Of a DNA stretch of 64,000 nucleotides, positions 1-64,000 are shown one piece after another (positions within the stretch are counted from its first letter, which is position 1; every line of letters starts with the position of its first letter). This DNA is from Nocardioides bizhenqiangii. Its GTDB lineage: Bacteria; Actinomycetota; Actinomycetes; Propionibacteriales; Nocardioidaceae. Both the position numbers and the translations under genes were made by a program. The notes beneath the pieces are model-generated. The model ran no database searches, was not told the origin of the DNA, and worked only from the letters and a program-made list of their open reading frames with translations. The stretch lies in contig NZ_CP141059.1 in assembly GCF_034661235.1 (NCBI RefSeq), positions 4,277,501 through 4,341,500 on the forward strand. The letters run 5' to 3'.

Positions 1-366
1 CTGGTCACGCAGGTGGTTCATGGCGTCGGTGAACTCGGTGCGGGTGAGGCTCTGCAGGTTGGCCGAGCTGACGAAGTAGCCGGCCTCACGACCCGCGGCC
101 TGGATCGCGCGGTGGACCGTGCTCGGACCCCAGAACCCGCTCTTCGAGCCGATCACGCCGATCGTCCCGGAGCGCCGGGTGACCAGGCTCCGGGCCGCGG
201 TGTTGGGCCGGTAGCCGAGCTGCCGGATCGCCTCCAGGACCCGCTCCCGCGTCGCGGGGCGGAGGTTGGTCTGGCCGTTGACGACGCGGGAGACGGTCTG
301 GTGGGAGACACCTGCGAGCCGCGCGACGTCGGCCATCACCGGCGTCCGGCCGTTCAGGTCGGTCAC
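1..366 (-). CDS. LacI-family transcriptional regulator (C-terminal part beyond window)
   Basis: Only the N-terminal 122 or so codons lie in the window. They contain a LacI helix-turn-helix ([21 protein letters not shown]) followed by the hinge helix (RPNTAARSL) and the start of the periplasmic-binding-like effector domain. The GTG start at 366 overlaps the stop of the upstream permease as GTGA, so it is the last visible gene of the transporter operon. The recognition helix (SHQTVSRV) is identical to that of the second LacI gene at 7318-8346, so both may read the same operator. Effector unknown; a furanose sugar is inferred from context. Confidence 0.93.
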
Positions 367-1373
367 GTCTGCCGCCTGGTCATCAGCCGCTGGATCACGA
401 CGAAGACGAGCAGCAGGACGCCGATGGCGATCCGGATCCACGCCGGGTCCAGCGAGCCCTCGAAGTTGATGAGGGTCTGGATGGTGCCGAGGACGAGCAC
501 GCCGATGAACGAACCGATCACGAAGCCGCGGCCGCCCGTCAGCAGGGTGCCGCCGATCACGACCGCCGCGATCGCGTCGAGCTCCCAGCCGATCCCGGCC
601 CGGCTGTTGCCGGAGAGGAGGAAGAGCCCGTACAGGATGCCCGCGAGGGCGGCGCAGAACCCGCTGATCGCGTAGACGCCGACCTTGACCGCGCCGACCC
701 GGAGGCCCATCAGCATTGCCGACCCCTCGTTGCCGCCGACCGCGTAGACAGTGCGGCCGAACCGGGTCCTGGCCAGGACGTAGGCCGCCACGACCACCGT
801 CAGCAGCGCTACCACGACCGACCAGTACGTGAAGTAGCCCCCGGCGAGGGTGACCTGCTTGAACGCGAGCTCGAAGAACTTCTCGTTGGTGATCGGGATC
901 TGGTCGGTGCTGATGAGGTAGGTGATGCCCCGTGCCAGGAAGAGGCCGGCCAGGGTCGCGATGAACGGCTGGATGTCCAGGTAGTGGATGAGCAGGCCCA
1001 TCAGCGCGCCGAACAGGGTCCCTGCGAGCAGCACGGCACCCATCGCGGCGTACGTCGACCAGCCCATCTCCAGCGTCTTGGCGAGGACCATCGTCGACAG
1101 CGCGGCCACCGAGCCGACCGACAGGTCGATGCCGCCGGTCAGGATCACGAAGGTCATCCCGACCGCCAGGACGATGAGGAATGAGTTGTCGCGCAGCAGG
1201 TTGAGGAGGTTCTGGGTGTCGGCGAACTCGTCGTACTGGATGCCGCCGATCCCGAACATCCCGACGAACAGCGCGAACGTGCCGATCACCGGCAGGTAGC
1301 GGCTCGGCGGCGCGTAGGTGCGGACCCGGTCCCACCGGGCGGTGGCGCCGGACGGTGCGGTGGTGGCGCTCAT
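363..1373 (-). CDS. Sugar ABC transporter permease, YjfF-like
   Basis: A 336-residue polytopic membrane protein of the RbsC/branched-chain type permease family. It contains the conserved segment [18 protein letters not shown] and the EAA-like region near its C-terminus ([12 protein letters not shown]). It would form the membrane channel together with the preceding permease. The ATG start at 1373 overlaps the upstream stop as ATGA; the stop overlaps the LacI gene as GTGA. Gene order (binding protein, two-domain ATPase, two permeases) matches the ytfQ-ytfR-ytfT-yjfF galactofuranose system of E. coli. The substrate (galactofuranose or arabinofuranose) is an inference from that order and from the nearby GH43 enzyme. 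Confidence 0.93.
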
Positions 1374-2458
1374 GCGATTGCCGCCTTCGGCTCGGAGGTA
1401 CGACGGGACCGCACGCGCAGGGCAGCGCGGGCGCGCGGCGACTGGAGCAGGCACACCACGACCACCACGACGGCCTTGAACACGTAGTTGGCCTCCGACG
1501 GGATGCCGATGTTCGGGATGGTTCGGGCGAGGGTGGCGATCAGCAGCGCACCCACGACGGTGCCGGCCAGCGAGAACCGCCCACCGGTCAGCGCCGTGCC
1601 GCCGATGACGACGGCGAGGATCGCGTCCAGCTCGATCCAGAGGCCCAGGGTCTCTGCGTTCACGGAGTTGGTGTTGGCGGCGATGATCAGCCCCGCGATG
1701 CCGGCGCAGACGGCCGCGAACACGTAGACGGTCCAGGTGATGGTGCGCGCGCGCACCCCGGCGAGCCGGCTCGCGTCCGGGTTGATGCCGACCGCCTCGA
1801 TCAGCATGCCGAGCGCCGTACGTCGGGTCAGCAGCGCGGTCAGCACGACCATCCCGATCGCGATCAGGAACGCGATCGGGAGCCCGAGCACATGGCCGGA
1901 GGCGAGACCGCTGAACGTCTCGTTGGTGGGGGTGGAGATCTGGCCGTCGGTGACCAGCAGGGCGATGCCGCGGCCGGCGACCATCAGGACCAGGGTGGCG
2001 ATGATCGGCTGGATGCCCAGCACCGCGACCAGGAAGCCGTTCCAGACACCGAGGAGCACGCAGACAGCCAGTGCGGTCGTGCACGCCAGGATCGCGGCGG
2101 ACGCCGCGCCCTCGTCCGACGCCTCGACGATCCGGGTGCACGCCACCGCGGCGGCGATCGCGGCGACCGCGCCGACCGAGAGGTCGATGCCGCGGGTCGC
2201 AATGACCAGTGTCATGCCGAGCGCGACCAGCAGCACCGGCGCGCTGTTGCGGACGATGTCGATCGGGTTGCCGTAGAGGTGCCCGTCCACGATCCGGATG
2301 TCGAGGAAGTTCGGGTTCGCGAGGACGTCGATCACGACCATCAGGCCCATCGCGAGGACCGGCCACAGCAGCTGATGGCCGAGGACCCGGGCAGCGAGGG
2401 AGCGCCGGGCCGGCGATGCGTCGTCGGAGGTCGGGGCGGGGGTCAGGACGTCGGTCAC
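1370..2458 (-). CDS. Sugar ABC transporter permease, YtfT-like
   Basis: A 362-residue integral membrane protein of the ribose/galactofuranose ABC permease family. The N-terminal 30 residues are a cytoplasmic tail rich in Asp, Ser and Pro, then a first membrane helix ([18 protein letters not shown]). The family signature [18 protein letters not shown] follows around residue 90, and there is a GGTALTGG motif near the end. GTG start at 2458 overlaps the ATPase stop (GTGA), and the stop overlaps the next permease (ATGA), so the four genes are tightly translationally coupled. Predicted to pair with the downstream permease as a heterodimeric channel. Confidence 0.93.
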
Positions 2459-4029
2459 GAAGGGTCCTCCTGTTCGGCGCGGGCCTCGCCCGCGATGATC
2501 TCGAGCACGTCCCCGACGCTCAGGTCGTCGTTGGGCTGCTCGTGGATCTTGCGCCGGTCGCGCATGACCACGACCCGGTGGCTGAGCCGCAGCACCTCTT
2601 CGAGCTCCGCGGAGATGAACAGCACCGACATGCCCTTGGCGGCGAGGTCGGCGACCATCGTCTGGATCTGCGTCTTGGCGCCGATGTCGATGCCGCGGGT
2701 CGGCTCGTCGAGGATGAGCACGTCCGGCTCGGTGATCAGCCACCGGGCGAGCAGCACCTTCTGCTGGTTGCCGCCGGAGAGGTTGCGCATCAGCGCGTTC
2801 GGATCGGTCGGCCGGATGTCCAGAGCCTGGATGTACTCGCGCACGAGCCTGGCTCTCGTCGCCGGCGAGATCGGGCGCAGCCACCCGCGTGACGCCTGCA
2901 GCGCGAGCAGCATGTTGTCGGCGACGGTGAGATCACCGATCACGCCCTCGGCCTTCCGGTCCTCGCTGGAGAACGCGATCTTCCGGTCGAGGGCGTGCCG
3001 GGGACTGCGCAGGCGCCGGCGGGTGCTCCGCACCTCGAGGGCGCCGTGGTCGGCGGTGTCGGCGCCGAAGAGCAGCCGGGCGAGCTCGGTGCGCCCCGAG
3101 CCGAGGAGCCCGGCGATGCCGACGACCTCGCCCTCGAAGAGGGTCAGGTCGGTTGCTTCCAGTGACCCCTTCCGGCCCAGCCCGATGGCCGTGAGCACCG
3201 GGGTCGCGCTGGTCGGCGCTGCTCGACCGTGGTCGCGGTCGAGCCGTTCCAGGACCTCCAGCTCGCGACCGATCATCAGCCGGACCAGCTCGAGCTGGCT
3301 GGTCTCCGCGACCATCCGCTCCTCGACGAGGCGGCCGTTGCGGAGGATGGTCATCCGGTCGGCGATCTCGTAGACCTGGTCCAGGAAGTGGGAGACGAAG
3401 ACGATCGCGACGCCCTGCTCGCGCAGCCGGCGCACCACGTCGAACAGCTTCTCGACCTCGTCGGCGTCGAGGCTGGAGGTCGGCTCGTCGAGGATCACGA
3501 CCCGGGCGTCCACATCGACGGCGCGGGCGATGGCGACCAGCTGCTGGATGGCGATCGGGTGGCTCCCGAGCAGCGACCCCGGGTTGACGTCGAGGCCGAG
3601 GCGCTCGAGCGTCTGCCGGGCGCGCCGGTTCATCGCGCGGACGTTGATGGCGCCGAGGCGACGCGGCTCGCGGCCGAGCAGCATGTTCTCGGCGACGGTG
3701 AGGTTGGGTACCAGGTTGACCTCTTGGTAGACGGTGCTGATCCCGGCCGCCTGAGCAGCGGCCGGGGTGTGGAACTCCTGCTGCTCACCCGCAATGAGGA
3801 CGGTCCCCGAGTCGATCGCGTAGACGCCGGTCAGCGCCTTGATCAAGGTGGACTTGCCGGCGCCGTTCTCGCCCATCAGCGCATGGACCTCGCCGGGATA
3901 GAGCCGCAGCGAGACGCGGTCCAGGGCGGGCACGTTGCCGAAGGTGATGGAGATGTCACGCATCTCGATCACTGGCTGTCGGCTCGAATCCGGTCGCACG
4001 GTCACCACCTGGTCCTGGGTGTGCGTCAT
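2455..4029 (-). CDS. Sugar ABC transporter ATPase with two nucleotide-binding domains, YtfR-like
   Basis: A 524-residue protein with two ATPase domains, the normal form for monosaccharide importers of the RbsA/MglA/YtfR group. Domain 1 has Walker A GENGAGKST (53-61) and Walker B VVILDEPTSSLD but a degenerate signature (SHPIAIQQ). Domain 2 has the usual degenerate P-loop (GLLGSGRTEL), an intact LSGGNQQK signature and Walker B VLILDEPTRGID. The ATG at 4029 has a GGAGGA ribosome site. It is separated from the binding-protein gene by 87 bases containing a strong hairpin and overlaps the first permease by four bases. Confidence 0.95.
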   Translation of the reverse strand: MTHTQDQVVTVRPDSSRQPVIEMRDISITFGNVPALDRVSLRLYPGEVHALMGENGAGKSTLIKALTGVYAIDSGTVLIAGEQQEFHTPAAAQAAGISTVYQEVNLVPNLTVAENMLLGREPRRLGAINVRAMNRRARQTLERLGLDVNPGSLLGSHPIAIQQLVAIARAVDVDARVVILDEPTSSLDADEVEKLFDVVRRLREQGVAIVFVSHFLDQVYEIADRMTILRNGRLVEERMVAETSQLELVRLMIGRELEVLERLDRDHGRAAPTSATPVLTAIGLGRKGSLEATDLTLFEGEVVGIAGLLGSGRTELARLLFGADTADHGALEVRSTRRRLRSPRHALDRKIAFSSEDRKAEGVIGDLTVADNMLLALQASRGWLRPISPATRARLVREYIQALDIRPTDPNALMRNLSGGNQQKVLLARWLITEPDVLILDEPTRGIDIGAKTQIQTMVADLAAKGMSVLFISAELEEVLRLSHRVVVMRDRRKIHEQPNDDLSVGDVLEIIAGEARAEQEDPS

Positions 4030-4045
4030 CGATCCTCCTCGTTGG

Positions 4046-4081
4046 ACCGCGCGCCCGGCGTGATAACGCCGGGCGCGCGGT
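4046..4081 (-). terminator. 15-bp intercistronic hairpin between binding-protein and ATPase genes
   Basis: ACCGCGCGCCCGGCG (4046-4060) pairs perfectly with its inverse at 4067-4081 around a six-base loop TGATAA. There is no T tract after it on the minus strand. Position right after the solute-binding-protein stop fits a partial terminator or 3-prime mRNA stabiliser that lets the binding protein be made in excess over the transporter. Confidence 0.7.
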
Positions 4082-4116
4082 GGCTGGAACGCAGTCGGGC
4101 GCGTTCCCGGTCGCGG

Positions 4117-5100
4117 TCAGTACTGCCGGTCGGGAAGGACCTCCGCGGCCTGCTCCTGGGTGAAGGTGGTCTCCTCGGTGACCACGCGCTCGGGGACCTC
4201 CTCACCGTCGATGACCTGCTCGGCCAGGTCCATCAGCTGCGGCCCGAGCAGCGGGTTGCACTCGACGATGAAGTTGATCTTGCCGTCGGCGAGCGCCTCC
4301 ATCCCGTCGTGCACGGCGTCGATGGTGATGATCTTGACGTCCACGCCGGGCTCGAGACCCGCCGCCTCGATCGCCTCGATCGCGCCGAGGCCCATGTCGT
4401 CGTTGTGCGCGAACACCACGTCGATCCCGTCCTCGGAGTTGAGGAAGGACTCCATCACCTGCTTGCCGAGGTCACGGGTGAAGTCGCCGGTCTGGGACGC
4501 GGTGACCTCGATCGAGGGATCCGCGGCGATGGCCGTGGCGAAGCCCTCGGCGCGGTCGATCGCGGGAGCGGATCCGGTCGTGCCCTCGAGCTGCACGACG
4601 TTGACGTCGCCGTCACCGTCGACGTCGGCGTCGGCGGCGTTCTCGACCAGCCACTCGCCGGCCTTCTCACCCTCGAGCACGAAGTCCGACCCGAGGAAGG
4701 TCTCGTAGAGCGAGGTGTCCTCGGTGTCGACGGCACGGTCGGTGAGGATCACCGGGATGCCCGCCGCCTTGGCCTCCTGCAGGACGGCGTCCCAGCCGGT
4801 CTCGACGACCGGGCTGAACGCGATCACGTCGACCTTCTGCTGGATGAAGGACCGGATCGCCTTGATCTGGTTCTCCTGCTTGCCCTGCGCGTCCGAGAAC
4901 TTCAGCTCGTAGCCGGCCTCGTCGGCGGACGCCTTGATGGACTCGGTGTTCGCCGTGCGCCAGCCGCTCTCGGCACCGACCTGGGCGAACCCCATCACGA
5001 TCTTGTCGTCGTCTCCGCTCGCGTCGGAGTCGCTGCAGCCGGCCAGGGCAGCGACGCTCACGAGGAGCGCGCTGGCGGCGGTCACGGTCTTTTTCACCAC
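4117..5100 (-). CDS. Sugar-binding lipoprotein, YtfQ-like
   Basis: Substrate-binding protein of about 327 residues. It begins with a lipoprotein signal (KKTVTAASALLVSVAALAGC) whose lipobox Cys would be anchored outside the membrane. The mature region closely resembles E. coli YtfQ: GFAQVGAESGWRTANTESI, GKQENQIKAIRSFI, SPVVETGWDAVLQEA, GDFTRDLGKQVMESF and AHNDDMGLGAIEAI can all be aligned by eye. Start: GTG at 5100 is preferred because GGAGG (5107-5111) sits six bases upstream; an in-frame ATG at 5115 would place that SD inside the gene. It heads the importer operon. Ligand is inferred to be a furanose sugar. Confidence 0.93.
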   Translation of the reverse strand: MVKKTVTAASALLVSVAALAGCSDSDASGDDDKIVMGFAQVGAESGWRTANTESIKASADEAGYELKFSDAQGKQENQIKAIRSFIQQKVDVIAFSPVVETGWDAVLQEAKAAGIPVILTDRAVDTEDTSLYETFLGSDFVLEGEKAGEWLVENAADADVDGDGDVNVVQLEGTTGSAPAIDRAEGFATAIAADPSIEVTASQTGDFTRDLGKQVMESFLNSEDGIDVVFAHNDDMGLGAIEAIEAAGLEPGVDVKIITIDAVHDGMEALADGKINFIVECNPLLGPQLMDLAEQVIDGEEVPERVVTEETTFTQEQAAEVLPDRQY

Positions 5101-5158
5101 TGTTTTCCTCCACATCCTCGGGCTACCTCGCCCTGTGACGGGTGTCACGATGAGTAAG

Positions 5159-5186
5159 TGTGAGCGTTAACATTCCAAACCGTCAA
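5159..5186 (-). promoter_or_regulatory. Importer operon promoter with LacI operator O1
   Basis: Read on the minus strand, TTGACG (5181-5186) is followed 18 bases later by CACACT (5157-5162), a plausible -35/-10 pair. The operator TGTTAACGCTCACA (5159-5172) fills the end of the spacer and runs into the -10, so a bound LacI protein would block RNA polymerase. Confidence 0.7.
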
Positions 5187-5213
5187 GGCCTTGGCGGAAA
5201 CTATCTCAGAGAA

Positions 5214-5229
5214 ATGTGAACGTTCACCC
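5214..5229. promoter_or_regulatory. LacI operator O2
   Basis: GTGAACGTTCAC (5216-5227) is a perfect 12-bp palindrome and a variant of the operator seen at O1, O3, O4 and O5. It lies upstream of the importer promoter and 45 bases from O1, just after the aldo/keto reductase stop codon, so it may allow looping with O1 or read-through control. Confidence 0.6.
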
Positions 5230-5258
5230 TGGACCGCCTCGCCCGAGACGGGATCCGA

Positions 5259-6248
5259 CTACCAGCGCGCGTGGACCGCGGCGCGGAACGAGGTGTCGTA
5301 GATCCGGCGTACGCCGTCGAGGAGCTCCGGCGCGAGCTCGGGGAGCGTGCCGGCAGCCGCGTTCGCTCGCGCCTGACCCGGGTTGCGGGCGCCCGGGATG
5401 ACGGTGCTGACACCGGCCTGCTGCGCCACCCAGGCGAGCGCCACCTGCGCCGGCGTAGCACCCGGAGGACCGTGCTCAGCGACCAGCCGCGCGAAGGCGC
5501 GGGCCGCGGTCACACCGGCCGCGTAGTCGACTCCGGAGAACGTCTCCCCGACGTCGAACGCGCCGCCGTCACGGTTGTAGGAGCGGTGGTCGTCGGGCGC
5601 GAACACGGTGCTCTCGTCGTACCGTCCGCTCAGGAGACCGGACGCGAGCGGCACCCTGGCGATGATGCCGACGCCGGCCTCGGCGGCCGCGGGGAGCACG
5701 GCGTCCAGGGGCTTGTGCCGGAAGGCGTTGAGGATGATCTGGACGCTGGCGACACCGGGTCGGGCGATCGCGCTCAGGGCCTGGTCCGCCGTCTCGACGC
5801 TGACGCCGTACGCCGCGACGGCACCGTCCTCGACCAGCGTGTCGAGCGCGTCGTAGGTCGCGTCGTCGTCGATCGTGGCCGTCGGCGGGCAGTGCAGCTG
5901 GACCAGGTCCAGGACGTCGACGCCGAGGTTGCGGCGCGAGCGGTCCGTCCACTCGCGGAACCGTGCCAGGCTGTAGCTCTCCGGGACCTGCGCGGCCCGA
6001 CGGCCCATCTTGGTGGCGACAGTGATCCCGCCGTGGTCGCGGAGGAACCTGCCGATCACCTGCTCGCTCCGGCCGTCGCCGTAGACGTCCGCGGTGTCGA
6101 AGAAGGTCACGCCGGCCTCGACGCTGGCCTCGAGCACGGCCAGTGCCTCCGCCTCGGTCACCTCGCCCCAGTCGGCGCCGAGCTGCCACGTGCCGAGACC
6201 CACGACCGACACGTCGTTGCCTGATCGCCCGAGAACTCGGTGTTCCAT
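5259..6248 (-). CDS. Aldo/keto reductase
   Basis: A 329-residue NAD(P)H-dependent oxidoreductase with the TIM-barrel AKR tetrad visible: Asp and Tyr in FFDTADVYG, Lys in ATKMGRR and His in LVQLHCPP. The C-terminal cofactor segment is STVIPGARNPGQARANAAA. It would reduce or oxidise a sugar or sugar-derived aldehyde; the exact substrate cannot be read from sequence. It lies 36 bases after the aldose epimerase in the order lacI-galM-AKR and before the importer promoter. The ribosome site is inside a GGAAGA hexamer repeat (see 6254-6275). Confidence 0.92.
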   Translation of the reverse strand: MEHRVLGRSGNDVSVVGLGTWQLGADWGEVTEAEALAVLEASVEAGVTFFDTADVYGDGRSEQVIGRFLRDHGGITVATKMGRRAAQVPESYSLARFREWTDRSRRNLGVDVLDLVQLHCPPTATIDDDATYDALDTLVEDGAVAAYGVSVETADQALSAIARPGVASVQIILNAFRHKPLDAVLPAAAEAGVGIIARVPLASGLLSGRYDESTVFAPDDHRSYNRDGGAFDVGETFSGVDYAAGVTAARAFARLVAEHGPPGATPAQVALAWVAQQAGVSTVIPGARNPGQARANAAAGTLPELAPELLDGVRRIYDTSFRAAVHARW

Positions 6249-6253
6249 GCCTG

Positions 6254-6275
6254 TTCCTCTTCCTCTTCCTCTTCC
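6254..6275 (-). repeat. Hexamer repeat forming the AKR ribosome-binding site
   Basis: TTCCTC is repeated three times plus TTCC. On the minus strand this is GGAAGA repeated directly upstream of the ATG at 6248, so it serves as an extended SD and could change length by slippage. Confidence 0.7.
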
Positions 6276-6284
6276 AGTGGCGGG

Positions 6285-7301
6285 TCAGCGGCCGGCCGGG
6301 GGCGTCGCGGTGAACACCCACGCCATCCGCGAGCGGTAGAGCTCACCCGGCCGCAACACCGCCGACGGCCACTCCGGGTGGTTGGGAGTGTCCGGCGCCA
6401 GCTGCGGCTCCAGGGCGATGCCGTCGCCCTGCCGGAGGAGCCGCCCGTCGCGCGACACCTGGGTGCCGTCGAGGAAGTTGCCCGTGTAGACCTGCAGGCA
6501 TCCCTGGTCCGACCACAGCTCCATCCGGGTTGCGGTGCGCGGCGCGGAGAGCACGGCGACGGGCCGCCACCCGGCTCCGTCGACGACGAGGTTGTGGTCG
6601 ATCCCGGCCGCCTGCACGACCTGCTCGTGGGCGCTGCGGACGAGTTCACCGACGCGCGCCGGCTCCCGCAGGTCGAACGGAGTCCCGTCCACCGGGGCGT
6701 GCCCGCCGTACGGGATGCCGGTCTCGTCGACCGGGGTGTACGACGACGCCGGGACCTGCAGGAGGTGGTCGTCGACGGACCCGCCTCCCTCGAGGTTGAG
6801 GTAGACGTGGCTGGTCAGGTTCACCACCGTCGGTCGGGTCGTCTCGGCGGTGAGCTCGAGCGTGACCGTGTCGCCCGCGACCGAGAACGCCGCCTCGGCC
6901 GTGACCTCGCCGGGGAACCCCTGGTCACCGTCCGGGCTCACCAGCCGCAGCCGGGCTGTGTCGGCATCGTGGCTCACGAGGTCCCACGTCCTGCGGTCGA
7001 AGCCGTCCGGACCGCCGTGCAGGTGGTTGCCGCGGTCGTGGGTCGCCACCTCGAGCTTCTCGCCGTCGAGCTCGAACCGGCCGCCGGCGATCCGGTTGGC
7101 GTAGCGGCCGATCGTGCCGCCGAGGTAGTCGGAGGACGCGAGCAGCTCGGCGGCGCCGGGCAGGGCGACGCTCACGTCGCGTCGCACGCCGTCGCCGCCG
7201 GTGACGACGAGCCGGTGGAGGGTCGCGCCGTGCCGCAGCAGGTGCAGCTCGGGGCCGGGAGCCGTGCCGACGACGACGGACTCCGCAGCGCTCGAGCTCA
7301 C
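6285..7301 (-). CDS. Aldose 1-epimerase (mutarotase)
   Basis: About 338 residues of the GalM family, which interconverts alpha and beta anomers of free aldoses. Visible motifs are the sugar-binding stretch NRIAGGRFELDGEK, the catalytic-type His in NLTSHVYLNLEG and the segment GIDHNLVVDG; the catalytic base is probably the Glu in GIALEPQ. Start: GTG 7301 puts the protein start at the usual place for the family. An in-frame ATG at 7355 would extend into the upstream lacI gene by 38 bases and is less likely. No SD is seen; operator O3 abuts the start. Intracellular role in processing sugars imported by the neighbouring transporter is inferred. Confidence 0.9.
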   Translation of the reverse strand: MSSSAAESVVVGTAPGPELHLLRHGATLHRLVVTGGDGVRRDVSVALPGAAELLASSDYLGGTIGRYANRIAGGRFELDGEKLEVATHDRGNHLHGGPDGFDRRTWDLVSHDADTARLRLVSPDGDQGFPGEVTAEAAFSVAGDTVTLELTAETTRPTVVNLTSHVYLNLEGGGSVDDHLLQVPASSYTPVDETGIPYGGHAPVDGTPFDLREPARVGELVRSAHEQVVQAAGIDHNLVVDGAGWRPVAVLSAPRTATRMELWSDQGCLQVYTGNFLDGTQVSRDGRLLRQGDGIALEPQLAPDTPNHPEWPSAVLRPGELYRSRMAWVFTATPPAGR

Positions 7302-7303
7302 GG

Positions 7304-7318
7304 TGTGAACGTTAACAT
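7304..7318 (-). promoter_or_regulatory. LacI operator O3 at the galM start
   Basis: The minus strand reads TGTTAACGTTCACA immediately before the GTG of the epimerase gene, overlapping the last codon of lacI. It could repress an internal, nearly leaderless galM promoter or act as a roadblock to read-through. Confidence 0.6.
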
Positions 7319-8346
7319 CAGCCGGGAGGGGGCCCGCTCGACGCCCTGACGACAAGCTCGGGACGCAGCAGGGTCGCTGCCGGCGCGTCCTCGCCTTCCA
7401 ACGCCTGCATCGTCAGGTCGACCGCCAGCCGCCCGAGCTCGGAGAACTGCTGGTCCACCGTCGTGAGCGCCGGCCAGTAGAACGCCGCCTCGGAGACGTT
7501 GTCGAAGCCGACGACGCTGACGTCGTCAGGCACCCGCCGCCCGCACTCGTGCAGCGCCTTGAGGACGCCGAGCGCCATCGTGTCGTTGGCGACGAAGACC
7601 GCGGTGACGTCGTCGCTGTGGCCGATCCGCAGCCCGGCGTCGTACCCGCTCGCCGCGGACCAGTCCCCCTCGACCTCCGGGCCCGGCAGCAGGTCCCGGT
7701 GGTCGTGGGCGTGCCGCCAGCCGAGCCGGCGCTGGGTGGCCTCGATCCAGTCCAACGGACCGCTCACGTGGGCGACGCCGCGGTGGCCGAGGTCGAGCAG
7801 GTGCTCGGTCGCGAGCAGGGCACCGGCGTGCTGGTCGATGCCGGCCGCCATCGGCTCGCCGTCCGTCACGCCCTGCGCCACCACGACGGGGATCGGGAGG
7901 GACAGGCCCCGCACCAGATGGACCGCGTCGCGGTGGGCGACGGCGACGACGATCGCCTCGACCGCCTGGTCGAGAAGGCGGTCGACCGCGTCCCGGAGGG
8001 ATTCCTCGGATATCTCGAGCAGCCCGATCACGGACACCTGGTAGCCCGCCTCGTGGCCCGCCCCCTGGACCGCGGTGGCGATCATGCTGGGGCCGTGCAG
8101 GGCGAGGTGCGCCGAGACCATCCCGATCCGTCCGGACCGGTTGGTCGCCAGCATCCGGGCCGCGTTGTTGCGGCGGTAGCCGAGCTCCCGGATCGCTGCC
8201 AGCACCCGCTCGCGGGTGTCGGGCTTGACCAGCGGCGAGTCGTTCAGCACCCGCGAGACGGTCTGGTGCGAGACGCCGGCGCGCTGTGCCACGTCCGCCA
8301 TGCTGGGGTTGCGCGCCGGACCGGCGCGCAGCGGTTGCTGCGCCAT
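7318..8346 (-). CDS. LacI-family transcriptional regulator
   Basis: A 342-residue full-length LacI/GalR protein. The N-terminal HTH ([21 protein letters not shown], from residue 16) is followed by the hinge helix RRNNAARML and a periplasmic-binding-like effector domain. The C-terminal dimer region contains TTVDQQFSELGRLAVDLTMQ. The recognition helix matches that of the LacI gene at 1-366. It probably binds the TGTTARCGYTCACA operators found on both sides of it and therefore controls itself, the GH43 gene, galM-AKR and the importer. The ATG at 8346 has no clear SD. Sugar inducer unknown. Confidence 0.94.
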   Translation of the reverse strand: MAQQPLRAGPARNPSMADVAQRAGVSHQTVSRVLNDSPLVKPDTRERVLAAIRELGYRRNNAARMLATNRSGRIGMVSAHLALHGPSMIATAVQGAGHEAGYQVSVIGLLEISEESLRDAVDRLLDQAVEAIVVAVAHRDAVHLVRGLSLPIPVVVAQGVTDGEPMAAGIDQHAGALLATEHLLDLGHRGVAHVSGPLDWIEATQRRLGWRHAHDHRDLLPGPEVEGDWSAASGYDAGLRIGHSDDVTAVFVANDTMALGVLKALHECGRRVPDDVSVVGFDNVSEAAFYWPALTTVDQQFSELGRLAVDLTMQALEGEDAPAATLLRPELVVRASSGPPPG

Positions 8347-8473
8347 GGCGTCATGGTAGGGGTCGGACTCCCCCGTGGGGCGCGCTCACATTGGCGCGCC
8401 CACCGGTTTCCGATCCCTGCCGCCGCGGCGGGTGGCGCCGCCCAGAACCCGCAGGCGAGAACCGAGGAGCGAC

Positions 8474-8488
8474 TGTTAGCGCTCACAC
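8474..8488. promoter_or_regulatory. LacI operator O4
   Basis: TGTTAGCGCTCACAC lies in the 233-bp divergent region between lacI and the GH43 gene, 128 bases before the lacI start. Same sequence as O5; probably autoregulatory. Confidence 0.65.
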
Positions 8489-8527
8489 GCATGCTGTCTC
8501 GGGGAGTGGCCCGTTTCGGAGGAGGGA

Positions 8528-8576
8528 TTGACGACAGGTGTGTCGCCCGTCACAGTGCTCATGTTAGCGCTCACAC
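8528..8576 (+). promoter_or_regulatory. GH43 gene promoter with LacI operator O5
   Basis: TTGACG (8528-8533), a 17-base spacer and CACAGT (8551-8556) form a candidate promoter with the same elements as the importer promoter. The operator TGTTAGCGCTCACAC (8562-8576) covers the predicted start of transcription and ends just before the ATG at 8580. Confidence 0.65.
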
Positions 8577-8579
8577 CCG

Positions 8580-11500
8580 ATGGGAAGCCTGATGCACACA
8601 GCCACGTCTCTGGTCCTGCGCGTGATCCTCGGATCGGTCCTCGCGATTCTCGGTACGGCGCTGGTGCCGACGCCGACCTCCGCCGGTGCGGAGGTGACCG
8701 ATGGCCTGCTCCTCCACTACGAGCTGGACCAGGCCTCCGGGTCGGTGGTGACCGACGCCTCCGGCAACGGGCGCAACGGCACGCTCGTGGGCGGCGGCAC
8801 CTGGACCGGAAAGACGGGATTGGCGCTCGACGGCGTCGACGACCACGTGCGGCTGCCCAACAACGTCCTGGCGGGCCTCTCGGCGGTGACCGTCTCGGTC
8901 GACGTCTTCATCGAGAACAGCCAGGCCAACCCCTACTTCATCTGGGGCCTGGGCAACACCGCCTCCTCCGGGGCGGGGACCGGTTACCTGATGGCGAGCG
9001 GCAACTCCTTCCGCGCGGCAGCGACGACCACGAACTGGTCGGGCGAGAAGGTCACGTCCCGCGCGACCGGAGGCAACCTGGCCCGGGGCGTCTGGAAGTC
9101 GGTCACCTACACGCAGGACGGGACCACCGGACGGTTGTTCGAGGACGGCGTGCAGGTCGGCCAGAGCACGACGGTGAGCGTGCTGCCTCGCGACATCGGC
9201 GGCGGCACGACGACCAACAACCTGCTCGGCGAGAGCAACTACGCCGCCGACAACACCCTCAAGGGCAAGGTCAAGAACTTCCGCATCTACGGTCGGGCAC
9301 TCACGGCGAGCGAGGTCGCGGACATCTCGCTCACCGACGCCAACCGGCTCGCCGGCGACCGGGCTGCGCTCGACCTGGGCGACCTCTCGACCGTGACTGC
9401 CAACCTCACCCTCCCGACCAGCGGCACCTACGGCTCGAGCATCGCCTGGACGTCCAGCGACCCCTCCGTGATCAGCAACACCGGCGTGGTCGACCGGCCG
9501 GGTGCTCTCGACGGCCCGGCAGCCGTGACCCTCACGGCGACGCTCACCAAGGGCGCCGGTAGCGAGACGAAGACCTTCGCAGCGACCGTGCTGCCCGACG
9601 AGGACGACCAGGCGAAGGCCGACGCCGCGGCAGCGGCGCTCGAGCTGGTCCACGCCGACGATGTCCGGGGAAATCTGACGATGCCGACCTCGGGCCTGCA
9701 CGGCGCGACGGTGAGCTGGGAGTCGTCCGCCACCGGTGTGGTCACGGGCTCAGGCATCGTCCACCGGCCGGCGCCGGGCTCCGGTGACACCACCGTCACG
9801 ATGACCGCGACGGTGACCGTCGGGGCGGCATCGGCCACCCGCGCGATCGAGCTCACCGTGCGCGAGGCGCCCGCGCCCGCGCCGTACGAGGGCTATGCGT
9901 TCAGCTACTTCACCGGCAACTCCATCGCCGGCGAGAAGATCTACTTCGCCGCGAGCCGCGGCAACGACGCGCTCGAGTGGGACGAGCTCAACGAGGGTCG
10001 GCCGCTGCTCGAGTCGACCCTCGGCGAGATGGGCCTGCGTGACCCGTTCCTGATCCGCTCGCCCGAGGGCGACCGGTTCTTCCTGATCGCCACCGACCTG
10101 TCCATCGGCCGCAACGGCAACTGGGACCGCGCCCAGCGCACGGGCAGCCGCTACCTCGAGGTCTGGGAGTCGACCGACCTCGTCACGTGGTCCGACCAGC
10201 GGCACGTCCTGGTCTCGCCGCCGACCGCCGGCAACACCTGGGCACCGGAGGCCTACTGGGACGAGAACCTGCAGCAGTACGTCGTGTTCTGGGCGTCCAA
10301 GCTCTATGCCGAGAACGACCCCGGCCACACCGGCAACACCTACAACCGGATGCTCTACGCCACGACCCGCGACTTCGTGACGTTCAGCGACGCCAAGATC
10401 TGGCAGGACCGCGGCGAGTCGCGGATCGACTCCACCGTGATCAAGGAGGACGGCACCTACTACCGCTTCACCAAGGACGAGGGCGGCGGCGGCACGGGCT
10501 GCTCCGACATCATCCAGGAGAAGGCGGGCTCGCTCACCGCCGTCGACCTTCCGGGCAATCCGTCGTGGGCCCAGATGGACGCGTGCATCGGTCGGGACGC
10601 CGGGACCTCGGCGGTCGAGGGCCCGACCGTGTTCAAGGCCAACCCGGGCGACACCTCGGGCTCGCCCTACTACCTGTTCGTCGACGAGTACGGCGGCCGC
10701 GGCTACATCCCGCTCGGCACCGACGACCTCGAGGCCCCGGACTGGCAGGTCGCCGACGACTACAACCTGCCCGCGAGCCCGCGCCACGGCACCGTCATCC
10801 CCGTCACCGGCGCAGAGCTCGCGAAGCTGCGCGAGGGCATCGTGGTTCCCGAGCCGCCGACCCCCGTCGTGGGTGACGAGGACGGCCTGGTCGCGCACTA
10901 CCCGCTCGACGAGACGAGCGGTTCGGTGGCCGCCGACGTCACCGGCCACGGGTACGACGGCACCGTCAGCGGTGACGCGACCTGGTCCGGCGGCGGACTC
11001 GACCTCGGCGGCACCAACGGCCACGTGCGGCTGCCCGACGACATGATGGCCGGCCTCGACGCGATCACCGTGTCGACCGAGATCTGGATCGACCCGAGCC
11101 AGCCCACGCCGTACTTCGTCTGGGGCATGGGCAACACCGACGGCGGCGGGACCGGCAACGGCTACCTCTTCACCACCGGCAACGGCTACCGCAGCTCGAT
11201 CGCCACGGGCAACTGGACGACCGAGCAGACCGTCGCTTCGGGCTCGGCGCTACCCCGGGGTGCGTGGAAAGCACTCACCTACACCCTCACACCCGACGGG
11301 AGGGCCACGCTCTACCTCGACGGCATCAAGGTGGGCGAGAAGACCGATGTCACGATCGCGCCCGGCGACATCGGCGATGGACGCACGGCCGCCAACTACA
11401 TCGGCCGCTCCGTCTACAGCGGCGACCGCTACCTCAAGGGCAAGGTGCGCGACTTCCGGATCTACAACCGGGCGCTCTCCGCGGCCGAGGTCAGCGACCT

Positions 11501-13481
11501 GGCCGCGGACCCGACCGCGGTCCTCGGCGTGCAGCTCGCCAGCCTCAAGGTGCCGGCCATGATCGACTCTGCCACCTCGACGGTGACCCTGCCGGTCGAG
11601 CCCGGCACCGACCTGGCCGCCCTGGACCCGACGTACGCCGTGGTCTCCGGGTCCAGCGTCGACGGCAACGGCTCCGCCGACTACACCTCCCCGCGGACGG
11701 TCACGGTCACGACATCGGCCGGCGCCACCCGGGCCTGGACAGTAAAGGCGGTGGAGATGCGGTCACCGTTGCTGCCAGGCAAGTACGCCGACCCCAACAT
11801 CGTCCGGTTCGGCGACACCTACTACATCTACGCCACGACCGACGGCACTCCCGGCTGGGGAGGCAAGGACTTCTACGTCTGGAAGTCGACCGACCTTGTC
11901 GACTGGGAGCGGTCTGCCGAGCCGATGCTGACCCTCGACGGAAGCAACGGCGACGTCCCCTGGGCTACCGGCAACGCGTGGGCACCGACGATCATCGAGC
12001 GGGACGGGAAGTACTACTTCTACTTCTCCGGTCACAACCCGACCTACAACCGCAAGACCATCGGCGTGGCCGTCGCCGACAGCCCGGAGGGCCCATTCGT
12101 GGCCCAGCCGGCCGCCATGATCCTCAACAACGAGGCGGTCACGTCGGGGCAGGCCATCGACCCGGCGGCGGTGCAGGACCCGCGGACGGGCAAGTACTAC
12201 CTGTTCTGGGGCAACGGCTCGCCGGTCTACGCCGAGCTCGCCGACGACATGCTGTCCATCAAGCCGTCGACGATCAAGCGGATCAACGGGCTGACCGGCT
12301 TCCGCGAGGGCGCGTTCGTCAACTACCGCGACGGCGTCTACTACCTGACCTACTCCATCGACGACACCGGCTCCCCCGACTACCGGGTCGGCTACGCCAC
12401 CGCGACCAGCATCGACGGCCCGTGGACCTACCGCGGCCTGATCCTCGAGAAGGACGCCTCGCAGGGCATCCTGGCGACCGGCCACAGCTCGATCGTCCAG
12501 GTCCCCGGCACCGACGACTGGTACATCGCCTACCACCGGTTCGCGATCCCGGGCGGCAACGGCACCAACCGGGAGACGACCATCGACCGGCTGCACTTCA
12601 ACGCCGACGGGACCATCCGGAGGATCGTTCCGACCCTCACGTCGATCGATCCACTGACCTACGAAGGCACGACACCGGTCGCGTCGGTGTCCGACGCCGG
12701 CTCCGACGGTTGGTACGGCGCCGGCGCAGCGCTCACCCTGAGGGGCGACGGCACCATCGAGCGGTTCGAGTACCGGCTGCCCGGCGGCGGCTGGACGGCG
12801 TACGCCGGCCCGGTCGACCTTCCCGCAGGCACCTACGACGTGGACTACCGCGCGCAGGGCACGAACCTGCAGTGGAGCGCGGCCTGGACGTTGCCGGTCA
12901 AGGTCGACGGAACCGCGCCCGGGGTCTCCTGGCTCGGCGACATCACCGACGGCGCGAGCTACGTCTTCGGCTCCGTGCCCGATCCGGCGACCTGCGCTGC
13001 GACCGACGCCGGATCCGGGCCCGGCGACTGCACGGTTGCGGGCTACAGCACCCAGGTGGGCACGCACACCCTCACGGCGACTGCCACGGACGTCGCGGGC
13101 AACGAGACCAGCCTTCGGATCACCTACACCGTCATGCCGTGGCGGATCGCCGGCTTCCACCACCCCGTCGACGCGAATGGCGTCTACAACACCGTCAGGG
13201 GCGGATCGACCGTGCCCCTGAAGTTCGAGGTGTTCGCCGGCGGCACCGAGCTGACGTCCACGTCCGACGTGCGCGGGCTCTCGGCTCGGGAGGTCGCGTG
13301 TGACACAGGCGCACCGACGGATGCGGTCGAGCTGACGACGACCGGCAGGACGGAGCTGACCTACTCCGACGGCGTGTTCCAGTACAACTGGAAGACGCCC
13401 AGGGCTGCGAGGAGCTGCTTCGAGGTGACGGTCGAGACGAGGGACGGATCGGAGGTGTCGGCCCGGTTCCTGCTGCGGTGA
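8580..13481 (+). CDS. Secreted multidomain glycosidase with two LamG-GH43 units
   Basis: A 1633-residue exported protein. Order: signal peptide (about 1-38, ending TSAGA); LamG/concanavalin-like domain (40-250); two Ig-like domains (about 260-430); first GH43 beta-propeller (about 435-760) with acidic residues D488 (RDPF), D617 (IDST) and E680 (VEGP); second LamG (765-980); a short Ig-like domain; second GH43 propeller (about 1060-1360) with D1071 (ADPN), D1194 (IDPA) and E1243 (REGA). It ends in Ig-like repeats and a PxKF-type module (VPLKFEVF). GH43 enzymes are arabinofuranosidases, arabinanases or xylosidases. Both copies keep the three acids, so both may be active. The first ATG could be 8580 or 8592; GGGAAG precedes the latter. 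Confidence 0.93.
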   Translation: MGSLMHTATSLVLRVILGSVLAILGTALVPTPTSAGAEVTDGLLLHYELDQASGSVVTDASGNGRNGTLVGGGTWTGKTGLALDGVDDHVRLPNNVLAGLSAVTVSVDVFIENSQANPYFIWGLGNTASSGAGTGYLMASGNSFRAAATTTNWSGEKVTSRATGGNLARGVWKSVTYTQDGTTGRLFEDGVQVGQSTTVSVLPRDIGGGTTTNNLLGESNYAADNTLKGKVKNFRIYGRALTASEVADISLTDANRLAGDRAALDLGDLSTVTANLTLPTSGTYGSSIAWTSSDPSVISNTGVVDRPGALDGPAAVTLTATLTKGAGSETKTFAATVLPDEDDQAKADAAAAALELVHADDVRGNLTMPTSGLHGATVSWESSATGVVTGSGIVHRPAPGSGDTTVTMTATVTVGAASATRAIELTVREAPAPAPYEGYAFSYFTGNSIAGEKIYFAASRGNDALEWDELNEGRPLLESTLGEMGLRDPFLIRSPEGDRFFLIATDLSIGRNGNWDRAQRTGSRYLEVWESTDLVTWSDQRHVLVSPPTAGNTWAPEAYWDENLQQYVVFWASKLYAENDPGHTGNTYNRMLYATTRDFVTFSDAKIWQDRGESRIDSTVIKEDGTYYRFTKDEGGGGTGCSDIIQEKAGSLTAVDLPGNPSWAQMDACIGRDAGTSAVEGPTVFKANPGDTSGSPYYLFVDEYGGRGYIPLGTDDLEAPDWQVADDYNLPASPRHGTVIPVTGAELAKLREGIVVPEPPTPVVGDEDGLVAHYPLDETSGSVAADVTGHGYDGTVSGDATWSGGGLDLGGTNGHVRLPDDMMAGLDAITVSTEIWIDPSQPTPYFVWGMGNTDGGGTGNGYLFTTGNGYRSSIATGNWTTEQTVASGSALPRGAWKALTYTLTPDGRATLYLDGIKVGEKTDVTIAPGDIGDGRTAANYIGRSVYSGDRYLKGKVRDFRIYNRALSAAEVSDLAADPTAVLGVQLASLKVPAMIDSATSTVTLPVEPGTDLAALDPTYAVVSGSSVDGNGSADYTSPRTVTVTTSAGATRAWTVKAVEMRSPLLPGKYADPNIVRFGDTYYIYATTDGTPGWGGKDFYVWKSTDLVDWERSAEPMLTLDGSNGDVPWATGNAWAPTIIERDGKYYFYFSGHNPTYNRKTIGVAVADSPEGPFVAQPAAMILNNEAVTSGQAIDPAAVQDPRTGKYYLFWGNGSPVYAELADDMLSIKPSTIKRINGLTGFREGAFVNYRDGVYYLTYSIDDTGSPDYRVGYATATSIDGPWTYRGLILEKDASQGILATGHSSIVQVPGTDDWYIAYHRFAIPGGNGTNRETTIDRLHFNADGTIRRIVPTLTSIDPLTYEGTTPVASVSDAGSDGWYGAGAALTLRGDGTIERFEYRLPGGGWTAYAGPVDLPAGTYDVDYRAQGTNLQWSAAWTLPVKVDGTAPGVSWLGDITDGASYVFGSVPDPATCAATDAGSGPGDCTVAGYSTQVGTHTLTATATDVAGNETSLRITYTVMPWRIAGFHHPVDANGVYNTVRGGSTVPLKFEVFAGGTELTSTSDVRGLSAREVACDTGAPTDAVELTTTGRTELTYSDGVFQYNWKTPRAARSCFEVTVETRDGSEVSARFLLR

Positions 13482-14633
13482 TCAATCGCCCTGGAGTCGT
13501 GACTGCACGGCGTCGGCGCTCAGGACCTGGTCGAGCGCCATCGCCGCGCAGCCCACGACGCCGGCGCGGTCGCCGAACGTCGAGGGCACGATCCTCAGCT
13601 CACGGGTGGCGATGGCCGACGCCCGCGCGTAGACGCTCTCCCGCACTCCCGCGGAGTAGACGTCGAAGGCGCCCGCCATGTCGCCGCCGATCACGACCGC
13701 CTCGGGGTTGAGGAGGTTGATGGCGACCGCGAGCGGCTCACCGAGCCGGCGGCCGCTCTCCCTCAGCAGCTGCTTCGCCTCCGGGTCGCCGGCCACCGCC
13801 ATCGCCGTCAGCTCGCGCACGTGGGAGATCGCTCGCCCCGCCTCGGCCATCCGGTTCACCAGCGCCCAGCCGCCGGCGACGGTCTCGAGGCACCCGCTGT
13901 CACCACACCGGCAGGGCAGACCCGCGGCGGCGTCGACCTTGGTGTGCCCGATCTCGCCGGCGGCACCGAGGTGACCGGCGACGACCCGACCCTCGGCGAT
14001 GATGCCGAGCCCGAGGCCGGTCGACGCCTTGACCACGATCAGGTCCTGGTAGACCCCCGCGTAGCCCATCCGTTCGGACCGGGCCAGGACGTCGGCATCG
14101 TTGCCGACGAAGATCGGCACGTCCCCGAGGGCGGCGAGGGACGGCGCGAGGTCGACGCCGGCCCAGGCAGCGAGCACCGGCGAGTCGACGCTGATGCCAC
14201 GCGCGGGGTCGACGGCGCCCGGCAGGCTGACCCCGATCCCGAAGACGGGCCGGCCGACGGCGTCGACGAGCTTGCGCAGCTGCGCCGTCACCTCCGGCAT
14301 CACGGCGTCCGGACCGGCTCCGAGCTCGTGGTCGAACGACGCCACCCCGAGCTCGACGCCGACCAGGTCGAAGACCGCGAGCTGTGAGCGGGACCGGCCG
14401 ATCGCGGCGGCGAGCACCACGCCGGCGTCCTTGTTGAACAGGAGGCTCCCGGGGCGGCGGCCGCCCGTCGAGTCGAGCTCGCCGCCGAGGAGCAGGAGCC
14501 CGGCCTCGGCGAGCGCGCTCACCCGGCTCACCACCGCCGTCCGCGACAGGCCGGTGAGGTGTCGCAGCTCGGAACGGGTCCGAGCACGACCCGTCCGGAC
14601 CAGCTCGAGCAGATCTCCCGCGGTGTCGGACAC
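13482..14633 (-). CDS. ROK-family transcriptional repressor
   Basis: 383 residues with a winged HTH at the N-terminus (SELRHLTGLSRTAVVSRVSAL) fused to a sugar-kinase-like ROK domain. The ROK part has the zinc-binding segment GLPCRCGDSGCLET and the substrate segment GAAGEIGHT. GTG start at 14633; the stop abuts the GH43 stop on the other strand with no gap. Divergent from zwf-edd-eda and therefore the likely repressor of that operon. The DNA-binding helix and the lack of a separate kinase gene argue for a regulator rather than a glucokinase; whether it phosphorylates a sugar cannot be told. Confidence 0.92.
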   Translation of the reverse strand: MSDTAGDLLELVRTGRARTRSELRHLTGLSRTAVVSRVSALAEAGLLLLGGELDSTGGRRPGSLLFNKDAGVVLAAAIGRSRSQLAVFDLVGVELGVASFDHELGAGPDAVMPEVTAQLRKLVDAVGRPVFGIGVSLPGAVDPARGISVDSPVLAAWAGVDLAPSLAALGDVPIFVGNDADVLARSERMGYAGVYQDLIVVKASTGLGLGIIAEGRVVAGHLGAAGEIGHTKVDAAAGLPCRCGDSGCLETVAGGWALVNRMAEAGRAISHVRELTAMAVAGDPEAKQLLRESGRRLGEPLAVAINLLNPEAVVIGGDMAGAFDVYSAGVRESVYARASAIATRELRIVPSTFGDRAGVVGCAAMALDQVLSADAVQSRLQGD

Positions 14634-14643
14634 GACCTCATCC

Positions 14644-14691
14644 TACTTTTGTGTGAGAAAGACCGAAGTACGTCTTGTTCAAAGCATACTT
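14644..14691. promoter_or_regulatory. Candidate ROK operator in rok/zwf divergent promoter
   Basis: AAGTA (14666-14670) and TACTT (14687-14691) form an inverted repeat with a 16-base spacer, and a third half-site TACTT lies at 14644-14648. The region is the only A/T-rich part of the 78-bp intergenic stretch. The TTGTTCAAAG centre resembles ROK-type operators, by inference only. Confidence 0.5.
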
Positions 14692-14711
14692 ATGTCCCTA
14701 CGGTGGAGTCC

Positions 14712-16202
14712 ATGACTGTCCCTGCGGCCGAGCACCTGGCCGACCTTCCCGCGTGCGACATCACCGTCTTCGGCGGCACCGGGGACCTCGCGCTCCGGAA
14801 GCTGATGCCCGCGCTCTACCACCGCGAGCTCGAGCACCAGCTCCCCGAAGCGACCCGGATCATCGGTGTCTCGCGCTCCGACCTCGACGACGACGCCTAC
14901 CGCGGGCTGGTGGCACAGGCGATGGCCGAGCACGTCGCGGACGCCGACCCCGACGCCGTACGACGACTCCTCGGCCGCCTCCAGCACGTGACCCTGGACG
15001 CGGGCCGGCCCGACGACTGGCACCAGCTCCACGCCGTGCTCAAGGAGCGTCGCTCCCCGGACGCGGCACGCGTCTTCTACCTCGCCGTGTCCCCCACCCT
15101 CTTCGGCCCGATCTGTCGCAGCCTCGGCGAGGTCGGCGTCGTCGAGGAGACGTCCCGGGTCGTCCTCGAGAAGCCGATCGGTCACGACCTCGCCTCGGCG
15201 AAGGCGATCAACGCGGCCGTCGGCGAGGTGTTCAGCGAGCACCAGATCTTTCGGATCGACCACTACCTCGGCAAGGAGAGCGTCCAGAACCTGCTGGTGA
15301 CGCGGTTCGCCAACACGTTCCTCGAGCCGCTGTGGAACTCCCGCTGGGTCGACCACGTGCAGATCACCGTCGCCGAGACGCTGGGCGTCGGCGACCGCGG
15401 GGAGTACTACGACCAGTCCGGCGCCCTGCGCGACATGGTGCAGAACCACCTCCTCCAGCTGCTCTGCCTGGTCGCCCTGGAGCCCCCGACCTACGTCGGG
15501 AAGGAGACCGTCCGGGACGAGAAGCTCAAGGTCCTCCAGGCGCTCAAGCCGATGACGCCGGCCGACGTCGACCGCGACACAGTCCGGGGCCGGTACGGCG
15601 AGGGGGTGGTCGACGGCGCGGTTGTGTCGTCGTACACCGAGGACATCGGCCGGCCGCACAGCACGACCGAGACGTTCGTCGCGATCAAGGCCGAGGTCCA
15701 GAACTGGCGCTGGGCCGGGGTGCCGTTCTACCTGCGCACCGGCAAGCGGATGGACCGCAAGGTCTCCGAGATCGTCGTGGTCTTCAAGGAGCCACCGCAC
15801 GCGATGTTCCCGCACAGCCAGGGCTCGACCGCACCGAACCGGCTCCACATCCGGGTGCAGCCCGACGAGGGGATGCACCTCCACCTGACCGCCAAGGAGC
15901 CCGGCCCAGGGGGGATCCGGCTGCGGCCGGTGTCGCTCGACCTCAGCTACGCGACCGCGTTCGGGCAGCGACCGGGCGACGCCTACGAGCGTCTGCTGAT
16001 GGACGTCATGCGCGGCAACCCGACCCTCTTCATGCGACGCGACGAGGTCGAGGCCGCGTGGGCCTGGGTCGAGCCGGTACTGCGTCACTGGGCGGAGTCG
16101 CCGCACCGACCGAAGCGCTATCCCGCCGGCACCAGCGGACCGTCCGCGGCCACGACGCTGATCGAGCGCGACGGCCGCACCTGGCAGGAGGAGGACGAAT
16201 GA
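14712..16202 (+). CDS. zwf: Glucose-6-phosphate 1-dehydrogenase
   Basis: 496 residues. Oxidises glucose 6-phosphate to 6-phosphogluconolactone with NADP. The N-terminal dinucleotide fold is [12 protein letters not shown], and the active-site motif RIDHYLGKE begins at residue 181 with the catalytic His nearby. ATG 14712 has GGTGGAG five bases upstream; longer in-frame starts overlap the ROK gene and are unlikely. The stop overlaps edd as ATGA. First gene of the Entner-Doudoroff operon. No lactonase or opcA gene is next to it, unlike the pentose-phosphate zwf cluster of many actinobacteria, so this copy probably serves the ED route. Confidence 0.97.
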
Positions 16203-18073
16203 ACGTGCACCCCGTCGTCGACGAGGTCACCGCCCGGATCACCGAGCGCAGCTCGGCTGGACGAGCCGACTACCTGGCGCGGATCCGCGCCGCCGCCGGG
16301 CGCGGTCCGGCGCGGGGACGGCTCGGTTGCGCGAACCTCGCCCACGGGTTCGCCGCCGCCGAAGGCCCGGAGAAGGAAGGGCTGCGCCGCGGCGGCAAGC
16401 CGAACCTGGCGATCGTCACCAGCTACAACGACATGCTGTCGGCCCACCAGCCGTACGTCGACTACCCGCCGATCCTCAAGGAGGCCGTCATCCGCGCCGG
16501 CGGGATCGCCCAGGTCGCCGGCGGGGTGCCGGCGATGTGCGACGGGATCACCCAGGGCCGCGACGGCATGCAGCTCTCGCTCTTCAGCCGGGACGTGATC
16601 GCGATGTCGACCGCGATCGCCCTGAGCCACGACATGTTCGACGGCGCGATGATGCTCGGGGTCTGCGACAAGATCGTCCCGGGTCTGCTCATCGGAGCGC
16701 TGTCCTTCGGGCACCTGCCGACCGTGTTCGTGCCGGCCGGTCCGATGGCCTCGGGCCTGCCGAACGGTGAGAAGGCCAAGGTGCGCCAGCTCCACGCCGA
16801 GGGGAAGGTCGGGCGCGAGGAGCTGCTCGAGGCGGAGGCGGCGTCGTACCACTCCGCGGGCACCTGCACGTTCTACGGCACCGCCAACTCCAACCAGCTG
16901 CTGATGGAGGTGCTCGGCCTCCACCTGCCGGGGTCTTCCTTCGTCAACCCCGGCACCCCGTTGCGGGAGGAGCTGACCCGTGCGGCCGCGGCGCGCGCGG
17001 TCTCGATCAGCACGCCCGGCGGCGAGACCACCCCGATCGGCGAGATCGTCGACGAGAAGGCGATCGTCAACGCCTGCGTCGCCCTCCTCGCGAGCGGCGG
17101 GTCCACCAACCACACGATGCACCTGGTCGCGATCGCGCGGGCGGCGGGGATCGCTCTCACCTGGGACGACCTCGCGGACCTCTCCCGCGTCGTGCCGCTG
17201 GTGGCGCGGATCTACCCCAACGGCTCTGCCGACGTGAACCACTTCCACGCCGCGGGCGGGATCGGCTTCCTGGTCCGGACCCTGCTCGACGCCGGCCTCC
17301 TGCACGAGGACGTGCGGACGGTCGCTGGCGCCGGCCTGCGCCGCTACACCGCCGAGCCGCGGGTGCGGGACGGCGAGCTGGTCTGGGAGGACGGACCTTC
17401 GGACTCCCTGGACACCGACGTGCTCCGGCCGGCGACCGACCCGTTCGCCGCGGACGGCGGACTCAAGGTCCTCCACGGGCCGTTGGGGACGGGCGTGATC
17501 AAGGTGTCCGCGGTCAAGCCCGAGCACCGCGTCGTCACCGCGCCCGCAGTGGTCTTCGACGACCAGGCGGACTTCCTCACCGCCTTCCAGGACGGCCGCC
17601 TCGCCGGCCGCGACCTGGTCGCCGTCATCCGCCACCAGGGCCCGGCCGCCAACGGCATGCCCGAGCTGCACAAGCTGACTCCCGCGCTCGGCGTGCTGCA
17701 GGACCGCGGGCAGCGGGTCGCGCTGGTGACCGACGGCCGGATGTCGGGTGCATCGGGCAAGGTGCCGGCGGCGATCCATGTCACTCCGGAGGCCTCGCTC
17801 GGCGGACCGCTCTCCCGGCTCCGCGACGGCGACCTCGTCACGGTGGACGCCGAGCGCGGGGTCCTCGACGTCGCCGATCCCGAGGCTCTCCACCGGCGCG
17901 AGCCCGTCGATGCTGCAGCGACGTCGGCCGACTGGACCGGCACCGGCCGCGAGCTCTTCGCCGCCTTCCGGGCGACCGTCGGACCGGCCGACAGGGGGGC
18001 GAGCGTCTTCCCGTCGTACGACGCCGCGCCCCTGTCGACCCAGCCGACCGCGGAGGCCGGCCATGTCCGCTGA
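16199..18073 (+). CDS. edd: Phosphogluconate dehydratase
   Basis: 624 residues of the IlvD/Edd family, close to the roughly 600 usual for Edd. Dehydrates 6-phosphogluconate to KDPG using a [4Fe-4S] cluster. Cluster-binding regions include [20 protein letters not shown] and [10 protein letters not shown], and a third Cys is in [14 protein letters not shown]. The C-terminal half has [16 protein letters not shown]. Its ATG overlaps the zwf stop and its own stop lies 11 bases inside eda, so the three genes are translationally coupled. Confidence 0.97.
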
Positions 18074-18689
18074 CTCCCTGCTCGACGTCGTCCCCGTGAT
18101 GCCGGTGGTGGTCCTGCAGCGGCTCGAGGACGCGGTGCCGGTGGCGCGGGCACTCGTGGCCGGCGGGCTGCCCGCGATCGAGCTGACCCTGCGCACCGAC
18201 GTCGCACTCGACGCGATCCGGAGGATCGCCGACGAGGTCCCCGAGATCCTCGTCGGCGCCGGCACGATCGTGCGGCCGGAGCACGCGGACCTCGCCGCGG
18301 CGGCCGGCGCGCGGTTCCTCGTCTCCCCTGGCGCGACCCCGGCCCTCCTCGAGGCGATGGCAGCGACGGGCCTGCCGTTCCTGCCGGGCACGGCGACCGT
18401 GTCGGAGGTGCTGTCGGTGCTCGAGGCGGGCTTCACCGAGATGAAGTTCTTCCCCGCCGAGGCAGCGGGGGGCGTGCCCTACCTCCGGTCGATCGCATCT
18501 CCCGTTCCCGATGCCCGGTTCTGCCCGACCGGGGGGATCACACCCGCCACTGCTGCGGCGTACCTCTCACTGCCCAACGTGGGATGCATAGGCGGTTCGT
18601 GGCTCACTCCGGCGGACGCGCTTGCCGCGGGTGACTACGGCCTGGTCGAGCGCCGCGCGCGCGAGGCCGTGGCGCTCGAGTCGGGGTAG
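18063..18689 (+). CDS. eda: 2-dehydro-3-deoxy-phosphogluconate aldolase
   Basis: 208 residues, the usual length. Cleaves KDPG to pyruvate and glyceraldehyde 3-phosphate. Catalytic Glu is in AIELTLRT, the Schiff-base Lys in EMKFFPAE, and the phosphate loop includes CPTGGI and GGSWLTP. It starts 11 bases inside edd. With zwf and edd it completes the Entner-Doudoroff path from glucose 6-phosphate. Confidence 0.97.
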
Positions 18690-18823
18690 CCCATATTCGT
18701 CATGGACCGCGGGCTCCGGAGGTGGGACAGTCAAGACTGGACCGGAGATCGATCCGTTCCTGCTGCGGAGGGTGCCTCAGACCCCGGATGTCTTCGCTCC
18801 CTCCGACCAGCCAGGAGAGGGCC

Positions 18824-19183
18824 ATGTCCCTCGTACGAGTCCCCGTCCCCGTCCCCGACCGGGATCTCCTGCGTCTTGCAGGCGAGATCGACCTCGCCCA
18901 GCAGTTCCCTTTGATGGTCGACATCAGCTCGCGGCTGAGGGCGCAACGTCAGCTCATCATCGACCTCTCGGCCGTGACCTTCATCGACTGCAGCGGGCTG
19001 TGGACCCTGGACTGGGCTCGGACTCGCGCTCGGGACATCGGCGGTGACATGGCTCTCGTGGGACCGTGCCCGGCGTTGTCGCGGATCCTCGTCCTGACCT
19101 CCCTCGACGGGAACGCGCCACTCTTCCCGGATGTCCCGACCGCCGCGGATGCCCTGCATCAGCGGGAGCAGGCCAGGCTCTGA
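18824..19183 (+). CDS. STAS-domain protein, anti-sigma factor antagonist type
   Basis: 119 residues with a single STAS fold similar to SpoIIAA/RsbV. The conserved loop is FIDCSGLWTL; Ser57 in DCSGL is the position phosphorylated by anti-sigma kinases (the family usually has DSSGL). GGAGAGG precedes the ATG at 18824. No anti-sigma kinase gene is adjacent; the partner must lie elsewhere. It opens a cluster of signalling genes that continues with a histidine kinase. Confidence 0.88.
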   Translation: MSLVRVPVPVPDRDLLRLAGEIDLAQQFPLMVDISSRLRAQRQLIIDLSAVTFIDCSGLWTLDWARTRARDIGGDMALVGPCPALSRILVLTSLDGNAPLFPDVPTAADALHQREQARL

Positions 19184-19298
19184 CTGCGGATCCCCGGGCC
19201 GTTCGGTTCGATTGCCCCGCCCAGAATGACTAGTCGCGCGCGGTTCGTGCCCCAGGGCCTCATCGAGCGCCTTAGCCTCTCCCGCAGGGGGAAGGCCG

Positions 19299-20972
19299 AT
19301 GGAGAGGTTTCGCGAGCACGCCGTCGCGGGGATCGCCGTCGCGACGGGGTTGTACGTCGCAGCGGCTCTGCTCGGACGGGCGACGGCGGTCGACGACCGC
19401 TCGATGTCGCTGGTCTGGCCCGCGACGGGTGTGGCGGTGCTGTGGTTCCTGACGCTCACCCGCCGGAGGACCGTGGCCGTCAGCGCCGTCCTGGTCACCG
19501 GGGCGACCATCGCCGTCAACGTCGCCACCCGCTCCGCGCCGGGCCCGCAGATCGCCGTGTTGGTCGTGGCCAGCCTTGCCCAGGTCGCACTCGTCGTGAT
19601 CCTGGTGCGGCGCTGGTGTCCCGAGCTCGGGAAGCGGGGCGGCAGGCCGCCCCTCGAAACGCCCGGGAGTCTCCTGCGGTTCCTGGCTGCCGCGGCTCTC
19701 GGTTGCTTCCTCGGGATCCTGCTCGGCCTCGTCGGACTCCAGCTCGCCGGAGCGTCGTTCGCCCCGGTCTCGGGACTCACGTGGTGGGGGCGCAACGTCT
19801 GCGGCGTGCTCGCCGTTGGCACCGCCGGACTGCTCCTCATCGACCGGCTGACCACCCGACGTGACCGCTCCGCGACGCCGTACGGCGGCCGGTCGCTCGA
19901 GGCGGCGACCTTGATCGCCACCACGGTGGCGCTCGTCGGGCTCGACTACGGCACGGGACAACCCTTCGCCTTCCTTCTCCCCGCGACCACGGTGTGGGCG
20001 GGGCTGCGGTTCTCACCGCTCGTCGTGTCGTCGCACGCGGTGCTCGGCGGAGTCGCGATCATCTGGCTCACGCTGACGGGCCACGGGCTGTTCACGGACG
20101 CGGACTCGGCGACCGGCAACGCGCTGCTGGCCCAGCTGTTCGCCGGCATGACGATCATGATCGGGATGTTCCTGGCGTCTGCACGCCAGCAGAGCATCCT
20201 GCTGAGCGCCGAGCTCGACCAACGACGACGCGACCTCGAGGCCTTTGCGCGACGAGCCGCGCACGACCTCCAACAGCCGCTGATGGTCATCGCCGGGTGG
20301 ACCGGCCTCCTCGACGCGCAATTGTCGGCAGCGTCGAACGGCTCGGCACCACCCGATCGTGAGCTCGACATGGTCCGCCGGATCCAGGCCTCCGCCTCCC
20401 AGATGCGACTCATGGTGTCCGGCCTGCTGTCCGACGCCATCGCTCGCGGCGGCCAGGTGACCGAGGAGCGGGTCGACCTGACGGTGCTGGCGCGCGAGAT
20501 CGCGGAGTCACGAGGGCATGCGGACGTCATCCAGGTCGACGACATCCCGCTGGTGGCGGGCGATGGACCCCTGCTGCGGCGCGTGCTCGACAACCTCATC
20601 GGGAACTCGCTCAAGTACGTCGGCCCCGGGGAGCGGCCCCGGATCGAGGTGACCGGCCGCCGCCACCGAGACGGGATGGTGTGCGTCACCGTCACCGACC
20701 GGGGGATCGGCCTGCCGGAAGGCAGCCACCAGACGATCTTCGAGGAGTTCGCCCGCGCCCACGGCGACGCCTACCCGGGCACCGGGCTGGGGCTGAGCAT
20801 CTGCCGACGCATCGTCGAGCGCCACGGCGGCGACATCTGCGCTCGGTCCCGCACCTCCGGTCCCGGCATCGCCGTCGAGTTCCGGCTTCCGGCATGGCAG
20901 ACCCATGCCGCCCGACCCACCCACGGGCCCGAGCAGCGCTCGCCGGCCCTCGCCACCTCCGAAAGGCACTGA
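19299..20972 (+). CDS. Membrane histidine kinase with MASE1-type sensor
   Basis: 557 residues. The first 300 or so form about eight membrane helices in a MASE1-like arrangement, with LVWPATGVAVLWFL typical of that sensor. A DHp helix follows, ARRAAHDLQQPLMVIAGW, with phospho-acceptor His322. The ATPase domain has N box NLIGNSLKYV and G boxes DRGIGLPEG and GTGLGLSICRRIV. GGGGAAG precedes the ATG. It ends one base before the PAS-REC gene, so the two are one operon and the REC protein is the likely partner. The signal is unknown. Confidence 0.92.
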   Translation: MERFREHAVAGIAVATGLYVAAALLGRATAVDDRSMSLVWPATGVAVLWFLTLTRRRTVAVSAVLVTGATIAVNVATRSAPGPQIAVLVVASLAQVALVVILVRRWCPELGKRGGRPPLETPGSLLRFLAAAALGCFLGILLGLVGLQLAGASFAPVSGLTWWGRNVCGVLAVGTAGLLLIDRLTTRRDRSATPYGGRSLEAATLIATTVALVGLDYGTGQPFAFLLPATTVWAGLRFSPLVVSSHAVLGGVAIIWLTLTGHGLFTDADSATGNALLAQLFAGMTIMIGMFLASARQQSILLSAELDQRRRDLEAFARRAAHDLQQPLMVIAGWTGLLDAQLSAASNGSAPPDRELDMVRRIQASASQMRLMVSGLLSDAIARGGQVTEERVDLTVLAREIAESRGHADVIQVDDIPLVAGDGPLLRRVLDNLIGNSLKYVGPGERPRIEVTGRRHRDGMVCVTVTDRGIGLPEGSHQTIFEEFARAHGDAYPGTGLGLSICRRIVERHGGDICARSRTSGPGIAVEFRLPAWQTHAARPTHGPEQRSPALATSERH

Positions 20973-20973
20973 C

Positions 20974-22077
20974 ATGACCCCAGGCGACACGGAACCGACC
21001 ACGGAGGCGCTCGACCGGGCCGAGGCCGCCCTGGCAGACCTCCGGGCGCGCGTGGACAGCGCCCAACAGCTGGCCGACATGGGCGACTACGACTGGGAGA
21101 TCGCGACCGACACCAACTCCTGGTCCGACCAGCTCTACCGGATCTATGGATACCAGCCGCAGTCGTTCAACGCGTCGTACGAGCGCTTCTTGTCGATGAT
21201 CCACCCCGACGACCGGGAGCGCGTCGAGGCGATCCACCAACGCGCGTACCAGACCGGCGGTGGCTACCAGATGATCGAGCGCATCGTCCGGCCGGACGGC
21301 GAGGTCCGCTACCTCTCGTCGAACGGCGAGGTCATCACGGACGAGGAGGGCACTCCTGTGCGGATGCGCGGGACCTGCCTCGACATCACCGAACGGTTGC
21401 TCGCCGAGCGCGCGCGGGAGCAGCTGGTCGCCAACCTCCGGGAGGCGCAGGTGCGGCGCCGGCAGTCCCTCGAGATCAACGACAACCTGGTCCAGGGCCT
21501 GACCGTGGCCGTCATGTGCATGGAGTCCGGCGACCGGGCCGGCGCTGCCGCCCACCTCGAGATGGTGCTCGATGCCGCCCGGACGATGATGAACAACCTG
21601 CTGGTCAACCCCGACGGCACCCCGCTGGTCCCCGGCGATCTGATGCGCAGCACGCCGTCATCGCTGGATGCCCCGGGCAGCGACGGACCGGCAGCTCAGA
21701 CCGCCGAACAGTCCGTGCGGGTGCTCGTCGTCGACGACCACGCTCAGGTGCGGGAGCTGTTGTGTGCGCAGCTCGTGGCGGGTGGCCATCGGGTGGTCGG
21801 GGAGGCCGCCGACGGCGTGGAGGCCGTGGAGAAGACGGCTGCGCTGCAGCCGGACGTGGTCGTGCTCGACCTCGCCATGCCGCGGCTCGACGGGCTCACG
21901 GCGCTGGCGGGCATCCGACAGGCTGCCCCCGGCGCCCGGGTGATCGTGCTCTCCGGGTTCGACGACGCCATGATGGCCGACCGAGCCGTGGCCAGCGGTG
22001 CCCTCCGCTATGTCGAGAAGGGCACGAGCATGAACATCGCCGAGACCGTGCGGGAGGCCGTGCTCGGCCGGGCCTAG
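20974..22077 (+). CDS. PAS - degenerate DHp - receiver protein
   Basis: 367 residues with an unusual order. A PAS_3-type domain (about 35-150; YDWEIATDTNSWSDQLYRIYG, then DGEVRYLSSNGE) comes first. A helical pair like HisKA_3 (about 160-215) follows, with Asn169 in EINDN where kinases have LHD. The C-terminal receiver (about 245-365) has acidic pocket VVDDH, phospho-acceptor Asp299 (VVVLDLAMPRLDG) and Lys in VEKG. There is no DNA-binding or enzymatic output and no ATPase domain. The gene follows the MASE1 kinase, so it probably receives phosphate from it and dimerises through the dead DHp. The stop overlaps that of the GGDEF-EAL gene on the other strand (CTAG). Confidence 0.85.
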   Translation: MTPGDTEPTTEALDRAEAALADLRARVDSAQQLADMGDYDWEIATDTNSWSDQLYRIYGYQPQSFNASYERFLSMIHPDDRERVEAIHQRAYQTGGGYQMIERIVRPDGEVRYLSSNGEVITDEEGTPVRMRGTCLDITERLLAERAREQLVANLREAQVRRRQSLEINDNLVQGLTVAVMCMESGDRAGAAAHLEMVLDAARTMMNNLLVNPDGTPLVPGDLMRSTPSSLDAPGSDGPAAQTAEQSVRVLVVDDHAQVRELLCAQLVAGGHRVVGEAADGVEAVEKTAALQPDVVVLDLAMPRLDGLTALAGIRQAAPGARVIVLSGFDDAMMADRAVASGALRYVEKGTSMNIAETVREAVLGRA

Positions 22078-24179
22078 CCGGCGACGACGCCGACGTCTGC
22101 GCTGGCCTCGAGCCTGCGGACCGCTGCCGCGACCTCGTGCCGCGGCAGTCCGTGGCTGTAGAGGTACCCCTGCACCTCGTCGCATCCGCGGGCGGTCAGG
22201 TAGCGGTGCTGCTCCGTCGTCTCGACCCCTTCGGCGACCACGGTCAGCCCGAGGGCGTGCGCCATCACGATGATCGCGTCGACGATGGCGGCGCTGGCGT
22301 CGACGGACTCGATCTGCTGGACGAAGGACTTGTCGATCTTGATCTTGTCGATCGGGAAGCGGCTCAGGTAGGCGAGGCTGGAGTAGCCGCGACCGAAGTC
22401 GTCGACCACGATCTTCACACCGTGGCGGCGGATCCGCTCGAGCAGCTCGACAGCGTCACCGTGGTCGTCGATGAGGAGACCCTCGGTGATCTCGACCTCG
22501 AGCTGGTCCGGCTCGAGGCCGGACTCGTCGAGTGCAGCCAGCACCTCGTCGAGCCATGCCGTGCCGCGCAGCTGACGCGGGGAGACGTTGACGGCGAGAC
22601 GCAGGTTCCGGCCGATCTCACGCTGCAGGGCGGCGACGTCGGCACAGGCTTGCCTCAACACCCAGCCGCCCAGCTCGCGGATCAGGCCGCTGTCCTCGGC
22701 CACGGGGATGAATCGTTCGGGCGAGATCGGACCCAGGTCCGAGCTCCGCCACCGTGCCAGCGCCTCGAACCCGAGGAGTCTGCCTGTCTCCAGGTCGAGC
22801 AGCGGCTGATAGACCGTGGACAGCTCACCGGCGACCACCGCGTGCCGCAGCGCGGCCGAGAGGGAGAGCTTGTCGTTGGACTCCTCCAACATCGCCGGCT
22901 CGAACCACTGGGCGTTGTTGCGGCCGGCAGCCTTGGCCCGGTACATCGCGACATCGGCATGCTTGAGGAGCTGCGACGCGCTGGAACCGTCGTCGGGGTA
23001 GACCGCACCACCGGTGCTCGCCGTGACCAGCAGCTCGTACCCGTGGACGACGACCGGGCCGAGCGCGGTGTGCAGCTCGTCGAGCCTCGCGGTCAGGTCG
23101 GCACGTGCGGTGACGCCGCCGAAGACGATGACGAACTCGTCCCCGCCGAGCCGTGCGATGAGATCCCCCCTCCGGATCCAGGAGTGGAGCCGCTCCGCGA
23201 CCTGGAGGAGCAGCTCGTCGCCGACGTGGTGCCCGAGCGAGTCGTTGACGCGTTTGAAGTGGTCGAGGTCGAGCAGCAGCAGCGCCACCTCGGTGCCCTC
23301 GGCTGCCGCCTTCGCGATCGCCCTGTCCAGATGCCGCATCAGCTTCGCCCGGTTGGGCAGGCTCGTGAGTGCATCGTGGTTGGCCATGAACTCGACCCGG
23401 GCCCGTACCTCGATGCGCTTGGTGATGTCGTACGCGATCGCCAGGAACCCTGCGGGACTGGCGTCGTCACCGCCGAGGTCCACGATCACCTCGTTGACCG
23501 GGATCAGCCGCCCGTCCTTGCGTCGGTAGGTCCACTCCACCTCGGTGCCCACGGCGCCGGCGAGCATCGGCGAGCCGTCAGCGTCCCGATCGCGAGGCTC
23601 GGCGTCGATCTTGGTCAACCATGACCCGATCAGCTCCTCGGGCCGGTAGCCGAGAAGGGTCTCAGCAGCCGGGTTCGCGGTGAGGATCCGACCGCGACGG
23701 TCCGTGGCGATGATGCTGAAGGGAATGGTGTCGAGGATCGATCGGCGTAGCACGTCCTCCCGGGCTGCGTCGGCCGCTGCCTGTCCGCGCAGTCGCTCGG
23801 TGATGTCGATGATGGCGGCCAGCACGAAGCGCTCGTCGCCGATCGTGATCGGATTGAGGCCGAGCTCGATCGGGATCTCCGTACCGTCCTTGCGAAGACC
23901 GAACAGCTCGCGGCCCACCCCCATCCCGCGCGTGTCCGGCGCAGCGAAGAAGCTGTCGCGGTAGCCCTGGTGCGCCCGCCGGTACCGCTCGGGCACCAGC
24001 TGCTCGACACGCATCGACACGAGCTCGTCGCGGCTGTAGCCGAACGCCCGCTCCGCCTCGGAGTTGACAAGCACGATCCCGCCCCGGCCGTCGACCATGA
24101 TCATCGCGTTCGGCACTGCCTCGATGATCAGCCTCAGCCGGCCCTCGTGGTCGAACCTCGCGGCGTCCTCCGCCTGCAT
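22074..24179 (-). CDS. PAS-PAS-GGDEF-EAL cyclic-di-GMP enzyme
   Basis: 701 residues: PAS 1 (about 12-130), PAS 2 (about 145-265), GGDEF (about 270-430) and EAL (about 440-690). The cyclase motif GGDEF is intact at 345-349, with an inhibitory RxxD site (RRGD) five residues before it. The phosphodiesterase domain has EAL (472-474), EITEGLLIDD, VVDDFGRGYSSL and VAEGVET, so both activities look possible. No membrane helix is seen; PAS domains imply a small-molecule or redox cue. A GGGGGAGGG tract precedes the ATG. It is transcribed divergently from the GT2 synthase, which suggests c-di-GMP control of a surface polysaccharide (inference). Confidence 0.93.
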   Translation of the reverse strand: MQAEDAARFDHEGRLRLIIEAVPNAMIMVDGRGGIVLVNSEAERAFGYSRDELVSMRVEQLVPERYRRAHQGYRDSFFAAPDTRGMGVGRELFGLRKDGTEIPIELGLNPITIGDERFVLAAIIDITERLRGQAAADAAREDVLRRSILDTIPFSIIATDRRGRILTANPAAETLLGYRPEELIGSWLTKIDAEPRDRDADGSPMLAGAVGTEVEWTYRRKDGRLIPVNEVIVDLGGDDASPAGFLAIAYDITKRIEVRARVEFMANHDALTSLPNRAKLMRHLDRAIAKAAAEGTEVALLLLDLDHFKRVNDSLGHHVGDELLLQVAERLHSWIRRGDLIARLGGDEFVIVFGGVTARADLTARLDELHTALGPVVVHGYELLVTASTGGAVYPDDGSSASQLLKHADVAMYRAKAAGRNNAQWFEPAMLEESNDKLSLSAALRHAVVAGELSTVYQPLLDLETGRLLGFEALARWRSSDLGPISPERFIPVAEDSGLIRELGGWVLRQACADVAALQREIGRNLRLAVNVSPRQLRGTAWLDEVLAALDESGLEPDQLEVEITEGLLIDDHGDAVELLERIRRHGVKIVVDDFGRGYSSLAYLSRFPIDKIKIDKSFVQQIESVDASAAIVDAIIVMAHALGLTVVAEGVETTEQHRYLTARGCDEVQGYLYSHGLPRHEVAAAVRRLEASADVGVVAG

Positions 24180-24256
24180 CCCTCCCCCTTCCGAGGCCCC
24201 AGCCTAGGAACCGCGGAGCCGCGTCGGAGCGGAACCTCTCGGTTGGGGGCCGATCG

Positions 24257-24281
24257 GTCCGATCTCATGGCCAGATCGGAC
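24257..24281. promoter_or_regulatory. Inverted repeat in GGDEF-EAL / GT2 divergent region
   Basis: GTCCGATC (24257-24264) and GATCGGAC (24274-24281) are perfect 8-bp arms separated by nine bases. Located between two divergent genes, it is a candidate operator; no regulator gene is adjacent. Confidence 0.45.
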
Positions 24282-24346
24282 TATCCGGGCACGGATCCGC
24301 CGCGCCGCTCCGCAGACCCCCCTACGTTTCGGGTGGAGGGGTGAGC

Positions 24347-25774
24347 ATGAGGGACCTGCAACGCACCGTCGGGCTGCTGATTCTCGGCACCGCGGCGGCC
24401 GGCGCCGCACTGCTGTGGGCGTCACTGTCGTGGACCACCGGCCTGCCCGGTGGCCGGCCTTCGCGGGCCGTGGTCGGAGTCTGGGACGTCTTCTACGACA
24501 CCGCCGCGCCGTCCGCTCTGATGATCGGCCTGGCAGCGGGGTTCGCCCTGGTCTTCGCCGCCGGTGTCGCGGTGCTCGAGAAGCGGGTCTCCACCCGGGA
24601 CCGTCGAAGTGCCGACCGCCTGAACCGACCGCTGGCGCCGAAGATCGTGATGGCAGAGACCCGCGGCGTTCGCGCCGGCCCGGTCACCCTCACCGTCCTG
24701 ATCCCGGCTCACAACGAGGAGGGCTGCATCGTGCACACCCTGACGTCGTTGCGTGAGCAGTCCCGCCGCCCGGAGCGGATCATCGTGGTCGCGGACAACT
24801 GCACCGACGGCACCGCCGACATCGCCCGCACCCTGGGCGTCGAGGTCTTCGAGACCGTCGGGAACGTGAGCAAGAAGGCGGGCGCGCTCAACCAGGTCCT
24901 CTACGGCCTCCTGCCGATCCAGGGCGACAACGACCTGGTGATGGTGATGGACGCCGACACCGTGCTGGACCAGGGCTTCCTCGAGTCCGCAGTGCGGATG
25001 ATGAGCGACGACCGGGCGTTGATGGCGATCGGTGGTCTCTTCCGAGGCGAGGAGGGTCACGGCCTCCTCGGCCAGTTCCAGCGCAACGAGTACACGCGGT
25101 ACGCCCGCGACCTGCGGCGGCGGCGCGGTCGGGTGTTCGTCCTGACCGGGACGGCGACCGTCTTCCGGCCCCGCGCGCTGCGCTGGGTCGCGGAGGAGCG
25201 CGACTCGACCATCCCTGGCGTGCCGGGCGACGTCTACGACACCCAGGTCCTGACCGAGGACAACGAGATCACGCTGGCGCTGAAGACCCTCGGTGCGCTG
25301 GTGATCTCGCCTCCCGACTGCACCGTGGTGACCGAGCTGATGCCGACCTGGCGTGCCCTGTGGAAGCAGCGTCTCCGTTGGCAGCGCGGCGCACTGGAGA
25401 ACCTCGGCTCGTACGGATTCCGGCCGCAGACGCTTCGCTACTGGGCACAACAGCTCGGCATCGGGTACGGCGTCATCGCGCTGTCGACGTACCTGACCTT
25501 GATGGTGGTCATGGCGGTGTCGTTCGACAGCTGGGTGTGGTTCCCCTTCTGGGCCGGCATCGGTGCTCTGTTCACGCTCGAGCGGCTGGTCAGCGTCTGG
25601 GAGGGCGGCTGGCGCGCACGACTCTTGGCCATCCTGCTCTTCCCGGAGCTCTTCTACGCGATGTTCCTCGACGTGATCTACGTCAAGGGCGTCCTCGACA
25701 TCTGGACGGGCCGGCGCGCGGCCTGGGGTCACACGGTCCAGCCGCGCAGGATCGGGACGAAGGTGCTGACGTGA
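24347..25774 (+). CDS. Processive family-2 glycosyltransferase, membrane-bound
   Basis: About 475 residues. Two N-terminal membrane helices (near 5-28 and 50-75) precede a cytoplasmic GT2 catalytic domain with VLIPAHNEEG, the metal-binding DADTV, TEDNEIT and QRLRWQRGA. These are the D, DxD, TED and QxxRW motifs of cellulose or hyaluronan synthase-like enzymes. Several C-terminal helices would form the export channel. No PilZ domain is present. ATG 24347 is preferred over GTG 24341 because the SD GGAGGGG then has normal spacing. Probably makes and exports a beta-linked polysaccharide; sugar unknown. Confidence 0.9.
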   Translation: MRDLQRTVGLLILGTAAAGAALLWASLSWTTGLPGGRPSRAVVGVWDVFYDTAAPSALMIGLAAGFALVFAAGVAVLEKRVSTRDRRSADRLNRPLAPKIVMAETRGVRAGPVTLTVLIPAHNEEGCIVHTLTSLREQSRRPERIIVVADNCTDGTADIARTLGVEVFETVGNVSKKAGALNQVLYGLLPIQGDNDLVMVMDADTVLDQGFLESAVRMMSDDRALMAIGGLFRGEEGHGLLGQFQRNEYTRYARDLRRRRGRVFVLTGTATVFRPRALRWVAEERDSTIPGVPGDVYDTQVLTEDNEITLALKTLGALVISPPDCTVVTELMPTWRALWKQRLRWQRGALENLGSYGFRPQTLRYWAQQLGIGYGVIALSTYLTLMVVMAVSFDSWVWFPFWAGIGALFTLERLVSVWEGGWRARLLAILLFPELFYAMFLDVIYVKGVLDIWTGRRAAWGHTVQPRRIGTKVLT

Positions 25775-25989
25775 CGAGCCTCCTGTCCCCGGCCGGGATC
25801 CTGTTGCCGGAGTCGTTCCTGCACTCGCATCTCTATGCGGTCCTGGCGGCGTTCGTCGCCGTCAACACCGTCATGTACGTGGCCCTGGCCATCGCGAAGA
25901 CGCTGCCCAAGATCTACCCGGCCGACTTCCTCCCGCGCCGCTACCAGCGCGCCGAGAGCCGCAGCATCCACCCCGACGACCGGCGGTAG
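25771..25989 (+). CDS. Small membrane protein coupled to the GT2 synthase
   Basis: 72 residues. One hydrophobic helix (about 20-43, HLYAVLAAFVAVNTVMYVAL) is followed by a basic and Asp-rich cytoplasmic tail. The GTG start overlaps the synthase stop as GTGA, a sign of coupled translation and probably of complex formation. I do not recognise a named family; an accessory or export subunit of the polysaccharide synthase is the likely role. Confidence 0.75.
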   Translation: MTSLLSPAGILLPESFLHSHLYAVLAAFVAVNTVMYVALAIAKTLPKIYPADFLPRRYQRAESRSIHPDDRR

Positions 25990-26000
25990 CCACCGACGGG

Positions 26001-26471
26001 TTACGCCGGGCAGTACTGACTGAGGTAGGAAGAGAACGCCGCGTCGTCGTTCGCGCCAGGCTCGTCGAGCGCACCGACGGCCGACCGGTCGAGACTCATT
26101 CCGATGGAGGCGTAGATGCCTTCCAGGACTGTGTGATAGCCACCCCGAGCAGGCAACGTCATCGTCTCAGGCACGCCCAGCCCGACCAGTTCGTCAGCGG
26201 CGTCACGCAGCAGCTCGACCGCGCGTGCGTCGGGCGCGGCGGCGTACTCCGACTGCGCCGCTGCGAGCTTCCGGAAGCCCGCGCAGAACTCCTCCTCGGC
26301 TGGCGTCGACAGGACCGATGGTGGGGCTGTGCTCGAGCCTGCCGGGTCGGCCGATGGTGCTGTGGCGGCATCCTCCCCCGGTCGGGCGAGGAGCACCACC
26401 GCCAACACGCCCATCATCAGCAGCACGAGCAGCGCGACGGGTCTGCCGACCTGTCGGTGGGCACCGCTCAT
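26001..26471 (-). CDS. Membrane-anchored hypothetical protein
   Basis: 156 residues: one N-terminal helix (about 11-29), a Ser/Thr/Pro/Ala-rich linker (35-60) and a helical exported domain with two Cys (EEFCAGF and SQYCPA at the very end) that could form a disulfide. Its ATG overlaps the stop of the TIGR03943-like gene as ATGA, so it is the last gene of the permease operon. Function not recognised. It may sense or bind the permease substrate outside the cell. Confidence 0.75.
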   Translation of the reverse strand: MSGAHRQVGRPVALLVLLMMGVLAVVLLARPGEDAATAPSADPAGSSTAPPSVLSTPAEEEFCAGFRKLAAAQSEYAAAPDARAVELLRDAADELVGLGVPETMTLPARGGYHTVLEGIYASIGMSLDRSAVGALDEPGANDDAAFSSYLSQYCPA

Positions 26472-27148
26472 TCGTAAGGGTGTTCCGGCTCGTCGACCTC
26501 GGCGACCTCGGTCGCCGTGATGGTCGGCGTGTCGCCCAACCTCGTGCCGGTTCCTTCGACCCACGTCCCGACGACGGTCACCCACTGCTCCTCCGGCGGT
26601 GCGTCGGCGTCCTCGACTCGCACGCGGAACGCGGCACCGTCCGCCGCGCAGCACGAGATCGCCAGGCGCGTGACGTACCACCCGCTGCTGTCGGTGCTGA
26701 CGAAACCCGTCAGCCGAACCGTGACGTCGGCAAGCCCGTCGCGGTCGTAGGAGGCACGAGCGACGAAGCTGGACACCGGCATCTCGTTCTCGCCGGTCTC
26801 GCTCAACGGTGCGACGGCCGGGTCGGCGTAGGTCCGTGCGTCGGCCTGGTTCGCTCGACGGTCCGCGACGTAGGCCCCGAGTGCAGGAGGCTGGATGACA
26901 AAGCCCACCACGACCGGCAGGACGAGAAGCCACGGCACGAACGCGCTCGCGCGGTCATGGTCGTGCTCGTGGTCACCGACCGAGGTCAGGATGACGACGA
27001 ACGCTAGGGCGATGAGCAGCACTCCGCTGACGACAAGTGGCCACCTCATCCAGTCGTTGACGTAGTTCGCCCATTCGTCGGTCACGCCGATGCGGAACGT
27101 GACACCCCCGAGGGCGCTGAGCACCAACGCGCGAGCGGTGTGGTTCAC
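26468..27148 (-). CDS. TIGR03943-like permease partner protein
   Basis: 226 residues: two or three N-terminal membrane helices (to about residue 88) with an Asp/His-rich loop DHEHDHDR between them, then an extracytoplasmic domain of beta character (SSFVARASYDRDGL, VTRLAISCCAADG). This matches the pattern of the TIGR03943/YcgQ family, which is normally encoded next to a COG0701 permease, as here. Start GTG 27148 overlaps the permease stop (GTGA); the next gene overlaps by ATGA. The His/Asp loop and adjacent Cys pair are suited to metal binding, which is an inference. Confidence 0.82.
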   Translation of the reverse strand: MNHTARALVLSALGGVTFRIGVTDEWANYVNDWMRWPLVVSGVLLIALAFVVILTSVGDHEHDHDRASAFVPWLLVLPVVVGFVIQPPALGAYVADRRANQADARTYADPAVAPLSETGENEMPVSSFVARASYDRDGLADVTVRLTGFVSTDSSGWYVTRLAISCCAADGAAFRVRVEDADAPPEEQWVTVVGTWVEGTGTRLGDTPTITATEVAEVDEPEHPYE

Positions 27149-28137
27149 AGGATCACCCAACCGATCAGGCACGCCGCTGACGCGGCGACGACCAGGACCA
27201 GGGGCACGAACTGCTGAGCGAACTTTCGCCCGAACTGGCCGGCTTCCATCGCGGCGAGCTTGATGTCCATGGCCGGACCTACGACGAGGAACACCAGCTT
27301 CGCGGTGTCGGAGAAGGCGGTGAGGCTCGCGGCGACGAATGCGTCGGCTTCTGAGCACAGCGCGATGACGAAGGCGAAGAGGGTCAGTGCAACCACCGCG
27401 AACAGCGCGTTGTCGGCGACCGCTTCGACGAGCCGGATCGGCACCCACACGTTGATAGCGGCGGCAACGACCGCGCCGAGCACCAGGAAGCCGGCGGCGG
27501 GCAGGAAGTCGTGCCAGGCGGCCGCGGCGAACCGGGCCCAACGGCTGCCTTCGTCCTGGTGGAAGCGCTCGCGTATGTCGGGGAGGTGAAGCGCCGGGAA
27601 GCGAGCAGTGGCCCACACGTAGATCCAGCCGATGACCACCGCGGTGAGCATCGAGGCGAGGAACCGAGCAGAGACCATGTCCATCCGGCCCGAGAATGCG
27701 ACCGCCGTCGAGACGAGCACGGCCGGATTGACCGCCGGCGCGGCGAGCATGAACGTCAGCGCAACGGCTGGAGGGAGTCCGCGCCGGGTGAGGCTGTTGG
27801 CAATGGGGACCACAGCGCACTCGCAGGCCGGGAGACCGACGCCGGCGAAGCCGGCGACAGGAACGGCGAGAGCCGGGCGCTGCGGCATGACGCGAGCGAC
27901 GAACCGTTCCGACAACACCGCGGAGATGATGCCCGAGAGCACCACACCGAAGACGAGAAAGGGCACAGACTGCACGACGATCGCCAGGAAGATCGTCGCC
28001 CAGGTCTGGAACGCGGGATTGTCGAGCGCCGACCCGAGCAAGCTCTGCAAGGGGAACGCGGCCGCCAGGAGGCCGACGACCAGCCAGGACTGCGAGCCCA
28101 CGCCCATGTCGCGCTGCGGCGGCGCCTCAGTTGTCAT
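27145..28137 (-). CDS. COG0701 (DUF318-type) permease
   Basis: 330 residues with about eight membrane helices. The family motif GLPACECAVVPIANSLTRRG contains a Cys pair in the membrane, and a second half has SEADAFVAASLTAFS with repeat-like symmetry. Such permeases are proposed to move metals or metalloids, ArsP being a relative. First gene of a three-gene coupled operon, 75 bases downstream of the HU gene and probably sharing its Fur/Zur-like promoter. Substrate not determined. Confidence 0.87.
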   Translation of the reverse strand: MTTEAPPQRDMGVGSQSWLVVGLLAAAFPLQSLLGSALDNPAFQTWATIFLAIVVQSVPFLVFGVVLSGIISAVLSERFVARVMPQRPALAVPVAGFAGVGLPACECAVVPIANSLTRRGLPPAVALTFMLAAPAVNPAVLVSTAVAFSGRMDMVSARFLASMLTAVVIGWIYVWATARFPALHLPDIRERFHQDEGSRWARFAAAAWHDFLPAAGFLVLGAVVAAAINVWVPIRLVEAVADNALFAVVALTLFAFVIALCSEADAFVAASLTAFSDTAKLVFLVVGPAMDIKLAAMEAGQFGRKFAQQFVPLVLVVAASAACLIGWVIL

Positions 28138-28212
28138 CCGTGGTCGCTCCTGCGGTGGGCTAGCGGCGTGGTCACCATCGTCCTTGCCGAGAATGAGGCA
28201 CGTCCGTCCGGG

Positions 28213-28491
28213 TCAGCCGCCGGCGACCGATTGCTTGAACGCCGACGCCGGCTTGAAGGCGGGTGCCACCGTTGCTGCGATCGTGATCGGCTCCCCCGTC
28301 TGCGGGTTGCGGCCCGCGCGTGCGGCGCGAGTACGACGCTCGAACGTCCCGAAGCCCCCGAGCGAGACCCGCTCACCATCCGTGACGCCGGCCATGATCG
28401 CCTCCAGCACGGCGTCGATGGCGGCGTCGGCCTGTCGTGGGTCGAGGTCGGTGCGGTCAGCGACCTTCGCGGCCAGGTCCTTGCGGTTCAT
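28213..28491 (-). CDS. HU-family nucleoid protein
   Basis: 92 residues, the normal length of an HU subunit, without the Lys/Ala-rich tail of the main actinobacterial HupB. Conserved features: N-terminal MNRKDLAAKVADRT, core VSLGGFGTFERRTR and DNA arm GRNPQTGEPI. AAGGAG lies seven bases upstream of the ATG. A Fur/Zur-like palindrome sits 21-39 bases upstream of the start, so this is probably a conditional HU paralogue expressed when metal is scarce. Confidence 0.93.
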   Translation of the reverse strand: MNRKDLAAKVADRTDLDPRQADAAIDAVLEAIMAGVTDGERVSLGGFGTFERRTRAARAGRNPQTGEPITIAATVAPAFKPASAFKQSVAGG

Positions 28492-28511
28492 CGATGCTCC
28501 TTCGTCTAGGG

Positions 28512-28530
28512 AATGAGAATCATACTCATT
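28512..28530. promoter_or_regulatory. Fur/Zur-type palindrome upstream of HU and permease genes
   Basis: AATGAGAATCATACTCATT has 6-bp perfect outer arms around AATCATA and fits the TGAnAATCATnnTCA pattern of actinobacterial Zur boxes. It is the only A/T-rich palindrome in the area. Confidence 0.65.
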
Positions 28531-28580
28531 GGAGCCGTCCCGCTCGCCGACCCTCCGCCGACCGCTCGGACCGATGACCC

Positions 28581-28614
28581 AAAAACAGAGACCGGACCCC
28601 AACGGGTCCGGTCT
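28581..28614 (-). terminator. Rho-independent terminator after tRNA-Arg
   Basis: An 11-bp perfect stem AGACCGGACCC (28589-28599 with 28604-28614) and loop CAAC are followed on the minus strand by CTGTTTTT. Confidence 0.85.
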
Positions 28615-28643
28615 GTTCGGTATCTATTCAAGAGATCACGCTG

Positions 28644-28716
28644 CGCGCCCGTAGGGATTCGAACCCCAAACCTTCTGATCCGTAGTCAGATGCTCTATCC
28701 GTTGAGCTACGGGCGC
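28644..28716 (-). tRNA. tRNA-Arg (anticodon ACG)
   Basis: The cloverleaf reads GCGCCCGTAGCTCAACGGAT from the 5-prime end. Acceptor GCGCCCG pairs with CGGGCGC. The anticodon arm is TCTGA-CTACGGA-TCAGA with ACG at the centre, and the T arm contains GGTTCGAATCC. The 3-prime CCA is not encoded. Confidence 0.96.
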
Positions 28717-28852
28717 TCGTCGCCCTTGCGAGCGACCGGTCGAGGATAGCCGAGGCCGATCCCCGATGCCGAATCGCCTCGTTGTGGGATATTGAGCAGA
28801 TACACGATTCCCCGGCCGGGGGCGGTCTGGGAGCCCACAAGACCTGGAGGTC

Positions 28853-29878
28853 GTGTTGTCCGGCTTCGAGCCCGAGGACCGCGAGCTGTTCGAGCGTGCC
28901 GCGACCGAGCTCTACGAGCTGATCGTCCAGGAAGCCGGCATGGCCGCGGACGACGCCCGTGTCGCCGACGGCAGTGACGCGAAGGCGGCGCTCGACCTCC
29001 TCGCCGAGCTCAACCTGGTCCAGCTCGACCAGCGCGACCGGATCTGGCGGGCGCTCGAGCCGGCAAACGTGCAGTCGCGGGTGGTCACCCCGCTGAGCAA
29101 CGAGGGCGCACGGCTGCTCGAGGAGTCCGCTCGGTGGGCCAAGGCGTTCCAGTCGCTCAACCACAGCTGGCGGCGCTCGCCGGTCGCCGAGAGCTCCGGC
29201 CCATTCACCTACCTCCACGACGAGGCGATCAACCCCTACCTCACGGCGCTGATCGGCGACGCCGAGGAGGAGCTGCTGACCGCCCAGCCGCAGACCGGCC
29301 GCAACGCGCAGTACGTCGCGATCGCCGCGGTCCGGGACACCGAGGCGCTCGAGCGCGGTATCTCGATGCGCACGCTCTACCAGCACAGCGCCCGGCGCAG
29401 CGTCATGACCCAGAAGTACGTCGCCACCGTCACCGCCCGCGGGGCGGAGGTGCGCACGCTCGACGAGTTCTTCAAGCGGATGATCGTCGTCGATCGGCGG
29501 GTCGCCGTGATCCCGGCGCCCGAAACCCAGGCGACGGCGGTCGTCGTGCGGGAGCCCGCCGTGGTCGCCTACCTGCTCGACGTCTACGAGCGGGCGTGGG
29601 AGCGCGGCCGGCCTTACGTCACCTCGGAGGAGAAGGCGGTCAAGGAGATCGCGGCCGAGCAGCGCGCGATGACCATCCGGATGCTCATCGCCGGCCACCC
29701 CGACGCGGTCAGCGCCAAGCGGCTCGGCGTCAGCCCGCGGACCTACGCCGGCTACGTCGCCGACCTCAAGACGGAGTACGACGCCGAGACCCGGTTCCAG
29801 CTCGGCTACACCATGGGAAGCACGGGGATCACCGGCAACGACGCGTCGGCGACCGAGGTCGAGCAAGCCGAAAAATGA
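28853..29878 (+). CDS. Helix-turn-helix regulator with PLD/TrmB-like sensor region
   Basis: 341 residues. An N-terminal helical segment (1-100) is followed by a region like the effector part of TrmB/PLD-type regulators (SFTYLHDEAINPY replaced here by PFTYLHDEAINPY, then LYQHSARR, RTLDEFFKRMIVVDRR). The C-terminal HTH is LuxR-like (MTIRMLIAGHPDAVSAKRLGVSPRTYAGYVADL). GGAGG precedes the start; GTG 28853 and TTG 28856 are both possible, TTG having the better spacing. It stands alone between tRNA genes. Likely a DNA-binding regulator of unknown target, of a type common in Streptomyces and relatives. Confidence 0.8.
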   Translation: MLSGFEPEDRELFERAATELYELIVQEAGMAADDARVADGSDAKAALDLLAELNLVQLDQRDRIWRALEPANVQSRVVTPLSNEGARLLEESARWAKAFQSLNHSWRRSPVAESSGPFTYLHDEAINPYLTALIGDAEEELLTAQPQTGRNAQYVAIAAVRDTEALERGISMRTLYQHSARRSVMTQKYVATVTARGAEVRTLDEFFKRMIVVDRRVAVIPAPETQATAVVVREPAVVAYLLDVYERAWERGRPYVTSEEKAVKEIAAEQRAMTIRMLIAGHPDAVSAKRLGVSPRTYAGYVADLKTEYDAETRFQLGYTMGSTGITGNDASATEVEQAEK

Positions 29879-29881
29879 CAA

Positions 29882-29912
29882 CGACCGCCGGCGCGTCCTC
29901 ACGCGGCGGTCG
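29882..29912 (-). terminator. Terminator for the 48-residue peptide gene
   Basis: CGACCGCCG (29882-29890) pairs with CGGCGGTCG (29904-29912). On the minus strand the stem is followed after six bases by TTTTT. It also sits just after the stop of the plus-strand regulator gene. Confidence 0.65.
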
Positions 29913-29926
29913 ACGTCAGTGGTCGG

Positions 29927-30073
29927 CTACGGGCGCTGCGGCGCTGACTTGCAGCCGGGGCACCAGCCCGAGTCGAGCAGTGCCTGGGACGGCGGCGCGA
30001 CGATGGCCGACAGGCCCACCGTGGCCACGGTCGCTGCAATTACGAGTGCGGCCCTACGTCCGAACTCCCTCAT
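29927..30073 (-). CDS. Small secreted peptide, 48 residues
   Basis: ATG 30073 with GGAGGG eight bases upstream opens a 48-codon frame. It has a basic N-terminus (MREFGRRAAL), a hydrophobic signal helix (VIAATVATVGLSAIV), an A-P-P-S-Q-A cleavage-like site near residue 31 and a short mature tail with two Cys in a WCPGCK motif. A terminator follows. The CPGC spacing resembles a redox CxxC or a small metal knuckle. No family recognised. Such short actinobacterial secreted peptides are easily missed by gene finders. Confidence 0.7.
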   Translation of the reverse strand: MREFGRRAALVIAATVATVGLSAIVAPPSQALLDSGWCPGCKSAPQRP

Positions 30074-30238
30074 CTTTCAGCCCTCCGATAGTGCGGGGTC
30101 GCCCGAGCCCCCAGCAGTCGACACGTCGTTCGATGGCTACCCAAACATCCGAGAGGCCAAACCGGCAACCCTCACAAGGTTTCTTGTCCAAACCGTCTCT
30201 GTCGAGACGTCCTGCGCGCGACGTTCCGCAGATGCGAT

Positions 30239-30268
30239 AACCCCCGGCGAGCGTGCTCACCGGGGGTT
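30239..30268. terminator. Strong hairpin downstream of tRNA-Ser(GCT)
   Basis: AACCCCCGG (30239-30247) pairs with CCGGGGGTT (30260-30268), with an inner GAGC/GCTC stem. No T tract on either side. It lies immediately after the tRNA on the transcribed (minus) strand and is probably its terminator or processing boundary. The stretch 30074-30238 upstream of it holds only the promoter area of the 48-residue peptide gene. Confidence 0.65.
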
Positions 30269-30273
30269 GGACG

Positions 30274-30364
30274 CGGAGGCGGAGGGATTTGAACCCTCGA
30301 TGGGGTTGTAGCCCCAAACCCGCTTAGCAGGCGGGCGCCATAGACCAGACTAGGCGACGCCTCC
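30274..30364 (-). tRNA. tRNA-Ser (anticodon GCT)
   Basis: 91 bases with a long variable arm as expected for class II tRNAs. Acceptor GGAGGCG pairs with CGCCTCC. The anticodon loop is CTGCTAA in the stem CCGC/GCGG, and the T arm has GGTTCAAATCC. Confidence 0.95.
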
Positions 30365-30433
30365 CTGCCGACCGGAGCGCCGGTCAGCGAGGACAGGCTA
30401 CAAGGATGCGGCAGGTGCGACCGAATCGGCCCG

Positions 30434-30892
30434 TCAGCGAGCCGCGCGACCCAGATGGTCACGCACATCCCGCGCGAAGTCGTCCTTGTCGGCGGCGAGC
30501 AGGTCCGTCGGAATCGTCGTCGAGCGACCGTCCTTGAGCCGGAGCACGACGCACGGCCCGGCGTCCGACTGCGTCGCCACCGCGTCCTCGACCTCGGTCC
30601 AGCGGGCCTCCTTCGCGCCGGCACCGCGGATCAGCGAGACCCGGTAGCCGCTCGCGCTCAGCCGAACCACGCTGACCCGGGTGCGCAGCCACCACGCCAG
30701 CGCGACCAGACCCAGCAGTCCTGCTGCCAGGAGCACGACCAGGAGGTCCGGCCCGAGTCCCGCCAGCGCCACCACGAGGGTGCCGCCGAGGATGAGCACG
30801 GCGAACAGGACCAGGTAGGCGCCGACGAACCTGGCCACCACCAACGGGGCCATCCGGTAGTCGACGGGGACGGACGTATCGGCACTACTCAC
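30434..30892 (-). CDS. Membrane protein with bacterial PH-like domain
   Basis: About 152 residues: two adjacent membrane helices (VARFVGAYLVLFAVLILGGT and the next, to about residue 70) then a C-terminal beta-rich region (VVRLSASGYRVSL, ARWTEVEDAV, VVLRLKDGRSTTIPTDLL) that reads like a bacterial PH domain. GTG 30892 is used as start because it keeps the polar N-terminus PVDYRM; ATG 30853 is possible. Neither has a good SD. Function unknown. Confidence 0.75.
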   Translation of the reverse strand: MSSADTSVPVDYRMAPLVVARFVGAYLVLFAVLILGGTLVVALAGLGPDLLVVLLAAGLLGLVALAWWLRTRVSVVRLSASGYRVSLIRGAGAKEARWTEVEDAVATQSDAGPCVVLRLKDGRSTTIPTDLLAADKDDFARDVRDHLGRAAR

Positions 30893-30906
30893 GGCATACC
30901 CACGCA

Positions 30907-31053
30907 GAATCAACCATGCAGCCGCCTCCCCGGCCATCGCCCCCACTGCGAGCTTGATTCGGCGCTTCGCTTGAATCAACCATGCAGCCGCCTCCCCGGC
31001 CATCGCCCCCACTGCGAGCTTGATTCGGCGCTTCGCTTGAATCAACCATGCAG
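30907..31053. repeat. 66-bp tandem direct repeat (2.2 copies) next to tRNA-Ser(TGA)
   Basis: Units at 30907-30972 and 30973-31038 are identical over 66 bases, with a partial third copy of 15 bases at 31039-31053 that reaches the 3-prime end of the tRNA gene. Each junction forms a TTGATTC/GAATCAA inverted repeat with a 12-base loop. The repeat lies on the path of transcription leaving the tRNA. Confidence 0.95.
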
Positions 31054-31135
31054 AGGGGGCGGGATTCGAACCCGCGGTAGGTCTCCCTACGACCGCTTTC
31101 AAGGCGGTTCCGATCGGCCACTCCGGCACCCCTCC
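31051..31135 (-). tRNA. tRNA-Ser (anticodon TGA)
   Basis: 85 bases. Acceptor GGAGGGG pairs with CCCCTCT (first pair G-U). The anticodon loop is CTTGAAA in the stem CCGC/GCGG. There is a long variable arm, and the T arm contains GGTTCGAATCC. CCA is not encoded. Confidence 0.94.
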
Positions 31136-31197
31136 TCGGGGACGGTGGTCCCCGGCCGACGAGTCTAGGTCCCGCGCGCCGCGTGTCCGAACGCGGC

Positions 31198-31617
31198 TCA
31201 GGCCGCGCGGTCCGCCCGATCGCGGAGGTAGCGCCGTTCGGCGGGGTCGAGCCAGCGGAGCCGGTCGCGCAGGACGTCGACGTCGACCGAGAGCTCGACC
31301 GCGGCCTCCGCCGGCGAGAGCGCCCACGCCAAGGCCTCACCCAGCTCGTGGACCGACGGCAGCAGCAGCCGCGCCGTCTCGCGCCGGACGCGGAGCTCCT
31401 GGCGCTCCTCGAGCACGCCGACCAGGGTCGGCCCCCACTCGGCGTGCAGGCACTCGTGGAGCACCGTGCACCGCCGCTCCTCCCAGGTCAGGTTGGAGCG
31501 GAGACTGATGACCTTCTCGTCGAACAGCGTGTAGCCCGCGTCCGCGTCGTCCTCGGGACGGTGCCAGCGCAGCTCCCAGCCGTTGAGAGCGCGGAGACGA
31601 CGCCACGGGTGGATCAC
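31198..31617 (-). CDS. ImmA/IrrE-type zinc metallopeptidase
   Basis: 139 residues with the metal-binding HExxH motif as VLHECLHAE near residue 52, preceded by ISLRSNLTWEERRCT, the usual context in ImmA/IrrE proteins. GTG 31617 is the only reasonable start. It follows the HTH gene by 28 bases, the classic arrangement in which the peptidase cleaves the neighbouring repressor on a stress or element signal. No mobile-element genes are nearby, so it may be a domesticated switch. Confidence 0.85.
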   Translation of the reverse strand: MIHPWRRLRALNGWELRWHRPEDDADAGYTLFDEKVISLRSNLTWEERRCTVLHECLHAEWGPTLVGVLEERQELRVRRETARLLLPSVHELGEALAWALSPAEAAVELSVDVDVLRDRLRWLDPAERRYLRDRADRAA

Positions 31618-31645
31618 GCCGGAAGGATAGGGGCGACGACCGGCA

Positions 31646-32011
31646 CTACTCCTCGGCGCTGGCCGCCGAGCCGGACCTGCTGCGAGCCGCTCGTCTCTGG
31701 ACCTGCGGCGCGGTCGGCCGCCGCGCGCGACGGGGACCGGACTCGCCCCGACGTCTCCGCTCGAGCGTCTCGAGCTCAGCGACCCACGCGCGGGGGTCGA
31801 CCCCCATGGCGACGGCGATCTTGACCATCTGGCCCACATGGATCACGCGCGACCTGGCGGTGGGCGAAAGGATGTTCGCGAGAGTGCTGCGCGGCATCTC
31901 CGCCGCGCGGCTCAGCTCCGCCTGCGTCATTCCCGAGGCGGCGAACGCCTCTCGGATCAATCGGATCGCGTCGAGGTTGATCGGTGACGAAGCCTGCTCT
32001 GTCTGCCCCAC
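31646..32011 (-). CDS. XRE-type helix-turn-helix regulator
   Basis: 121 residues. The HTH (IREAFAASGMTQAELSRAAE, then MPRSTLANIL) occupies about 16-50. The C-terminal third is Arg/Ala/Ser-rich and basic (RRRRGESGPRRARRP), probably disordered. GTG 32011 start. Paired with the downstream ImmA/IrrE peptidase, which is likely to degrade it. The promoter region it shares with the plus-strand small ORF contains three TGAAC repeats (32025-32104), probable binding sites. Confidence 0.87.
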   Translation of the reverse strand: MGQTEQASSPINLDAIRLIREAFAASGMTQAELSRAAEMPRSTLANILSPTARSRVIHVGQMVKIAVAMGVDPRAWVAELETLERRRRGESGPRRARRPTAPQVQRRAARSRSGSAASAEE

Positions 32012-32024
32012 GTCGCGACAGTAT

Positions 32025-32104
32025 CCCAATCTGAACACGCGGACGACTATTCTTGCGCTCCCGTTCCAACCTGAACTACCGTCCACGCGTGTCCCACTTT
32101 GAAC
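32025..32104. promoter_or_regulatory. Three TGAAC-type repeats in the HTH gene promoter
   Basis: CCCAATCTGAAC (32025-32036), TCCAACCTGAAC (32065-32076) and CCCACTTTGAAC (32093-32104) share the pattern YCCAMYYTGAAC. The middle one extends to a GTTC-N6-GAAC palindrome. They lie upstream of the HTH gene and around the start of the divergent small ORF. Confidence 0.6.
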
Positions 32105-32262
32105 ATGACGAGCAGGCGGCTGCCACCGCCGGCGGGGGCGACCTGACCATCACCGAGCTGGTCAGGTTGGCGATCGCGCTCGACGTACCGGCCGCCGACC
32201 TGCTCCGCGTGGCGGTCGAGGCTGCGCGCGACGACGACCCGGGACACCGAGGTAGCGGTTGA
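32089..32262 (+). CDS. Small ORF resembling the tail of an XRE regulator
   Basis: 57 codons from GTG 32089. The segment LTITELVRLAIALDVPAADLLRVAVEAA looks like the C-terminal helices of an XRE domain (usually LLRLAEALDVPPADLL), but the recognition helix is missing. It may be a remnant of a former regulator or a small modulator of the divergent HTH protein. No SD; the start is inside a repeat of the putative operator. Low certainty that it is expressed. Confidence 0.4.
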   Translation: MSHFEHDEQAAATAGGGDLTITELVRLAIALDVPAADLLRVAVEAARDDDPGHRGSG

Positions 32263-32305
32263 CGAACTCGGGGAGCCGCGGCTCGCCGTACTCAGGAGGC
32301 GAAAC

Positions 32306-32800
32306 ATGAAACGACCACGATCCATCAAGCAGCACGTCCCGATCGCTGTCGCCGCTGCCGGCGCTGCGGTGTTCCTGGCGTCGAGCCCGGCGGCGCTGGC
32401 GGCGACCGAGGACTGGAACTCCCGGAGCGACCCGCTGGTCGCGTGGGAGGACGGCGACCGTCAGGCGCTGGCCTATGGCACCGCCTACACGAAGGAGGGC
32501 AACCTCAAGAACCACACCTTCTACCGCGATCCGCGGGAGGGCGGCCACGGCGTCTACACCGAGACCGACTACAGCTTCTACTGGCCCGGCGGCCAGGGCG
32601 GCGCCTACATCTGGCAGCGGTGCTGCCAGGACCAGAGCTCGCGCAGCGACAGCGGGCTGTGGCGTGACCAGTACGACGCCAAGTACTACGCCGACATCGA
32701 CGGCATCGACAAGGGGCGCGTCCACTACAAGGTCTGCGAGGACCAGCCATGGAGCCCCGACGCCTGTAGCGGCAACCCGTTCATCACGTTCTCGCTGTGA
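32306..32800 (+). CDS. Secreted Cys-containing protein of unknown family
   Basis: 164 residues with AGGAGG before the ATG. The signal peptide (1-33) ends SSPAALA. The mature protein of about 131 residues is rich in Tyr, Trp, Asp and Gly (YSFYWPGGQGGAYIWQRCCQ) and has four Cys, including an adjacent pair. Its stop overlaps the ABC ATPase start (GTGA), so secretion and transporter are one transcription unit. I do not recognise the fold. Options are a bacteriocin-like effector whose ABC system confers self-protection, or an envelope protein tended by that transporter. Confidence 0.85.
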   Translation: MKRPRSIKQHVPIAVAAAGAAVFLASSPAALAATEDWNSRSDPLVAWEDGDRQALAYGTAYTKEGNLKNHTFYRDPREGGHGVYTETDYSFYWPGGQGGAYIWQRCCQDQSSRSDSGLWRDQYDAKYYADIDGIDKGRVHYKVCEDQPWSPDACSGNPFITFSL

Positions 32801-33534
32801 GCGTGGTCGTCTCGGGACTCAGGTGCAGCTACCGCTCCGGCGACCGGCCGGCCGTCTCGATCGACTCGCTCGAGCTGACGGCCGGACCGGTCGGCCTGGT
32901 GGGCGTGAACGGCGCCGGCAAGTCGACCCTGCTGCGGACGCTGGCGGGCGCTCGACGCCCGCAACACGGGACGGTCGTGATCGACGGCAAGGAGCTCTAC
33001 GGTCGCCATGGCCGCACCGCCGTCCAGGGCGTCGGTTACATGCCGCAGGAGATCCAGTTCCCCGGCGAGCTCTCGGTCACCCAGGTCCTCCGCTACCTCT
33101 GCTGGCTCCGCGGCATCAGGTCAAGGGCGGCGACGACGCGATGTGCCCAGGTGATCGACGCCGTCGGACTCATCGGCCAGGCCGACCAGCGCACCCGACA
33201 GCTGTCCGGCGGCATGCGTCGCCGACTGGCCCTCGCTGCGGCCCTCGTGAGCGAGCCTCGGGTGCTCCTGCTCGACGAGCCGACCACGGGTCTCGACCCC
33301 GAGCAGCGAGCCGGCGTGCGCCGCATCGTCGCCGGATTCGGCGAGGAGTGCCTCACGGTGATGAGCAGCCACGTGATGGAGGACGTCGCGAGCGTGACGG
33401 CGACCATCGTGGTGCTCCACGAAGGATCGGTCCACTACCAAGGCGTGACGGACGCTTTCGTGGCCGAGCGTGGCGGACCGGAGCGGTCACCCGAGCTCGC
33501 CTTCTTGTCCACGATCGCTCGCTCCAAGAGCTGA
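32797..33534 (+). CDS. ABC transporter ATP-binding protein
   Basis: 245 residues, a single ATPase domain of the exporter type. Walker A is GVNGAGKST, the Q loop is in MPQEIQFPG, the signature is LSGGMRRR, Walker B is VLLLDEPTTGLD and the switch His is in SSHVMED. GTG start overlaps the preceding stop. The permease follows five bases later. It energises the membrane proteins at 33540-35404. Confidence 0.93.
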   Translation: MSVVVSGLRCSYRSGDRPAVSIDSLELTAGPVGLVGVNGAGKSTLLRTLAGARRPQHGTVVIDGKELYGRHGRTAVQGVGYMPQEIQFPGELSVTQVLRYLCWLRGIRSRAATTRCAQVIDAVGLIGQADQRTRQLSGGMRRRLALAAALVSEPRVLLLDEPTTGLDPEQRAGVRRIVAGFGEECLTVMSSHVMEDVASVTATIVVLHEGSVHYQGVTDAFVAERGGPERSPELAFLSTIARSKS

Positions 33535-33539
33535 TCGCG

Positions 33540-34814
33540 GTGCGGATGCGCAGTGAGTGGCTCGGCTCGCCCCTGGTGCGGCTCGGCCTGCTCGTCGCCC
33601 TCCTCGCGGCCGGGCTGGTGCCGGTCATGAGCCGCGGGGGCCAGTGGCTCGGCTCGTGGAAGCTGGCGCTCGACTGGGGCACCTCGAGCGTCATCCTGCT
33701 GGGACCCGTCGCCGCGGGCATCGCCTGCGGTGTCTACGCCCGGATCCATCGTGCCGGGCTGGCCGACCTGCTGGGGCAGGCGGTCCGGCCGTGGCGTGGC
33801 TGGGTCACACCGGCACTCGCGGTCTGGGGACTCGCAGGGACCGCGCTGCTCCTGCTGTGCGGATTCACCACGACGGCCGCCTGGCTGGCGGGCGCGACCG
33901 CATATCCGCACCTCTGGTGGGTGGTCCTGCCGGCGCTGCTCGTGCTGGGGGCGCAGGTGGCTCTCGGCGGTCTCGTCGGCGGCCTCACCGGTCGGTACTG
34001 GGCCGTGCCGTGGGTCGCCGTCGGCACGTTCGTGCTCTTCATCCTCACGAGCATCGGCGTGATCCCGGTCGTCTTCGACACCGGCGGCGCCACCGGAACC
34101 CTCGCCGGGCAGACCTACTCCCCGCCGTGGTTCGCCTTCCAGTCCGTGGTCGCCGTCGGGGTCGCGGCAACGGCGATGACGGTGTCGAACCGGGAGCTCT
34201 TCCGTGTGTCGCCCCTGCCGTGGAAGCTCGGCACCGGCGCCGCGGCGGGGGCCGCCGCCCTCACCCTGGTGTTCGTCGACGCTCCGCTCGAGCGCTACGA
34301 GCCCGTCCGTTCCATCGGCTACGAGTGCCGCGACGGCCGGCCGAGGGTCTGCATGACCGAGGACGCGCGGCGACCGCTCGACGACCTCGCCACGAAGATG
34401 CAACGGCTGGCGGGTGCGCTCGAAGCCGCCGGTGCCCACCTGCCCGACCGCTTCGTCCACGCCCGTCCGGGCAGCACCCCCGCCCAGGACGCCGGGGTGC
34501 TCCGCCTGTTCGTCGACGAGGTGCTCGCCGAACGGGTCGGCTACCCCGCGGCGGCGGAGTCGTTGACGACCCCGGCGCCCTGCGCGGCCTACTCGAGCGA
34601 TGACCCTCGCGACCTGCCCGAGACATGGTTCGCCGTCAACGCCACGCTGGTCCGATGGCTCCTGGTCCAGGAAGGGGAGGAGTCGGTCCCCTCCGGCGAC
34701 CACCCGATGGCCGACTGGTGGGCGTTGCCCGTGGAGCAGCAGTACGCATGGGTGCGCGCGACGTACTCCGCGCTCCGGGACTGCCGGCTCCGCGACCTGC
34801 GTCTCCCTCGATGA
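33540..34814 (+). CDS. ABC transporter membrane protein with large C-terminal extracytoplasmic domain
   Basis: About 424 residues. Six hydrophobic helices (15-230) are followed by a soluble region of about 190 residues with four Cys (YECRDGRPRVCMTED, PAPCAAY, LRDC) that should lie outside the membrane. This layout is like Streptomyces-type ABC-2 permeases with a fused exported domain, but I cannot name the domain with confidence. GTG 33540 or ATG 33546 may be the start. The stop overlaps the next membrane gene (ATGA). The exported domain could recognise the co-encoded secreted protein. Confidence 0.82.
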   Translation: MRMRSEWLGSPLVRLGLLVALLAAGLVPVMSRGGQWLGSWKLALDWGTSSVILLGPVAAGIACGVYARIHRAGLADLLGQAVRPWRGWVTPALAVWGLAGTALLLLCGFTTTAAWLAGATAYPHLWWVVLPALLVLGAQVALGGLVGGLTGRYWAVPWVAVGTFVLFILTSIGVIPVVFDTGGATGTLAGQTYSPPWFAFQSVVAVGVAATAMTVSNRELFRVSPLPWKLGTGAAAGAAALTLVFVDAPLERYEPVRSIGYECRDGRPRVCMTEDARRPLDDLATKMQRLAGALEAAGAHLPDRFVHARPGSTPAQDAGVLRLFVDEVLAERVGYPAAAESLTTPAPCAAYSSDDPRDLPETWFAVNATLVRWLLVQEGEESVPSGDHPMADWWALPVEQQYAWVRATYSALRDCRLRDLRLPR

Positions 34815-35404
34815 TCGCCGCGATCCGCGCGTGGGGCGGCGTCCGGGTGGTCCTCGTCGTCGGCCTCACCGTGCTGCTGATCGAGACCACGGCGACCGAC
34901 CAGCTCAGCGTTCCTCCGTTCAGCTTCGCCCTCGACGGGTGGACCTTCGTGCCACCGTTGGTGGCCGTCGTGTGCGCGGACCCGCTCGTCGACCGGACGC
35001 CGCAGCTGACCGAGCACGCGACCCGGGCACCGGCCTTCATCGCGGTCGCCCGGCTCGCGCTCGCCGGGTCCGGCGCGGCCGCGGTGTCCGGCTACTGCCT
35101 GCTCTCGCCGGACGGTGTCGTCGTCGCGCAGTACGTCGTGGCCGCGGTGTCCGTCGCCGCGGTCGCGGTTGCGCTCGCCGACAGCTGGTACTGGTTGCCG
35201 CTGCTCCCGCTCGCGTTCGGCTGGATCCAGCACACGCACGGGCAGTTCCCGACCCAGACCGTCGCGATCCCCGTGCCGACCCTCGGCGCGATCGTCGCCG
35301 GCTCCTGCCTGGCCTACGTCGGCGGGACCCTTGTCCGGTCCGGGCTCAGCCGAGCTCGACCAGCAGGTCGCCCTCCTGCACCACGTCGCCCACGGAGACC
35401 TTGA
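34811..35404 (+). CDS. Membrane protein, third component of the ABC operon
   Basis: 197 residues with about five hydrophobic helices and a Pro/Arg-rich C-terminus (RARPAGRPPAPRRPRRP). Its ATG overlaps the permease stop, so it is translationally coupled and probably part of the same complex. The last 59 bases overlap the 3-prime end of the biotinyl carrier gene on the other strand, so the odd Pro/Arg tail may simply reflect that overlap. Confidence 0.75.
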   Translation: MIAAIRAWGGVRVVLVVGLTVLLIETTATDQLSVPPFSFALDGWTFVPPLVAVVCADPLVDRTPQLTEHATRAPAFIAVARLALAGSGAAAVSGYCLLSPDGVVVAQYVVAAVSVAAVAVALADSWYWLPLLPLAFGWIQHTHGQFPTQTVAIPVPTLGAIVAGSCLAYVGGTLVRSGLSRARPAGRPPAPRRPRRP

Positions 35405-35570
35405 CCGCGCGCACCACGCCGCCGGCCTCGGCGATCACCGGGATCTCCATCTTCATCGACTCCAGCAGCAGGACGGAGTCGCCGGCCGCGACCGCGTCGC
35501 CGACGGCGACGTCGACCGACAGCACGTTGGCCACCATGTCGGCCCTGATCTCCCACGCCCGATTGCGCAT
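35346..35570 (-). CDS. Biotin/lipoyl-binding carrier protein
   Basis: 74 residues, a free-standing biotinyl domain. The biotinylation hairpin is ESMKMEIPV with the acceptor Lys between two Met, followed by GGVVRAVKVSVGDVVQEGDLLVEL. It corresponds to the short biotinylated proteins common in actinobacteria. It would carry CO2 or be a carboxylase accessory; no carboxylase subunit is adjacent. Confidence 0.92.
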   Translation of the reverse strand: MRNRAWEIRADMVANVLSVDVAVGDAVAAGDSVLLLESMKMEIPVIAEAGGVVRAVKVSVGDVVQEGDLLVELG

Positions 35571-35627
35571 GGTGGCGAGGCTACGGGTTACTTCCGGGTA
35601 CCCGGGCATCCGACGGTCCGGCCCGGG

Positions 35628-36668
35628 CTAGAGCAGCGCCGCCGTCCGCCCCGGCTCCGGCCGCACCGCGGCCTCCTGCTCGGCCACCCGGCGCCGCCGC
35701 CCGGCGTTGCCGGTGAGGACGAGGTCCAGCCGGATCACGACGAACGCGAGCACCAGCCCGACGACCAGGCCATAGACCGCCGACAGCACGACCTCGCTCA
35801 GCTCGACGGCGGGGTTGCCGAGCGACGTTGCCACCGGCGACGTCGCGGCCACGCCGAACGCGCACACCCACCAGCCCTGCCGGCGGCGGGCCCGCATGTG
35901 GCAGCCGTAGGCGAGCGCGGGCACGCCGAGCACGGCGACGATCGGCCGCGGGAACGCGCCGAGGTGGTCCCGGCTCCACTCGACCCGCGCCAGCAGCCAG
36001 TCGACGAGGCCGGTGGAGCCGTAGCGGCGCAGCAGCTCGGCGTACAGCAGGGTCGCCAGCAGCAGCGCGGCGCCGACCGCGACCACTGCCACACCCCGTC
36101 GCCCCAGCCCGTGCAGACCGGCACCGAGGCGGAAGACGAGGATCTCGGCGCCGACCAAGGACAGCCCGAGGCCGAGGTACTCGAAGCGAGTCACGTCGAT
36201 CGAGGGCTCGAACCCGATCGCCGCCATCGCCCCGACCGCCGCGAGGCCCATCCCGACCAGGCACTCGCGGATCGAGACGAGGAACGACTTCGCCGGGACC
36301 GTCGCCATCACGCCGAGCACCGCGGCGACCGCCGTCATCAGCACCGCGGTGCCCGACGACAGGACGTCCTGCTCGGCCCAGGCCGCCAGCAGTCCCAGCC
36401 CGAGGGCGAGCGTCCCGAAGATCACCGGCCGGCCTCCGGTGCGCGCCGCGAGCGCCCAGGCGTACGCGGATCCGACCGTCACCGACCCGGTGATGCCCAG
36501 CCATTCGGGCCCGACCGGCACCATCGCGCAGACGAGCAGCGCCGTCCCGGCGACGACCAACAACGCCCAGACCGCCAGCGGCAGTCGTGAGGCAGCAATC
36601 CGGGCGATCCATCGCCGCACGCCGCTGAAAGCGGGCCGCGCAGCAGCGCGGGTGGCGTGACGGGACAC
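35628..36668 (-). CDS. Polytopic membrane protein of unknown function
   Basis: 346 residues from GTG 36668 with eight or nine hydrophobic helices, for example LPLAVWALLVVAGTALLVCA and VLMTAVAAVLGVMATV. It has a basic N-terminus and an Arg-rich C-terminal tail (GRRRRVAEQEAA). No enzymatic motif seen. The gene stands between the carrier protein and a nitrilase-family gene without overlaps. Confidence 0.8.
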   Translation of the reverse strand: MSRHATRAAARPAFSGVRRWIARIAASRLPLAVWALLVVAGTALLVCAMVPVGPEWLGITGSVTVGSAYAWALAARTGGRPVIFGTLALGLGLLAAWAEQDVLSSGTAVLMTAVAAVLGVMATVPAKSFLVSIRECLVGMGLAAVGAMAAIGFEPSIDVTRFEYLGLGLSLVGAEILVFRLGAGLHGLGRRGVAVVAVGAALLLATLLYAELLRRYGSTGLVDWLLARVEWSRDHLGAFPRPIVAVLGVPALAYGCHMRARRRQGWWVCAFGVAATSPVATSLGNPAVELSEVVLSAVYGLVVGLVLAFVVIRLDLVLTGNAGRRRRVAEQEAAVRPEPGRTAALL

Positions 36669-36700
36669 GGGCGTTGAGCCTAGGCCATGGTGCCGCGCCG

Positions 36701-37525
36701 TCAGAGACGGCGGTTGGCCAGCGACGGGTTGGTACGACGGGCGTCCGCCAGCGTCGTACGGTCCACCTCTGCGCTGACCACCACCGGCTCGTCCGCGTCC
36801 CCGGGACCGGCCTCGACGACCACGTCGCCAAGAGGGTCGACCACCATCGAGTGCCCGGTGTAGCGCGGCGCCGGCTGCCCGACCGCCGCGACGTAGACGG
36901 TGTTCTCGATGGCCCGGGCGGTCACCAGCGTCCGCCAGTGGTGCACCTTCCGCGGTCCCGCGACCCACGCTGCCGGGACCACGATCAGCTCCGCGCCGGC
37001 GTCGACGAGCCGGCGGGCGAACTCGGGGAAGCGCAGGTCGTAGCAGGTCATCAGCCCGACCCGCCAGCCGCCGATCTCGACCACGGCCGGTTCGACCGGG
37101 CCGGCGGTCAACCGGTCGGACTCCCGGTAGCCGAAGGAGTCGTACAGGTGCACCTTGCGGTAGGACGCCTCACCGCCGCCGCGCAGCACGAGGGTGTTGA
37201 AGGGACGGCCCGGATCTTCGCTCTGCTCGAACATGCCGGCGACGACGGTGCTCCCGCGCGCTCGAGCCACGCGCGCGACCTCCGTCGCGAACGGCCCGTC
37301 GAGCGGCTCGGCGTAGGGGCTGACGTCGGAGCCGGCCTCCCCGAAGTCACGCGCGAACGCCTCGGGAAACACCACCAGGTCGGGACCGTCGGGCGTCAAC
37401 CGGTCGACGGCGGCCCGGTTGTCCGCGGGGTCGAGCGAGGACGCGGCCTGGACCAGCGCCAGACTCAGCCGGTCCGCGCCGGCCTCCGCGGTCCCTGAGC
37501 TTGTCGAACGGGTGGTGTGGCTCAC
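36701..37525 (-). CDS. Carbon-nitrogen hydrolase (nitrilase family)
   Basis: 274 residues with the Glu-Lys-Cys triad: Glu in VVFPEAFA, Lys in YRKVHLYD and Cys in GLMTCYDLRFPE. These hydrolyse amides or omega-amides; the closest-looking activities are omega-amidase or deaminated-glutathione amidase, but the substrate is not certain. GTG 37525 is the start, next to a divergent mobA-like gene. Confidence 0.92.
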   Translation of the reverse strand: MSHTTRSTSSGTAEAGADRLSLALVQAASSLDPADNRAAVDRLTPDGPDLVVFPEAFARDFGEAGSDVSPYAEPLDGPFATEVARVARARGSTVVAGMFEQSEDPGRPFNTLVLRGGGEASYRKVHLYDSFGYRESDRLTAGPVEPAVVEIGGWRVGLMTCYDLRFPEFARRLVDAGAELIVVPAAWVAGPRKVHHWRTLVTARAIENTVYVAAVGQPAPRYTGHSMVVDPLGDVVVEAGPGDADEPVVVSAEVDRTTLADARRTNPSLANRRL

Positions 37526-37588
37526 CCCACCAGTGTCTCCCGTCGCACCGCACTTCCGGCGCTGCGGGGGGTTTGCGAAACTCGGGAG

Positions 37589-38179
37589 GTGATCGAGCCC
37601 GGGCTGACCAGCTTCGCCGCGATCGTCGTCGCCGGGGGGCAGGCGGCCCGGCTCGGCGGAGCGGACAAGGCGTCGATCGAGATCCGCGGCCGCACCCTGC
37701 TCGAGCACACGCTCGACGCCGTGATCGATGCCGGCGAGGTGGTCGTGGTCGGTCACCAGGTGCCGACCGAGCGTCCGGTGACGTTCGTCGTCGAGGACCC
37801 GCAGTACGGCGGACCGGTGGCCGGTCTGCTGACCGGGCGCGACTCGCTGCTGCGGACCTTCCCGTGGCTGGCCGTGCTCGCGGTCGACATGCCCTTCGTC
37901 ACCGCGTCGACGATCCGCCGCCTGCACGAGGCGGCGGTCGGGCACGACGGCGCCGTGCTCGCGTCACCGGAGGGCCGGCGGCAGCTCGCGTTCGTCGTCG
38001 ACACGGCGCGGCTCGACCAGGTGCGTCCTGACCTGGAGGCCCAGCACGGCCATCCGCTGTGGCCGATGCTCGACCAGCTCGACCTCGAGGTCGTGCCGGC
38101 GCTCGCCCAGGAGCACCGCGACGTCGACACGTGGACCGACCTGCGAGACCTGGCAGACGACCAGGATTCACCGACCTGA
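37589..38179 (+). CDS. mobA: Molybdenum cofactor guanylyltransferase-like protein
   Basis: About 196 residues of the MobA nucleotidyltransferase family. The nucleotide-binding loop is VVAGGQAARLGGADKASI, and the metal-binding Asp is in VLAVDMPFV. MobA adds GMP to molybdopterin. Start GTG 37589 abuts GGGAG, so the exact start is uncertain. A DUF6457 gene follows after 47 bases, an arrangement known from actinobacterial molybdenum cofactor loci. Confidence 0.85.
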   Translation: MIEPGLTSFAAIVVAGGQAARLGGADKASIEIRGRTLLEHTLDAVIDAGEVVVVGHQVPTERPVTFVVEDPQYGGPVAGLLTGRDSLLRTFPWLAVLAVDMPFVTASTIRRLHEAAVGHDGAVLASPEGRRQLAFVVDTARLDQVRPDLEAQHGHPLWPMLDQLDLEVVPALAQEHRDVDTWTDLRDLADDQDSPT

Positions 38180-38226
38180 CCCATTCGGGTCTTGTCAGAG
38201 CGCGTCTGCAAAGTCACCCTGGACTG

Positions 38227-38589
38227 GTGAACCTCCACGACTGGATCGATGAGCTGTGCGACCTCCTCGACATCGACACCGAGGCTGACGAGAGCCTTCT
38301 GGGGGATCTTGCCGAGCTGGCGCGCGACAACGTGCACGCGATGGCAGGGCCGGTGACCTCCTTCCTCCTCGGAGTTGCGGCCGGGGCGCAGGACGCCCGG
38401 CCGGACGCCGTCGAGCGGATGGCGGCGAAGGTGCAGGCCCTGGCCGAGGCCTGGGACCGCCCGGCAGGTGCCGCCGCGACCGAGGACCGCGATGCCGAGG
38501 CCGACTACGAGATCGACGAGGAGCTCACCCACCTCGACGAGATCGACGAGGTGGTCGACGAAGAGGAAGAAGAGGACCTGTTGGTCTGA
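38227..38589 (+). CDS. DUF6457 protein
   Basis: 120 residues from GTG 38227. The core VNLHDWIDELCDLLDIDTEA, then PVTSFLLGVAAGAQ and LAEAWDRPAG, is that of DUF6457, usually found after or fused to MobA. The C-terminus is extremely acidic (DEEEEEDLL). Likely a molybdenum cofactor accessory protein. Confidence 0.85.
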   Translation: MNLHDWIDELCDLLDIDTEADESLLGDLAELARDNVHAMAGPVTSFLLGVAAGAQDARPDAVERMAAKVQALAEAWDRPAGAAATEDRDAEADYEIDEELTHLDEIDEVVDEEEEEDLLV

Positions 38590-38617
38590 CGTCCTGCCGA
38601 CTCGGCAGGATGGGCGG

Positions 38618-39595
38618 ATGCGTGCTGTCACTGTCGCCGAGCCCGGAGGGCCCGAGGTCCTGACCATCAGCGAGCTGCCCGACCCGGAGCCGGGGCCGGG
38701 CGAGGTGCTCATCGACGTCGCGGCAACGGCCGTCAACCGGGCGGACCTGCTGCAGCGGCAAGGGTTCTACCCGCCGCCGCCCGGTGCGTCGGACGTCATC
38801 GGCCTGGAGTGCAGCGGCACGATCGCGGGCATCGGCGAGGGCGTGACCGGCTGGGACGTCGGTGCGCCGGTCTGCGCCCTGCTCGCCGGCGGCGGCTACG
38901 CCGGCCGGGTCGCCGTACCCGCCGGACAGGTGATGCCGGTGCCCGACGGCGTCGACCTGGTGACCGCGGCGGCGCTGCCCGAGGTCGCGTGCACGGTCTG
39001 GTCGAACGTGTTCATGATCGCGGGACTGCAGCCCGGCGACGCGTTCCTCGTCCACGGCGGCGCCGGCGGCATCGGCACGATGGCGATCCAGCTTGCGTCG
39101 ACGCTCGGAGCGCGGGTGCTCGCCACGGCCGGGAGCGCGGAGAAGCTCGAGCTGTGCCGCTCGCTCGGCGCCGAGGTCGCGATCAACTACCGCGACGAGG
39201 ACTTCGTCGACGTGGTGCGCAGGCACACGGACGGGCACGGAGCCGACGTCGTGCTCGACAACATGGGCGCGAAGTACCTCGCGCGCAACGTCTCCGTGCT
39301 GGCCGACGAGGGCCGGCTCGTCGTCATCGGCCTCCAGGGCGGCGTGAAGGCGGAGCTCGACCTGGGCCAGCTCCTCTCGAAGCGCGGTGCGGTCATCGCG
39401 ACCGCGCTGCGATCGCGGCCGGTCGACGGGAAGGCCGCGATCTGCGCGTCCGTCGTCGAGCACGTCTGGCCCCTGGTGGCGGACGGCAAGGTGAAGCCGA
39501 TCGTCCACCAGGCGCTGCCGTTGGACCAGGCTGCCGACGCCCACCGCCTCGTGGAGGCGGGCGGTCACAGCGGCAAGGTGCTGATGACCCTCTGA
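38618..39595 (+). CDS. NAD(P)H-quinone oxidoreductase, zinc-less MDR family
   Basis: 325 residues. Medium-chain reductase with the PIG3/QOR-type pattern: NRADLLQRQGFYPPPPG at about 39-55, Rossmann motif HGGAGGIGTMAIQLA and SAEKLELCRSLGAE. No structural zinc Cys cluster. Reduces quinones or enones with NADPH. ATG 38618. Confidence 0.93.
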   Translation: MRAVTVAEPGGPEVLTISELPDPEPGPGEVLIDVAATAVNRADLLQRQGFYPPPPGASDVIGLECSGTIAGIGEGVTGWDVGAPVCALLAGGGYAGRVAVPAGQVMPVPDGVDLVTAAALPEVACTVWSNVFMIAGLQPGDAFLVHGGAGGIGTMAIQLASTLGARVLATAGSAEKLELCRSLGAEVAINYRDEDFVDVVRRHTDGHGADVVLDNMGAKYLARNVSVLADEGRLVVIGLQGGVKAELDLGQLLSKRGAVIATALRSRPVDGKAAICASVVEHVWPLVADGKVKPIVHQALPLDQAADAHRLVEAGGHSGKVLMTL

Positions 39596-39620
39596 CCGAG
39601 GCCGCCGACCGGGTGCGGAT

Positions 39621-39633
39621 TAGGGTTGAGGCA
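39621..39633 (+). promoter_or_regulatory. Leaderless promoter of bpa
   Basis: TAGGGT (39621-39626) lies exactly six bases before the ATG at 39633, so transcription should start at the start codon. Confidence 0.7.
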
Positions 39634-40223
39634 TGAGCGAGCAGTCTTCCGACGGCCAGGAGCAGCAGATCGTCGTCATCGGCCCCGATGGCCAGCCGGT
39701 CGCCACGATGCCGGCGAGCGCCGTCTCCGGCCAGGAGGGCGACGCCGACGACGGCGAGCGGTCTCCGACCGACCTGGTCGAGCAGCCCGCGAAGGTGATG
39801 CGGATCGGCAGCATGATCCGGCAGCTGCTCGAAGAGGTGAAGGCGGCGCCCCTCGACGAGGCCAGCCGTCAGCGGCTCCGCGACATCCACCAGGCGTCCA
39901 TCAAGGAGCTCGAGGAGGGCCTCGCACCCGAGCTGGTCGAGGAGCTCGACCGGCTGTCGCTGCCCTTCATGGAGGACTCGACGCCGTCCGACTCCGAGCT
40001 GCGCATCGCCCAGGCCCAGCTGGTCGGCTGGCTGGAGGGCCTGTTCCACGGCATCCAGACCGCGATCTACGCCCAGCAGATGGCCGCGCGTGCCCAGTTC
40101 GAGCAGATTCGCCGGGCGCTGCCCCAGGGGCTGCACCCCGAGGGCGCGCCAGGCATGCCGGGCGCGCCTCAGGACCAGCAGCCGGCGGCGGACGAAGGCC
40201 GCTCCAGCGGCATGTACCTGTGA
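39633..40223 (+). CDS. bpa: Bacterial proteasome activator (Bpa/PafE)
   Basis: 196 residues. Residues about 45-165 match the four-helix core of the DUF2587 family (VMRIGSMIRQLLEEVKAAPL, GWLEGLFHGIQTAIYAQQMA). The C-terminus ends SSGMYL, equivalent to the GQYL tail that docks into the 20S proteasome alpha ring. ATP-independent; feeds unfolded proteins to the proteasome. The disordered Gly/Pro/Gln tail before GMYL is typical. Leaderless ATG start. Confidence 0.94.
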   Translation: MSEQSSDGQEQQIVVIGPDGQPVATMPASAVSGQEGDADDGERSPTDLVEQPAKVMRIGSMIRQLLEEVKAAPLDEASRQRLRDIHQASIKELEEGLAPELVEELDRLSLPFMEDSTPSDSELRIAQAQLVGWLEGLFHGIQTAIYAQQMAARAQFEQIRRALPQGLHPEGAPGMPGAPQDQQPAADEGRSSGMYL

Positions 40224-40232
40224 CCTGGTCGG

Positions 40233-40973
40233 TCAGGCGCGGCGGGAGTTGATCCGCGCGAGCAGCAGCAGACCGAGCACACCGATCAGCGCGAGTGCCG
40301 CGCCGGGGGCGGCGAGCCGGCCGAGGGACGGGTTGGAGCGGGCGCCGTCGTCGGGGGGCGACAGCGAGTAGTCGGGGGCGGTCTCCTCGGTGGTCTGCTC
40401 GTCGAGCGCTTCGGCCAGCCGATCCCGCTGCTCCGCGCTGAGGGCGCCGACCTTCGTGGTGCCGCCGCACCTCTCGGCGATGAGGTGGTTCATCCCCTGC
40501 TCGCCGGAGACGAAGAAGACATAGGTAGCTTTCACGTCGAGCCTGCCGAGCCCGCCCGGCTCGCCGGACGGCTCGGTGACGACGAGGACCCGGTTGCCGG
40601 GCTGGAGCTCACTCCGGAACGGGATGTCGACGACGACCGTGTGCTGCCACCGGGTGATCCGCCGGTCCGGGGTGTCCGGTGCCCCGGTCGGCCCGTCGGA
40701 GGACCCGTCGGAGGGCTCGTCGCCCTGGTTCGCCTTGCCCTCGCCACCGCCGACGGAGGTGCGCGGCTCGACATCGCTGACCTTGCCGGCGAAGACGTCG
40801 GTCACGGCGTCGGCGTGCTCGCGGACCGCGGTGGGGTTGTCGAGGTCGAGCGGGTCGCACTCGGCCGGCGTCGACGCGGCCGTCGCTGTGGCCGTCGTTG
40901 TGGCCGTCGGCGCGAACCAGCAGCCGAGGACGACGAGCACCGTCGCCAGGGTCGTCCGGAGCGCTGCGATCAT
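40233..40973 (-). CDS. Exported protein with C-terminal membrane anchor
   Basis: 246 residues. The signal peptide (about 1-32) is followed by an exported domain with a Gly/Ser/Asp-rich insertion (about 75-105), an OB or Ig-like stretch (HTVVVDIPFRSELQPGNRVLVV) and a C-terminal helix (PGAALALIGVLGLLLLARI) with basic tail. No LPXTG box. Function not recognised. Convergent with bpa, ten bases apart. Confidence 0.75.
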   Translation of the reverse strand: MIAALRTTLATVLVVLGCWFAPTATTTATATAASTPAECDPLDLDNPTAVREHADAVTDVFAGKVSDVEPRTSVGGGEGKANQGDEPSDGSSDGPTGAPDTPDRRITRWQHTVVVDIPFRSELQPGNRVLVVTEPSGEPGGLGRLDVKATYVFFVSGEQGMNHLIAERCGGTTKVGALSAEQRDRLAEALDEQTTEETAPDYSLSPPDDGARSNPSLGRLAAPGAALALIGVLGLLLLARINSRRA

Positions 40974-41014
40974 CAGAACAGCCTAACCATGCCCGACCGG
41001 CGTCGAACGACCCG

Positions 41015-41860
41015 TCAGCCGAACCATCGGTCGAGCTCGACGGCCGCTCCGTCCTCGTCGACGGTGCCGGTGACGTGGTCCGCGGCGTCCTGGACCTCCT
41101 GCACCGCCTGCCCCATCGCGACGCCCCGGCCGGCCCAGGTCAGCATCTCGATGTCGTTGCGGCCGTCGCCGATCGCGAGCACGTCCTCGGCGCCGACCCC
41201 GAGCCGCTCGGCGACGTACTGCAGACCCGACGCCTTGGACACCCCCACCGGCGACAGGTCCATCCACGCGGTCCAGCCGACGACGTAGTCGGTGCCGTGC
41301 AGCCCGAGCTCGGCCGCCATCGCGACGAAGTCGTCCGCGGTCGCCTGCGGGTCGCGGATGATCACGCGGCTCACCGGAGCGGACACCAGGTCCTCGAGCC
41401 GGGTGACGATCAGCTCGCCCCCGAGCTCGCCGTCCGGGAACGGCGCCGACACCCGGTAGCCGACTCCGCGCTCCTCGATGGCGACCAGGGCGTCCGGGTG
41501 CCGCTGGAGCACGGCGTGCACGGCGGGCGCCGCGTCGAACGTCTCCTCGTGCACGATCTCCGTGGGCGGGTGCCGCACGATCACCGAGCCGTTGGACGCG
41601 ACGATCCACAGCTTGTCGTCCGGGGTCACCGGGTCCTGCAGGTCGAGCTGGTCGGCGATCGGGGTCATGCCGTGGGGAGCCCGGCCTGAGGCGAGGACGA
41701 CGTGCGCGCCGTCGGCCAGCGCCCGTTGGACGGCGTCGTGGACCGCGTCCGGGACGACCTCGTGCGTGGAGCCCCCGCCGCCTCCGTCGACCCACTTCAG
41801 CAGCGTGCCGTCGATGTCGAGGGCGACCAGCTTGGGCCGCCAGCCCTGGTGCGACGTCAC
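41015..41860 (-). CDS. Cof-type HAD hydrolase
   Basis: 281 residues with HAD motifs I (LVALDIDGTLL), II (VVLASGRAP), III (Lys in VGVSKASGL) and IV (GDGRNDIEML). A large IIB-type cap lies between motifs II and III. These dephosphorylate sugar or cofactor phosphates. GTG start three bases after the serS stop, so it is co-transcribed with serS, an arrangement common in actinobacteria. Confidence 0.93.
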   Translation of the reverse strand: MTSHQGWRPKLVALDIDGTLLKWVDGGGGGSTHEVVPDAVHDAVQRALADGAHVVLASGRAPHGMTPIADQLDLQDPVTPDDKLWIVASNGSVIVRHPPTEIVHEETFDAAPAVHAVLQRHPDALVAIEERGVGYRVSAPFPDGELGGELIVTRLEDLVSAPVSRVIIRDPQATADDFVAMAAELGLHGTDYVVGWTAWMDLSPVGVSKASGLQYVAERLGVGAEDVLAIGDGRNDIEMLTWAGRGVAMGQAVQEVQDAADHVTGTVDEDGAAVELDRWFG

Positions 41861-41863
41861 GAC

Positions 41864-43135
41864 CTAGACCGGCTTGAGCAGGTCGAGGCCGCCGAGGTAG
41901 GGCCGCAGCGCCTCCGGCACCCGCACCGATCCGTCGGCCTGCTGGTGCGTCTCGAGGATCGCGACGATCGCGCGAGGGATCGCGGTGAGCGTGCCGTTGA
42001 GGGTGGCGATCGGTCTGGTCTGGCCGCCCTCGCGGACCCGGATGTCGAGTCGACGGGCCTGGAAGTCAGTGCAGTTCGAGGTCGAGGTCAGCTCGCGGTA
42101 CCGGCCCTGGGTCGGGATCCAGGCCTCGCAGTCGAACTTCCGGATCGCCGAGAGACCGAGGTCCCCGGCAGCGGTGTCGATCACCCGGTAGGCCAGCTCG
42201 AGCTTGTCGAGGAACTCCTTCTCCCACGCGAGCAGCCGCTCGTGCTCGACGTACGACTCCTCGATCGTGGTGTAGACGAACATCTCGACCTTGTCGAACC
42301 AGTGCACCCGGATGATGCCGCGGGTGTCCTTGCCGTGCGAGCCGGCCTCCTTGCGGAAGCACGGGCTGAACGCCGCGTAGCGACGGGGCAGCGTGGCCGC
42401 GTCGAGGATCTCGTCGGAGTGGTACGCCGCCATCGCGACCTCCGAGGTCCCGACCAGGTAGAGGTCCTCGCCCTCGATCCGGTAGACGTCGTCGGCCGCC
42501 TGGCCGAGGAAGCCGGTGCCGTCCATCGCCCGCGGTCGCACCAGCGCCGGAGCGACCACCTGGGTGAAGCCGGCCGCCCGGGCCTGGTCGAGGGCGAGGT
42601 TGACGAGCGCGAACTCGAGCTGCGCGCCGACGCCGGTGAGGAAGTAGAAGCGGCTGCCGCTCACCTTGGCGCCGCGCTCGATGTCGATGGCGCCCAGGAT
42701 CTGGCCGAGCTCGACGTGGTCGCGCGGCTCGAAGCCCTCGGCCGCGAAGTCCCGGGGCGTACCGATGTGCTCGATGACCGTGTAGTCGTCCTCACCCCCG
42801 GCGGGCGCCTCGTCGGCCGCCAGGTTCGGGATCGCCTTGAGGATCTCGGTCCACTCGTCGTCGGCAGCGACCCGTGCGGCCTCCGCCTCCTTGACCTCGG
42901 CGGCAAGGGTCTTGGTCTGCGCGAGCAGCTGCTGCTTCTCCTCGGGCGACGCCTTCGGGATCTGGGCGCCGAGCGCCTTCTGCTCCGCCCGCTTGGTCTC
43001 GAACGTCGCGATCGCCGCCCGGCGCGCGGAGTCGGCGGCCAGCGCCTGGTCGACCACCTCGCCGGACAGCCCGCGCTTGGCCTGGGCGGCGCGGACGCGG
43101 TCGGGCTCGTCGCGGAGGATGCGCGGGTCGATCAT
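41864..43135 (-). CDS. serS: Seryl-tRNA synthetase
   Basis: 423 residues, normal length. The N-terminal coiled-coil tRNA-binding arm spans about 25-110. The class II core has motif 2 ([18 protein letters not shown]) and motif 3 ([16 protein letters not shown]). It charges tRNA-Ser; two tRNA-Ser genes lie 11-12 kb away in this window. The start ATG has a TAGCCT box seven bases upstream, so it is probably leaderless. Confidence 0.97.
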
Positions 43136-43142
43136 GCGGCTG

Positions 43143-43148
43143 AGGCTA
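43143..43148 (-). promoter_or_regulatory. Leaderless -10 box of serS
   Basis: TAGCCT on the minus strand, seven bases before the ATG at 43135. Confidence 0.55.
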
Positions 43149-43156
43149 TCGGGGAG

Positions 43157-43255
43157 GTCGAATTGAAAAGGATGGCCCGTCGAATCGACGAGGATGGTCG
43201 CGCGAAGTGACCACCATGGTCGTCATCTCGGGCGACCATCCTTGTCGATTCGACC
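43157..43255. repeat. Nested inverted repeat between serS and an aldo/keto reductase gene
   Basis: 43179-43201 pairs with 43232-43254 over 23 bases with one mismatch. A third copy of the arm (43157-43176) is 18/20 identical in the same orientation as the left arm. The loop carries its own short palindrome ACCATGGT. On the minus strand the structure is followed by CCTTTTC, so it could end the reductase transcript. Confidence 0.8.
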
Positions 43256-44268
43256 TAGTACGGCGCGACGGGTTCGGGGGGCGGGAAGATGCGGTCGAGC
43301 TCGTCGAGGTCTTCGGCAGTCGGGGCCCAGCTACCGGCCGCGGCGTTGGCAGTCACCTGCTCGGTGCTGGTGGCGCCGGCGATGACGCTGCTGACCGGTT
43401 CCTGGGCCAGCAGCCAGCCGATGGCGACGGTGACCTCACTGACCCCGCGCGCGGCCGCGAAGTCGGAGTAGCGCCGGAGCTCGGGCGACGTCGCGACCTC
43501 GAGCAGGTGCTGCCGGGTGCGGGAGAGACGGGTGCCGGCCGGTGCCGTGCCGGTGGCGTACTTGCCGGTGAGCAGCCCGTTGGCGAGCGGGAAGTAAGGC
43601 AGCACCCCGAGGCCGAGCGCCCGGCAGGCCGGCAGCACCTCCAGCTCGGCGCGTCGGTCCACCAGGTTGTAGTGGCTCTGGCTCGACACGAACCGCTCGG
43701 TGCCCAGCTCGCGGGCGACGTACTCCGCCTCGGCGATCTGCCACCCGGCCCGGTTGGAGTGGCCGACGTAGCGGACCTTGCCGGCCCGGACCAGGTCGTC
43801 GAGCGCGCTGAGGGTCTCGTCGATCGGGGTGGCGGGGTCGGGGGTGTGGAACTGGTAGAGGTCGATCCGGTCGGTCGCGAGCCGGCGCAGCGACGCCTCG
43901 ACGGCGGTGACGATGTAGCGGCGGCCGCCCCGGGCACCGAAGTCCGGACCGTTGACCCCCTGCACGTCCATGCCGAACTTCGTGGCGACCACCACCTGGT
44001 CGCGGCGGCCGCGCAGCGCCGCACCGAGCCGTTCCTCGGCGAGCCCGGGCCGGGCGCCGTAGGTGTCCGCAACATCGAACAGCGTGATCCCGGCGTCGAC
44101 CGCGGCGGCGACCACCCGGTCCGAGCCCTCTTGCGACTCGGTGGCGGTCCCCGGGCGACCGAGGTTGTTGCACCCCAGGCCCACCACGGAGACGGCGAGG
44201 CCGGAATCGCCGAGGCGGCGGAGCGGCGGAGGGGCGGCGTCGGTCGGCGGGCGCGGATCCGTGGTCAC
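43255..44268 (-). CDS. Aldo/keto reductase
   Basis: 337 residues with the AKR tetrad in FDVADTYG (Asp, Tyr), ATKFGMD (Lys) and YQFHTPD (His) and the cofactor motif SSVIAGATSTEQV. The segment SQSHYNLVDRRAE is typical of the YajO/AKR11-14 branch. GTG 44268 start. It stands alone with the inverted repeat behind it. Substrate unknown. Confidence 0.92.
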   Translation of the reverse strand: MTTDPRPPTDAAPPPLRRLGDSGLAVSVVGLGCNNLGRPGTATESQEGSDRVVAAAVDAGITLFDVADTYGARPGLAEERLGAALRGRRDQVVVATKFGMDVQGVNGPDFGARGGRRYIVTAVEASLRRLATDRIDLYQFHTPDPATPIDETLSALDDLVRAGKVRYVGHSNRAGWQIAEAEYVARELGTERFVSSQSHYNLVDRRAELEVLPACRALGLGVLPYFPLANGLLTGKYATGTAPAGTRLSRTRQHLLEVATSPELRRYSDFAAARGVSEVTVAIGWLLAQEPVSSVIAGATSTEQVTANAAAGSWAPTAEDLDELDRIFPPPEPVAPY

Positions 44269-44295
44269 GAGTACGACGTTAGTGGGCCGACCAGT

Positions 44296-44308
44296 TAGCC
44301 TCGCCGCG
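44296..44308 (+). promoter_or_regulatory. Leaderless promoter of the PAP2-kinase fusion gene
   Basis: TAGCCT (44296-44301) is six bases before the GTG at 44308. Confidence 0.65.
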
Positions 44309-45882
44309 TGCTGGACCGCCCTCGTCAGACGCCGCTGATCGCCGCGGTCGCCTGCCTGCTGCTCTTCGCAGCGCTCGCCGTGGGCGTCTCGGCCGGGTGG
44401 GTCATGTTCGCCGACGTCGACGACACCGGCCGGGACCTGGAGAACTGGGCCGACGGCCGGGGTCTGTACGGCGTGCTCCGCGCCATCGAGCTGGCCCTCG
44501 ACGCGGTGCCGATCGCGGTCTACTCGGTGGTGCTGGCCGTGGTGATGTACGCCAAGCACCACCGCCGGGCCGCCATCCTGATCGTCGCGGTCATGACCGC
44601 CACCTTCGTCTCGACCCAGGTGCTGAAGTGGCTGATCGGTCGGAACCGACCCGAGTGGCAGGAGACCGTGGGCCTGCTGGACAGCCGCGCGTTCCCGTCC
44701 GGTCACGCGTCGCAGACGACGGCCCTCGCCGGCGTGTGCCTGGTGCTGGCTGTCATGCTGGTCCGGCGCGCGAACATGCGGCGACTGATCGGCGTCGGGA
44801 TGGTCCTCCTCGTGCTCGTCGCCTGCGCGGACCGCGTCCTGCTCGGCCGGCACTACTGGACCGACGTGGTCGGCGGCGTGCTGCTCGGCGGCGGACTGGT
44901 CCTGCTCGGCGTCGCTCTCTACAGCCCGCTCCCCCGCAGCCTTGCCCTCACCTCCCTACCGCTCCCGCAGGCACTCCCGCTGTCCAACGACCTGGCGGTC
45001 GTGCTGAACCCGATCAAGGTCGAGGACGTCGCGCAGTTCCAGACCATCGTCGAGCAGATGGCGGTGGGCTCCGGCTGGAAACCCCCGCGGTGGTACTTCA
45101 CCACCGTCGAGGACTCCGGCACCGGGCAGGCCGAGCAGGCGTCGGTCGACGGCGCGGACCTGGTGATCGTGTGCGGCGGCGACGGCACGGTGCGCGAGGT
45201 GTGCGCCGAGCTGGCCGGCACCGGCATCCCGGTCGGCATCGTGCCCGCCGGCACCGGCAACCTGCTCGCCCGCAACCTCGGCATCCCGCTCTTCATCCGG
45301 GCCGCGATCGACATCGCGCTCAACGGCCAGGACCGTGCCATCGACATGGTCAAGGCGACCGGCGACGGGATCGACGACACCCACTTCATGGTGATGGCCG
45401 GGATGGGGTTCGACGCGGCGATCATGGAAGGCGTCAACGAGGAGATCAAGAAGAAGGTCGGCTGGATCGCCTACGTGCTGTCGGCGCTCAAGGCGCTGAT
45501 GTTCCCGACCATGCGGCTCGAGGTGTCGGTCGACGGGGGCCCGTTCAGCAAGCACCGCGCCCGGACCTGTGTCGTCGGCAACGTCGGCAGCCTGCAGGGC
45601 GGCATGAACCTGATCCCCGACGCCGCCATCGACGACGGCCAGCTCGACGTCGTGCTGCTCTACCCACGCCGGTTCCTCAGCTGGATCCCGCTCGTGGTCC
45701 GCGTCCTCAGCCGCCGCGAGAAGCGGGCGGGCGAGTCCGTTGCGCGTTTCACCGGCCGGTCCGTCGTCGTCCGCGCCTCGCTCGAGGTGCCCCGCCAGCT
45801 CGACGGCGACACGATCGGTCCGGGCAAGGAGCTGCACATGGAGTGCATCCACGGCCGGCTACTGGTGCGGGTGCCGCGCTAG
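44308..45882 (+). CDS. PAP2 phosphatase - diacylglycerol kinase fusion
   Basis: 524 residues with two enzymatic halves. Residues 1-210 are a six-helix PAP2 lipid phosphatase with KWLIGRNRP, the PSGH box (FPSGHASQT) and HYWTDVVGG. Residues 225-524 are a DAGK catalytic domain with VCGGDGTVREV, PAGTGNLLARNL and IDMVKATG. One part removes phosphate from a lipid pyrophosphate or phosphatidate and the other phosphorylates diacylglycerol or a sphingoid-like lipid, so the fusion may run a membrane lipid turnover cycle. The stop overlaps that of the minus-strand DUF4446 gene (CTAG). Confidence 0.93.
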   Translation: MLDRPRQTPLIAAVACLLLFAALAVGVSAGWVMFADVDDTGRDLENWADGRGLYGVLRAIELALDAVPIAVYSVVLAVVMYAKHHRRAAILIVAVMTATFVSTQVLKWLIGRNRPEWQETVGLLDSRAFPSGHASQTTALAGVCLVLAVMLVRRANMRRLIGVGMVLLVLVACADRVLLGRHYWTDVVGGVLLGGGLVLLGVALYSPLPRSLALTSLPLPQALPLSNDLAVVLNPIKVEDVAQFQTIVEQMAVGSGWKPPRWYFTTVEDSGTGQAEQASVDGADLVIVCGGDGTVREVCAELAGTGIPVGIVPAGTGNLLARNLGIPLFIRAAIDIALNGQDRAIDMVKATGDGIDDTHFMVMAGMGFDAAIMEGVNEEIKKKVGWIAYVLSALKALMFPTMRLEVSVDGGPFSKHRARTCVVGNVGSLQGGMNLIPDAAIDDGQLDVVLLYPRRFLSWIPLVVRVLSRREKRAGESVARFTGRSVVVRASLEVPRQLDGDTIGPGKELHMECIHGRLLVRVPR

Positions 45883-46268
45883 GGCCTTGCGTGGGTGATC
45901 GCCTCGGTCTCCTCGGGTGAGAGGTCCTGGTCGCTGCGCCACGAGGTGACACTCTTGGCGTAGGTGCGGGCCTCGTTGCGGCCGCGGATCGAGGTGAGCA
46001 CCACCCCGTCGCCGCCGTCGTCGAGCAGCGCGAGCGACCACGAGAGCCGGCCGCCCATCTCCTCGAACGCGTCGTACCGCACCACCGCGAGGTGCCGTAG
46101 CGCCCCCGCGGCCTCCTTGCGGAGGGCGGCGACCTCCTTGCGCAGGCCGAGCACGTCGGCCGGCAGGTCACCCTCGGCCGTCGGCCGCACCCGGAGGTAG
46201 GTCAGGAAGCCCACCACCAGGGCGAGCACGGCGACGACGAGGGCGATGCTCGCCAGCAGGGTCGGCAT
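45879..46268 (-). CDS. DUF4446 protein
   Basis: 129 residues: one N-terminal helix (ASIALVVAVLALVVGFLTYL), a short coiled coil (LGLRKEVAALRKEA) and a beta-rich C-terminal region with the family stretch HLAVVRYDAFEEMGGRLSWSLALLD. Function unknown, widely conserved in Gram-positives, often near pheA/serS as here. Start ATG 46268 is leaderless. Confidence 0.9.
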   Translation of the reverse strand: MPTLLASIALVVAVLALVVGFLTYLRVRPTAEGDLPADVLGLRKEVAALRKEAAGALRHLAVVRYDAFEEMGGRLSWSLALLDDGGDGVVLTSIRGRNEARTYAKSVTSWRSDQDLSPEETEAITHARP

Positions 46269-46274
46269 GGGGCA

Positions 46275-46280
46275 AGGTTA
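46275..46280 (-). promoter_or_regulatory. Leaderless -10 box of the DUF4446 gene
   Basis: TAACCT on the minus strand exactly six bases before the ATG at 46268. Confidence 0.65.
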
Positions 46281-46397
46281 GAGATGCCGCTCGTCGACAC
46301 GGCGCAAACTCGCACGAGCTCGCTGCACTCGCCGCGCGAGTTTCCGCCGGGTCGACTCCCGTCCAGCTTCGCGGACGGGACCCGGGTCGCCCGGCAC

Positions 46398-46410
46398 TAG
46401 GCTTTGCCCA
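46398..46410 (+). promoter_or_regulatory. Leaderless promoter of pheA
   Basis: TAGGCT (46398-46403) exactly six bases before ATG 46410. It favours this ATG over the TTG two codons upstream. Confidence 0.7.
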
Positions 46411-47240
46411 TGGCCCACATCGCCTACCAGGGGGAACCCGGCGCGAACTCCCACCTCGTGTGCAAGCAGCACTACCCGGATTGGGAGGCGCTGGCGTGCG
46501 CGTCGTTCGAGGACGTGTTCGCGGCGGTCACGAGCGGCGAGGCCGACCTGGCGATGATCCCGATCGACAACTCGATCGCCGGCCGGGTGGCCGACATCCA
46601 CCACTTCCTGCCGGAGTCCGACCTCCACATCGTCGCGGAGCACTTCCTGCGGATCGAGTTCTCGCTGATGGCAGTCCCAGGGGCGACCACGCAGACCATC
46701 CGCACCGTCCACAGCCACGTCCACGCGCTCGGCCAGTGTCGCAAGGTGATCCGCGAGCTCGGCCTGAAGCCGCTGATCTCGGGTGACACCGCCGGTGCCG
46801 CCCGCGAGGTGGCCGAGGCCGCCGACCCCAGCCAGGCAGCCATCGCACCGCCCCTCGCCGCCGAGATCTACGGCTTGGAGATCCTGCGCGCGGACGTCGA
46901 GGACGAGGACCACAACACCACCCGGTTCGTCGTTCTCTCCCGCGACTTCGTCGCCGCCCCGCGCGGCGACGGACCGGTCGTCACGACCTTCGTCTTCAAC
47001 GTCCGCAACCTGCCGGCCGCGCTCTACAAGGCGCTCGGCGGGTTCGCGACCAACGGCATCAACATGACCAAGCTCGAGAGCTACATGGTCGGCGGCGAGT
47101 TCGCCGCGACCCAGTTCCTCGCCGAGGTCGACGGTCATCCCGACGACCCGGGCCTCAAACGCGCGCTCGAGGAGCTGGCGTTCTTCACGACCGACGTGAA
47201 GGTGCTGGGGGTCTACCCCGCCGACCCGTTCCGGGGATGA
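46410..47240 (+). CDS. pheA: Prephenate dehydratase
   Basis: 276 residues. The dehydratase domain (1-175) has MIPIDNSIAGRV, GDTAGAA and the catalytic NTTRFVVL; an ACT domain follows. It converts prephenate to phenylpyruvate for phenylalanine synthesis. The ACT loop reads MTKLESYMVGGEF rather than the TKIESRP form of mycobacterial enzymes, a variant I associate with alphaproteobacterial proteins. ATG 46410 fits the leaderless promoter. Confidence 0.95.
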   Translation: MAHIAYQGEPGANSHLVCKQHYPDWEALACASFEDVFAAVTSGEADLAMIPIDNSIAGRVADIHHFLPESDLHIVAEHFLRIEFSLMAVPGATTQTIRTVHSHVHALGQCRKVIRELGLKPLISGDTAGAAREVAEAADPSQAAIAPPLAAEIYGLEILRADVEDEDHNTTRFVVLSRDFVAAPRGDGPVVTTFVFNVRNLPAALYKALGGFATNGINMTKLESYMVGGEFAATQFLAEVDGHPDDPGLKRALEELAFFTTDVKVLGVYPADPFRG

Positions 47241-47310
47241 CCGCGGACGTCATACGGTGGGCAGCGCGGGAGGTGCGGGACGGATGACGTCCCGCGACGC
47301 AGACCACGAA

Positions 47311-47334
47311 GATTGTCTGACAATCCACTAAGGT
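47311..47334 (+). promoter_or_regulatory. arcA leaderless promoter with GntR-type operator
   Basis: GATTGTCTGACAATC (47311-47325) is a perfect 7-1-7 palindrome of the TTGTnnnACAA class bound by FadR-type GntR regulators. The -10 TAAGGT (47329-47334) follows, six bases before ATG 47341. The operator thus sits in the -35/-10 spacer. Confidence 0.7.
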
Positions 47335-47340
47335 GCCGCC

Positions 47341-48573
47341 ATGACCGTGAACCCTGGGAACCCCGGCAGTACTGGTGTGGACAGCGAGGTCGGGCGGCTC
47401 CGCACGGTGATGCTGCACCGCCCGGGCTCCGAGCTCCAACGGCTCACGCCGCGGAACAACGACCGGCTGCTGTTCGACGGCGTTCCGTGGGTGTCGCGGG
47501 CGCAGGACGAGCACGACGCCTTCGCCGACGCGCTCCGCGAGCGCGACGTCGAGGTGCTCTACCTGACCGAGCTGCTGACCGAGACCCTCGCCGACGCCGA
47601 GGCCCGCGAGATCGCGATCGAGACCGCGCTGACCGACCTCGACCTCGGCGAGACCCTGCGCCTCTACCTTCGCGGCTTCCTCGGCGACGCGACGCCGGAG
47701 GAGCTCTCGGTCTACCTCACCGCAGGCATCCGCAACGACGAGGTGCGCGGCGGCTTCGGACTGGTCACGACGCTGCTGGCGTTCGACGACTTCCTCGTCG
47801 ACCCGCTGCCCAACCTTCTCTTCACTCGCGACTCCTCGGTCTGGGTGCGTGACCGGGTCGCGATCACCTCGCTCGCGATGCCGGCGCGCAAGCGCGAGAC
47901 CCAGCTGACCGAGCTCATCTACCGCCACCACCCCCGGTTCGCCGCCAGCCCGCGGATCCTGGGCCACCACTTCGAGCACGTCGAGGGCGGCGACGTGCTG
48001 CTGCTCTCGCCGGGTGTGATCGCGGTCGGGGTCGGGGAGCGTACGACGCCCGCGGGCGCCGAGCGGTTCGCGCGCCAGGTGTTCGAGGCCGGCCTCGCCG
48101 AGACCGTGCTCGCCGTACCCATCGCGCAGGAGCGCGCCACCATGCACCTCGACACCGTGTGCACGATGGTCGACGTCGACAAGGTCGTGATGTACCCCAA
48201 CGTCGCCGACACCCTCACGGCGTACGCCGTCACCCGTCGCGGGGCCGCCGAACCCGCCCACCTCGAGCTCGACGTGGCCGCGCCGGAGCCGTTCCTCGTC
48301 GCGGCGGCGAAGGCGATGCAGCTGGACACGCTGCACCAGATCGACACCGGTCTCGACCCCGTGACCGCCGAGCGCGAGCAGTGGGACGACGGCAACAACA
48401 CTCTCGCTCTCGCACCGCGACTGGCGGTCGCCTACGAGCGCAACGACGGCACCAACAGCCGGCTCGAGGACGCAGGCATCGAGGTGATCCGGATCGCGGG
48501 CTCGGAGCTGGGCTCGGGTCGCGGCGGCCCCCGGTGCATGAGCTGTCCCATCGCGCGTGACCCTCTCCCCTGA
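47341..48573 (+). CDS. arcA: Arginine deiminase
   Basis: 410 residues with all ADI motifs: [32 protein letters not shown] and the C-terminal [14 protein letters not shown] with nucleophile Cys399. It hydrolyses arginine to citrulline and ammonia. No carbamate kinase, ornithine carbamoyltransferase or antiporter gene is next to it, so the full ATP-yielding pathway is not encoded here; arginine catabolism or pH defence is likely. A GntR-type operator overlaps the promoter. Confidence 0.96.
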
Positions 48574-48645
48574 CGCAGCGTTACGGATAAGGTCACACCA
48601 GCGCGGGTTCCGCGCACATGGGGAGACCGCAGCGAAAGGGTCAGC

Positions 48646-49014
48646 ATGGCAACGTTCTTCGAGCACTTCAGTCCCAAAGAGGTCGCCAAGATCAGCGGCG
48701 TCGGACGCCGTGTGCATCTTCCGGAGGGCTGGTCGCCGATCTGGAAGGACACCCCGGCCGACAAGGCCTACATCATCCTCGACGGCACGGTCTCCGTCCG
48801 CGTCGACGGCGAGGAGATCGCCCAGCTCGGTGCCGGCGACATCGTCGGTGAGGCCGCGATCATGGGCCACAAGCTGCGCAACGCCACCGTCGTCGCGCTG
48901 ACGCCGCTCGACACCATCCATCTCACCGACGAGACGCTGGTCCAGCTCGACAAGGAGATGCCCTCCTTCCACCAGGCGCTCGAGGAAGTCGCGCAGTCCC
49001 GCGTCCAGCACTGA
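48646..49014 (+). CDS. Stand-alone cyclic-nucleotide-binding domain protein
   Basis: 122 residues, almost entirely one cNMP-binding fold (AYIILDGTVSVRVDGEEIAQ, GAGDIVGEAAIMGHKLRNAT). The phosphate-binding cassette GEAAIMGHKLRNAT lacks the RxA arginine of true cAMP sites (RNAT instead of RTAS-type spacing), so ligand choice is open. No effector domain. It ends six bases before the cyclase gene, so the two are co-expressed. Confidence 0.88.
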   Translation: MATFFEHFSPKEVAKISGVGRRVHLPEGWSPIWKDTPADKAYIILDGTVSVRVDGEEIAQLGAGDIVGEAAIMGHKLRNATVVALTPLDTIHLTDETLVQLDKEMPSFHQALEEVAQSRVQH

Positions 49015-49020
49015 TGTTCG

Positions 49021-50079
49021 GTGACAGCACCTGAACAGCCGACCGACCGCGCCGCGCCGCCGACGGCCGGTGCGGGCGCCCTCGACTCCCTCGAGGAGCA
49101 CCTCTTGGGTGAGCGCCCGACCCTCACCCAGGCCGAGGTCGCCGACCAGGCCGGGATCTCTCTCGACGCCGCCCGCGAGCTGTGGCACCTGCTGGGCTTC
49201 GCCCACGCCGAGCCCGAGGAGCGCGCCTTCACCCAGGGCGACGTACGGGCGCTCAAGCTCACCCAGGACCTGACCGACCTCGGCCTCCTCACCGAGGACC
49301 GCCAGGACGGGATGGTCCGGACCCTCGGCCGCAGTTTCGCGCGGCTGGCCGAGTGGCAGGTCGGCCTGTTGGCCGAGACCGCGCTCGACACCGGGATCGA
49401 TCCGACCGACGGGATCCTGGAGCTCGCCGACGAGGTGACGCCGCGGGTCGAGGAGCTGCAGACCTTCGTCTGGCGCCGGCACGTCCTCAACGCCGCGTCC
49501 CGCATGCTGGCGGTCGCGGACGCCGGCGACCGGACGAGCGACCGCGCCGTCTGCTTCGTGGACATCGTCGGCTACACGTCCCGCTCGCGGACGTTGACCG
49601 ATCGCGAGCTGGTCACCTGGCTCGAGGCCTTCGAGACCGCCGCGCTCGACACCGTCATCGAGCACAACGGCCGGATCATCAAGAACATCGGCGACGAGCT
49701 CCTCATCGTCGCCGACACTGCGGAGGACGCGGCCGCGATCGCCATGGAGCTGACCCGCCGCGGCTCCGACGAGGACGACGACTTCCCCGACGTCCGCGCC
49801 GGCGTCGCCTACGGCGAGGTCGTCACCCGGCTCGGCGACGTGTTCGGCCCGGTCGTCAACATCGCCGCCCGGCTGACCAGCGTGGCGCGGCCTGGCACCG
49901 TCCTCATCGACAAGGGGATGTACGCCGCGCTGACCGGAGCTGCCGGGGACGACGCGGACACCAGCGACACCGAGGGGCCGGAGCGGGACGAGTCGCCGTA
50001 CCGCTTCCGCCGCGTGCGTCGGGTGTCGGTGAAGGGCTACTCGCGCCTCCACCCCTGGGCGTTGCAGCCGCGCGACTGA
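49021..50079 (+). CDS. Class III adenylate cyclase with pH-type regulatory domain
   Basis: 352 residues. The N-terminal helical domain (about 20-160; AEVADQAGISLDAARELWHLLGF) resembles the autoinhibitory pH-sensing module of mycobacterial Rv1264. The catalytic domain (175-350) keeps the metal Asp181 (CFVDIVGYTS) and GDE, the adenine-selecting Lys (IIKNIGDE) and Asp (GDVFGPVVN), and the transition-state Asn and Arg (VVNIAARL). An active ATP cyclase is expected, with the catalytic region cytoplasmic. GTG 49021. Paired with the upstream cNMP-binding protein. Confidence 0.92.
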   Translation: MTAPEQPTDRAAPPTAGAGALDSLEEHLLGERPTLTQAEVADQAGISLDAARELWHLLGFAHAEPEERAFTQGDVRALKLTQDLTDLGLLTEDRQDGMVRTLGRSFARLAEWQVGLLAETALDTGIDPTDGILELADEVTPRVEELQTFVWRRHVLNAASRMLAVADAGDRTSDRAVCFVDIVGYTSRSRTLTDRELVTWLEAFETAALDTVIEHNGRIIKNIGDELLIVADTAEDAAAIAMELTRRGSDEDDDFPDVRAGVAYGEVVTRLGDVFGPVVNIAARLTSVARPGTVLIDKGMYAALTGAAGDDADTSDTEGPERDESPYRFRRVRRVSVKGYSRLHPWALQPRD

Positions 50080-50122
50080 CGACCTGACCGCCGCCCTGCG
50101 TGCTCGCGGCAGCTGCTGGGTG

Positions 50123-50914
50123 TTACGCCTCCTCCTCCCGGGCGCTCACCATCGGCACCACGTCGGCGATGGAGTTGACGACCATGGTCGGCCGGTAGGG
50201 AAAGCGCTCGACGTGGTCAGGGTGGGTGGAGCCGGTCGACACGAGGATCGTTCGCATGCCGGCCTCGAGACCGCTGATGATGTCGGTGTCCATCCGGTCG
50301 CCGATCATTGCCGTCGTCTCGGAGTGCGCCTCGATCCGGTTGAGCGCGCTCCGCATCATCAGCGGGTTGGGCTTCCCGATGAAGTACGGCGACCGCCCGG
50401 TGGCCGTGCTGATCAGGGCGGCGACCGAGCCGGTAGCGGGGAGCATGCCCTGGGGACTGGGGCCGCTCGCGTCCGGGTTGGTGGCGATGAAACGTGCTCC
50501 CGCGTTGATCAGCCGGATCGCGCGGGTGATCGACTCGAACGAGTAGGTGCGGGTCTCGCCCAGCACGACGTAGTCCGGCTCCCGCTCGGTCATCACATAG
50601 CCGATGTCGTGCAGTGCGGTGGTGAGCCCGGCTTCGCCGACGACGTAGGCCGACCCGCCCGGGCGCTGGTCGTGAAGGAACTGCGCGGTCGCCAGCGCCG
50701 ACGTCCAGATCGACTCTTCGGGTACGTCGATGCCGCTGCGGAGCAGCCGGACCCGCAGGTCGCGCGGCGTGTAGATCGAGTTGTTGGTGAGGAGCAGGAA
50801 GGGCACGGACGCCGCCTGCAGCGCGGCGATGAAGTCTGTGGCGCCGGGGATCGGGTCCTCCTCGCGGACGAGGACGCCGTCCATGTCGGTCAGCCAGGTT
50901 CGGATCGGGCGCAT
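50123..50914 (-). CDS. HAD-IIA family phosphatase (NagD-like)
   Basis: 263 residues from ATG 50914. Motif I is [11 protein letters not shown], motif [10 protein letters not shown], motif III Lys in IGKPNPLMM and motif [13 protein letters not shown]. The cap is type C2A as in NagD/UMP phosphatases. An in-frame GTG nine bases upstream is possible, but GGAGG would then be only one base away; ATG 50914 has spacing of ten. Probably a sugar or nucleotide phosphate phosphatase. Confidence 0.92.
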
Positions 50915-50947
50915 GTCGGTCACGCCTCCATTGTGGGCGTACACGCG

Positions 50948-51889
50948 CTAGCGGATCGTCACCTGACGGTTGGCCAGGCCGGCGCGCGCCGACCGCTGCT
51001 CGGTGGTCAGGTCCTCCTGCACCGCGAGCGCTGCGTCGAGCCGCGTGCGGAGCTCGGCAGCACCGTCCTCGACGCCCTCGACGCCGGTGCCGACCGGGAG
51101 CTCCCAGACCGGAGCGACCACGCCGTGGGCGCGGAACATCCCGATCAGCCGGGCTCCCTCGACGACCCGGTCCTCGCCGGCGACGTGCAGCCGCGCGAAC
51201 GCGTCGAGGAGGTCGTCCTCAGGCTCCGGCATCACCCAGCGCAGGAACTCCTTGTCGCCCAGGTGCGTCCAGTACGCCGACGCCACCGATGCCAGCCGGG
51301 CGGTGGGCGAGGCGGCACCCTGTGCCTGCTCGAGCGCCGCCGCCAGCTCGGGTGATTCCTCGACGTCCGACACCCAGTAGTCGAACCCTTCGTGCACCTC
51401 GACCTGGAGCGGCTCGTCGGCGACCAGGTCCTGCAGCCGCGGCCCGTCGCCCGGCGACTCGGTGAGGCCGACCATCGGCGTGCCGGGCTCGGCGTCGAAC
51501 GCGGCCAGCAGCACCGCGGCCAGGTCGCGCGACGGATCGCCGAAGTTGTGCTGCACCTGGAGCCCCAGCCAGACCTCGCCGCTGTCGCGGACCATGGCAG
51601 GGGCGGCCATCGGGAGCAGCGTGCAGACCCGGGCGGTGCGGCCGGCGTACTCACCCGTCAACGGCAGGACCGCCGTCGCTGCAGGCACCAGCTCGCGCAT
51701 CGCGACCAGGTCGCACTCGGACGCGAGCCCCTCGAACGGACGCTTCACGAACACGGTGCCGCCGCCGGGAGCACCGTGGCACGCCTTGTAGCGCTTGCCC
51801 GAGCCGCACGGGCACGGCTGGCGCGGACCGACCTCGCCGGGCGCGGTGGACTCGGCGGCACGCGTCTTCGCGCGGTTCTTCTTGGCCAT
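50948..51889 (-). CDS. DUF5926 family protein with SEC-C zinc motif
   Basis: 313 residues. The N-terminal SEC-C-like motif QPCPCGSGKRYKACHG (about 24-39) binds zinc. The rest matches actinobacterial DUF5926 (RPFEGLASECDLVAMRELVPAAT, GLQVQHNFGDPSRDLA). Function unknown; possible preprotein or ribosome association by analogy with SecA. A TAGGTT box lies eight bases before the ATG. Confidence 0.9.
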   Translation of the reverse strand: MAKKNRAKTRAAESTAPGEVGPRQPCPCGSGKRYKACHGAPGGGTVFVKRPFEGLASECDLVAMRELVPAATAVLPLTGEYAGRTARVCTLLPMAAPAMVRDSGEVWLGLQVQHNFGDPSRDLAAVLLAAFDAEPGTPMVGLTESPGDGPRLQDLVADEPLQVEVHEGFDYWVSDVEESPELAAALEQAQGAASPTARLASVASAYWTHLGDKEFLRWVMPEPEDDLLDAFARLHVAGEDRVVEGARLIGMFRAHGVVAPVWELPVGTGVEGVEDGAAELRTRLDAALAVQEDLTTEQRSARAGLANRQVTIR

Positions 51890-51913
51890 GGCCCCAGAAC
51901 CTATCCGGACGCC

Positions 51914-52711
51914 CTAGCCGGCCACCTCACCGCGCTGGTCGAGCAGGTCGAGGACGTATGCCGGACGGTCGGTGATCACCGCCCGCACCCCCATCGCCAG
52001 GCAGAGCTCCAGGTCGGACTCGGTGTTGACCGTCCACACGTGCACCGGACGATCCCGGCGGCCCATGCTCTCGACCACGCGGGGGTGGTCGCGCAGCAGG
52101 TTGATGCCCGGCCCCATGATCGTGTCTCTGCTGATCGCTCGTCGCAGCATCGGCCAGAGCGCCGGCTTGTCGATGAGCTGCACCCGTTCGACGTCGGGAG
52201 CCAGCCGCTCCACCCGTTGCAGGGCGGTGAAGGAGAAGCTCATCACCCGAGCCGGCGAACCGGGCGTCTCCCAGCCGAACTCGTGGAGCATCTCGACCAG
52301 GCGCTTCTCGACGAGTCCGCCGAACCGGGTCGGGTGCTTCGTCTCGATCGCGACCTCCACCGGCCGCTCGTAGTCGGCGACCGTCTCCAGCAGCTTGCGC
52401 AGGGTCAGCACCTTGCCGAGCTCCTCGTCGCGGTCGGGAGCCTCGTCGTCGAGGTCGGCCCACGGGTTCTTCCAGCTCGAGAAGTCGAGGTCGTTGAGCT
52501 CGGCGAGGTCCATCGTCGAGACCAGGCCGCGGTTGCCGGAGGTACGCCGCAGGTCACGGTCGTGCACGCAGACCAGGTGCCCGTCGGCGGTCAGCCGGAC
52601 GTCGCACTCGAGCGCCCCGGCGCCGGCGTCGAGGGCTTGGAGGTAGGCCCCCAGAGTGTGCTCGGCGATCTCGTGACTGGCGCCCCGGTGGGCGACGACC
52701 TGCGGCCGCAT
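51914..52711 (-). CDS. Glycerophosphodiester phosphodiesterase
   Basis: 265 residues of the GDPD family. The catalytic segment VAHRGASHEIAEHT is followed by ECDVRLTADGHLVCVHD, which supplies the metal-binding Glu and Asp and the second catalytic His. No signal peptide, so it acts in the cytoplasm, unlike secreted GlpQ. ATG 52711 places HRGA at the usual residue 8. Releases glycerol 3-phosphate from deacylated phospholipids. Confidence 0.93.
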   Translation of the reverse strand: MRPQVVAHRGASHEIAEHTLGAYLQALDAGAGALECDVRLTADGHLVCVHDRDLRRTSGNRGLVSTMDLAELNDLDFSSWKNPWADLDDEAPDRDEELGKVLTLRKLLETVADYERPVEVAIETKHPTRFGGLVEKRLVEMLHEFGWETPGSPARVMSFSFTALQRVERLAPDVERVQLIDKPALWPMLRRAISRDTIMGPGINLLRDHPRVVESMGRRDRPVHVWTVNTESDLELCLAMGVRAVITDRPAYVLDLLDQRGEVAG

Positions 52712-52762
52712 GTGCAGCAGTGTGCCGCAGGTCGTCGACGCGGCGCGGGACAACGCGTCGTA

Positions 52763-52773
52763 CGCCGGGAGCG
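52763..52773. promoter_or_regulatory. ClgR-type binding site upstream of clgR
   Basis: CGCCGGGAGCG fits the CGC-N5-GCG core known for ClgR, with AAC flanking it. It lies 32 bases upstream of the clgR -10 box, suggesting autoregulation. Confidence 0.5.
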
Positions 52774-52804
52774 AACACGCTGTCCTCCGGCGCCGGACCG
52801 TCCT

Positions 52805-52810
52805 AGCGTC
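52805..52810 (+). promoter_or_regulatory. -10 box of the clgR-like gene
   Basis: TAGCGT five bases before ATG 52816; probably a leaderless or nearly leaderless transcript. Confidence 0.5.
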
Positions 52811-52815
52811 GCCTC

Positions 52816-53118
52816 ATGGGTGACGTGATCGAGTTCAACCGGCCGACGCGACCGGCCGACCGGCCGATCGAGCCCCTGTGGCGCGAGGCAGCCGGCGAGG
52901 AGCTGCGCAACGAGCGGCACCACAGCGAGCGGACGCTGGCCGACGTCGCGCAGGAGGCCGGCATCTCCGTGCAGTACCTCTCGGAGGTCGAGCGCGGCCG
53001 CAAGGAGCCGAGCTCGGAGGTGCTCGCCGCCGTGGCCGGCGCGCTCGGGCTGCGGATGGCGGACCTCACGCTCCGTGCGGCCAGGCGGCTGCACGGGCCG
53101 GTCTGCCTCGCCGCGTAG
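52816..53118 (+). CDS. clgR: ClgR-like XRE regulator
   Basis: 100 residues. The HTH ERTLADVAQEAGISVQYLSE followed by VERGRKEPSSEVLAAVAGAL is the signature of ClgR, the activator of Clp protease and chaperone genes in actinobacteria. It ends LHGPVCLAA; a hydrophobic Ala-Ala C-terminus is how ClgR is recognised as a ClpP substrate in other species. It is encoded next to the two clpP genes it should control. A CGC-N5-GCG site lies upstream. Confidence 0.9.
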   Translation: MGDVIEFNRPTRPADRPIEPLWREAAGEELRNERHHSERTLADVAQEAGISVQYLSEVERGRKEPSSEVLAAVAGALGLRMADLTLRAARRLHGPVCLAA

Positions 53119-53186
53119 CAGGGATCAGGGATCGACCAGGGTCCGTCCCCGATGTCCCCGCGGCCGCGGCGCGGCACGCTGGACGT

Positions 53187-53426
53187 ATGACCAACTACGA
53201 GCCCTACCCGCCCCCGGTCCCCGCCCAGCCGGCGCGCCCCCGCACGCTCCTGGTGCGCAGCCGCAGCGACAAGATGGTCGCCGGCGTCTGCGGCGGCTTC
53301 GCCGACTTCACCGGCTTCGACGTCAACCTGATCCGGATCCTGCTGGTCGCGGCGACGGTCCTGGGCGCGGGGTCCCCGATCATCGTCTATCTCGCCGCGT
53401 GGATCCTGATGCCCGAGGGCGATTGA
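53187..53426 (+). CDS. PspC-domain membrane protein
   Basis: 79 residues: a Pro-rich N-terminus, the PspC motif LVRSRSDKMVAGVCGGFADFTGFDVNLIRI and one membrane helix ending in LAAWILMPEGD. PspC proteins act in envelope stress sensing; in actinobacteria ClgR regulons include psp genes, which matches its position after clgR. Confidence 0.9.
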   Translation: MTNYEPYPPPVPAQPARPRTLLVRSRSDKMVAGVCGGFADFTGFDVNLIRILLVAATVLGAGSPIIVYLAAWILMPEGD

Positions 53427-53436
53427 CCCCTCCCCG

Positions 53437-54033
53437 TCAGGCGGCTTTGCGGGACGCCAGCACCATGTCCGCGAGCCCGTAGGCGACCGCACCCTCGGCG
53501 TCGAGGATCAGGTCACGGTCGGTGTCCTCCCGCAGCTGCTCGAGGGACTGGCCGGTGTGCACGGCGAGCACCTCCTCCATCGTCGCCCGCAGCCGCACGA
53601 TCTCCTTGGCCTGCACGGCCAGGTCCGGCAGCGTCCCCTGCCCGCCGCCCGACGGCTGGTGCAGGATCACCCGCGACCGCGGCAGGACGGAGCGCCGTCC
53701 CGGCGCCCCCGCGGCCAGCAGCACCGCAGCCGAGGACGCCGCCTGCCCGATGCAGGTCGTGGCCACCGGCGCCTTGATGAACTGCATCGTGTCGTAGATG
53801 CCGAGCATCGCCGTCACCGAGCCGCCCGGTGAGTTGAGGTAGATGTTGATCGGGCTGTCCGGACTGTCGGCCTCCAGGTGCAGCAGCTGCGCGATCACCA
53901 CGTTGGCGACACCGTCGTCGATCTCGGTGCCGATGTAGACGATCCGGTCGCTCAGCAGCCGGCTGTAGATGTCGACGGCGCGCTCGCCGTGCAGGGTCTT
54001 CTCGACCACGCTCGGGATCGTGTACTGGCTCAT
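53437..54033 (-). CDS. clpP2: ATP-dependent Clp protease proteolytic subunit (second of pair)
   Basis: 198 residues with the catalytic triad Ser100 (GQAASSA), His125 (VILHQPSGG) and Asp169 (REDTDRD). Its ATG overlaps the stop of the other clpP (ATGA), so the pair is made together, as required for the mixed ClpP1P2 tetradecamer of actinobacteria. Numbering of the pair is by order and is provisional. This locus lacks the tig/clpX genes of the essential clpP1P2 operon, so it may be an additional ClpP pair. Confidence 0.95.
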
Positions 54034-54650
54034 CGCTGATCCCCGAACGCGACCGAAGGACGGGTCGGCGCGACCGTGCGGACGTCGGTGAGGATCTCGT
54101 CGACGAAGCCGTAGGCCTTCGCCTCCTCGGCGGTGAACCACCGGTCGCGCAGGGCGTCCTTCTCGACCCGCTCGACCGGCTGACCGGTGTGCTCCGCGAT
54201 CAGGCCCATCAACACCCGCTTGGTGTGCTCGAGGTTCTCGGCCTGGATCTCGATGTCGATCGCGGTGCCGCCGATCCCGGCGGAGCCCTGGTGCAGCAGC
54301 ACCCGCGCGTGCGGCAGCACGTAGCGCTTCCCGGGAGTGCCGGCCGACAGCAGGAACTGGCCCATGCTCGCGGCCAGTCCCATCGCCAGGGTGCTGACGT
54401 CGTTGGGGATCATCCGCATCGTGTCGTAGATCGCGAGCCCGGCGGTCACCGAGCCGCCGGGACTGTTGATGTAGAGGCTGATGTCCCGGTGCGGGTCCTC
54501 GGCCGAGAGCAGCAGGAGCGCCGCGCAGAGCCGGTTGGCGACGTGGTCGTCGACCTCCTGGCCGAGCACGATGATCCGCTGCTGCAGCAGCCGGGAGGTG
54601 AGCTGGTCGTCGACCATCAGGAGTGGTCGTTCGGGTGCGGAAGTCGTCAT
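54030..54650 (-). CDS. clpP1: ATP-dependent Clp protease proteolytic subunit (first of pair)
   Basis: 206 residues with triad Ser95 ([14 protein letters not shown]), His120 (VLLHQGSAG) and Asp165 ([11 protein letters not shown]). The N-terminus includes [22 protein letters not shown] lies before the ATG at 54650. The promoter region toward the divergent PrmC-like gene holds a TCTGCC-GCA-GGCAGA palindrome (54692-54706) and a weak CGC-N5-GCA half-match to a ClgR site. Confidence 0.95.
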
Positions 54651-54734
54651 GGCTCCACCGTGCGTCGGGCGGAGACGGATACCCAAGCCGTTCTGCCGCA
54701 GGCAGATCCGCTGTCGGCAGGTACCGTCGGCCGC

Positions 54735-55526
54735 GTGAAGACGGCGGCGTACGACGACCTCGTGCTGCGCCTCCGGGCCGCCGGGTGCGTCTTCGCCGAG
54801 GACGAGGCCCGGCTGCTCCTCGACGCGGCGAACGGGAGCCTTCTCGAGGCCCTCGTCGCGCGCCGGGTCGCCGGTCAGCCGCTGGAGCACGTCGTCGGCT
54901 GGGTCGACTTCGCCGGGGTCCGGGTAGCGCTCGACCCCGGCGTGTTCATCCCGCGGCAGCGGACCACCTTCCTGGTCGATCTCGCCACGGAGGTCCTGAC
55001 GGGGGACGGCGTGGTCGTCGACCTCTGCTGCGGTTCGGGTGCCCTCGGCCTCGCACTGGCGCACCGGCGCCCCGGCATCGAGCTGCACGCGGCCGACCTC
55101 GACCCGGAGGCCGTCGCGTGTGCCCGGCGCAACCTCGGGCCGGTCGGCGGGACCGTGCACCACGGCGACCTCGACGCGCCGCTCCCCGAACGGCTGCGCG
55201 GCCGGGTCGACGTGCTCGTCGCCAACGTCCCCTACGTGCCGTCCGCGGATATCGCGCTGATGCCCCCGGAGTCCCGCGACCACGAGCCGCGCGCCACGGT
55301 CGACGGGGGTGCCGACGGGCTGGACGTCGTACGCAGGCTCGCGGCGATCGCTCCCGGTTGGCTCGCGCCCGGGGGCACGGTCTTCGTCGAAACCGGCACC
55401 GACCAAGCCCCGCCAGCGGTCGCAGCGTTAGCCAGCGCCGGTCTGGACGCCCGGGTCCATCACGACGACGACCGCGACGCGACCGTGGTCGCGTCGACGT
55501 GGAGGGGTTGCGGACCCTGGTCGTGA
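54735..55526 (+). CDS. PrmC/HemK-related glutamine methyltransferase of unknown substrate
   Basis: 263 residues. An N-terminal helical PrmC-like domain is followed by the SAM-binding motif [16 protein letters not shown] and the catalytic tetrapeptide as NVPYVP instead of the NPPY of PrmC. That change marks the TIGR03704-type paralogues, whose target protein is unknown. GTG 54735. Its last 67 bases overlap the convergent HxlR gene. Confidence 0.88.
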
Positions 55527-56179
55527 TGCCGGTGCCAGGTGGGTAGAGCCCGCGCCAGCCCGCGCGGGCCCTGCACCTCGATTGCCCCGGACCGCAGCGC
55601 GCCGCCCCATCGAATCTCTCCGAGGTGCCAGCGGGCGAACGCGACGGGATCGTTCACGATGACAACGAGATGTTCCTCGCCGCCGGGATGCTTCTCGCAG
55701 ATCTCGGCCTCGCCTCGTTCGATCAGCAGCCAGTTGCGGCTTCCTCCCCCACGCAACGTGGGGTAGTCGAAGCGGACCAGCACACGCCGTTGCGGCAGCA
55801 CGTCAAGGTCGAGGAAGAACGTCGCCCACATCCAGAGGACGACGCCGGGGTGCGCCTGCTCGGGCGTCAGGTCCGCCCACCTCGATCCCCAGTGCTGAAG
55901 CGCGACCAGGACCGCCGACAGCTCGCGACCCGCCTCGGTCGGAACGTACGTCGAGCCACGACCGTCGGGCTTGGGCTGGATCTCGATCACCCCGGCGCGC
56001 TCGAGATCGCGAAGCCGCTTGGACAACAGCCCGCGCGACAGGCCCGGAGCTCCGTCCGCGATCTCGTTGAACGTCCGGCACCCCAGGATCACGATGTTGC
56101 GAAGGATGATGATCGACCAACGCTCGGCGAGCAGCTCCGACGCGCGCGCGATCGGGCAGTACTGGCCGTAGGTCCTCAC
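55460..56179 (-). CDS. HxlR-family transcriptional regulator with C-terminal sensor domain
   Basis: 239 residues. The first 105 form the HxlR winged helix (YGQYCPIARASELLAERWSI, LLSKRLRDLERAGVIE) with the conserved Cys8 often used for redox sensing. The remaining 130 residues are an added SCP2-like or small-molecule-binding region (VLVRFDYPTLRGG, VIVNDPVAFARWHLGE). Divergent from the class III aminotransferase; the shared region carries two identical-type palindromes likely bound by this protein. Confidence 0.9.
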   Translation of the reverse strand: MRTYGQYCPIARASELLAERWSIIILRNIVILGCRTFNEIADGAPGLSRGLLSKRLRDLERAGVIEIQPKPDGRGSTYVPTEAGRELSAVLVALQHWGSRWADLTPEQAHPGVVLWMWATFFLDLDVLPQRRVLVRFDYPTLRGGGSRNWLLIERGEAEICEKHPGGEEHLVVIVNDPVAFARWHLGEIRWGGALRSGAIEVQGPRGLARALPTWHRHHDQGPQPLHVDATTVASRSSS

Positions 56180-56214
56180 CGATCCAGTCTCTCACCGGAG
56201 AGGCATCGCGTTGG

Positions 56215-56256
56215 GTTCACTTCCTGAACCCCGCCTCCGGGGTTCAGAGATTGAAC
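56215..56256. promoter_or_regulatory. Twin GTTCA-N5-TGAAC operators
   Basis: GTTCACTTCCTGAAC (56215-56229) and GTTCAGAGATTGAAC (56242-56256) are both perfect 5-5-5 palindromes with centres 27 bp apart. They lie in the 144-bp region between the divergent HxlR and aminotransferase genes. Confidence 0.75.
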
Positions 56257-56323
56257 TTGTGGCACCTCGGAGTGCGCCGGACATTGGGAACGGCAGCTCG
56301 GCCGACCCGATGAGAGGTGCGCG

Positions 56324-57640
56324 ATGGAGCTCGACGAACTGGTCTTCCACCCCTGGACGATCCAGGGGCCGCGAACCGTGCCGACCTTTGTCGGCGGTGC
56401 TGGCAGCTATGTGGTGGACGCCAACGGCCGGCGCTACCTCGACTTCAGCTCACAGCTGGCCTTCACCAACCTCGGTCACCAGCACCCCCGCATCGTCGCG
56501 GCGATCAAGGACCAGGCAGACCGGTTGTGCACGTTGGGCCCCGGATACGCGTCCGACGTCCGCGGCGAAGCGGCCCGGCTGATCGTCGAGGTCGCGCCCG
56601 AGGGGCTGGGCCGCGTCCTGTTCACCACCGGCGGCACGGAGGCGATCGAGCACGCCGTGCGGATGGCCCGGCTGCACACCGGCCGGCCGAAGGTGCTTGC
56701 CGCGTATCGCTCGTACCACGGCTCCACGGCGACCTCGATCCACCTCACCGGTGATCCCCGTCGCTGGGCCAACGACACCGGCACTGCCGGCGTCGTCCAC
56801 TTCTTCGGTCCGTTCCTGTACCGGTCGGCGTTCGGTGCGAGCACGCCTGAGGAGGAGTGCGAGCGTGCCCTCGCGCATCTCGAGCAGGTGATCCTCCTCG
56901 AGGGAGCGGCGACAATCGCTGCACTGGTCCTCGAGCCGGTTTCCGGCAGCTCTGGGGGCGTCGTGCCGCCTGCCGGCTATCTTCGCGGAGTCCGGGAGCT
57001 GTGCAGCCGTCACGGCATCGTCTTCATCGCCGATGAGGTGCTGGTCGGGTTCGGTCGGACCGGTGCCTGGTTCGCCGTCGAGCACGACGGCGTGGCTCCG
57101 GACCTGCTGGTCTTCGCCAAGGGCGTCAATTCCGGATACCTGCCCCTGGGAGGGGTGCTGGTCGGCGATGCGATCTACGAGACGTTCATGCAGCGTCCCT
57201 ACCCGGCAGGCATGACCTACAGCGGGCATCCGCTCGCCACCGCATCAGCGGTCGGTGCCATCACTGCGATGAGGGGCGAGGGCACAGTGGCGTCGGCAGC
57301 CCGGCTCGGCGCCGACACCCTGGGACCCGGGCTCGCCAAGATCGCCGAGAACCATCCCTGCGTCGGCGATGTCCGCGGCATCGGTGGATGGTGGACATTG
57401 GAGCTCGTGCGTGACCGTCAGTCCAGGGAACCGCTCGTCCCTGTCGGTGCCACCGGCCAGGCGAACGCTCCGATGGCCGCGTTCAGCAAGTCATGCCTCG
57501 ACCGCGGCCTCCTTCAAATGGTCCTGAGCAACCGCGTCCACGTCGCGCCGCCGCTCAACGTGAGCGACGCCGACGCCGCAACCGGACTGGCCATCCTGGA
57601 CGAAGCCCTGGCCGAGGTCGATACGTTCCTGCACTCCTAG
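56324..57640 (+). CDS. Class III pyridoxal-phosphate aminotransferase
   Basis: 438 residues. PLP-enzyme features: FTTGGTEAIEHAVRMAR, the conserved Asp in FIADEVLVGFGRTG and the Schiff-base Lys in VFAKGVNSGYLPLGG. It resembles omega-amino acid:pyruvate or taurine-type transaminases; the amino donor cannot be told from sequence. No ATG alternative; SD is weak. Divergent HxlR regulator probably controls it in response to the amine substrate or product aldehyde. Confidence 0.92.
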   Translation: MELDELVFHPWTIQGPRTVPTFVGGAGSYVVDANGRRYLDFSSQLAFTNLGHQHPRIVAAIKDQADRLCTLGPGYASDVRGEAARLIVEVAPEGLGRVLFTTGGTEAIEHAVRMARLHTGRPKVLAAYRSYHGSTATSIHLTGDPRRWANDTGTAGVVHFFGPFLYRSAFGASTPEEECERALAHLEQVILLEGAATIAALVLEPVSGSSGGVVPPAGYLRGVRELCSRHGIVFIADEVLVGFGRTGAWFAVEHDGVAPDLLVFAKGVNSGYLPLGGVLVGDAIYETFMQRPYPAGMTYSGHPLATASAVGAITAMRGEGTVASAARLGADTLGPGLAKIAENHPCVGDVRGIGGWWTLELVRDRQSREPLVPVGATGQANAPMAAFSKSCLDRGLLQMVLSNRVHVAPPLNVSDADAATGLAILDEALAEVDTFLHS

Positions 57641-57651
57641 ACTTCCGGGTA
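57638..57651 (+). promoter_or_regulatory. Leaderless-type promoter before the CorC leader ORF
   Basis: TAGACT (57638-57643) overlaps the aminotransferase stop codon and lies seven bases before ATG 57651. Confidence 0.55.
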
Positions 57652-57713
57652 TGGACGATCCTCGAAGTCGGTCCCGTTCACCTTCATTGCTGCAAGGAGG
57701 TGAACGGGCATGA
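57651..57713 (+). CDS. Putative 20-residue leader peptide of the CorC-family gene
   Basis: A 20-codon frame starting MDDPRSRSRSPSLLQ and ending GGERA. Its TGA (57711-57713) overlaps the ATG of the transporter gene, so it is positioned to couple translation. It begins Asp-Asp-Pro and is rich in Arg, Ser and Pro. It spans the hairpin that holds the downstream ribosome site. The Asp/Pro-rich start recalls the ribosome-destabilising leaders of Mg2+ transporter genes such as mgtL; that link is an inference. Confidence 0.5.
   Translation: MDDPRSRSRSPSLLQGGERA
57673..57708 (+). promoter_or_regulatory. SD-pairing hairpin before the CorC-family gene
   Basis: CCCGTTCACCT (57673-57683) pairs perfectly with AGGTGAACGGG (57698-57708) around a 14-base loop. 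The right arm contains part of the strong SD AAGGAGGT, and the stem ends one base before the ATG. Confidence 0.75.
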
Positions 57714-59026
57714 TCGACTCGCAGACCTGGCTCAGCCTCGCCCTGGTCGTGGTCTTCGTCCTCGTCGGCGGCGTCTTCGCCGCGACCGAGATCGCCCTCG
57801 TGTCCCTGCGCGAGAGCCAGGTCAACCAGTTGGAGCAGCGCGGCCACCGCGCCGAGCGGGTGGCGGCGATCGCACGAGACCCCAACCGCTTCCTGTCAGC
57901 AGTCCAGATCGGCGTGACGGTCGCCGGCTTCTTCTCGGCCGCTTACGGCGGGTCGACGCTCGCGCCCGACGTGGCGCCGTACCTCGTCGACCTCGGCCTC
58001 GGCAAGGAAGCCTCCGACACTGCCGCACTCGTCCTGATGACGCTCGTGATCGCCTACCTGTCGCTCGTGCTCGGCGAGCTGGTGCCGAAGCGGCTGGCCC
58101 TTCAGCGGCCGGTGCCGGTCGCGCTCGCGACCGCGCCGGTGCTCGACCGGTTCGCGACCGTGATGCGGCCGGTGATCTGGCTGCTCTCGGTGTCGACCAA
58201 CGCGCTGGTCCGGCTCCTCGGCGGCGACCCGAACGCCGTCAACGACGCCGTCAGCGACGAGGAGCTGCGCGACATCGTCACCACCCACGAGACCCTCGGC
58301 GACGACGAGCGCCGGATCGTCTCCGATGTGCTCGCCGCCACCCACAGCACCCTCAAGGAGGTCATGCAGCCGCGCGGCGACGTGGCGTTCATCGACGGCA
58401 GCACGCCCCTGGTCGAGGCCGTCACGTGGGTTTCGGGGCAGCAGTACTCGCGCTACCCCGTCACCGGCGAGGGCTTCGACGACGTGACCGGCTTCCTCCA
58501 CGTCCGCGACCTCCTCGACGTGGGTCAGGACGATCGGCGCAGCGTCGCCGAGGTACAGCGCGAGGTGCTCCACCTCCCCGGCACCAACCGCGTCCTCCCC
58601 ACTGTCTCGATCATGCGCCAGGAAGGCACCCATCTCGCCGTCGTGGTCGACGAGTACGGCGGCACCGACGGCATCGTGACCCTCGAGGACCTGGTCGAGG
58701 AGGTGGTCGGCGACATCCGCGACGAGTACGACGAGCCCGAGGCCGCGTTCGACGAGGCCGGCGCCGCCACCGTGGTCGACGCGGGCCTCACCATCGAGGA
58801 CTTCGCCGAGGCGACGGGGATCGCGCTGCCCGACGGTGATTACGAGACCGCGGCCGGATACGTCATCGCCCGGCTCGGCCGGCTGCCGGACGTCGGCGAT
58901 GGGGTCGAGGTAGGGCCTGCCCGCCTCGAGGTCGAGGAGGTGGAGGGTCGGCGGGTCACCCGGCTCGCGATCAGCACGGTCGAGTCGGAGCCCGACAGTG
59001 CGGGCGGCGGATCGGATCTAGGCTGA
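57710..59026 (+). CDS. CorC/HlyC-family transporter (DUF21-CBS-CorC)
   Basis: 438 residues. The DUF21/CNNM membrane domain (1-190) has ATEIALVSLRESQV and LGELVPKRLALQ. A CBS pair (about 205-330; PRGDVAFIDGSTPL, VVVDEYGGTDGIVTLEDLVEE) and a CorC/HlyC domain (about 345-430) follow. The family exports or balances Mg2+ and similar ions, with the CBS pair binding Mg-ATP. A very strong SD AAGGAGGT precedes ATG 57710 but is partly paired in a hairpin and lies within a short upstream ORF. Confidence 0.94.
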   Translation: MIDSQTWLSLALVVVFVLVGGVFAATEIALVSLRESQVNQLEQRGHRAERVAAIARDPNRFLSAVQIGVTVAGFFSAAYGGSTLAPDVAPYLVDLGLGKEASDTAALVLMTLVIAYLSLVLGELVPKRLALQRPVPVALATAPVLDRFATVMRPVIWLLSVSTNALVRLLGGDPNAVNDAVSDEELRDIVTTHETLGDDERRIVSDVLAATHSTLKEVMQPRGDVAFIDGSTPLVEAVTWVSGQQYSRYPVTGEGFDDVTGFLHVRDLLDVGQDDRRSVAEVQREVLHLPGTNRVLPTVSIMRQEGTHLAVVVDEYGGTDGIVTLEDLVEEVVGDIRDEYDEPEAAFDEAGAATVVDAGLTIEDFAEATGIALPDGDYETAAGYVIARLGRLPDVGDGVEVGPARLEVEEVEGRRVTRLAISTVESEPDSAGGGSDLG

Positions 59027-59031
59027 CGACG
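59019..59031 (+). promoter_or_regulatory. Leaderless promoter before a short ORF
   Basis: TAGGCT (59019-59024) exactly six bases before GTG 59031, although only a short frame follows. Confidence 0.55.
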
Positions 59032-59150
59032 TGAACCGGCTGCAGATCTCCGCGGTGACGCCGAACCGGGTCTCGGTCTGGGCTGAGGACCTCGAAGCGG
59101 TCGATCAGCCCTGGGTGACGTCGCCTGGCCGCACCAGTCCGGACTCGTAG
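59031..59150 (+). pseudogene. Short or truncated ORF at the left edge of the two-component block
   Basis: 39 codons (VNRLQISAVTPNRVSVWAED, then LEAVDQPW) behind a good leaderless promoter. From 59102 on it enters the 16-bp repeat and runs antisense to the response regulator gene, so the original gene may have been cut when that block arrived. I do not recognise the protein. Confidence 0.4.
59102..59117. repeat. 16-bp direct repeat, left copy
   Basis: CGATCAGCCCTGGGTG, identical to 61813-61828. It lies over the stop codon of the response regulator gene. Confidence 0.8.
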
Positions 59151-59779
59151 GCGAGCACCACGAGCTGCGTGCGGTCACGCAAGCCGTGGCGAGTGAGCAC
59201 GTCGCTGATGTGCGACTTCACCGTGGCCTCGGCAAGGAACAGCGAGGCAGCGATCTCCGCGTTCGACTCCCCGCGAGCAACTAGCTTCACGACATCGCGC
59301 TGACGATCGGTGATCGAGAGCGTCGGGGCATCGGGCCTTGCGACGCCCGCGACGTACTGCTCGATCAGTCGGCGGGTGATGGTGGGCGCCAGTAGCGCGT
59401 CTCCTGTGGCGGCCGCCCGGATGCCCCACCACAGCTGCTCTCGCGGCACGCTCTTCAAGAGGAACCCGGTGGCGCCTGCGGACAAGGCGGCGGCAACCGT
59501 CTCATCGGTCTCCATCGTGGTGAGCATGAGAACCCGAGAGCTGGCGCCACTTGCGACGATTCGCTTCGTGGCTTCGATGCCGTCGATGCCAGGCATCCGC
59601 ACGTCCATGAGGACGACGTCAGGTGACGTACGACGGACCGCCTCGATCGCTTGCGCGCCGTCGGCGGCCATGGCGACGACCTTGAACTCCGGATTGCTGC
59701 CGATGATCGCGGCCAGCCCCTCACGCACCAGATCCTCGTCGTCGACGACGACGACCGTGACTGCGTCGGCCGCGTTCAT
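59105..59779 (-). CDS. NarL/LuxR-type response regulator
   Basis: 224 residues. Receiver domain with acidic pocket VVDDED, phospho-acceptor Asp59 (VLMDVRMPG), Thr in MLTTME and Lys in LLKSVPRE; LuxR-type HTH at the C-terminus (LSITDRQRDVVKLVARGESNAEIAASLF, AEATVKSHI). The ATG overlaps the kinase stop (ATGA). Target promoters may include its own and that of the divergent lipoprotein unit. Confidence 0.95.
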   Translation of the reverse strand: MNAADAVTVVVVDDEDLVREGLAAIIGSNPEFKVVAMAADGAQAIEAVRRTSPDVVLMDVRMPGIDGIEATKRIVASGASSRVLMLTTMETDETVAAALSAGATGFLLKSVPREQLWWGIRAAATGDALLAPTITRRLIEQYVAGVARPDAPTLSITDRQRDVVKLVARGESNAEIAASLFLAEATVKSHISDVLTRHGLRDRTQLVVLAYESGLVRPGDVTQG

Positions 59780-60873
59780 CGGGGCAGCACCGCCTGCAGG
59801 CAGTAGGTGCCGTCGTGGTCGAGAACCTCGAGCGAACCGCCGACTGCGGCGACCCGTTCACGCAATCCCGCGATCCCCCGCCCGCTCCCGCCGTAGGACG
59901 ACTGGTGACGCGTCCCGCGACTCTCCACCCGGATTGCCGAGTCCGCGTCCGCGTGGTCGATCACCAGCCTCACCTGCGCGTTCCGCTCGTGCCGCAGAGC
60001 GTTGGTCAGGCCTTCTTGCACAACCCGGAACGCGCAGTGGTCGGCAGCCGGAGGCAAGGCGGACACCCCTCGCGTCACGAGCTCGACACGCAGCCCGGCC
60101 GCCCGCACACCGGCAACGAGCGACGGCAGGTCAGCCAGTCCGGTCGACGTGGAACCTGTTGACTCGTCGCTCGGCTCGTGCAGCAGGGCAAGCATCGCGT
60201 GGAGCTCGGCCACAGCGTCCTGGCTCGCGGCACCGATCGCGGCCAGGGCGCGGCGCGCCCCCTCGACATCGGAGTCGATCACCGCCTGACCGGCCTCGGC
60301 CTGGACCGAGATCAGCGTGACCGCGTGGGACACCACATCGTGGAGCTCGCGAGCAAGGCGGCGACGCTCGGCCTCTACCGCCTCGAGCGCCGCGACCTCC
60401 GCAGCCGCAGCCCTGGCCTCCATGACCGCTACGTCGCCGGTGCGCTTGCGGAAGGCGACACCGACCCCGCCTGGGATGCCCACGAACAGCGCCCAGCCGG
60501 GAAGCAACGATGCGACGTCGTCACCGGCATCGAGGGCTCCCGTGGTGATCATCGCCAAGCTCAGGAACGACAAACCGAACGCCGCGTCCCGGCGGTTGGC
60601 GTGGGCGGCGACCGAGAAGCTGGCAAGGATGAGGACGAACATCGGGACCGCTCGGTCAGGCGGCTCGACAAACACCGACTCGGCGATCAGGCACACCGTC
60701 ACGCCGCACGCGGTGACCAACGGAATCCGGCGTCGGAATGCGATCAGCAACGTGGCGGCCACGCCGAACCCGAGTGCCGTTCCGCCGCCACCGCTGATGA
60801 CGACCTCGGCGCACGCTGCCACTGTCATCAGCCCGGCGAGGGCGAGATCGAGGCCTGTCGTGGCGCGCCGCAC
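59776..60873 (-). CDS. NarL-type membrane histidine kinase
   Basis: 365 residues. About five membrane helices (1-145) with almost no extracellular loops, a coiled coil, then a HisKA_3 helix ERRRLARELHDVVSHAVTLI with His178. The HATPase domain has FRVVQEGLTNALRHE and GSGRGIAGLRERVAAVGG. This short-loop form (often called LiaS/DesK-like) usually senses membrane state. Co-transcribed with the response regulator. Confidence 0.94.
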   Translation of the reverse strand: MRRATTGLDLALAGLMTVAACAEVVISGGGGTALGFGVAATLLIAFRRRIPLVTACGVTVCLIAESVFVEPPDRAVPMFVLILASFSVAAHANRRDAAFGLSFLSLAMITTGALDAGDDVASLLPGWALFVGIPGGVGVAFRKRTGDVAVMEARAAAAEVAALEAVEAERRRLARELHDVVSHAVTLISVQAEAGQAVIDSDVEGARRALAAIGAASQDAVAELHAMLALLHEPSDESTGSTSTGLADLPSLVAGVRAAGLRVELVTRGVSALPPAADHCAFRVVQEGLTNALRHERNAQVRLVIDHADADSAIRVESRGTRHQSSYGGSGRGIAGLRERVAAVGGSLEVLDHDGTYCLQAVLPR

Positions 60874-60912
60874 GGCACAACGCTAGGCCCTGAGGCTGCC
60901 GCGCACGCCCGT

Positions 60913-60940
60913 CTTGAGGACGATCGCGCACCTCCTCAAG
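60913..60940. promoter_or_regulatory. Inverted repeat in kinase/lipoprotein divergent region
   Basis: CTTGAGGA (60913-60920) and TCCTCAAG (60933-60940) are perfect 8-bp arms with a 12-base gap; a second palindrome CCTCCTCAAGGAGG overlaps at 60931-60944. Candidate binding site of the response regulator. Confidence 0.55.
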
Positions 60941-60990
60941 GAGGATGCGAATCAGCCGTCGCGCGGTGGTCGCGGCCGGCAGCCCATTCC

Positions 60991-61003
60991 TAGCCTCCCT
61001 TCA
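60991..61003 (+). promoter_or_regulatory. Leaderless promoter of the lipoprotein unit
   Basis: TAGCCT (60991-60996) exactly six bases before ATG 61003. Confidence 0.65.
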
Positions 61004-61141
61004 TGACCACCACTTCGCTCGACCGGACGACACTCCGGACCAAGCCGACATTCGCCCTGGGACACCGTGCTCTGGTCGATCCTGATGACCATCGCCCTAG
61101 CGACGGTCGCCGTGGGAATCCGCAACCGGGCCATGCCATGA
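61003..61141 (+). pseudogene. Frameshifted small membrane protein gene
   Basis: From the leaderless ATG 61003 the first 18-19 codons (MTTTSLDRTTLRTKPTFAL) are in one frame. The next sensible sequence (DTVLWSILMTIALATVAVGI, then RNRAMP) is in the +1 frame and ends with a TGA overlapping the lipoprotein ATG (ATGA). Loss of one G in the GGG at 61059-61061 would give a 45-residue single-helix membrane protein. Either a real frameshift mutation, a sequencing error, or initiation at GTG 61067. Confidence 0.5.
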
Positions 61142-61782
61142 ACCGCGCGGGGATGGTCCGTTGGACCGCTTCCACCGTGGCCTGCGGCGTGCTCGCGCTG
61201 ACCTCCTGCGCAGCCCCCGACGAGGATCGTGCCTCCGATGGCAGCGGGACCGCCACGCAGCCCGATCGTGAAGTCACCCTCACCCTCGACGAGCACGTGC
61301 TGACCGAGATCGCCGGGTTCGACGCCGACGGAACGGCGACGGTGCAGGGCGTCGCCGCCTTCGCCAAGGCGCACCAGCACAAGCCTGAAGAGCTCCGCGA
61401 ACGCGGACTGGTCCGAGGCGTCACCCAGACCTTCGCGCCTGAAGGGAAGGCGTTCGGACAGGGGTTCTCGGTCGCCGAGGAGTTCGCCACCGCCGAGCAG
61501 GCAGGTGACGAGGCCGAGCGCCTCTTCGCCTCCAACTCCGCACCCCCTCGCGGTGCTGAGGCAGTCCCTCTCGAGGTCCCTCGAGTGCCCGATGCCGACG
61601 CTGTGGTCATCACCGGCGACTTCGAGGGCGAGCCCGTCACCGGCGTCGAGATCGTCTTCGTCGACGGCGTGGTGCTGCACGAGCTCTTCGTCGTGGGCGA
61701 GGACCCGCTGGTGTCACCTGCGGTCCTCGCCGACGCCGCGGCCGACCTCTACGAGTCCGTCACCGGTCGTCCCCTCGGCTGA
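61138..61782 (+). CDS. Lipoprotein of unknown function
   Basis: 214 residues. Signal with lipobox LALTSC (Cys near residue 24), an Asp/Ser/Gly-rich linker and a globular domain of two similar halves (TAEQAGDEAERLFAS, VPDADAVVITGDFEGEPVTG). It lies within the same block as the two-component system and divergent from it, so it is a candidate target. The frame stays open back to 61003, but the signal peptide fixes the start at ATG 61138. Confidence 0.85.
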   Translation: MNRAGMVRWTASTVACGVLALTSCAAPDEDRASDGSGTATQPDREVTLTLDEHVLTEIAGFDADGTATVQGVAAFAKAHQHKPEELRERGLVRGVTQTFAPEGKAFGQGFSVAEEFATAEQAGDEAERLFASNSAPPRGAEAVPLEVPRVPDADAVVITGDFEGEPVTGVEIVFVDGVVLHELFVVGEDPLVSPAVLADAAADLYESVTGRPLG

Positions 61783-61812
61783 CCGACCCTCCTCGGTCGA
61801 GTGCCTGGCCCG

Positions 61813-61828
61813 CGATCAGCCCTGGGTG
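61813..61828. repeat. 16-bp direct repeat, right copy
   Basis: CGATCAGCCCTGGGTG, identical to 59102-59117. It lies over the stop codon of the AAA ATPase gene; both genes end ...TQG and stop. Confidence 0.8.
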
Positions 61829-63006
61829 CGCAGGTAGCGCCCGAAGTGCGGCACGGTGAACGCGATCCGTCCGCGCTCCCCGGAGTAGATCAGCCCCTTC
61901 TTGAGCAGGCTGTCGCGCGCGGGTGAGAGCGACTGCGGCTTCTTGCCGAGCACGCTGGCGACGTCGGCGGTGGCGACGGCTCCGACCGGGTCCGCACCGG
62001 AGTGGGCGTCCGCCATCGCACGCAGGTAGTCGCGCTCGCCCGGCGTCGCGCGGTCATAGCGCGACCCGAAGAACCCGACGGCGAGCTCGCGCTCGGCCTC
62101 GGGAGCGGCGACCGCGACGTCGTCCGCGCTGATCGGCGAGCGCGGCGCCAGGTCCCACACCGCCTTGCCGTAGGCCTGGATGAAGTAGGGATAGCCACCG
62201 GTCGCGTCGTACAGCGCGGCCAGCGCGGCGTCGTCGTACTCGGCGTCCTCCTCGGCCGCCGGCGCCGCCAGCGCCCGGTCGGCGGCCTCGCGGCTCAGCC
62301 GGTCGATCCGCTGGTAGGAGAAGAGCCGCTCGGAGTAGGACTTCGACGCCGAGAGGACCGCGGGCAGGTGCGGGAGCCCCGCGCCGACCACGATGACCGG
62401 CAGGCCGCTCTGGCTGAGCTCGTGACAGGCGGCGCAGAGCGCCGACACGTCGGCCGCGCCGACGTCCTGCATCTCGTCGATGAAGACCGCGACCCCGAGG
62501 CCCTTGTCGGCCGCGAGGCCGCCCACGTCGGAGAGCAGCTCGACCAGGTCGATCTCGATGTCCCCGGAATCGGCGCGGCCGCGCACCGCCGGCACCGCGA
62601 TGCCGGGGCTCCACCTGTCCTTGAGCTTCGCGTCGGCGCCGGCCTCGCGCTCGGCGAAGGAGCGGATGACGCCGAGCACGTGATCGACCTCGTCCGGGTT
62701 GGGGTGGCCGAGCTCCCGGACCGCCTGGTGGAGAGCCCCGGACAGCGGACGCCGCAGCGACTGGTCGGGGCGCGCCTCCAGCTTGCCGGTGCCCCACCCC
62801 TTGCGGACCGCGGCCGAGCGCAGCGCGTTGAGGAGCACCGTCTTGCCGACACCACGCAGCCCGGTGAGGACGAGCGACCGCTCGGGGCGACCGCGGGCGA
62901 CCCGCTCGAGCACCACGTCGAACGCGGTGAGCTGCTCGTCGCGGCCGGCGAGCTCGGGCGGCCGCTGGCCGGCGCCGGGCGCGTAGGGATTCCGGATCGG
63001 GTCCAC
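61816..63006 (-). CDS. AAA-family ATPase
   Basis: 396 residues. Walker A GLRGVGKT (49-56), Walker B VAVFIDEMQD and sensor-like VIVVGAGLPHL, followed by a helical lid and a winged-helix-like C-terminus (ADVASVLGKKPQSLSPARDSLLKKGLIYSGERGR). This is the Orc1/Cdc6-like or MalT-like STAND ATPase layout, commonly annotated as ATP-binding protein. GTG 63006. Possible DNA-binding or signalling switch; no partner is seen. Confidence 0.88.
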   Translation of the reverse strand: MDPIRNPYAPGAGQRPPELAGRDEQLTAFDVVLERVARGRPERSLVLTGLRGVGKTVLLNALRSAAVRKGWGTGKLEARPDQSLRRPLSGALHQAVRELGHPNPDEVDHVLGVIRSFAEREAGADAKLKDRWSPGIAVPAVRGRADSGDIEIDLVELLSDVGGLAADKGLGVAVFIDEMQDVGAADVSALCAACHELSQSGLPVIVVGAGLPHLPAVLSASKSYSERLFSYQRIDRLSREAADRALAAPAAEEDAEYDDAALAALYDATGGYPYFIQAYGKAVWDLAPRSPISADDVAVAAPEAERELAVGFFGSRYDRATPGERDYLRAMADAHSGADPVGAVATADVASVLGKKPQSLSPARDSLLKKGLIYSGERGRIAFTVPHFGRYLRTQG

Positions 63007-63012
63007 GATCGG

Positions 63013-63018
63013 ACCGTA
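63013..63018 (-). promoter_or_regulatory. Leaderless -10 box of the AAA ATPase gene
   Basis: TACGGT on the minus strand exactly six bases before the GTG at 63006. Confidence 0.55.
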
Positions 63019-63077
63019 TCGGGGTGTCTAGCCGGATCCTTAGACCCCGCTAGCGTGTCGCAGCGCTCTCAGCGGGT

Positions 63078-63335
63078 TCAGCCGACGTGACCCAGCGGCG
63101 GTTGCGCCGGAGTCCCGTTCCGGCGCCGGAGTGCCTCCACGAGGGTGTCGATCACGTCCGGGACGTCGGCGCCGGCGAGCCGGAAGCTCCCGGTGCACAC
63201 GTTGTCGCGCCACAGCGAGACGACGACGAGGTCGGCCTCCTCGTGCCAGCTCACCCGCAGCGCGCGGTCGTCACCGCGGGCGTCGAAGAAGATCGAGCCC
63301 GTCCGGGGCAGCGGACGCACGGCGGCCATCGCCAC
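63078..63335 (-). CDS. Small conserved-looking hypothetical protein
   Basis: About 85 residues: an unstructured start, then WHEEADLVVVSLWRDNVCTG and SFRLAGADVPDVIDTLVEAL, a likely small alpha/beta domain. Start GTG 63335 or ATG 63329. No signal peptide or membrane helix. Function not recognised; it precedes the ATPase gene in the same direction. Confidence 0.7.
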   Translation of the reverse strand: MAMAAVRPLPRTGSIFFDARGDDRALRVSWHEEADLVVVSLWRDNVCTGSFRLAGADVPDVIDTLVEALRRRNGTPAQPPLGHVG

Positions 63336-63389
63336 ATCATGCGCCGATCGGCCGTGCCTGTCACTAGCCCAGCAGCGGCCCGCGGCGGA

Positions 63390-64000
63390 TCAGGCGGTCC
63401 GGTTGCCCGGGTCGATGACATCCCCCTCGGGCGGCCGCCGGATCGATGCGCCGGTGTCCTTGTCGACCAGGGTCACGTCGAAAGGCTGGTCAGAGCTGAT
63501 GCCGATCCGTCGGAGGACGACCGGGTCCCCGACTGCGGAGATGTACATCTTGTGAGTGCCGCCACCGGTCGCCCCGCACTGGATGATCCGCGCCGGCGTG
63601 CCGTCGACCTCACCACTCTCCACCCCGTTGAAGCAGGTGTCCATGTTCGCCGCGGTACCGAGGCTGCCGTGGTAGCAGTCCTCCCCGATCGGCGATTGCT
63701 CGTCAGGCACCGCCAGCCACTTGCCGACGAGCTCCGGCACCACCGAGGCCGGCACGCCGATGGCGGACCACCACCGCGGATTGCCCTTGACGAAGGTGTG
63801 GCCCTCGACGACGCGCATGGTGAGCCCTCCGAGGTCGGGTGCGTCGAGCGTCATCTCGCACGTGTCGTCGGCGAGGATGGTCATCCGTCCCGGCCCCTCG
63901 ATCGTCTCGTCGGGGAGCCACACGGAGAGGGTGCCCTCGTACACGACGTCGTCAAGGTCTCGCATCGCCTCGGCGGCGAGCTCGAGCGCGTCCGAGGTCG
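63390..64000 (-). CDS. Lipoprotein-like protein, N-terminus beyond window
   Basis: The frame is open to the window edge; upstream of the first visible ATG (63965) it continues DALELAAEAMRDLDDVVYEG, so the true start is outside. The visible 203 residues show a beta-rich repeat pattern (GRMTILADDTCEMTLD, LGGLTMRVVEGHTFVKG) with three Cys, like the LprG/LppX fold of lipid-carrying lipoproteins in actinobacteria. The signal peptide is not in view, so export is inferred. Confidence 0.75.
   Translation of the reverse strand, partial: TSDALELAAEAMRDLDDVVYEGTLSVWLPDETIEGPGRMTILADDTCEMTLDAPDLGGLTMRVVEGHTFVKGNPRWWSAIGVPASVVPELVGKWLAVPDEQSPIGEDCYHGSLGTAANMDTCFNGVESGEVDGTPARIIQCGATGGGTHKMYISAVGDPVVLRRIGISSDQPFDVTLVDKDTGASIRRPPEGDVIDPGNRTA

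Follow-up and report, generated by a model that had tools for sequence, protein, structure and literature searches.

A conserved short leader frame and a predicted ribosome-site hairpin in front of CNNM/CorC-type genes of Nocardioides bizhenqiangii and related actinobacteria

Background

In translational attenuators of the ermC type a leader frame overlaps a hairpin that hides the ribosome site of the following gene. The leader described here lies in front of a CNNM/CorC-type gene of Nocardioides bizhenqiangii, within a stretch of 64,000 nucleotides that was analyzed as a whole (the window). Its frame likewise overlaps a predicted hairpin over the next ribosome site. Unlike the ermC-type systems, the CNNM leaders yielded no conserved stalling peptide, and the product is not that of a drug-resistance gene.

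The coupled leaderless small ORFs of mycobacteria (Shell et al. 2015) are, according to the available part of that paper, shorter than 50 codons and overlap the next start codon with their stop as RTGA (PMC4633059). With these the CNNM leader shares the predicted leaderless start, the length below 50 codons, the RTGA overlap and a peptide that need not be conserved. As leaderless small ORFs with such an overlap have already been described, the coupled part is no new kind. In contrast to the mycobacterial ORFs, the CNNM leader carries a covarying hairpin over the Shine-Dalgarno site in the near clade as well as a retained rare CGA codon, and several families of the class show the arrangement on one and the same gene family. 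The available portion of PMC4633059 names no CNNM gene among its cases, and the open-licence papers searched, mostly as titles and beginnings of abstracts, did not describe a leader of this kind ahead of actinobacterial CNNM/CorC genes. What is new with respect to known coupled leaderless leaders is the conserved ribosome-site hairpin, the kept CGA codon and the CNNM target.

Leaders of Mg2+ transporter genes have been described as well. In Salmonella, a Mg2+ transporter gene has a hairpin at its ribosome site that is governed by Asp2 and Glu5 of the eight-residue leader mgtQ (Choi et al. 2021; PMC8092293, available in part). The CNNM leader resembles mgtQ in being short, in its early acidic residues and in the putative control of a hairpin at the ribosome site. 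However, mgtQ is located inside an operon, has 8 residues and serves an importer gene, and in the excerpt early ribosome loss raises expression; the CNNM leader probably starts at the promoter, and ribosomes lost early in it should leave an exporter-type gene switched off. The EPDP leader of mgtA, mgtL, acts via Rho-dependent transcription termination, as stated in the accessible part of PMC11282234. Acidic and Pro residues at the leader start and a cation transport gene downstream are common to mgtL and the CNNM leader, whereas in 8 of 34 close CNNM leaders Lys replaces the acidic residue at codon 2.

CorC-domain proteins are presented in the available text of PMC12421838 as Mg2+ or polyamine efflux factors, with corC and mgpA being induced by Mg2+ and an IRD sequence standing at the start of CorC. 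PaeA, which has the same domain architecture as the CNNM-CBS-CorC_HlyC protein, exports polyamines (PMC12421838). According to the same excerpt the YoaL leader frame overlaps the upstream region of mgpA (yoaE), and a change of its start codon to a stop codon lowers mgpA translation. Thus, a leader frame precedes a CorC-domain cation-efflux gene there too. YoaL/mgpA differs in the TerC transmembrane domain of the product, and that part of PMC12421838 describes neither a hairpin nor a leaderless start.

Results and discussion

Composition of the locus

Upstream of the leader lies a class-III aminotransferase gene (56324..57640, + strand), which scored above the cut-off of the PRK06062 model; a gene for an HxlR-type regulator (55460-56179, - strand) is divergent from it. 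The TAG of a -10-type box, TAGACT (57638..57643, +), doubles as the stop codon of the aminotransferase gene, and 7 bases separate the box from the leader ATG. The leader ORF (57651..57713, +), identified from sequence and conservation, has 20 codons plus TGA, encodes MDDPRSRSRSPSLLQGGERA and reads ATG GAC GAT CCT CGA AGT CGG TCC CGT TCA CCT TCA TTG CTG CAA GGA GGT GAA CGG GCA TGA. Codons 5-6, the rare pair CGA AGT, occupy 57663..57668 (+), and the CGA is kept among close leaders. The TGA at 57711-57713 overlaps the CNNM ATG at 57710, the two forming an ATGA (57710..57713, +). Since the spacing between box and ATG fits, the message is predicted to be leaderless and probably starts at or beside the leader's own ATG. 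On re-reading the sequence, the box, its spacing, the 20-codon frame, the TGA/ATG overlap and an 11-bp hairpin, all reported in the first-pass annotation, proved correct base for base.

The gene following the leader (57710..59026, +) encodes a CNNM/CorC-type membrane protein of 438 aa with Pfam matches to the CNNM transmembrane domain (6.7e-45), CorC_HlyC (2e-19) and CBS (9.5e-11). Its best solved relatives were 4hg0 and 7m1t, the former named magnesium and cobalt efflux protein CorC, the latter hemolysin with CBS domains. None of the NCBIfam models reached its cut-off with this protein; the PaeA model scored 169 bits, below its cut-off of 500. The family is mostly linked to Mg2+ (or polyamine) efflux and the substrate here is putative. 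Three more CNNM genes are located elsewhere in the genome, two of them adjacent to each other. No second CNNM gene was found downstream: where tblastn gave a match (58 loci), it was to the CNNM gene itself and to no other, over flanks of at most 1.5 kb.

The hairpin over the ribosome site

Sequence, fold and covariation define two arms of a hairpin within the leader. The 5' arm (CCCGTTCACCT, 57673..57683, +) encodes S-R-S-P, and the 3' arm (AGGTGAACGGG, 57698..57708, +), which takes in a portion of the ribosome-binding site, encodes (G-)G-E-R. They form 11 perfect pairs, the 3' end being located one base before the CNNM ATG. With one G-U included, the stem can be extended to 13 pairs, and GGAGGT of the ribosome site is then inside it. 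The CNNM gene has its Shine-Dalgarno site, read from the sequence as AAGGAGGT, at 57694..57701 (+); positions 57698-57701 of this site lie in the perfect stem and 57696-57701 in the extended one.

A 141-nt segment folded with z = -2.12, 7 of 200 shuffles folding equally well, and the leader alone reached z = -3.04 against shuffles. The 13-pair stem was matched by none of 60 shuffles. The hairpin is therefore predicted from sequence, fold and covariation to hide the downstream ribosome site. In the region 56200-59200, Rfam gave three matches, all far under the gathering score (best E 2.5). Short matches aside, the genome itself held no further copy of the element; one candidate (L002) was the opposite strand of the same palindrome. 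An intrinsic terminator was considered and rejected, as the stem is followed by CATGATCGACTC with no T-run.

A search of genome contigs for the exact palindrome returned 24 stretches. The CCCGTTCACCT...AGGTGAACGGG palindrome was present on six contigs of one Acidobacteria MAG (L010, L011, L013, L015, L022 and L024), where it is perhaps a dispersed repeat.

Conservation of frame and stem within the genus

The CNNM protein was searched against 196 genomes of the same genus and matched in at least 101 places, from which 90 upstream regions were extracted. First-look candidates were scored up to a limit of 8 per genome in this search and of 5 per genome in the wider search. A genome without a match may therefore still have the gene: G009 gave none in the protein search, yet gene and leader were both present.

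Frame, box and overlap were found together in 34 of the 90 upstream regions. A frame that ends at the CNNM start was present at 36 loci, and from these the 34 leaders were chosen with the TANNNT box as part of the selection; L075 and L095 were left out, and L075 was counted as a leader in the architecture survey below. The leaders have 18-21 codons, an ATG or GTG start, a TANNNT 12-14 bases upstream and a TGA at the CNNM start. Relative to the CNNM start, which was placed by homology, their stop lies at 0 to +4; the sequences are related and not independent. Alignment gaps within the leader were whole codons, with the exception of the poorly aligned L047. At L075 an 11-codon, leaderless-looking frame (VTPPATRPAPC) ends at the CNNM start without a hairpin and may be a degenerate leader or chance.

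In the alignment of the 34 sequences, 98.2% of the cells of a ten-pair stem were paired, and 5 of the 10 pairs showed changes on both sides. None of 500 shuffles equalled this pairing, and sliding the partner by 1-3 columns reduced it to 39-51%. RNAalifold recovered the same stem from the alignment unprompted. Thirty cells departed from Watson-Crick pairing, 24 as G-U and 6 unpaired; departures that are mostly G-U argue for a structure in RNA and against a DNA operator. Stems with largely different letters occur as well, namely CCATCCATCCG/CGGATGGATGG in L072 and, outside the genus, ACCGTCCCTCG/CGAGGGACGGT in L175 and CAGGCCCTCCT/AGGAGGGCCTG in L185; L186, also from outside the genus, likewise kept its stem with largely different letters. 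It follows from these four loci that conservation acts on the structure and not on R-S-P or G-E-R, the peptides encoded by the arms. Close relatives thus retain short frame and stem together with the CNNM gene, and the compensatory changes for which the first-pass annotation suggested looking are present in the stem. Against a chance origin, this comparison of 34 copies from the genus weighs more than the fold statistics.

Conservation is not complete. The stems of L036, L047, L049 and L060 were not beyond chance length, and the first three folded no better than shuffles (z 0.5, 0.32 and 0.66, respectively). Among the 43 nearest upstream regions of the genus, 8 were without the leader and the switch is therefore dispensable. 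Four of these 8 genes look directly leaderless, by a test that undercounts as some minus-strand starts were off by a base or two.

Codons and peptides of the leaders

In 33 of the 34 closest leaders a CGA was present at codon 4-6, followed by a codon ending in T or G as the count required. The following codon was AGT in 23, TGT in 7 and another in 3 cases. In the alignment the CGA is located 11 nt before the stem, while its distance from the start codon varies by whole codons. The preceding codon in these 33 leaders encoded Pro in 23 (CCT in 10, CCC in 7, CCA in 6, CCG in none) and otherwise Ser (9) or Ala (1).

Over all leaders, CGA made up 73 of 1530 codons (4.77%) in comparison to 44 of 21547 (0.20%) in the CNNM genes, and AGA 1.18% in comparison to 0.03%; these figures are inflated by relatedness, freedom from codon bias and the constraint of the stem. 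AGT, CCT, TGT, CAT and TCA were enriched too, partly as the stem sequence fixes some codons. Arg in total accounted for 294 of the 1530 leader codons, our own estimate for GC-rich random sequence being about 15%.

An acidic residue was found at codon 2 in 53 of 89 leaders and at codon 2 or 3 in 69. Among the 34 closest leaders, codon 2 was acidic in 26 and Lys in 8. We considered an acidic codon 2 as a generic trait of leaderless genes and rejected it: leaderless-looking genes of the 64-kb window had one in 1 of 14 cases (codon 2 or 3 in 5 of 14), and 27 leaderless-looking CorA genes have Ile. The motif PRSxxRSP recurs among close leaders. Its RSP, however, tracks the sequence of the stem and disappears in leaders with an altered stem, which weakens R-S-P as a candidate stalling motif.

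Distribution beyond the genus

A covariance model was run over 391 genomes of the order and gave matches at E up to 0.01 in 27 genomes. Within the genus the model recovered the 34 training loci and, in addition, that of G009 at E up to 1.1e-4, with weaker matches following at E 0.014-0.1. Ten matches from the order lay outside the training set; five of these belonged to a different genus of the family and one to a different family. All ten were located directly before a CNNM gene with a short frame open to its start; three of the frames were read by eye and the remainder were also recovered by script.

The architecture was then defined independently of the stem as a TANNNT 12-14 bases before an ATG or GTG that opens a frame 5-40 codons long, the stop of which lies between -18 and +13 of the CNNM start, with expected counts derived from dinucleotide shuffles. 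It was present in 89 of 201 CNNM upstream regions, about 1.2 being expected. The near regions of the genus had it in 35 of 43 cases (0.18 expected) and the more distant ones of the genus in 0 of 47 (0.06 expected). Further regions in the order had it in 28 of 51 cases (0.27 expected) and those in the class in 26 of 60 (0.64 expected); these 51 and 60 regions were hand-picked with nearer relatives first, 7 of the 51 were also matches of the covariance model, and some counted leaders of the order, e.g. the 30-codon L211, may be chance. As judged from sequence, the coupled leaderless part reaches other families of the class. In a tree of 61 CNNM proteins, 48 with and 13 without a leader, presence and absence needed 6 changes.

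Stems longer than those of 95% of shuffles accompanied 30 of 35 near leaders, 13 of 28 leaders of the order and 4 of 26 of the class, and none of the 14 leaders at f19 loci. The coupled frame hence ranges more widely than the hairpin. In the f19 loci (L224-L238) the leaders span the last 50-35 or so bases ahead of the CNNM start and encode other peptides, e.g. MNDSTPGRHSVQGS; they carry the pair CGA CAT in 12 of 14 cases and an RTGA overlap, without a significant hairpin. At the g9 loci of the order (L193-L198) the leaders, MDDYALRPPSRPRPRGL and MDVALLPRPLPCRRGR among them, carry a stem of 9-11 bp whose sequence differs. As their frames end 12-13 bases before the CNNM start, this stem may act differently from that at 57673-57708.

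Other cation-transport genes of the genus did not share the arrangement, which was found at 0 of 30 CorA and 0 of 30 TerC loci (among the latter, L343 had no start codon that could be scored). An MgtE gene was detected in 2 of 29 genomes. By the box test for directly leaderless genes, 27 of 30 CorA and 1 of 30 TerC genes scored. Of the 27 leaderless-looking CorA genes (loci L289-L318), 26 begin with V/M-I-V-D.

Proposed mechanism and alternative explanations

Frame and stem are conserved together with the CNNM gene, the stem has changed in a compensatory manner and the overlap of stop and start has been retained. For these reasons a switch controlled by translation of the leader, as put forward in the first-pass annotation, is the best reading. 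That a coupled leader with a hairpin over the Shine-Dalgarno site is conserved here appears very likely to us. We also consider it probable, with somewhat more reserve, that it is a cis-acting switch in which leader translation controls the CNNM gene, the nature of the signal aside. The element is not peculiar to this strain, judging from the sequences compared.

Transcription would begin at the leader's own ATG and give a leaderless message, in which the hairpin would enclose the Shine-Dalgarno site of the CNNM gene. With the site shut in, poor CNNM initiation by free ribosomes is expected. A ribosome completing the leader would unwind the hairpin and terminate at the TGA overlapping the CNNM start; the ATGA/TGATG overlap suggests that the same ribosome, or another one on the freed site, may then start the CNNM protein. 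Early drop-off, at the acidic beginning of the peptide and the slow pair CGA-AGT, would leave the hairpin closed and the exporter off. By ribosome geometry, the mRNA entry of a ribosome would sit at the base of the stem when CGA occupies its P site. Hence the slow codon and an acidic chain of four or five residues would meet the roadblock together, and this position would be a natural place for the drop-off decision.

The same anatomy would also suit constitutive translational coupling, in which nothing is sensed and the leader serves solely to let ribosomes start efficiently on a leaderless message and pass on to the CNNM start. We give this a substantial, although less than even, chance. Coupled leaderless small ORFs are frequent in mycobacteria, one example having a non-conserved peptide (available part of PMC4633059), the leader peptides here differ strongly from family to family and the f19 leaders keep the overlap without a hairpin. 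Plain coupling would leave unexplained why a hairpin hiding the Shine-Dalgarno site is maintained by compensatory change in the near clade; it has no need of the near-invariant CGA of the close leaders or the CGA CAT of 12 of 14 f19 leaders, and it fits poorly with the arrangement being absent from the 30 CorA and 30 TerC loci. The rare Arg codon is the starting point of an alternative in which slow decoding or stalling at CGA, elsewhere AGA, sets the opening of the hairpin in response to Arg or polyamines and the CNNM protein exports polyamines like PaeA. The CGA in 33 of 34 close leaders, the excess of CGA (4.77% vs 0.20%) and AGA (1.18% vs 0.03%) over the CNNM genes and the 169 bits against PaeA, short of the cut-off of 500, speak for it. 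Classical amino-acid attenuators, however, carry a run of the codon, whereas usually one CGA precedes the stem here; total Arg (294/1530) is just modestly over the estimated 15% or so, and AGT, CCT, TGT, CAT and TCA are enriched as well. This specific alternative is therefore improbable in our view.

An ermC-like switch, with an antibiotic or other ligand stalling the leader ribosome at R-S-P and thereby freeing the ribosome site, would agree with the attenuator geometry of leader frame, hairpin over the Shine-Dalgarno site and 5' arm within the frame. It is quite unlikely given that R-S-P follows the stem sequence, being lost with the stem change in L072, L060, L175 and L186, and that the downstream gene encodes a cation-transport protein and no resistance determinant. 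Palindromic arms (GTTCACC/GGTGAAC) adjoining a promoter-like box could also mark a repressor site just downstream of the promoter, the short frame being incidental. Arms that change together between relatives and tolerate G-U (24 G-U against 6 unpaired cells), a frame stop pinned to the CNNM start and the lack of a further copy in the own genome, short matches aside, make such a DNA operator very unlikely. Any GC-rich DNA holds hairpins and the element begins at the stop codon of the aminotransferase gene, so that chance or a terminator of that gene had to be weighed as well. We regard both as negligible: no T-run follows the stem, conservation and covariation contradict them and a chance origin of the stem is refuted by the covariation test on the 34-sequence alignment.

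Returning to the switch controlled by leader translation, the signal is less clear than the anatomy. The family being mostly linked to Mg2+ (or polyamine) efflux, the simplest use would be an exporter that is on when leader translation is robust. High Mg2+ is a first, speculative candidate for this condition. The mgtL-like Mg2+ signal proposed in the first-pass annotation would agree with the acidic residue at codon 2 or 3 (69 of 89 leaders); however, codon 2 is Lys in 8 of the 34 closest leaders, Pro is replaced in 10 of 33 and the CGA (33 of 34) is better conserved. Mg2+ as the signal is thus tentative, and Arg, polyamines or the general state of translation are equally hypothetical candidates.

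Leaderless initiation uses undissociated 70S ribosomes (PMC9031893, available in part). A Mg2+-sensing leaderless leader that is spread class-wide and is the mirror image of mgtL could build on this, leaderless initiation itself then being part of the sensor. At low Mg2+, 70S ribosomes starting from the 5'-terminal AUG would be lost at the acidic N-terminus and the CGA, leaving the exporter off; at high Mg2+ the ribosome would pass, open the hairpin and couple to the CNNM gene. We find this version rather doubtful. If the switch controlled by leader translation is right, it would provide a concrete conserved target with a testable switch for leaderless leader ORFs, which abound in mycobacteria but mostly have no known function, and ribosome-destabilisation sensing would extend beyond the enterobacterial cases with opposite polarity.

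At codon level, the retention of a rare CGA at a fixed distance from the stem is a puzzle of its own. Patches of A/T-ending codons (CAT AGA, CCT AGA, TGT AGT, CGA AGT) were also seen in the leaders or upstream regions of L203, L223, L246, L250, L254, L257, L263 and L276. They recur across different families, in the same codon phase where read by eye. A nucleotide motif CGA-AGT / CATAGAC possibly recurs between families, as noticed by eye alone.
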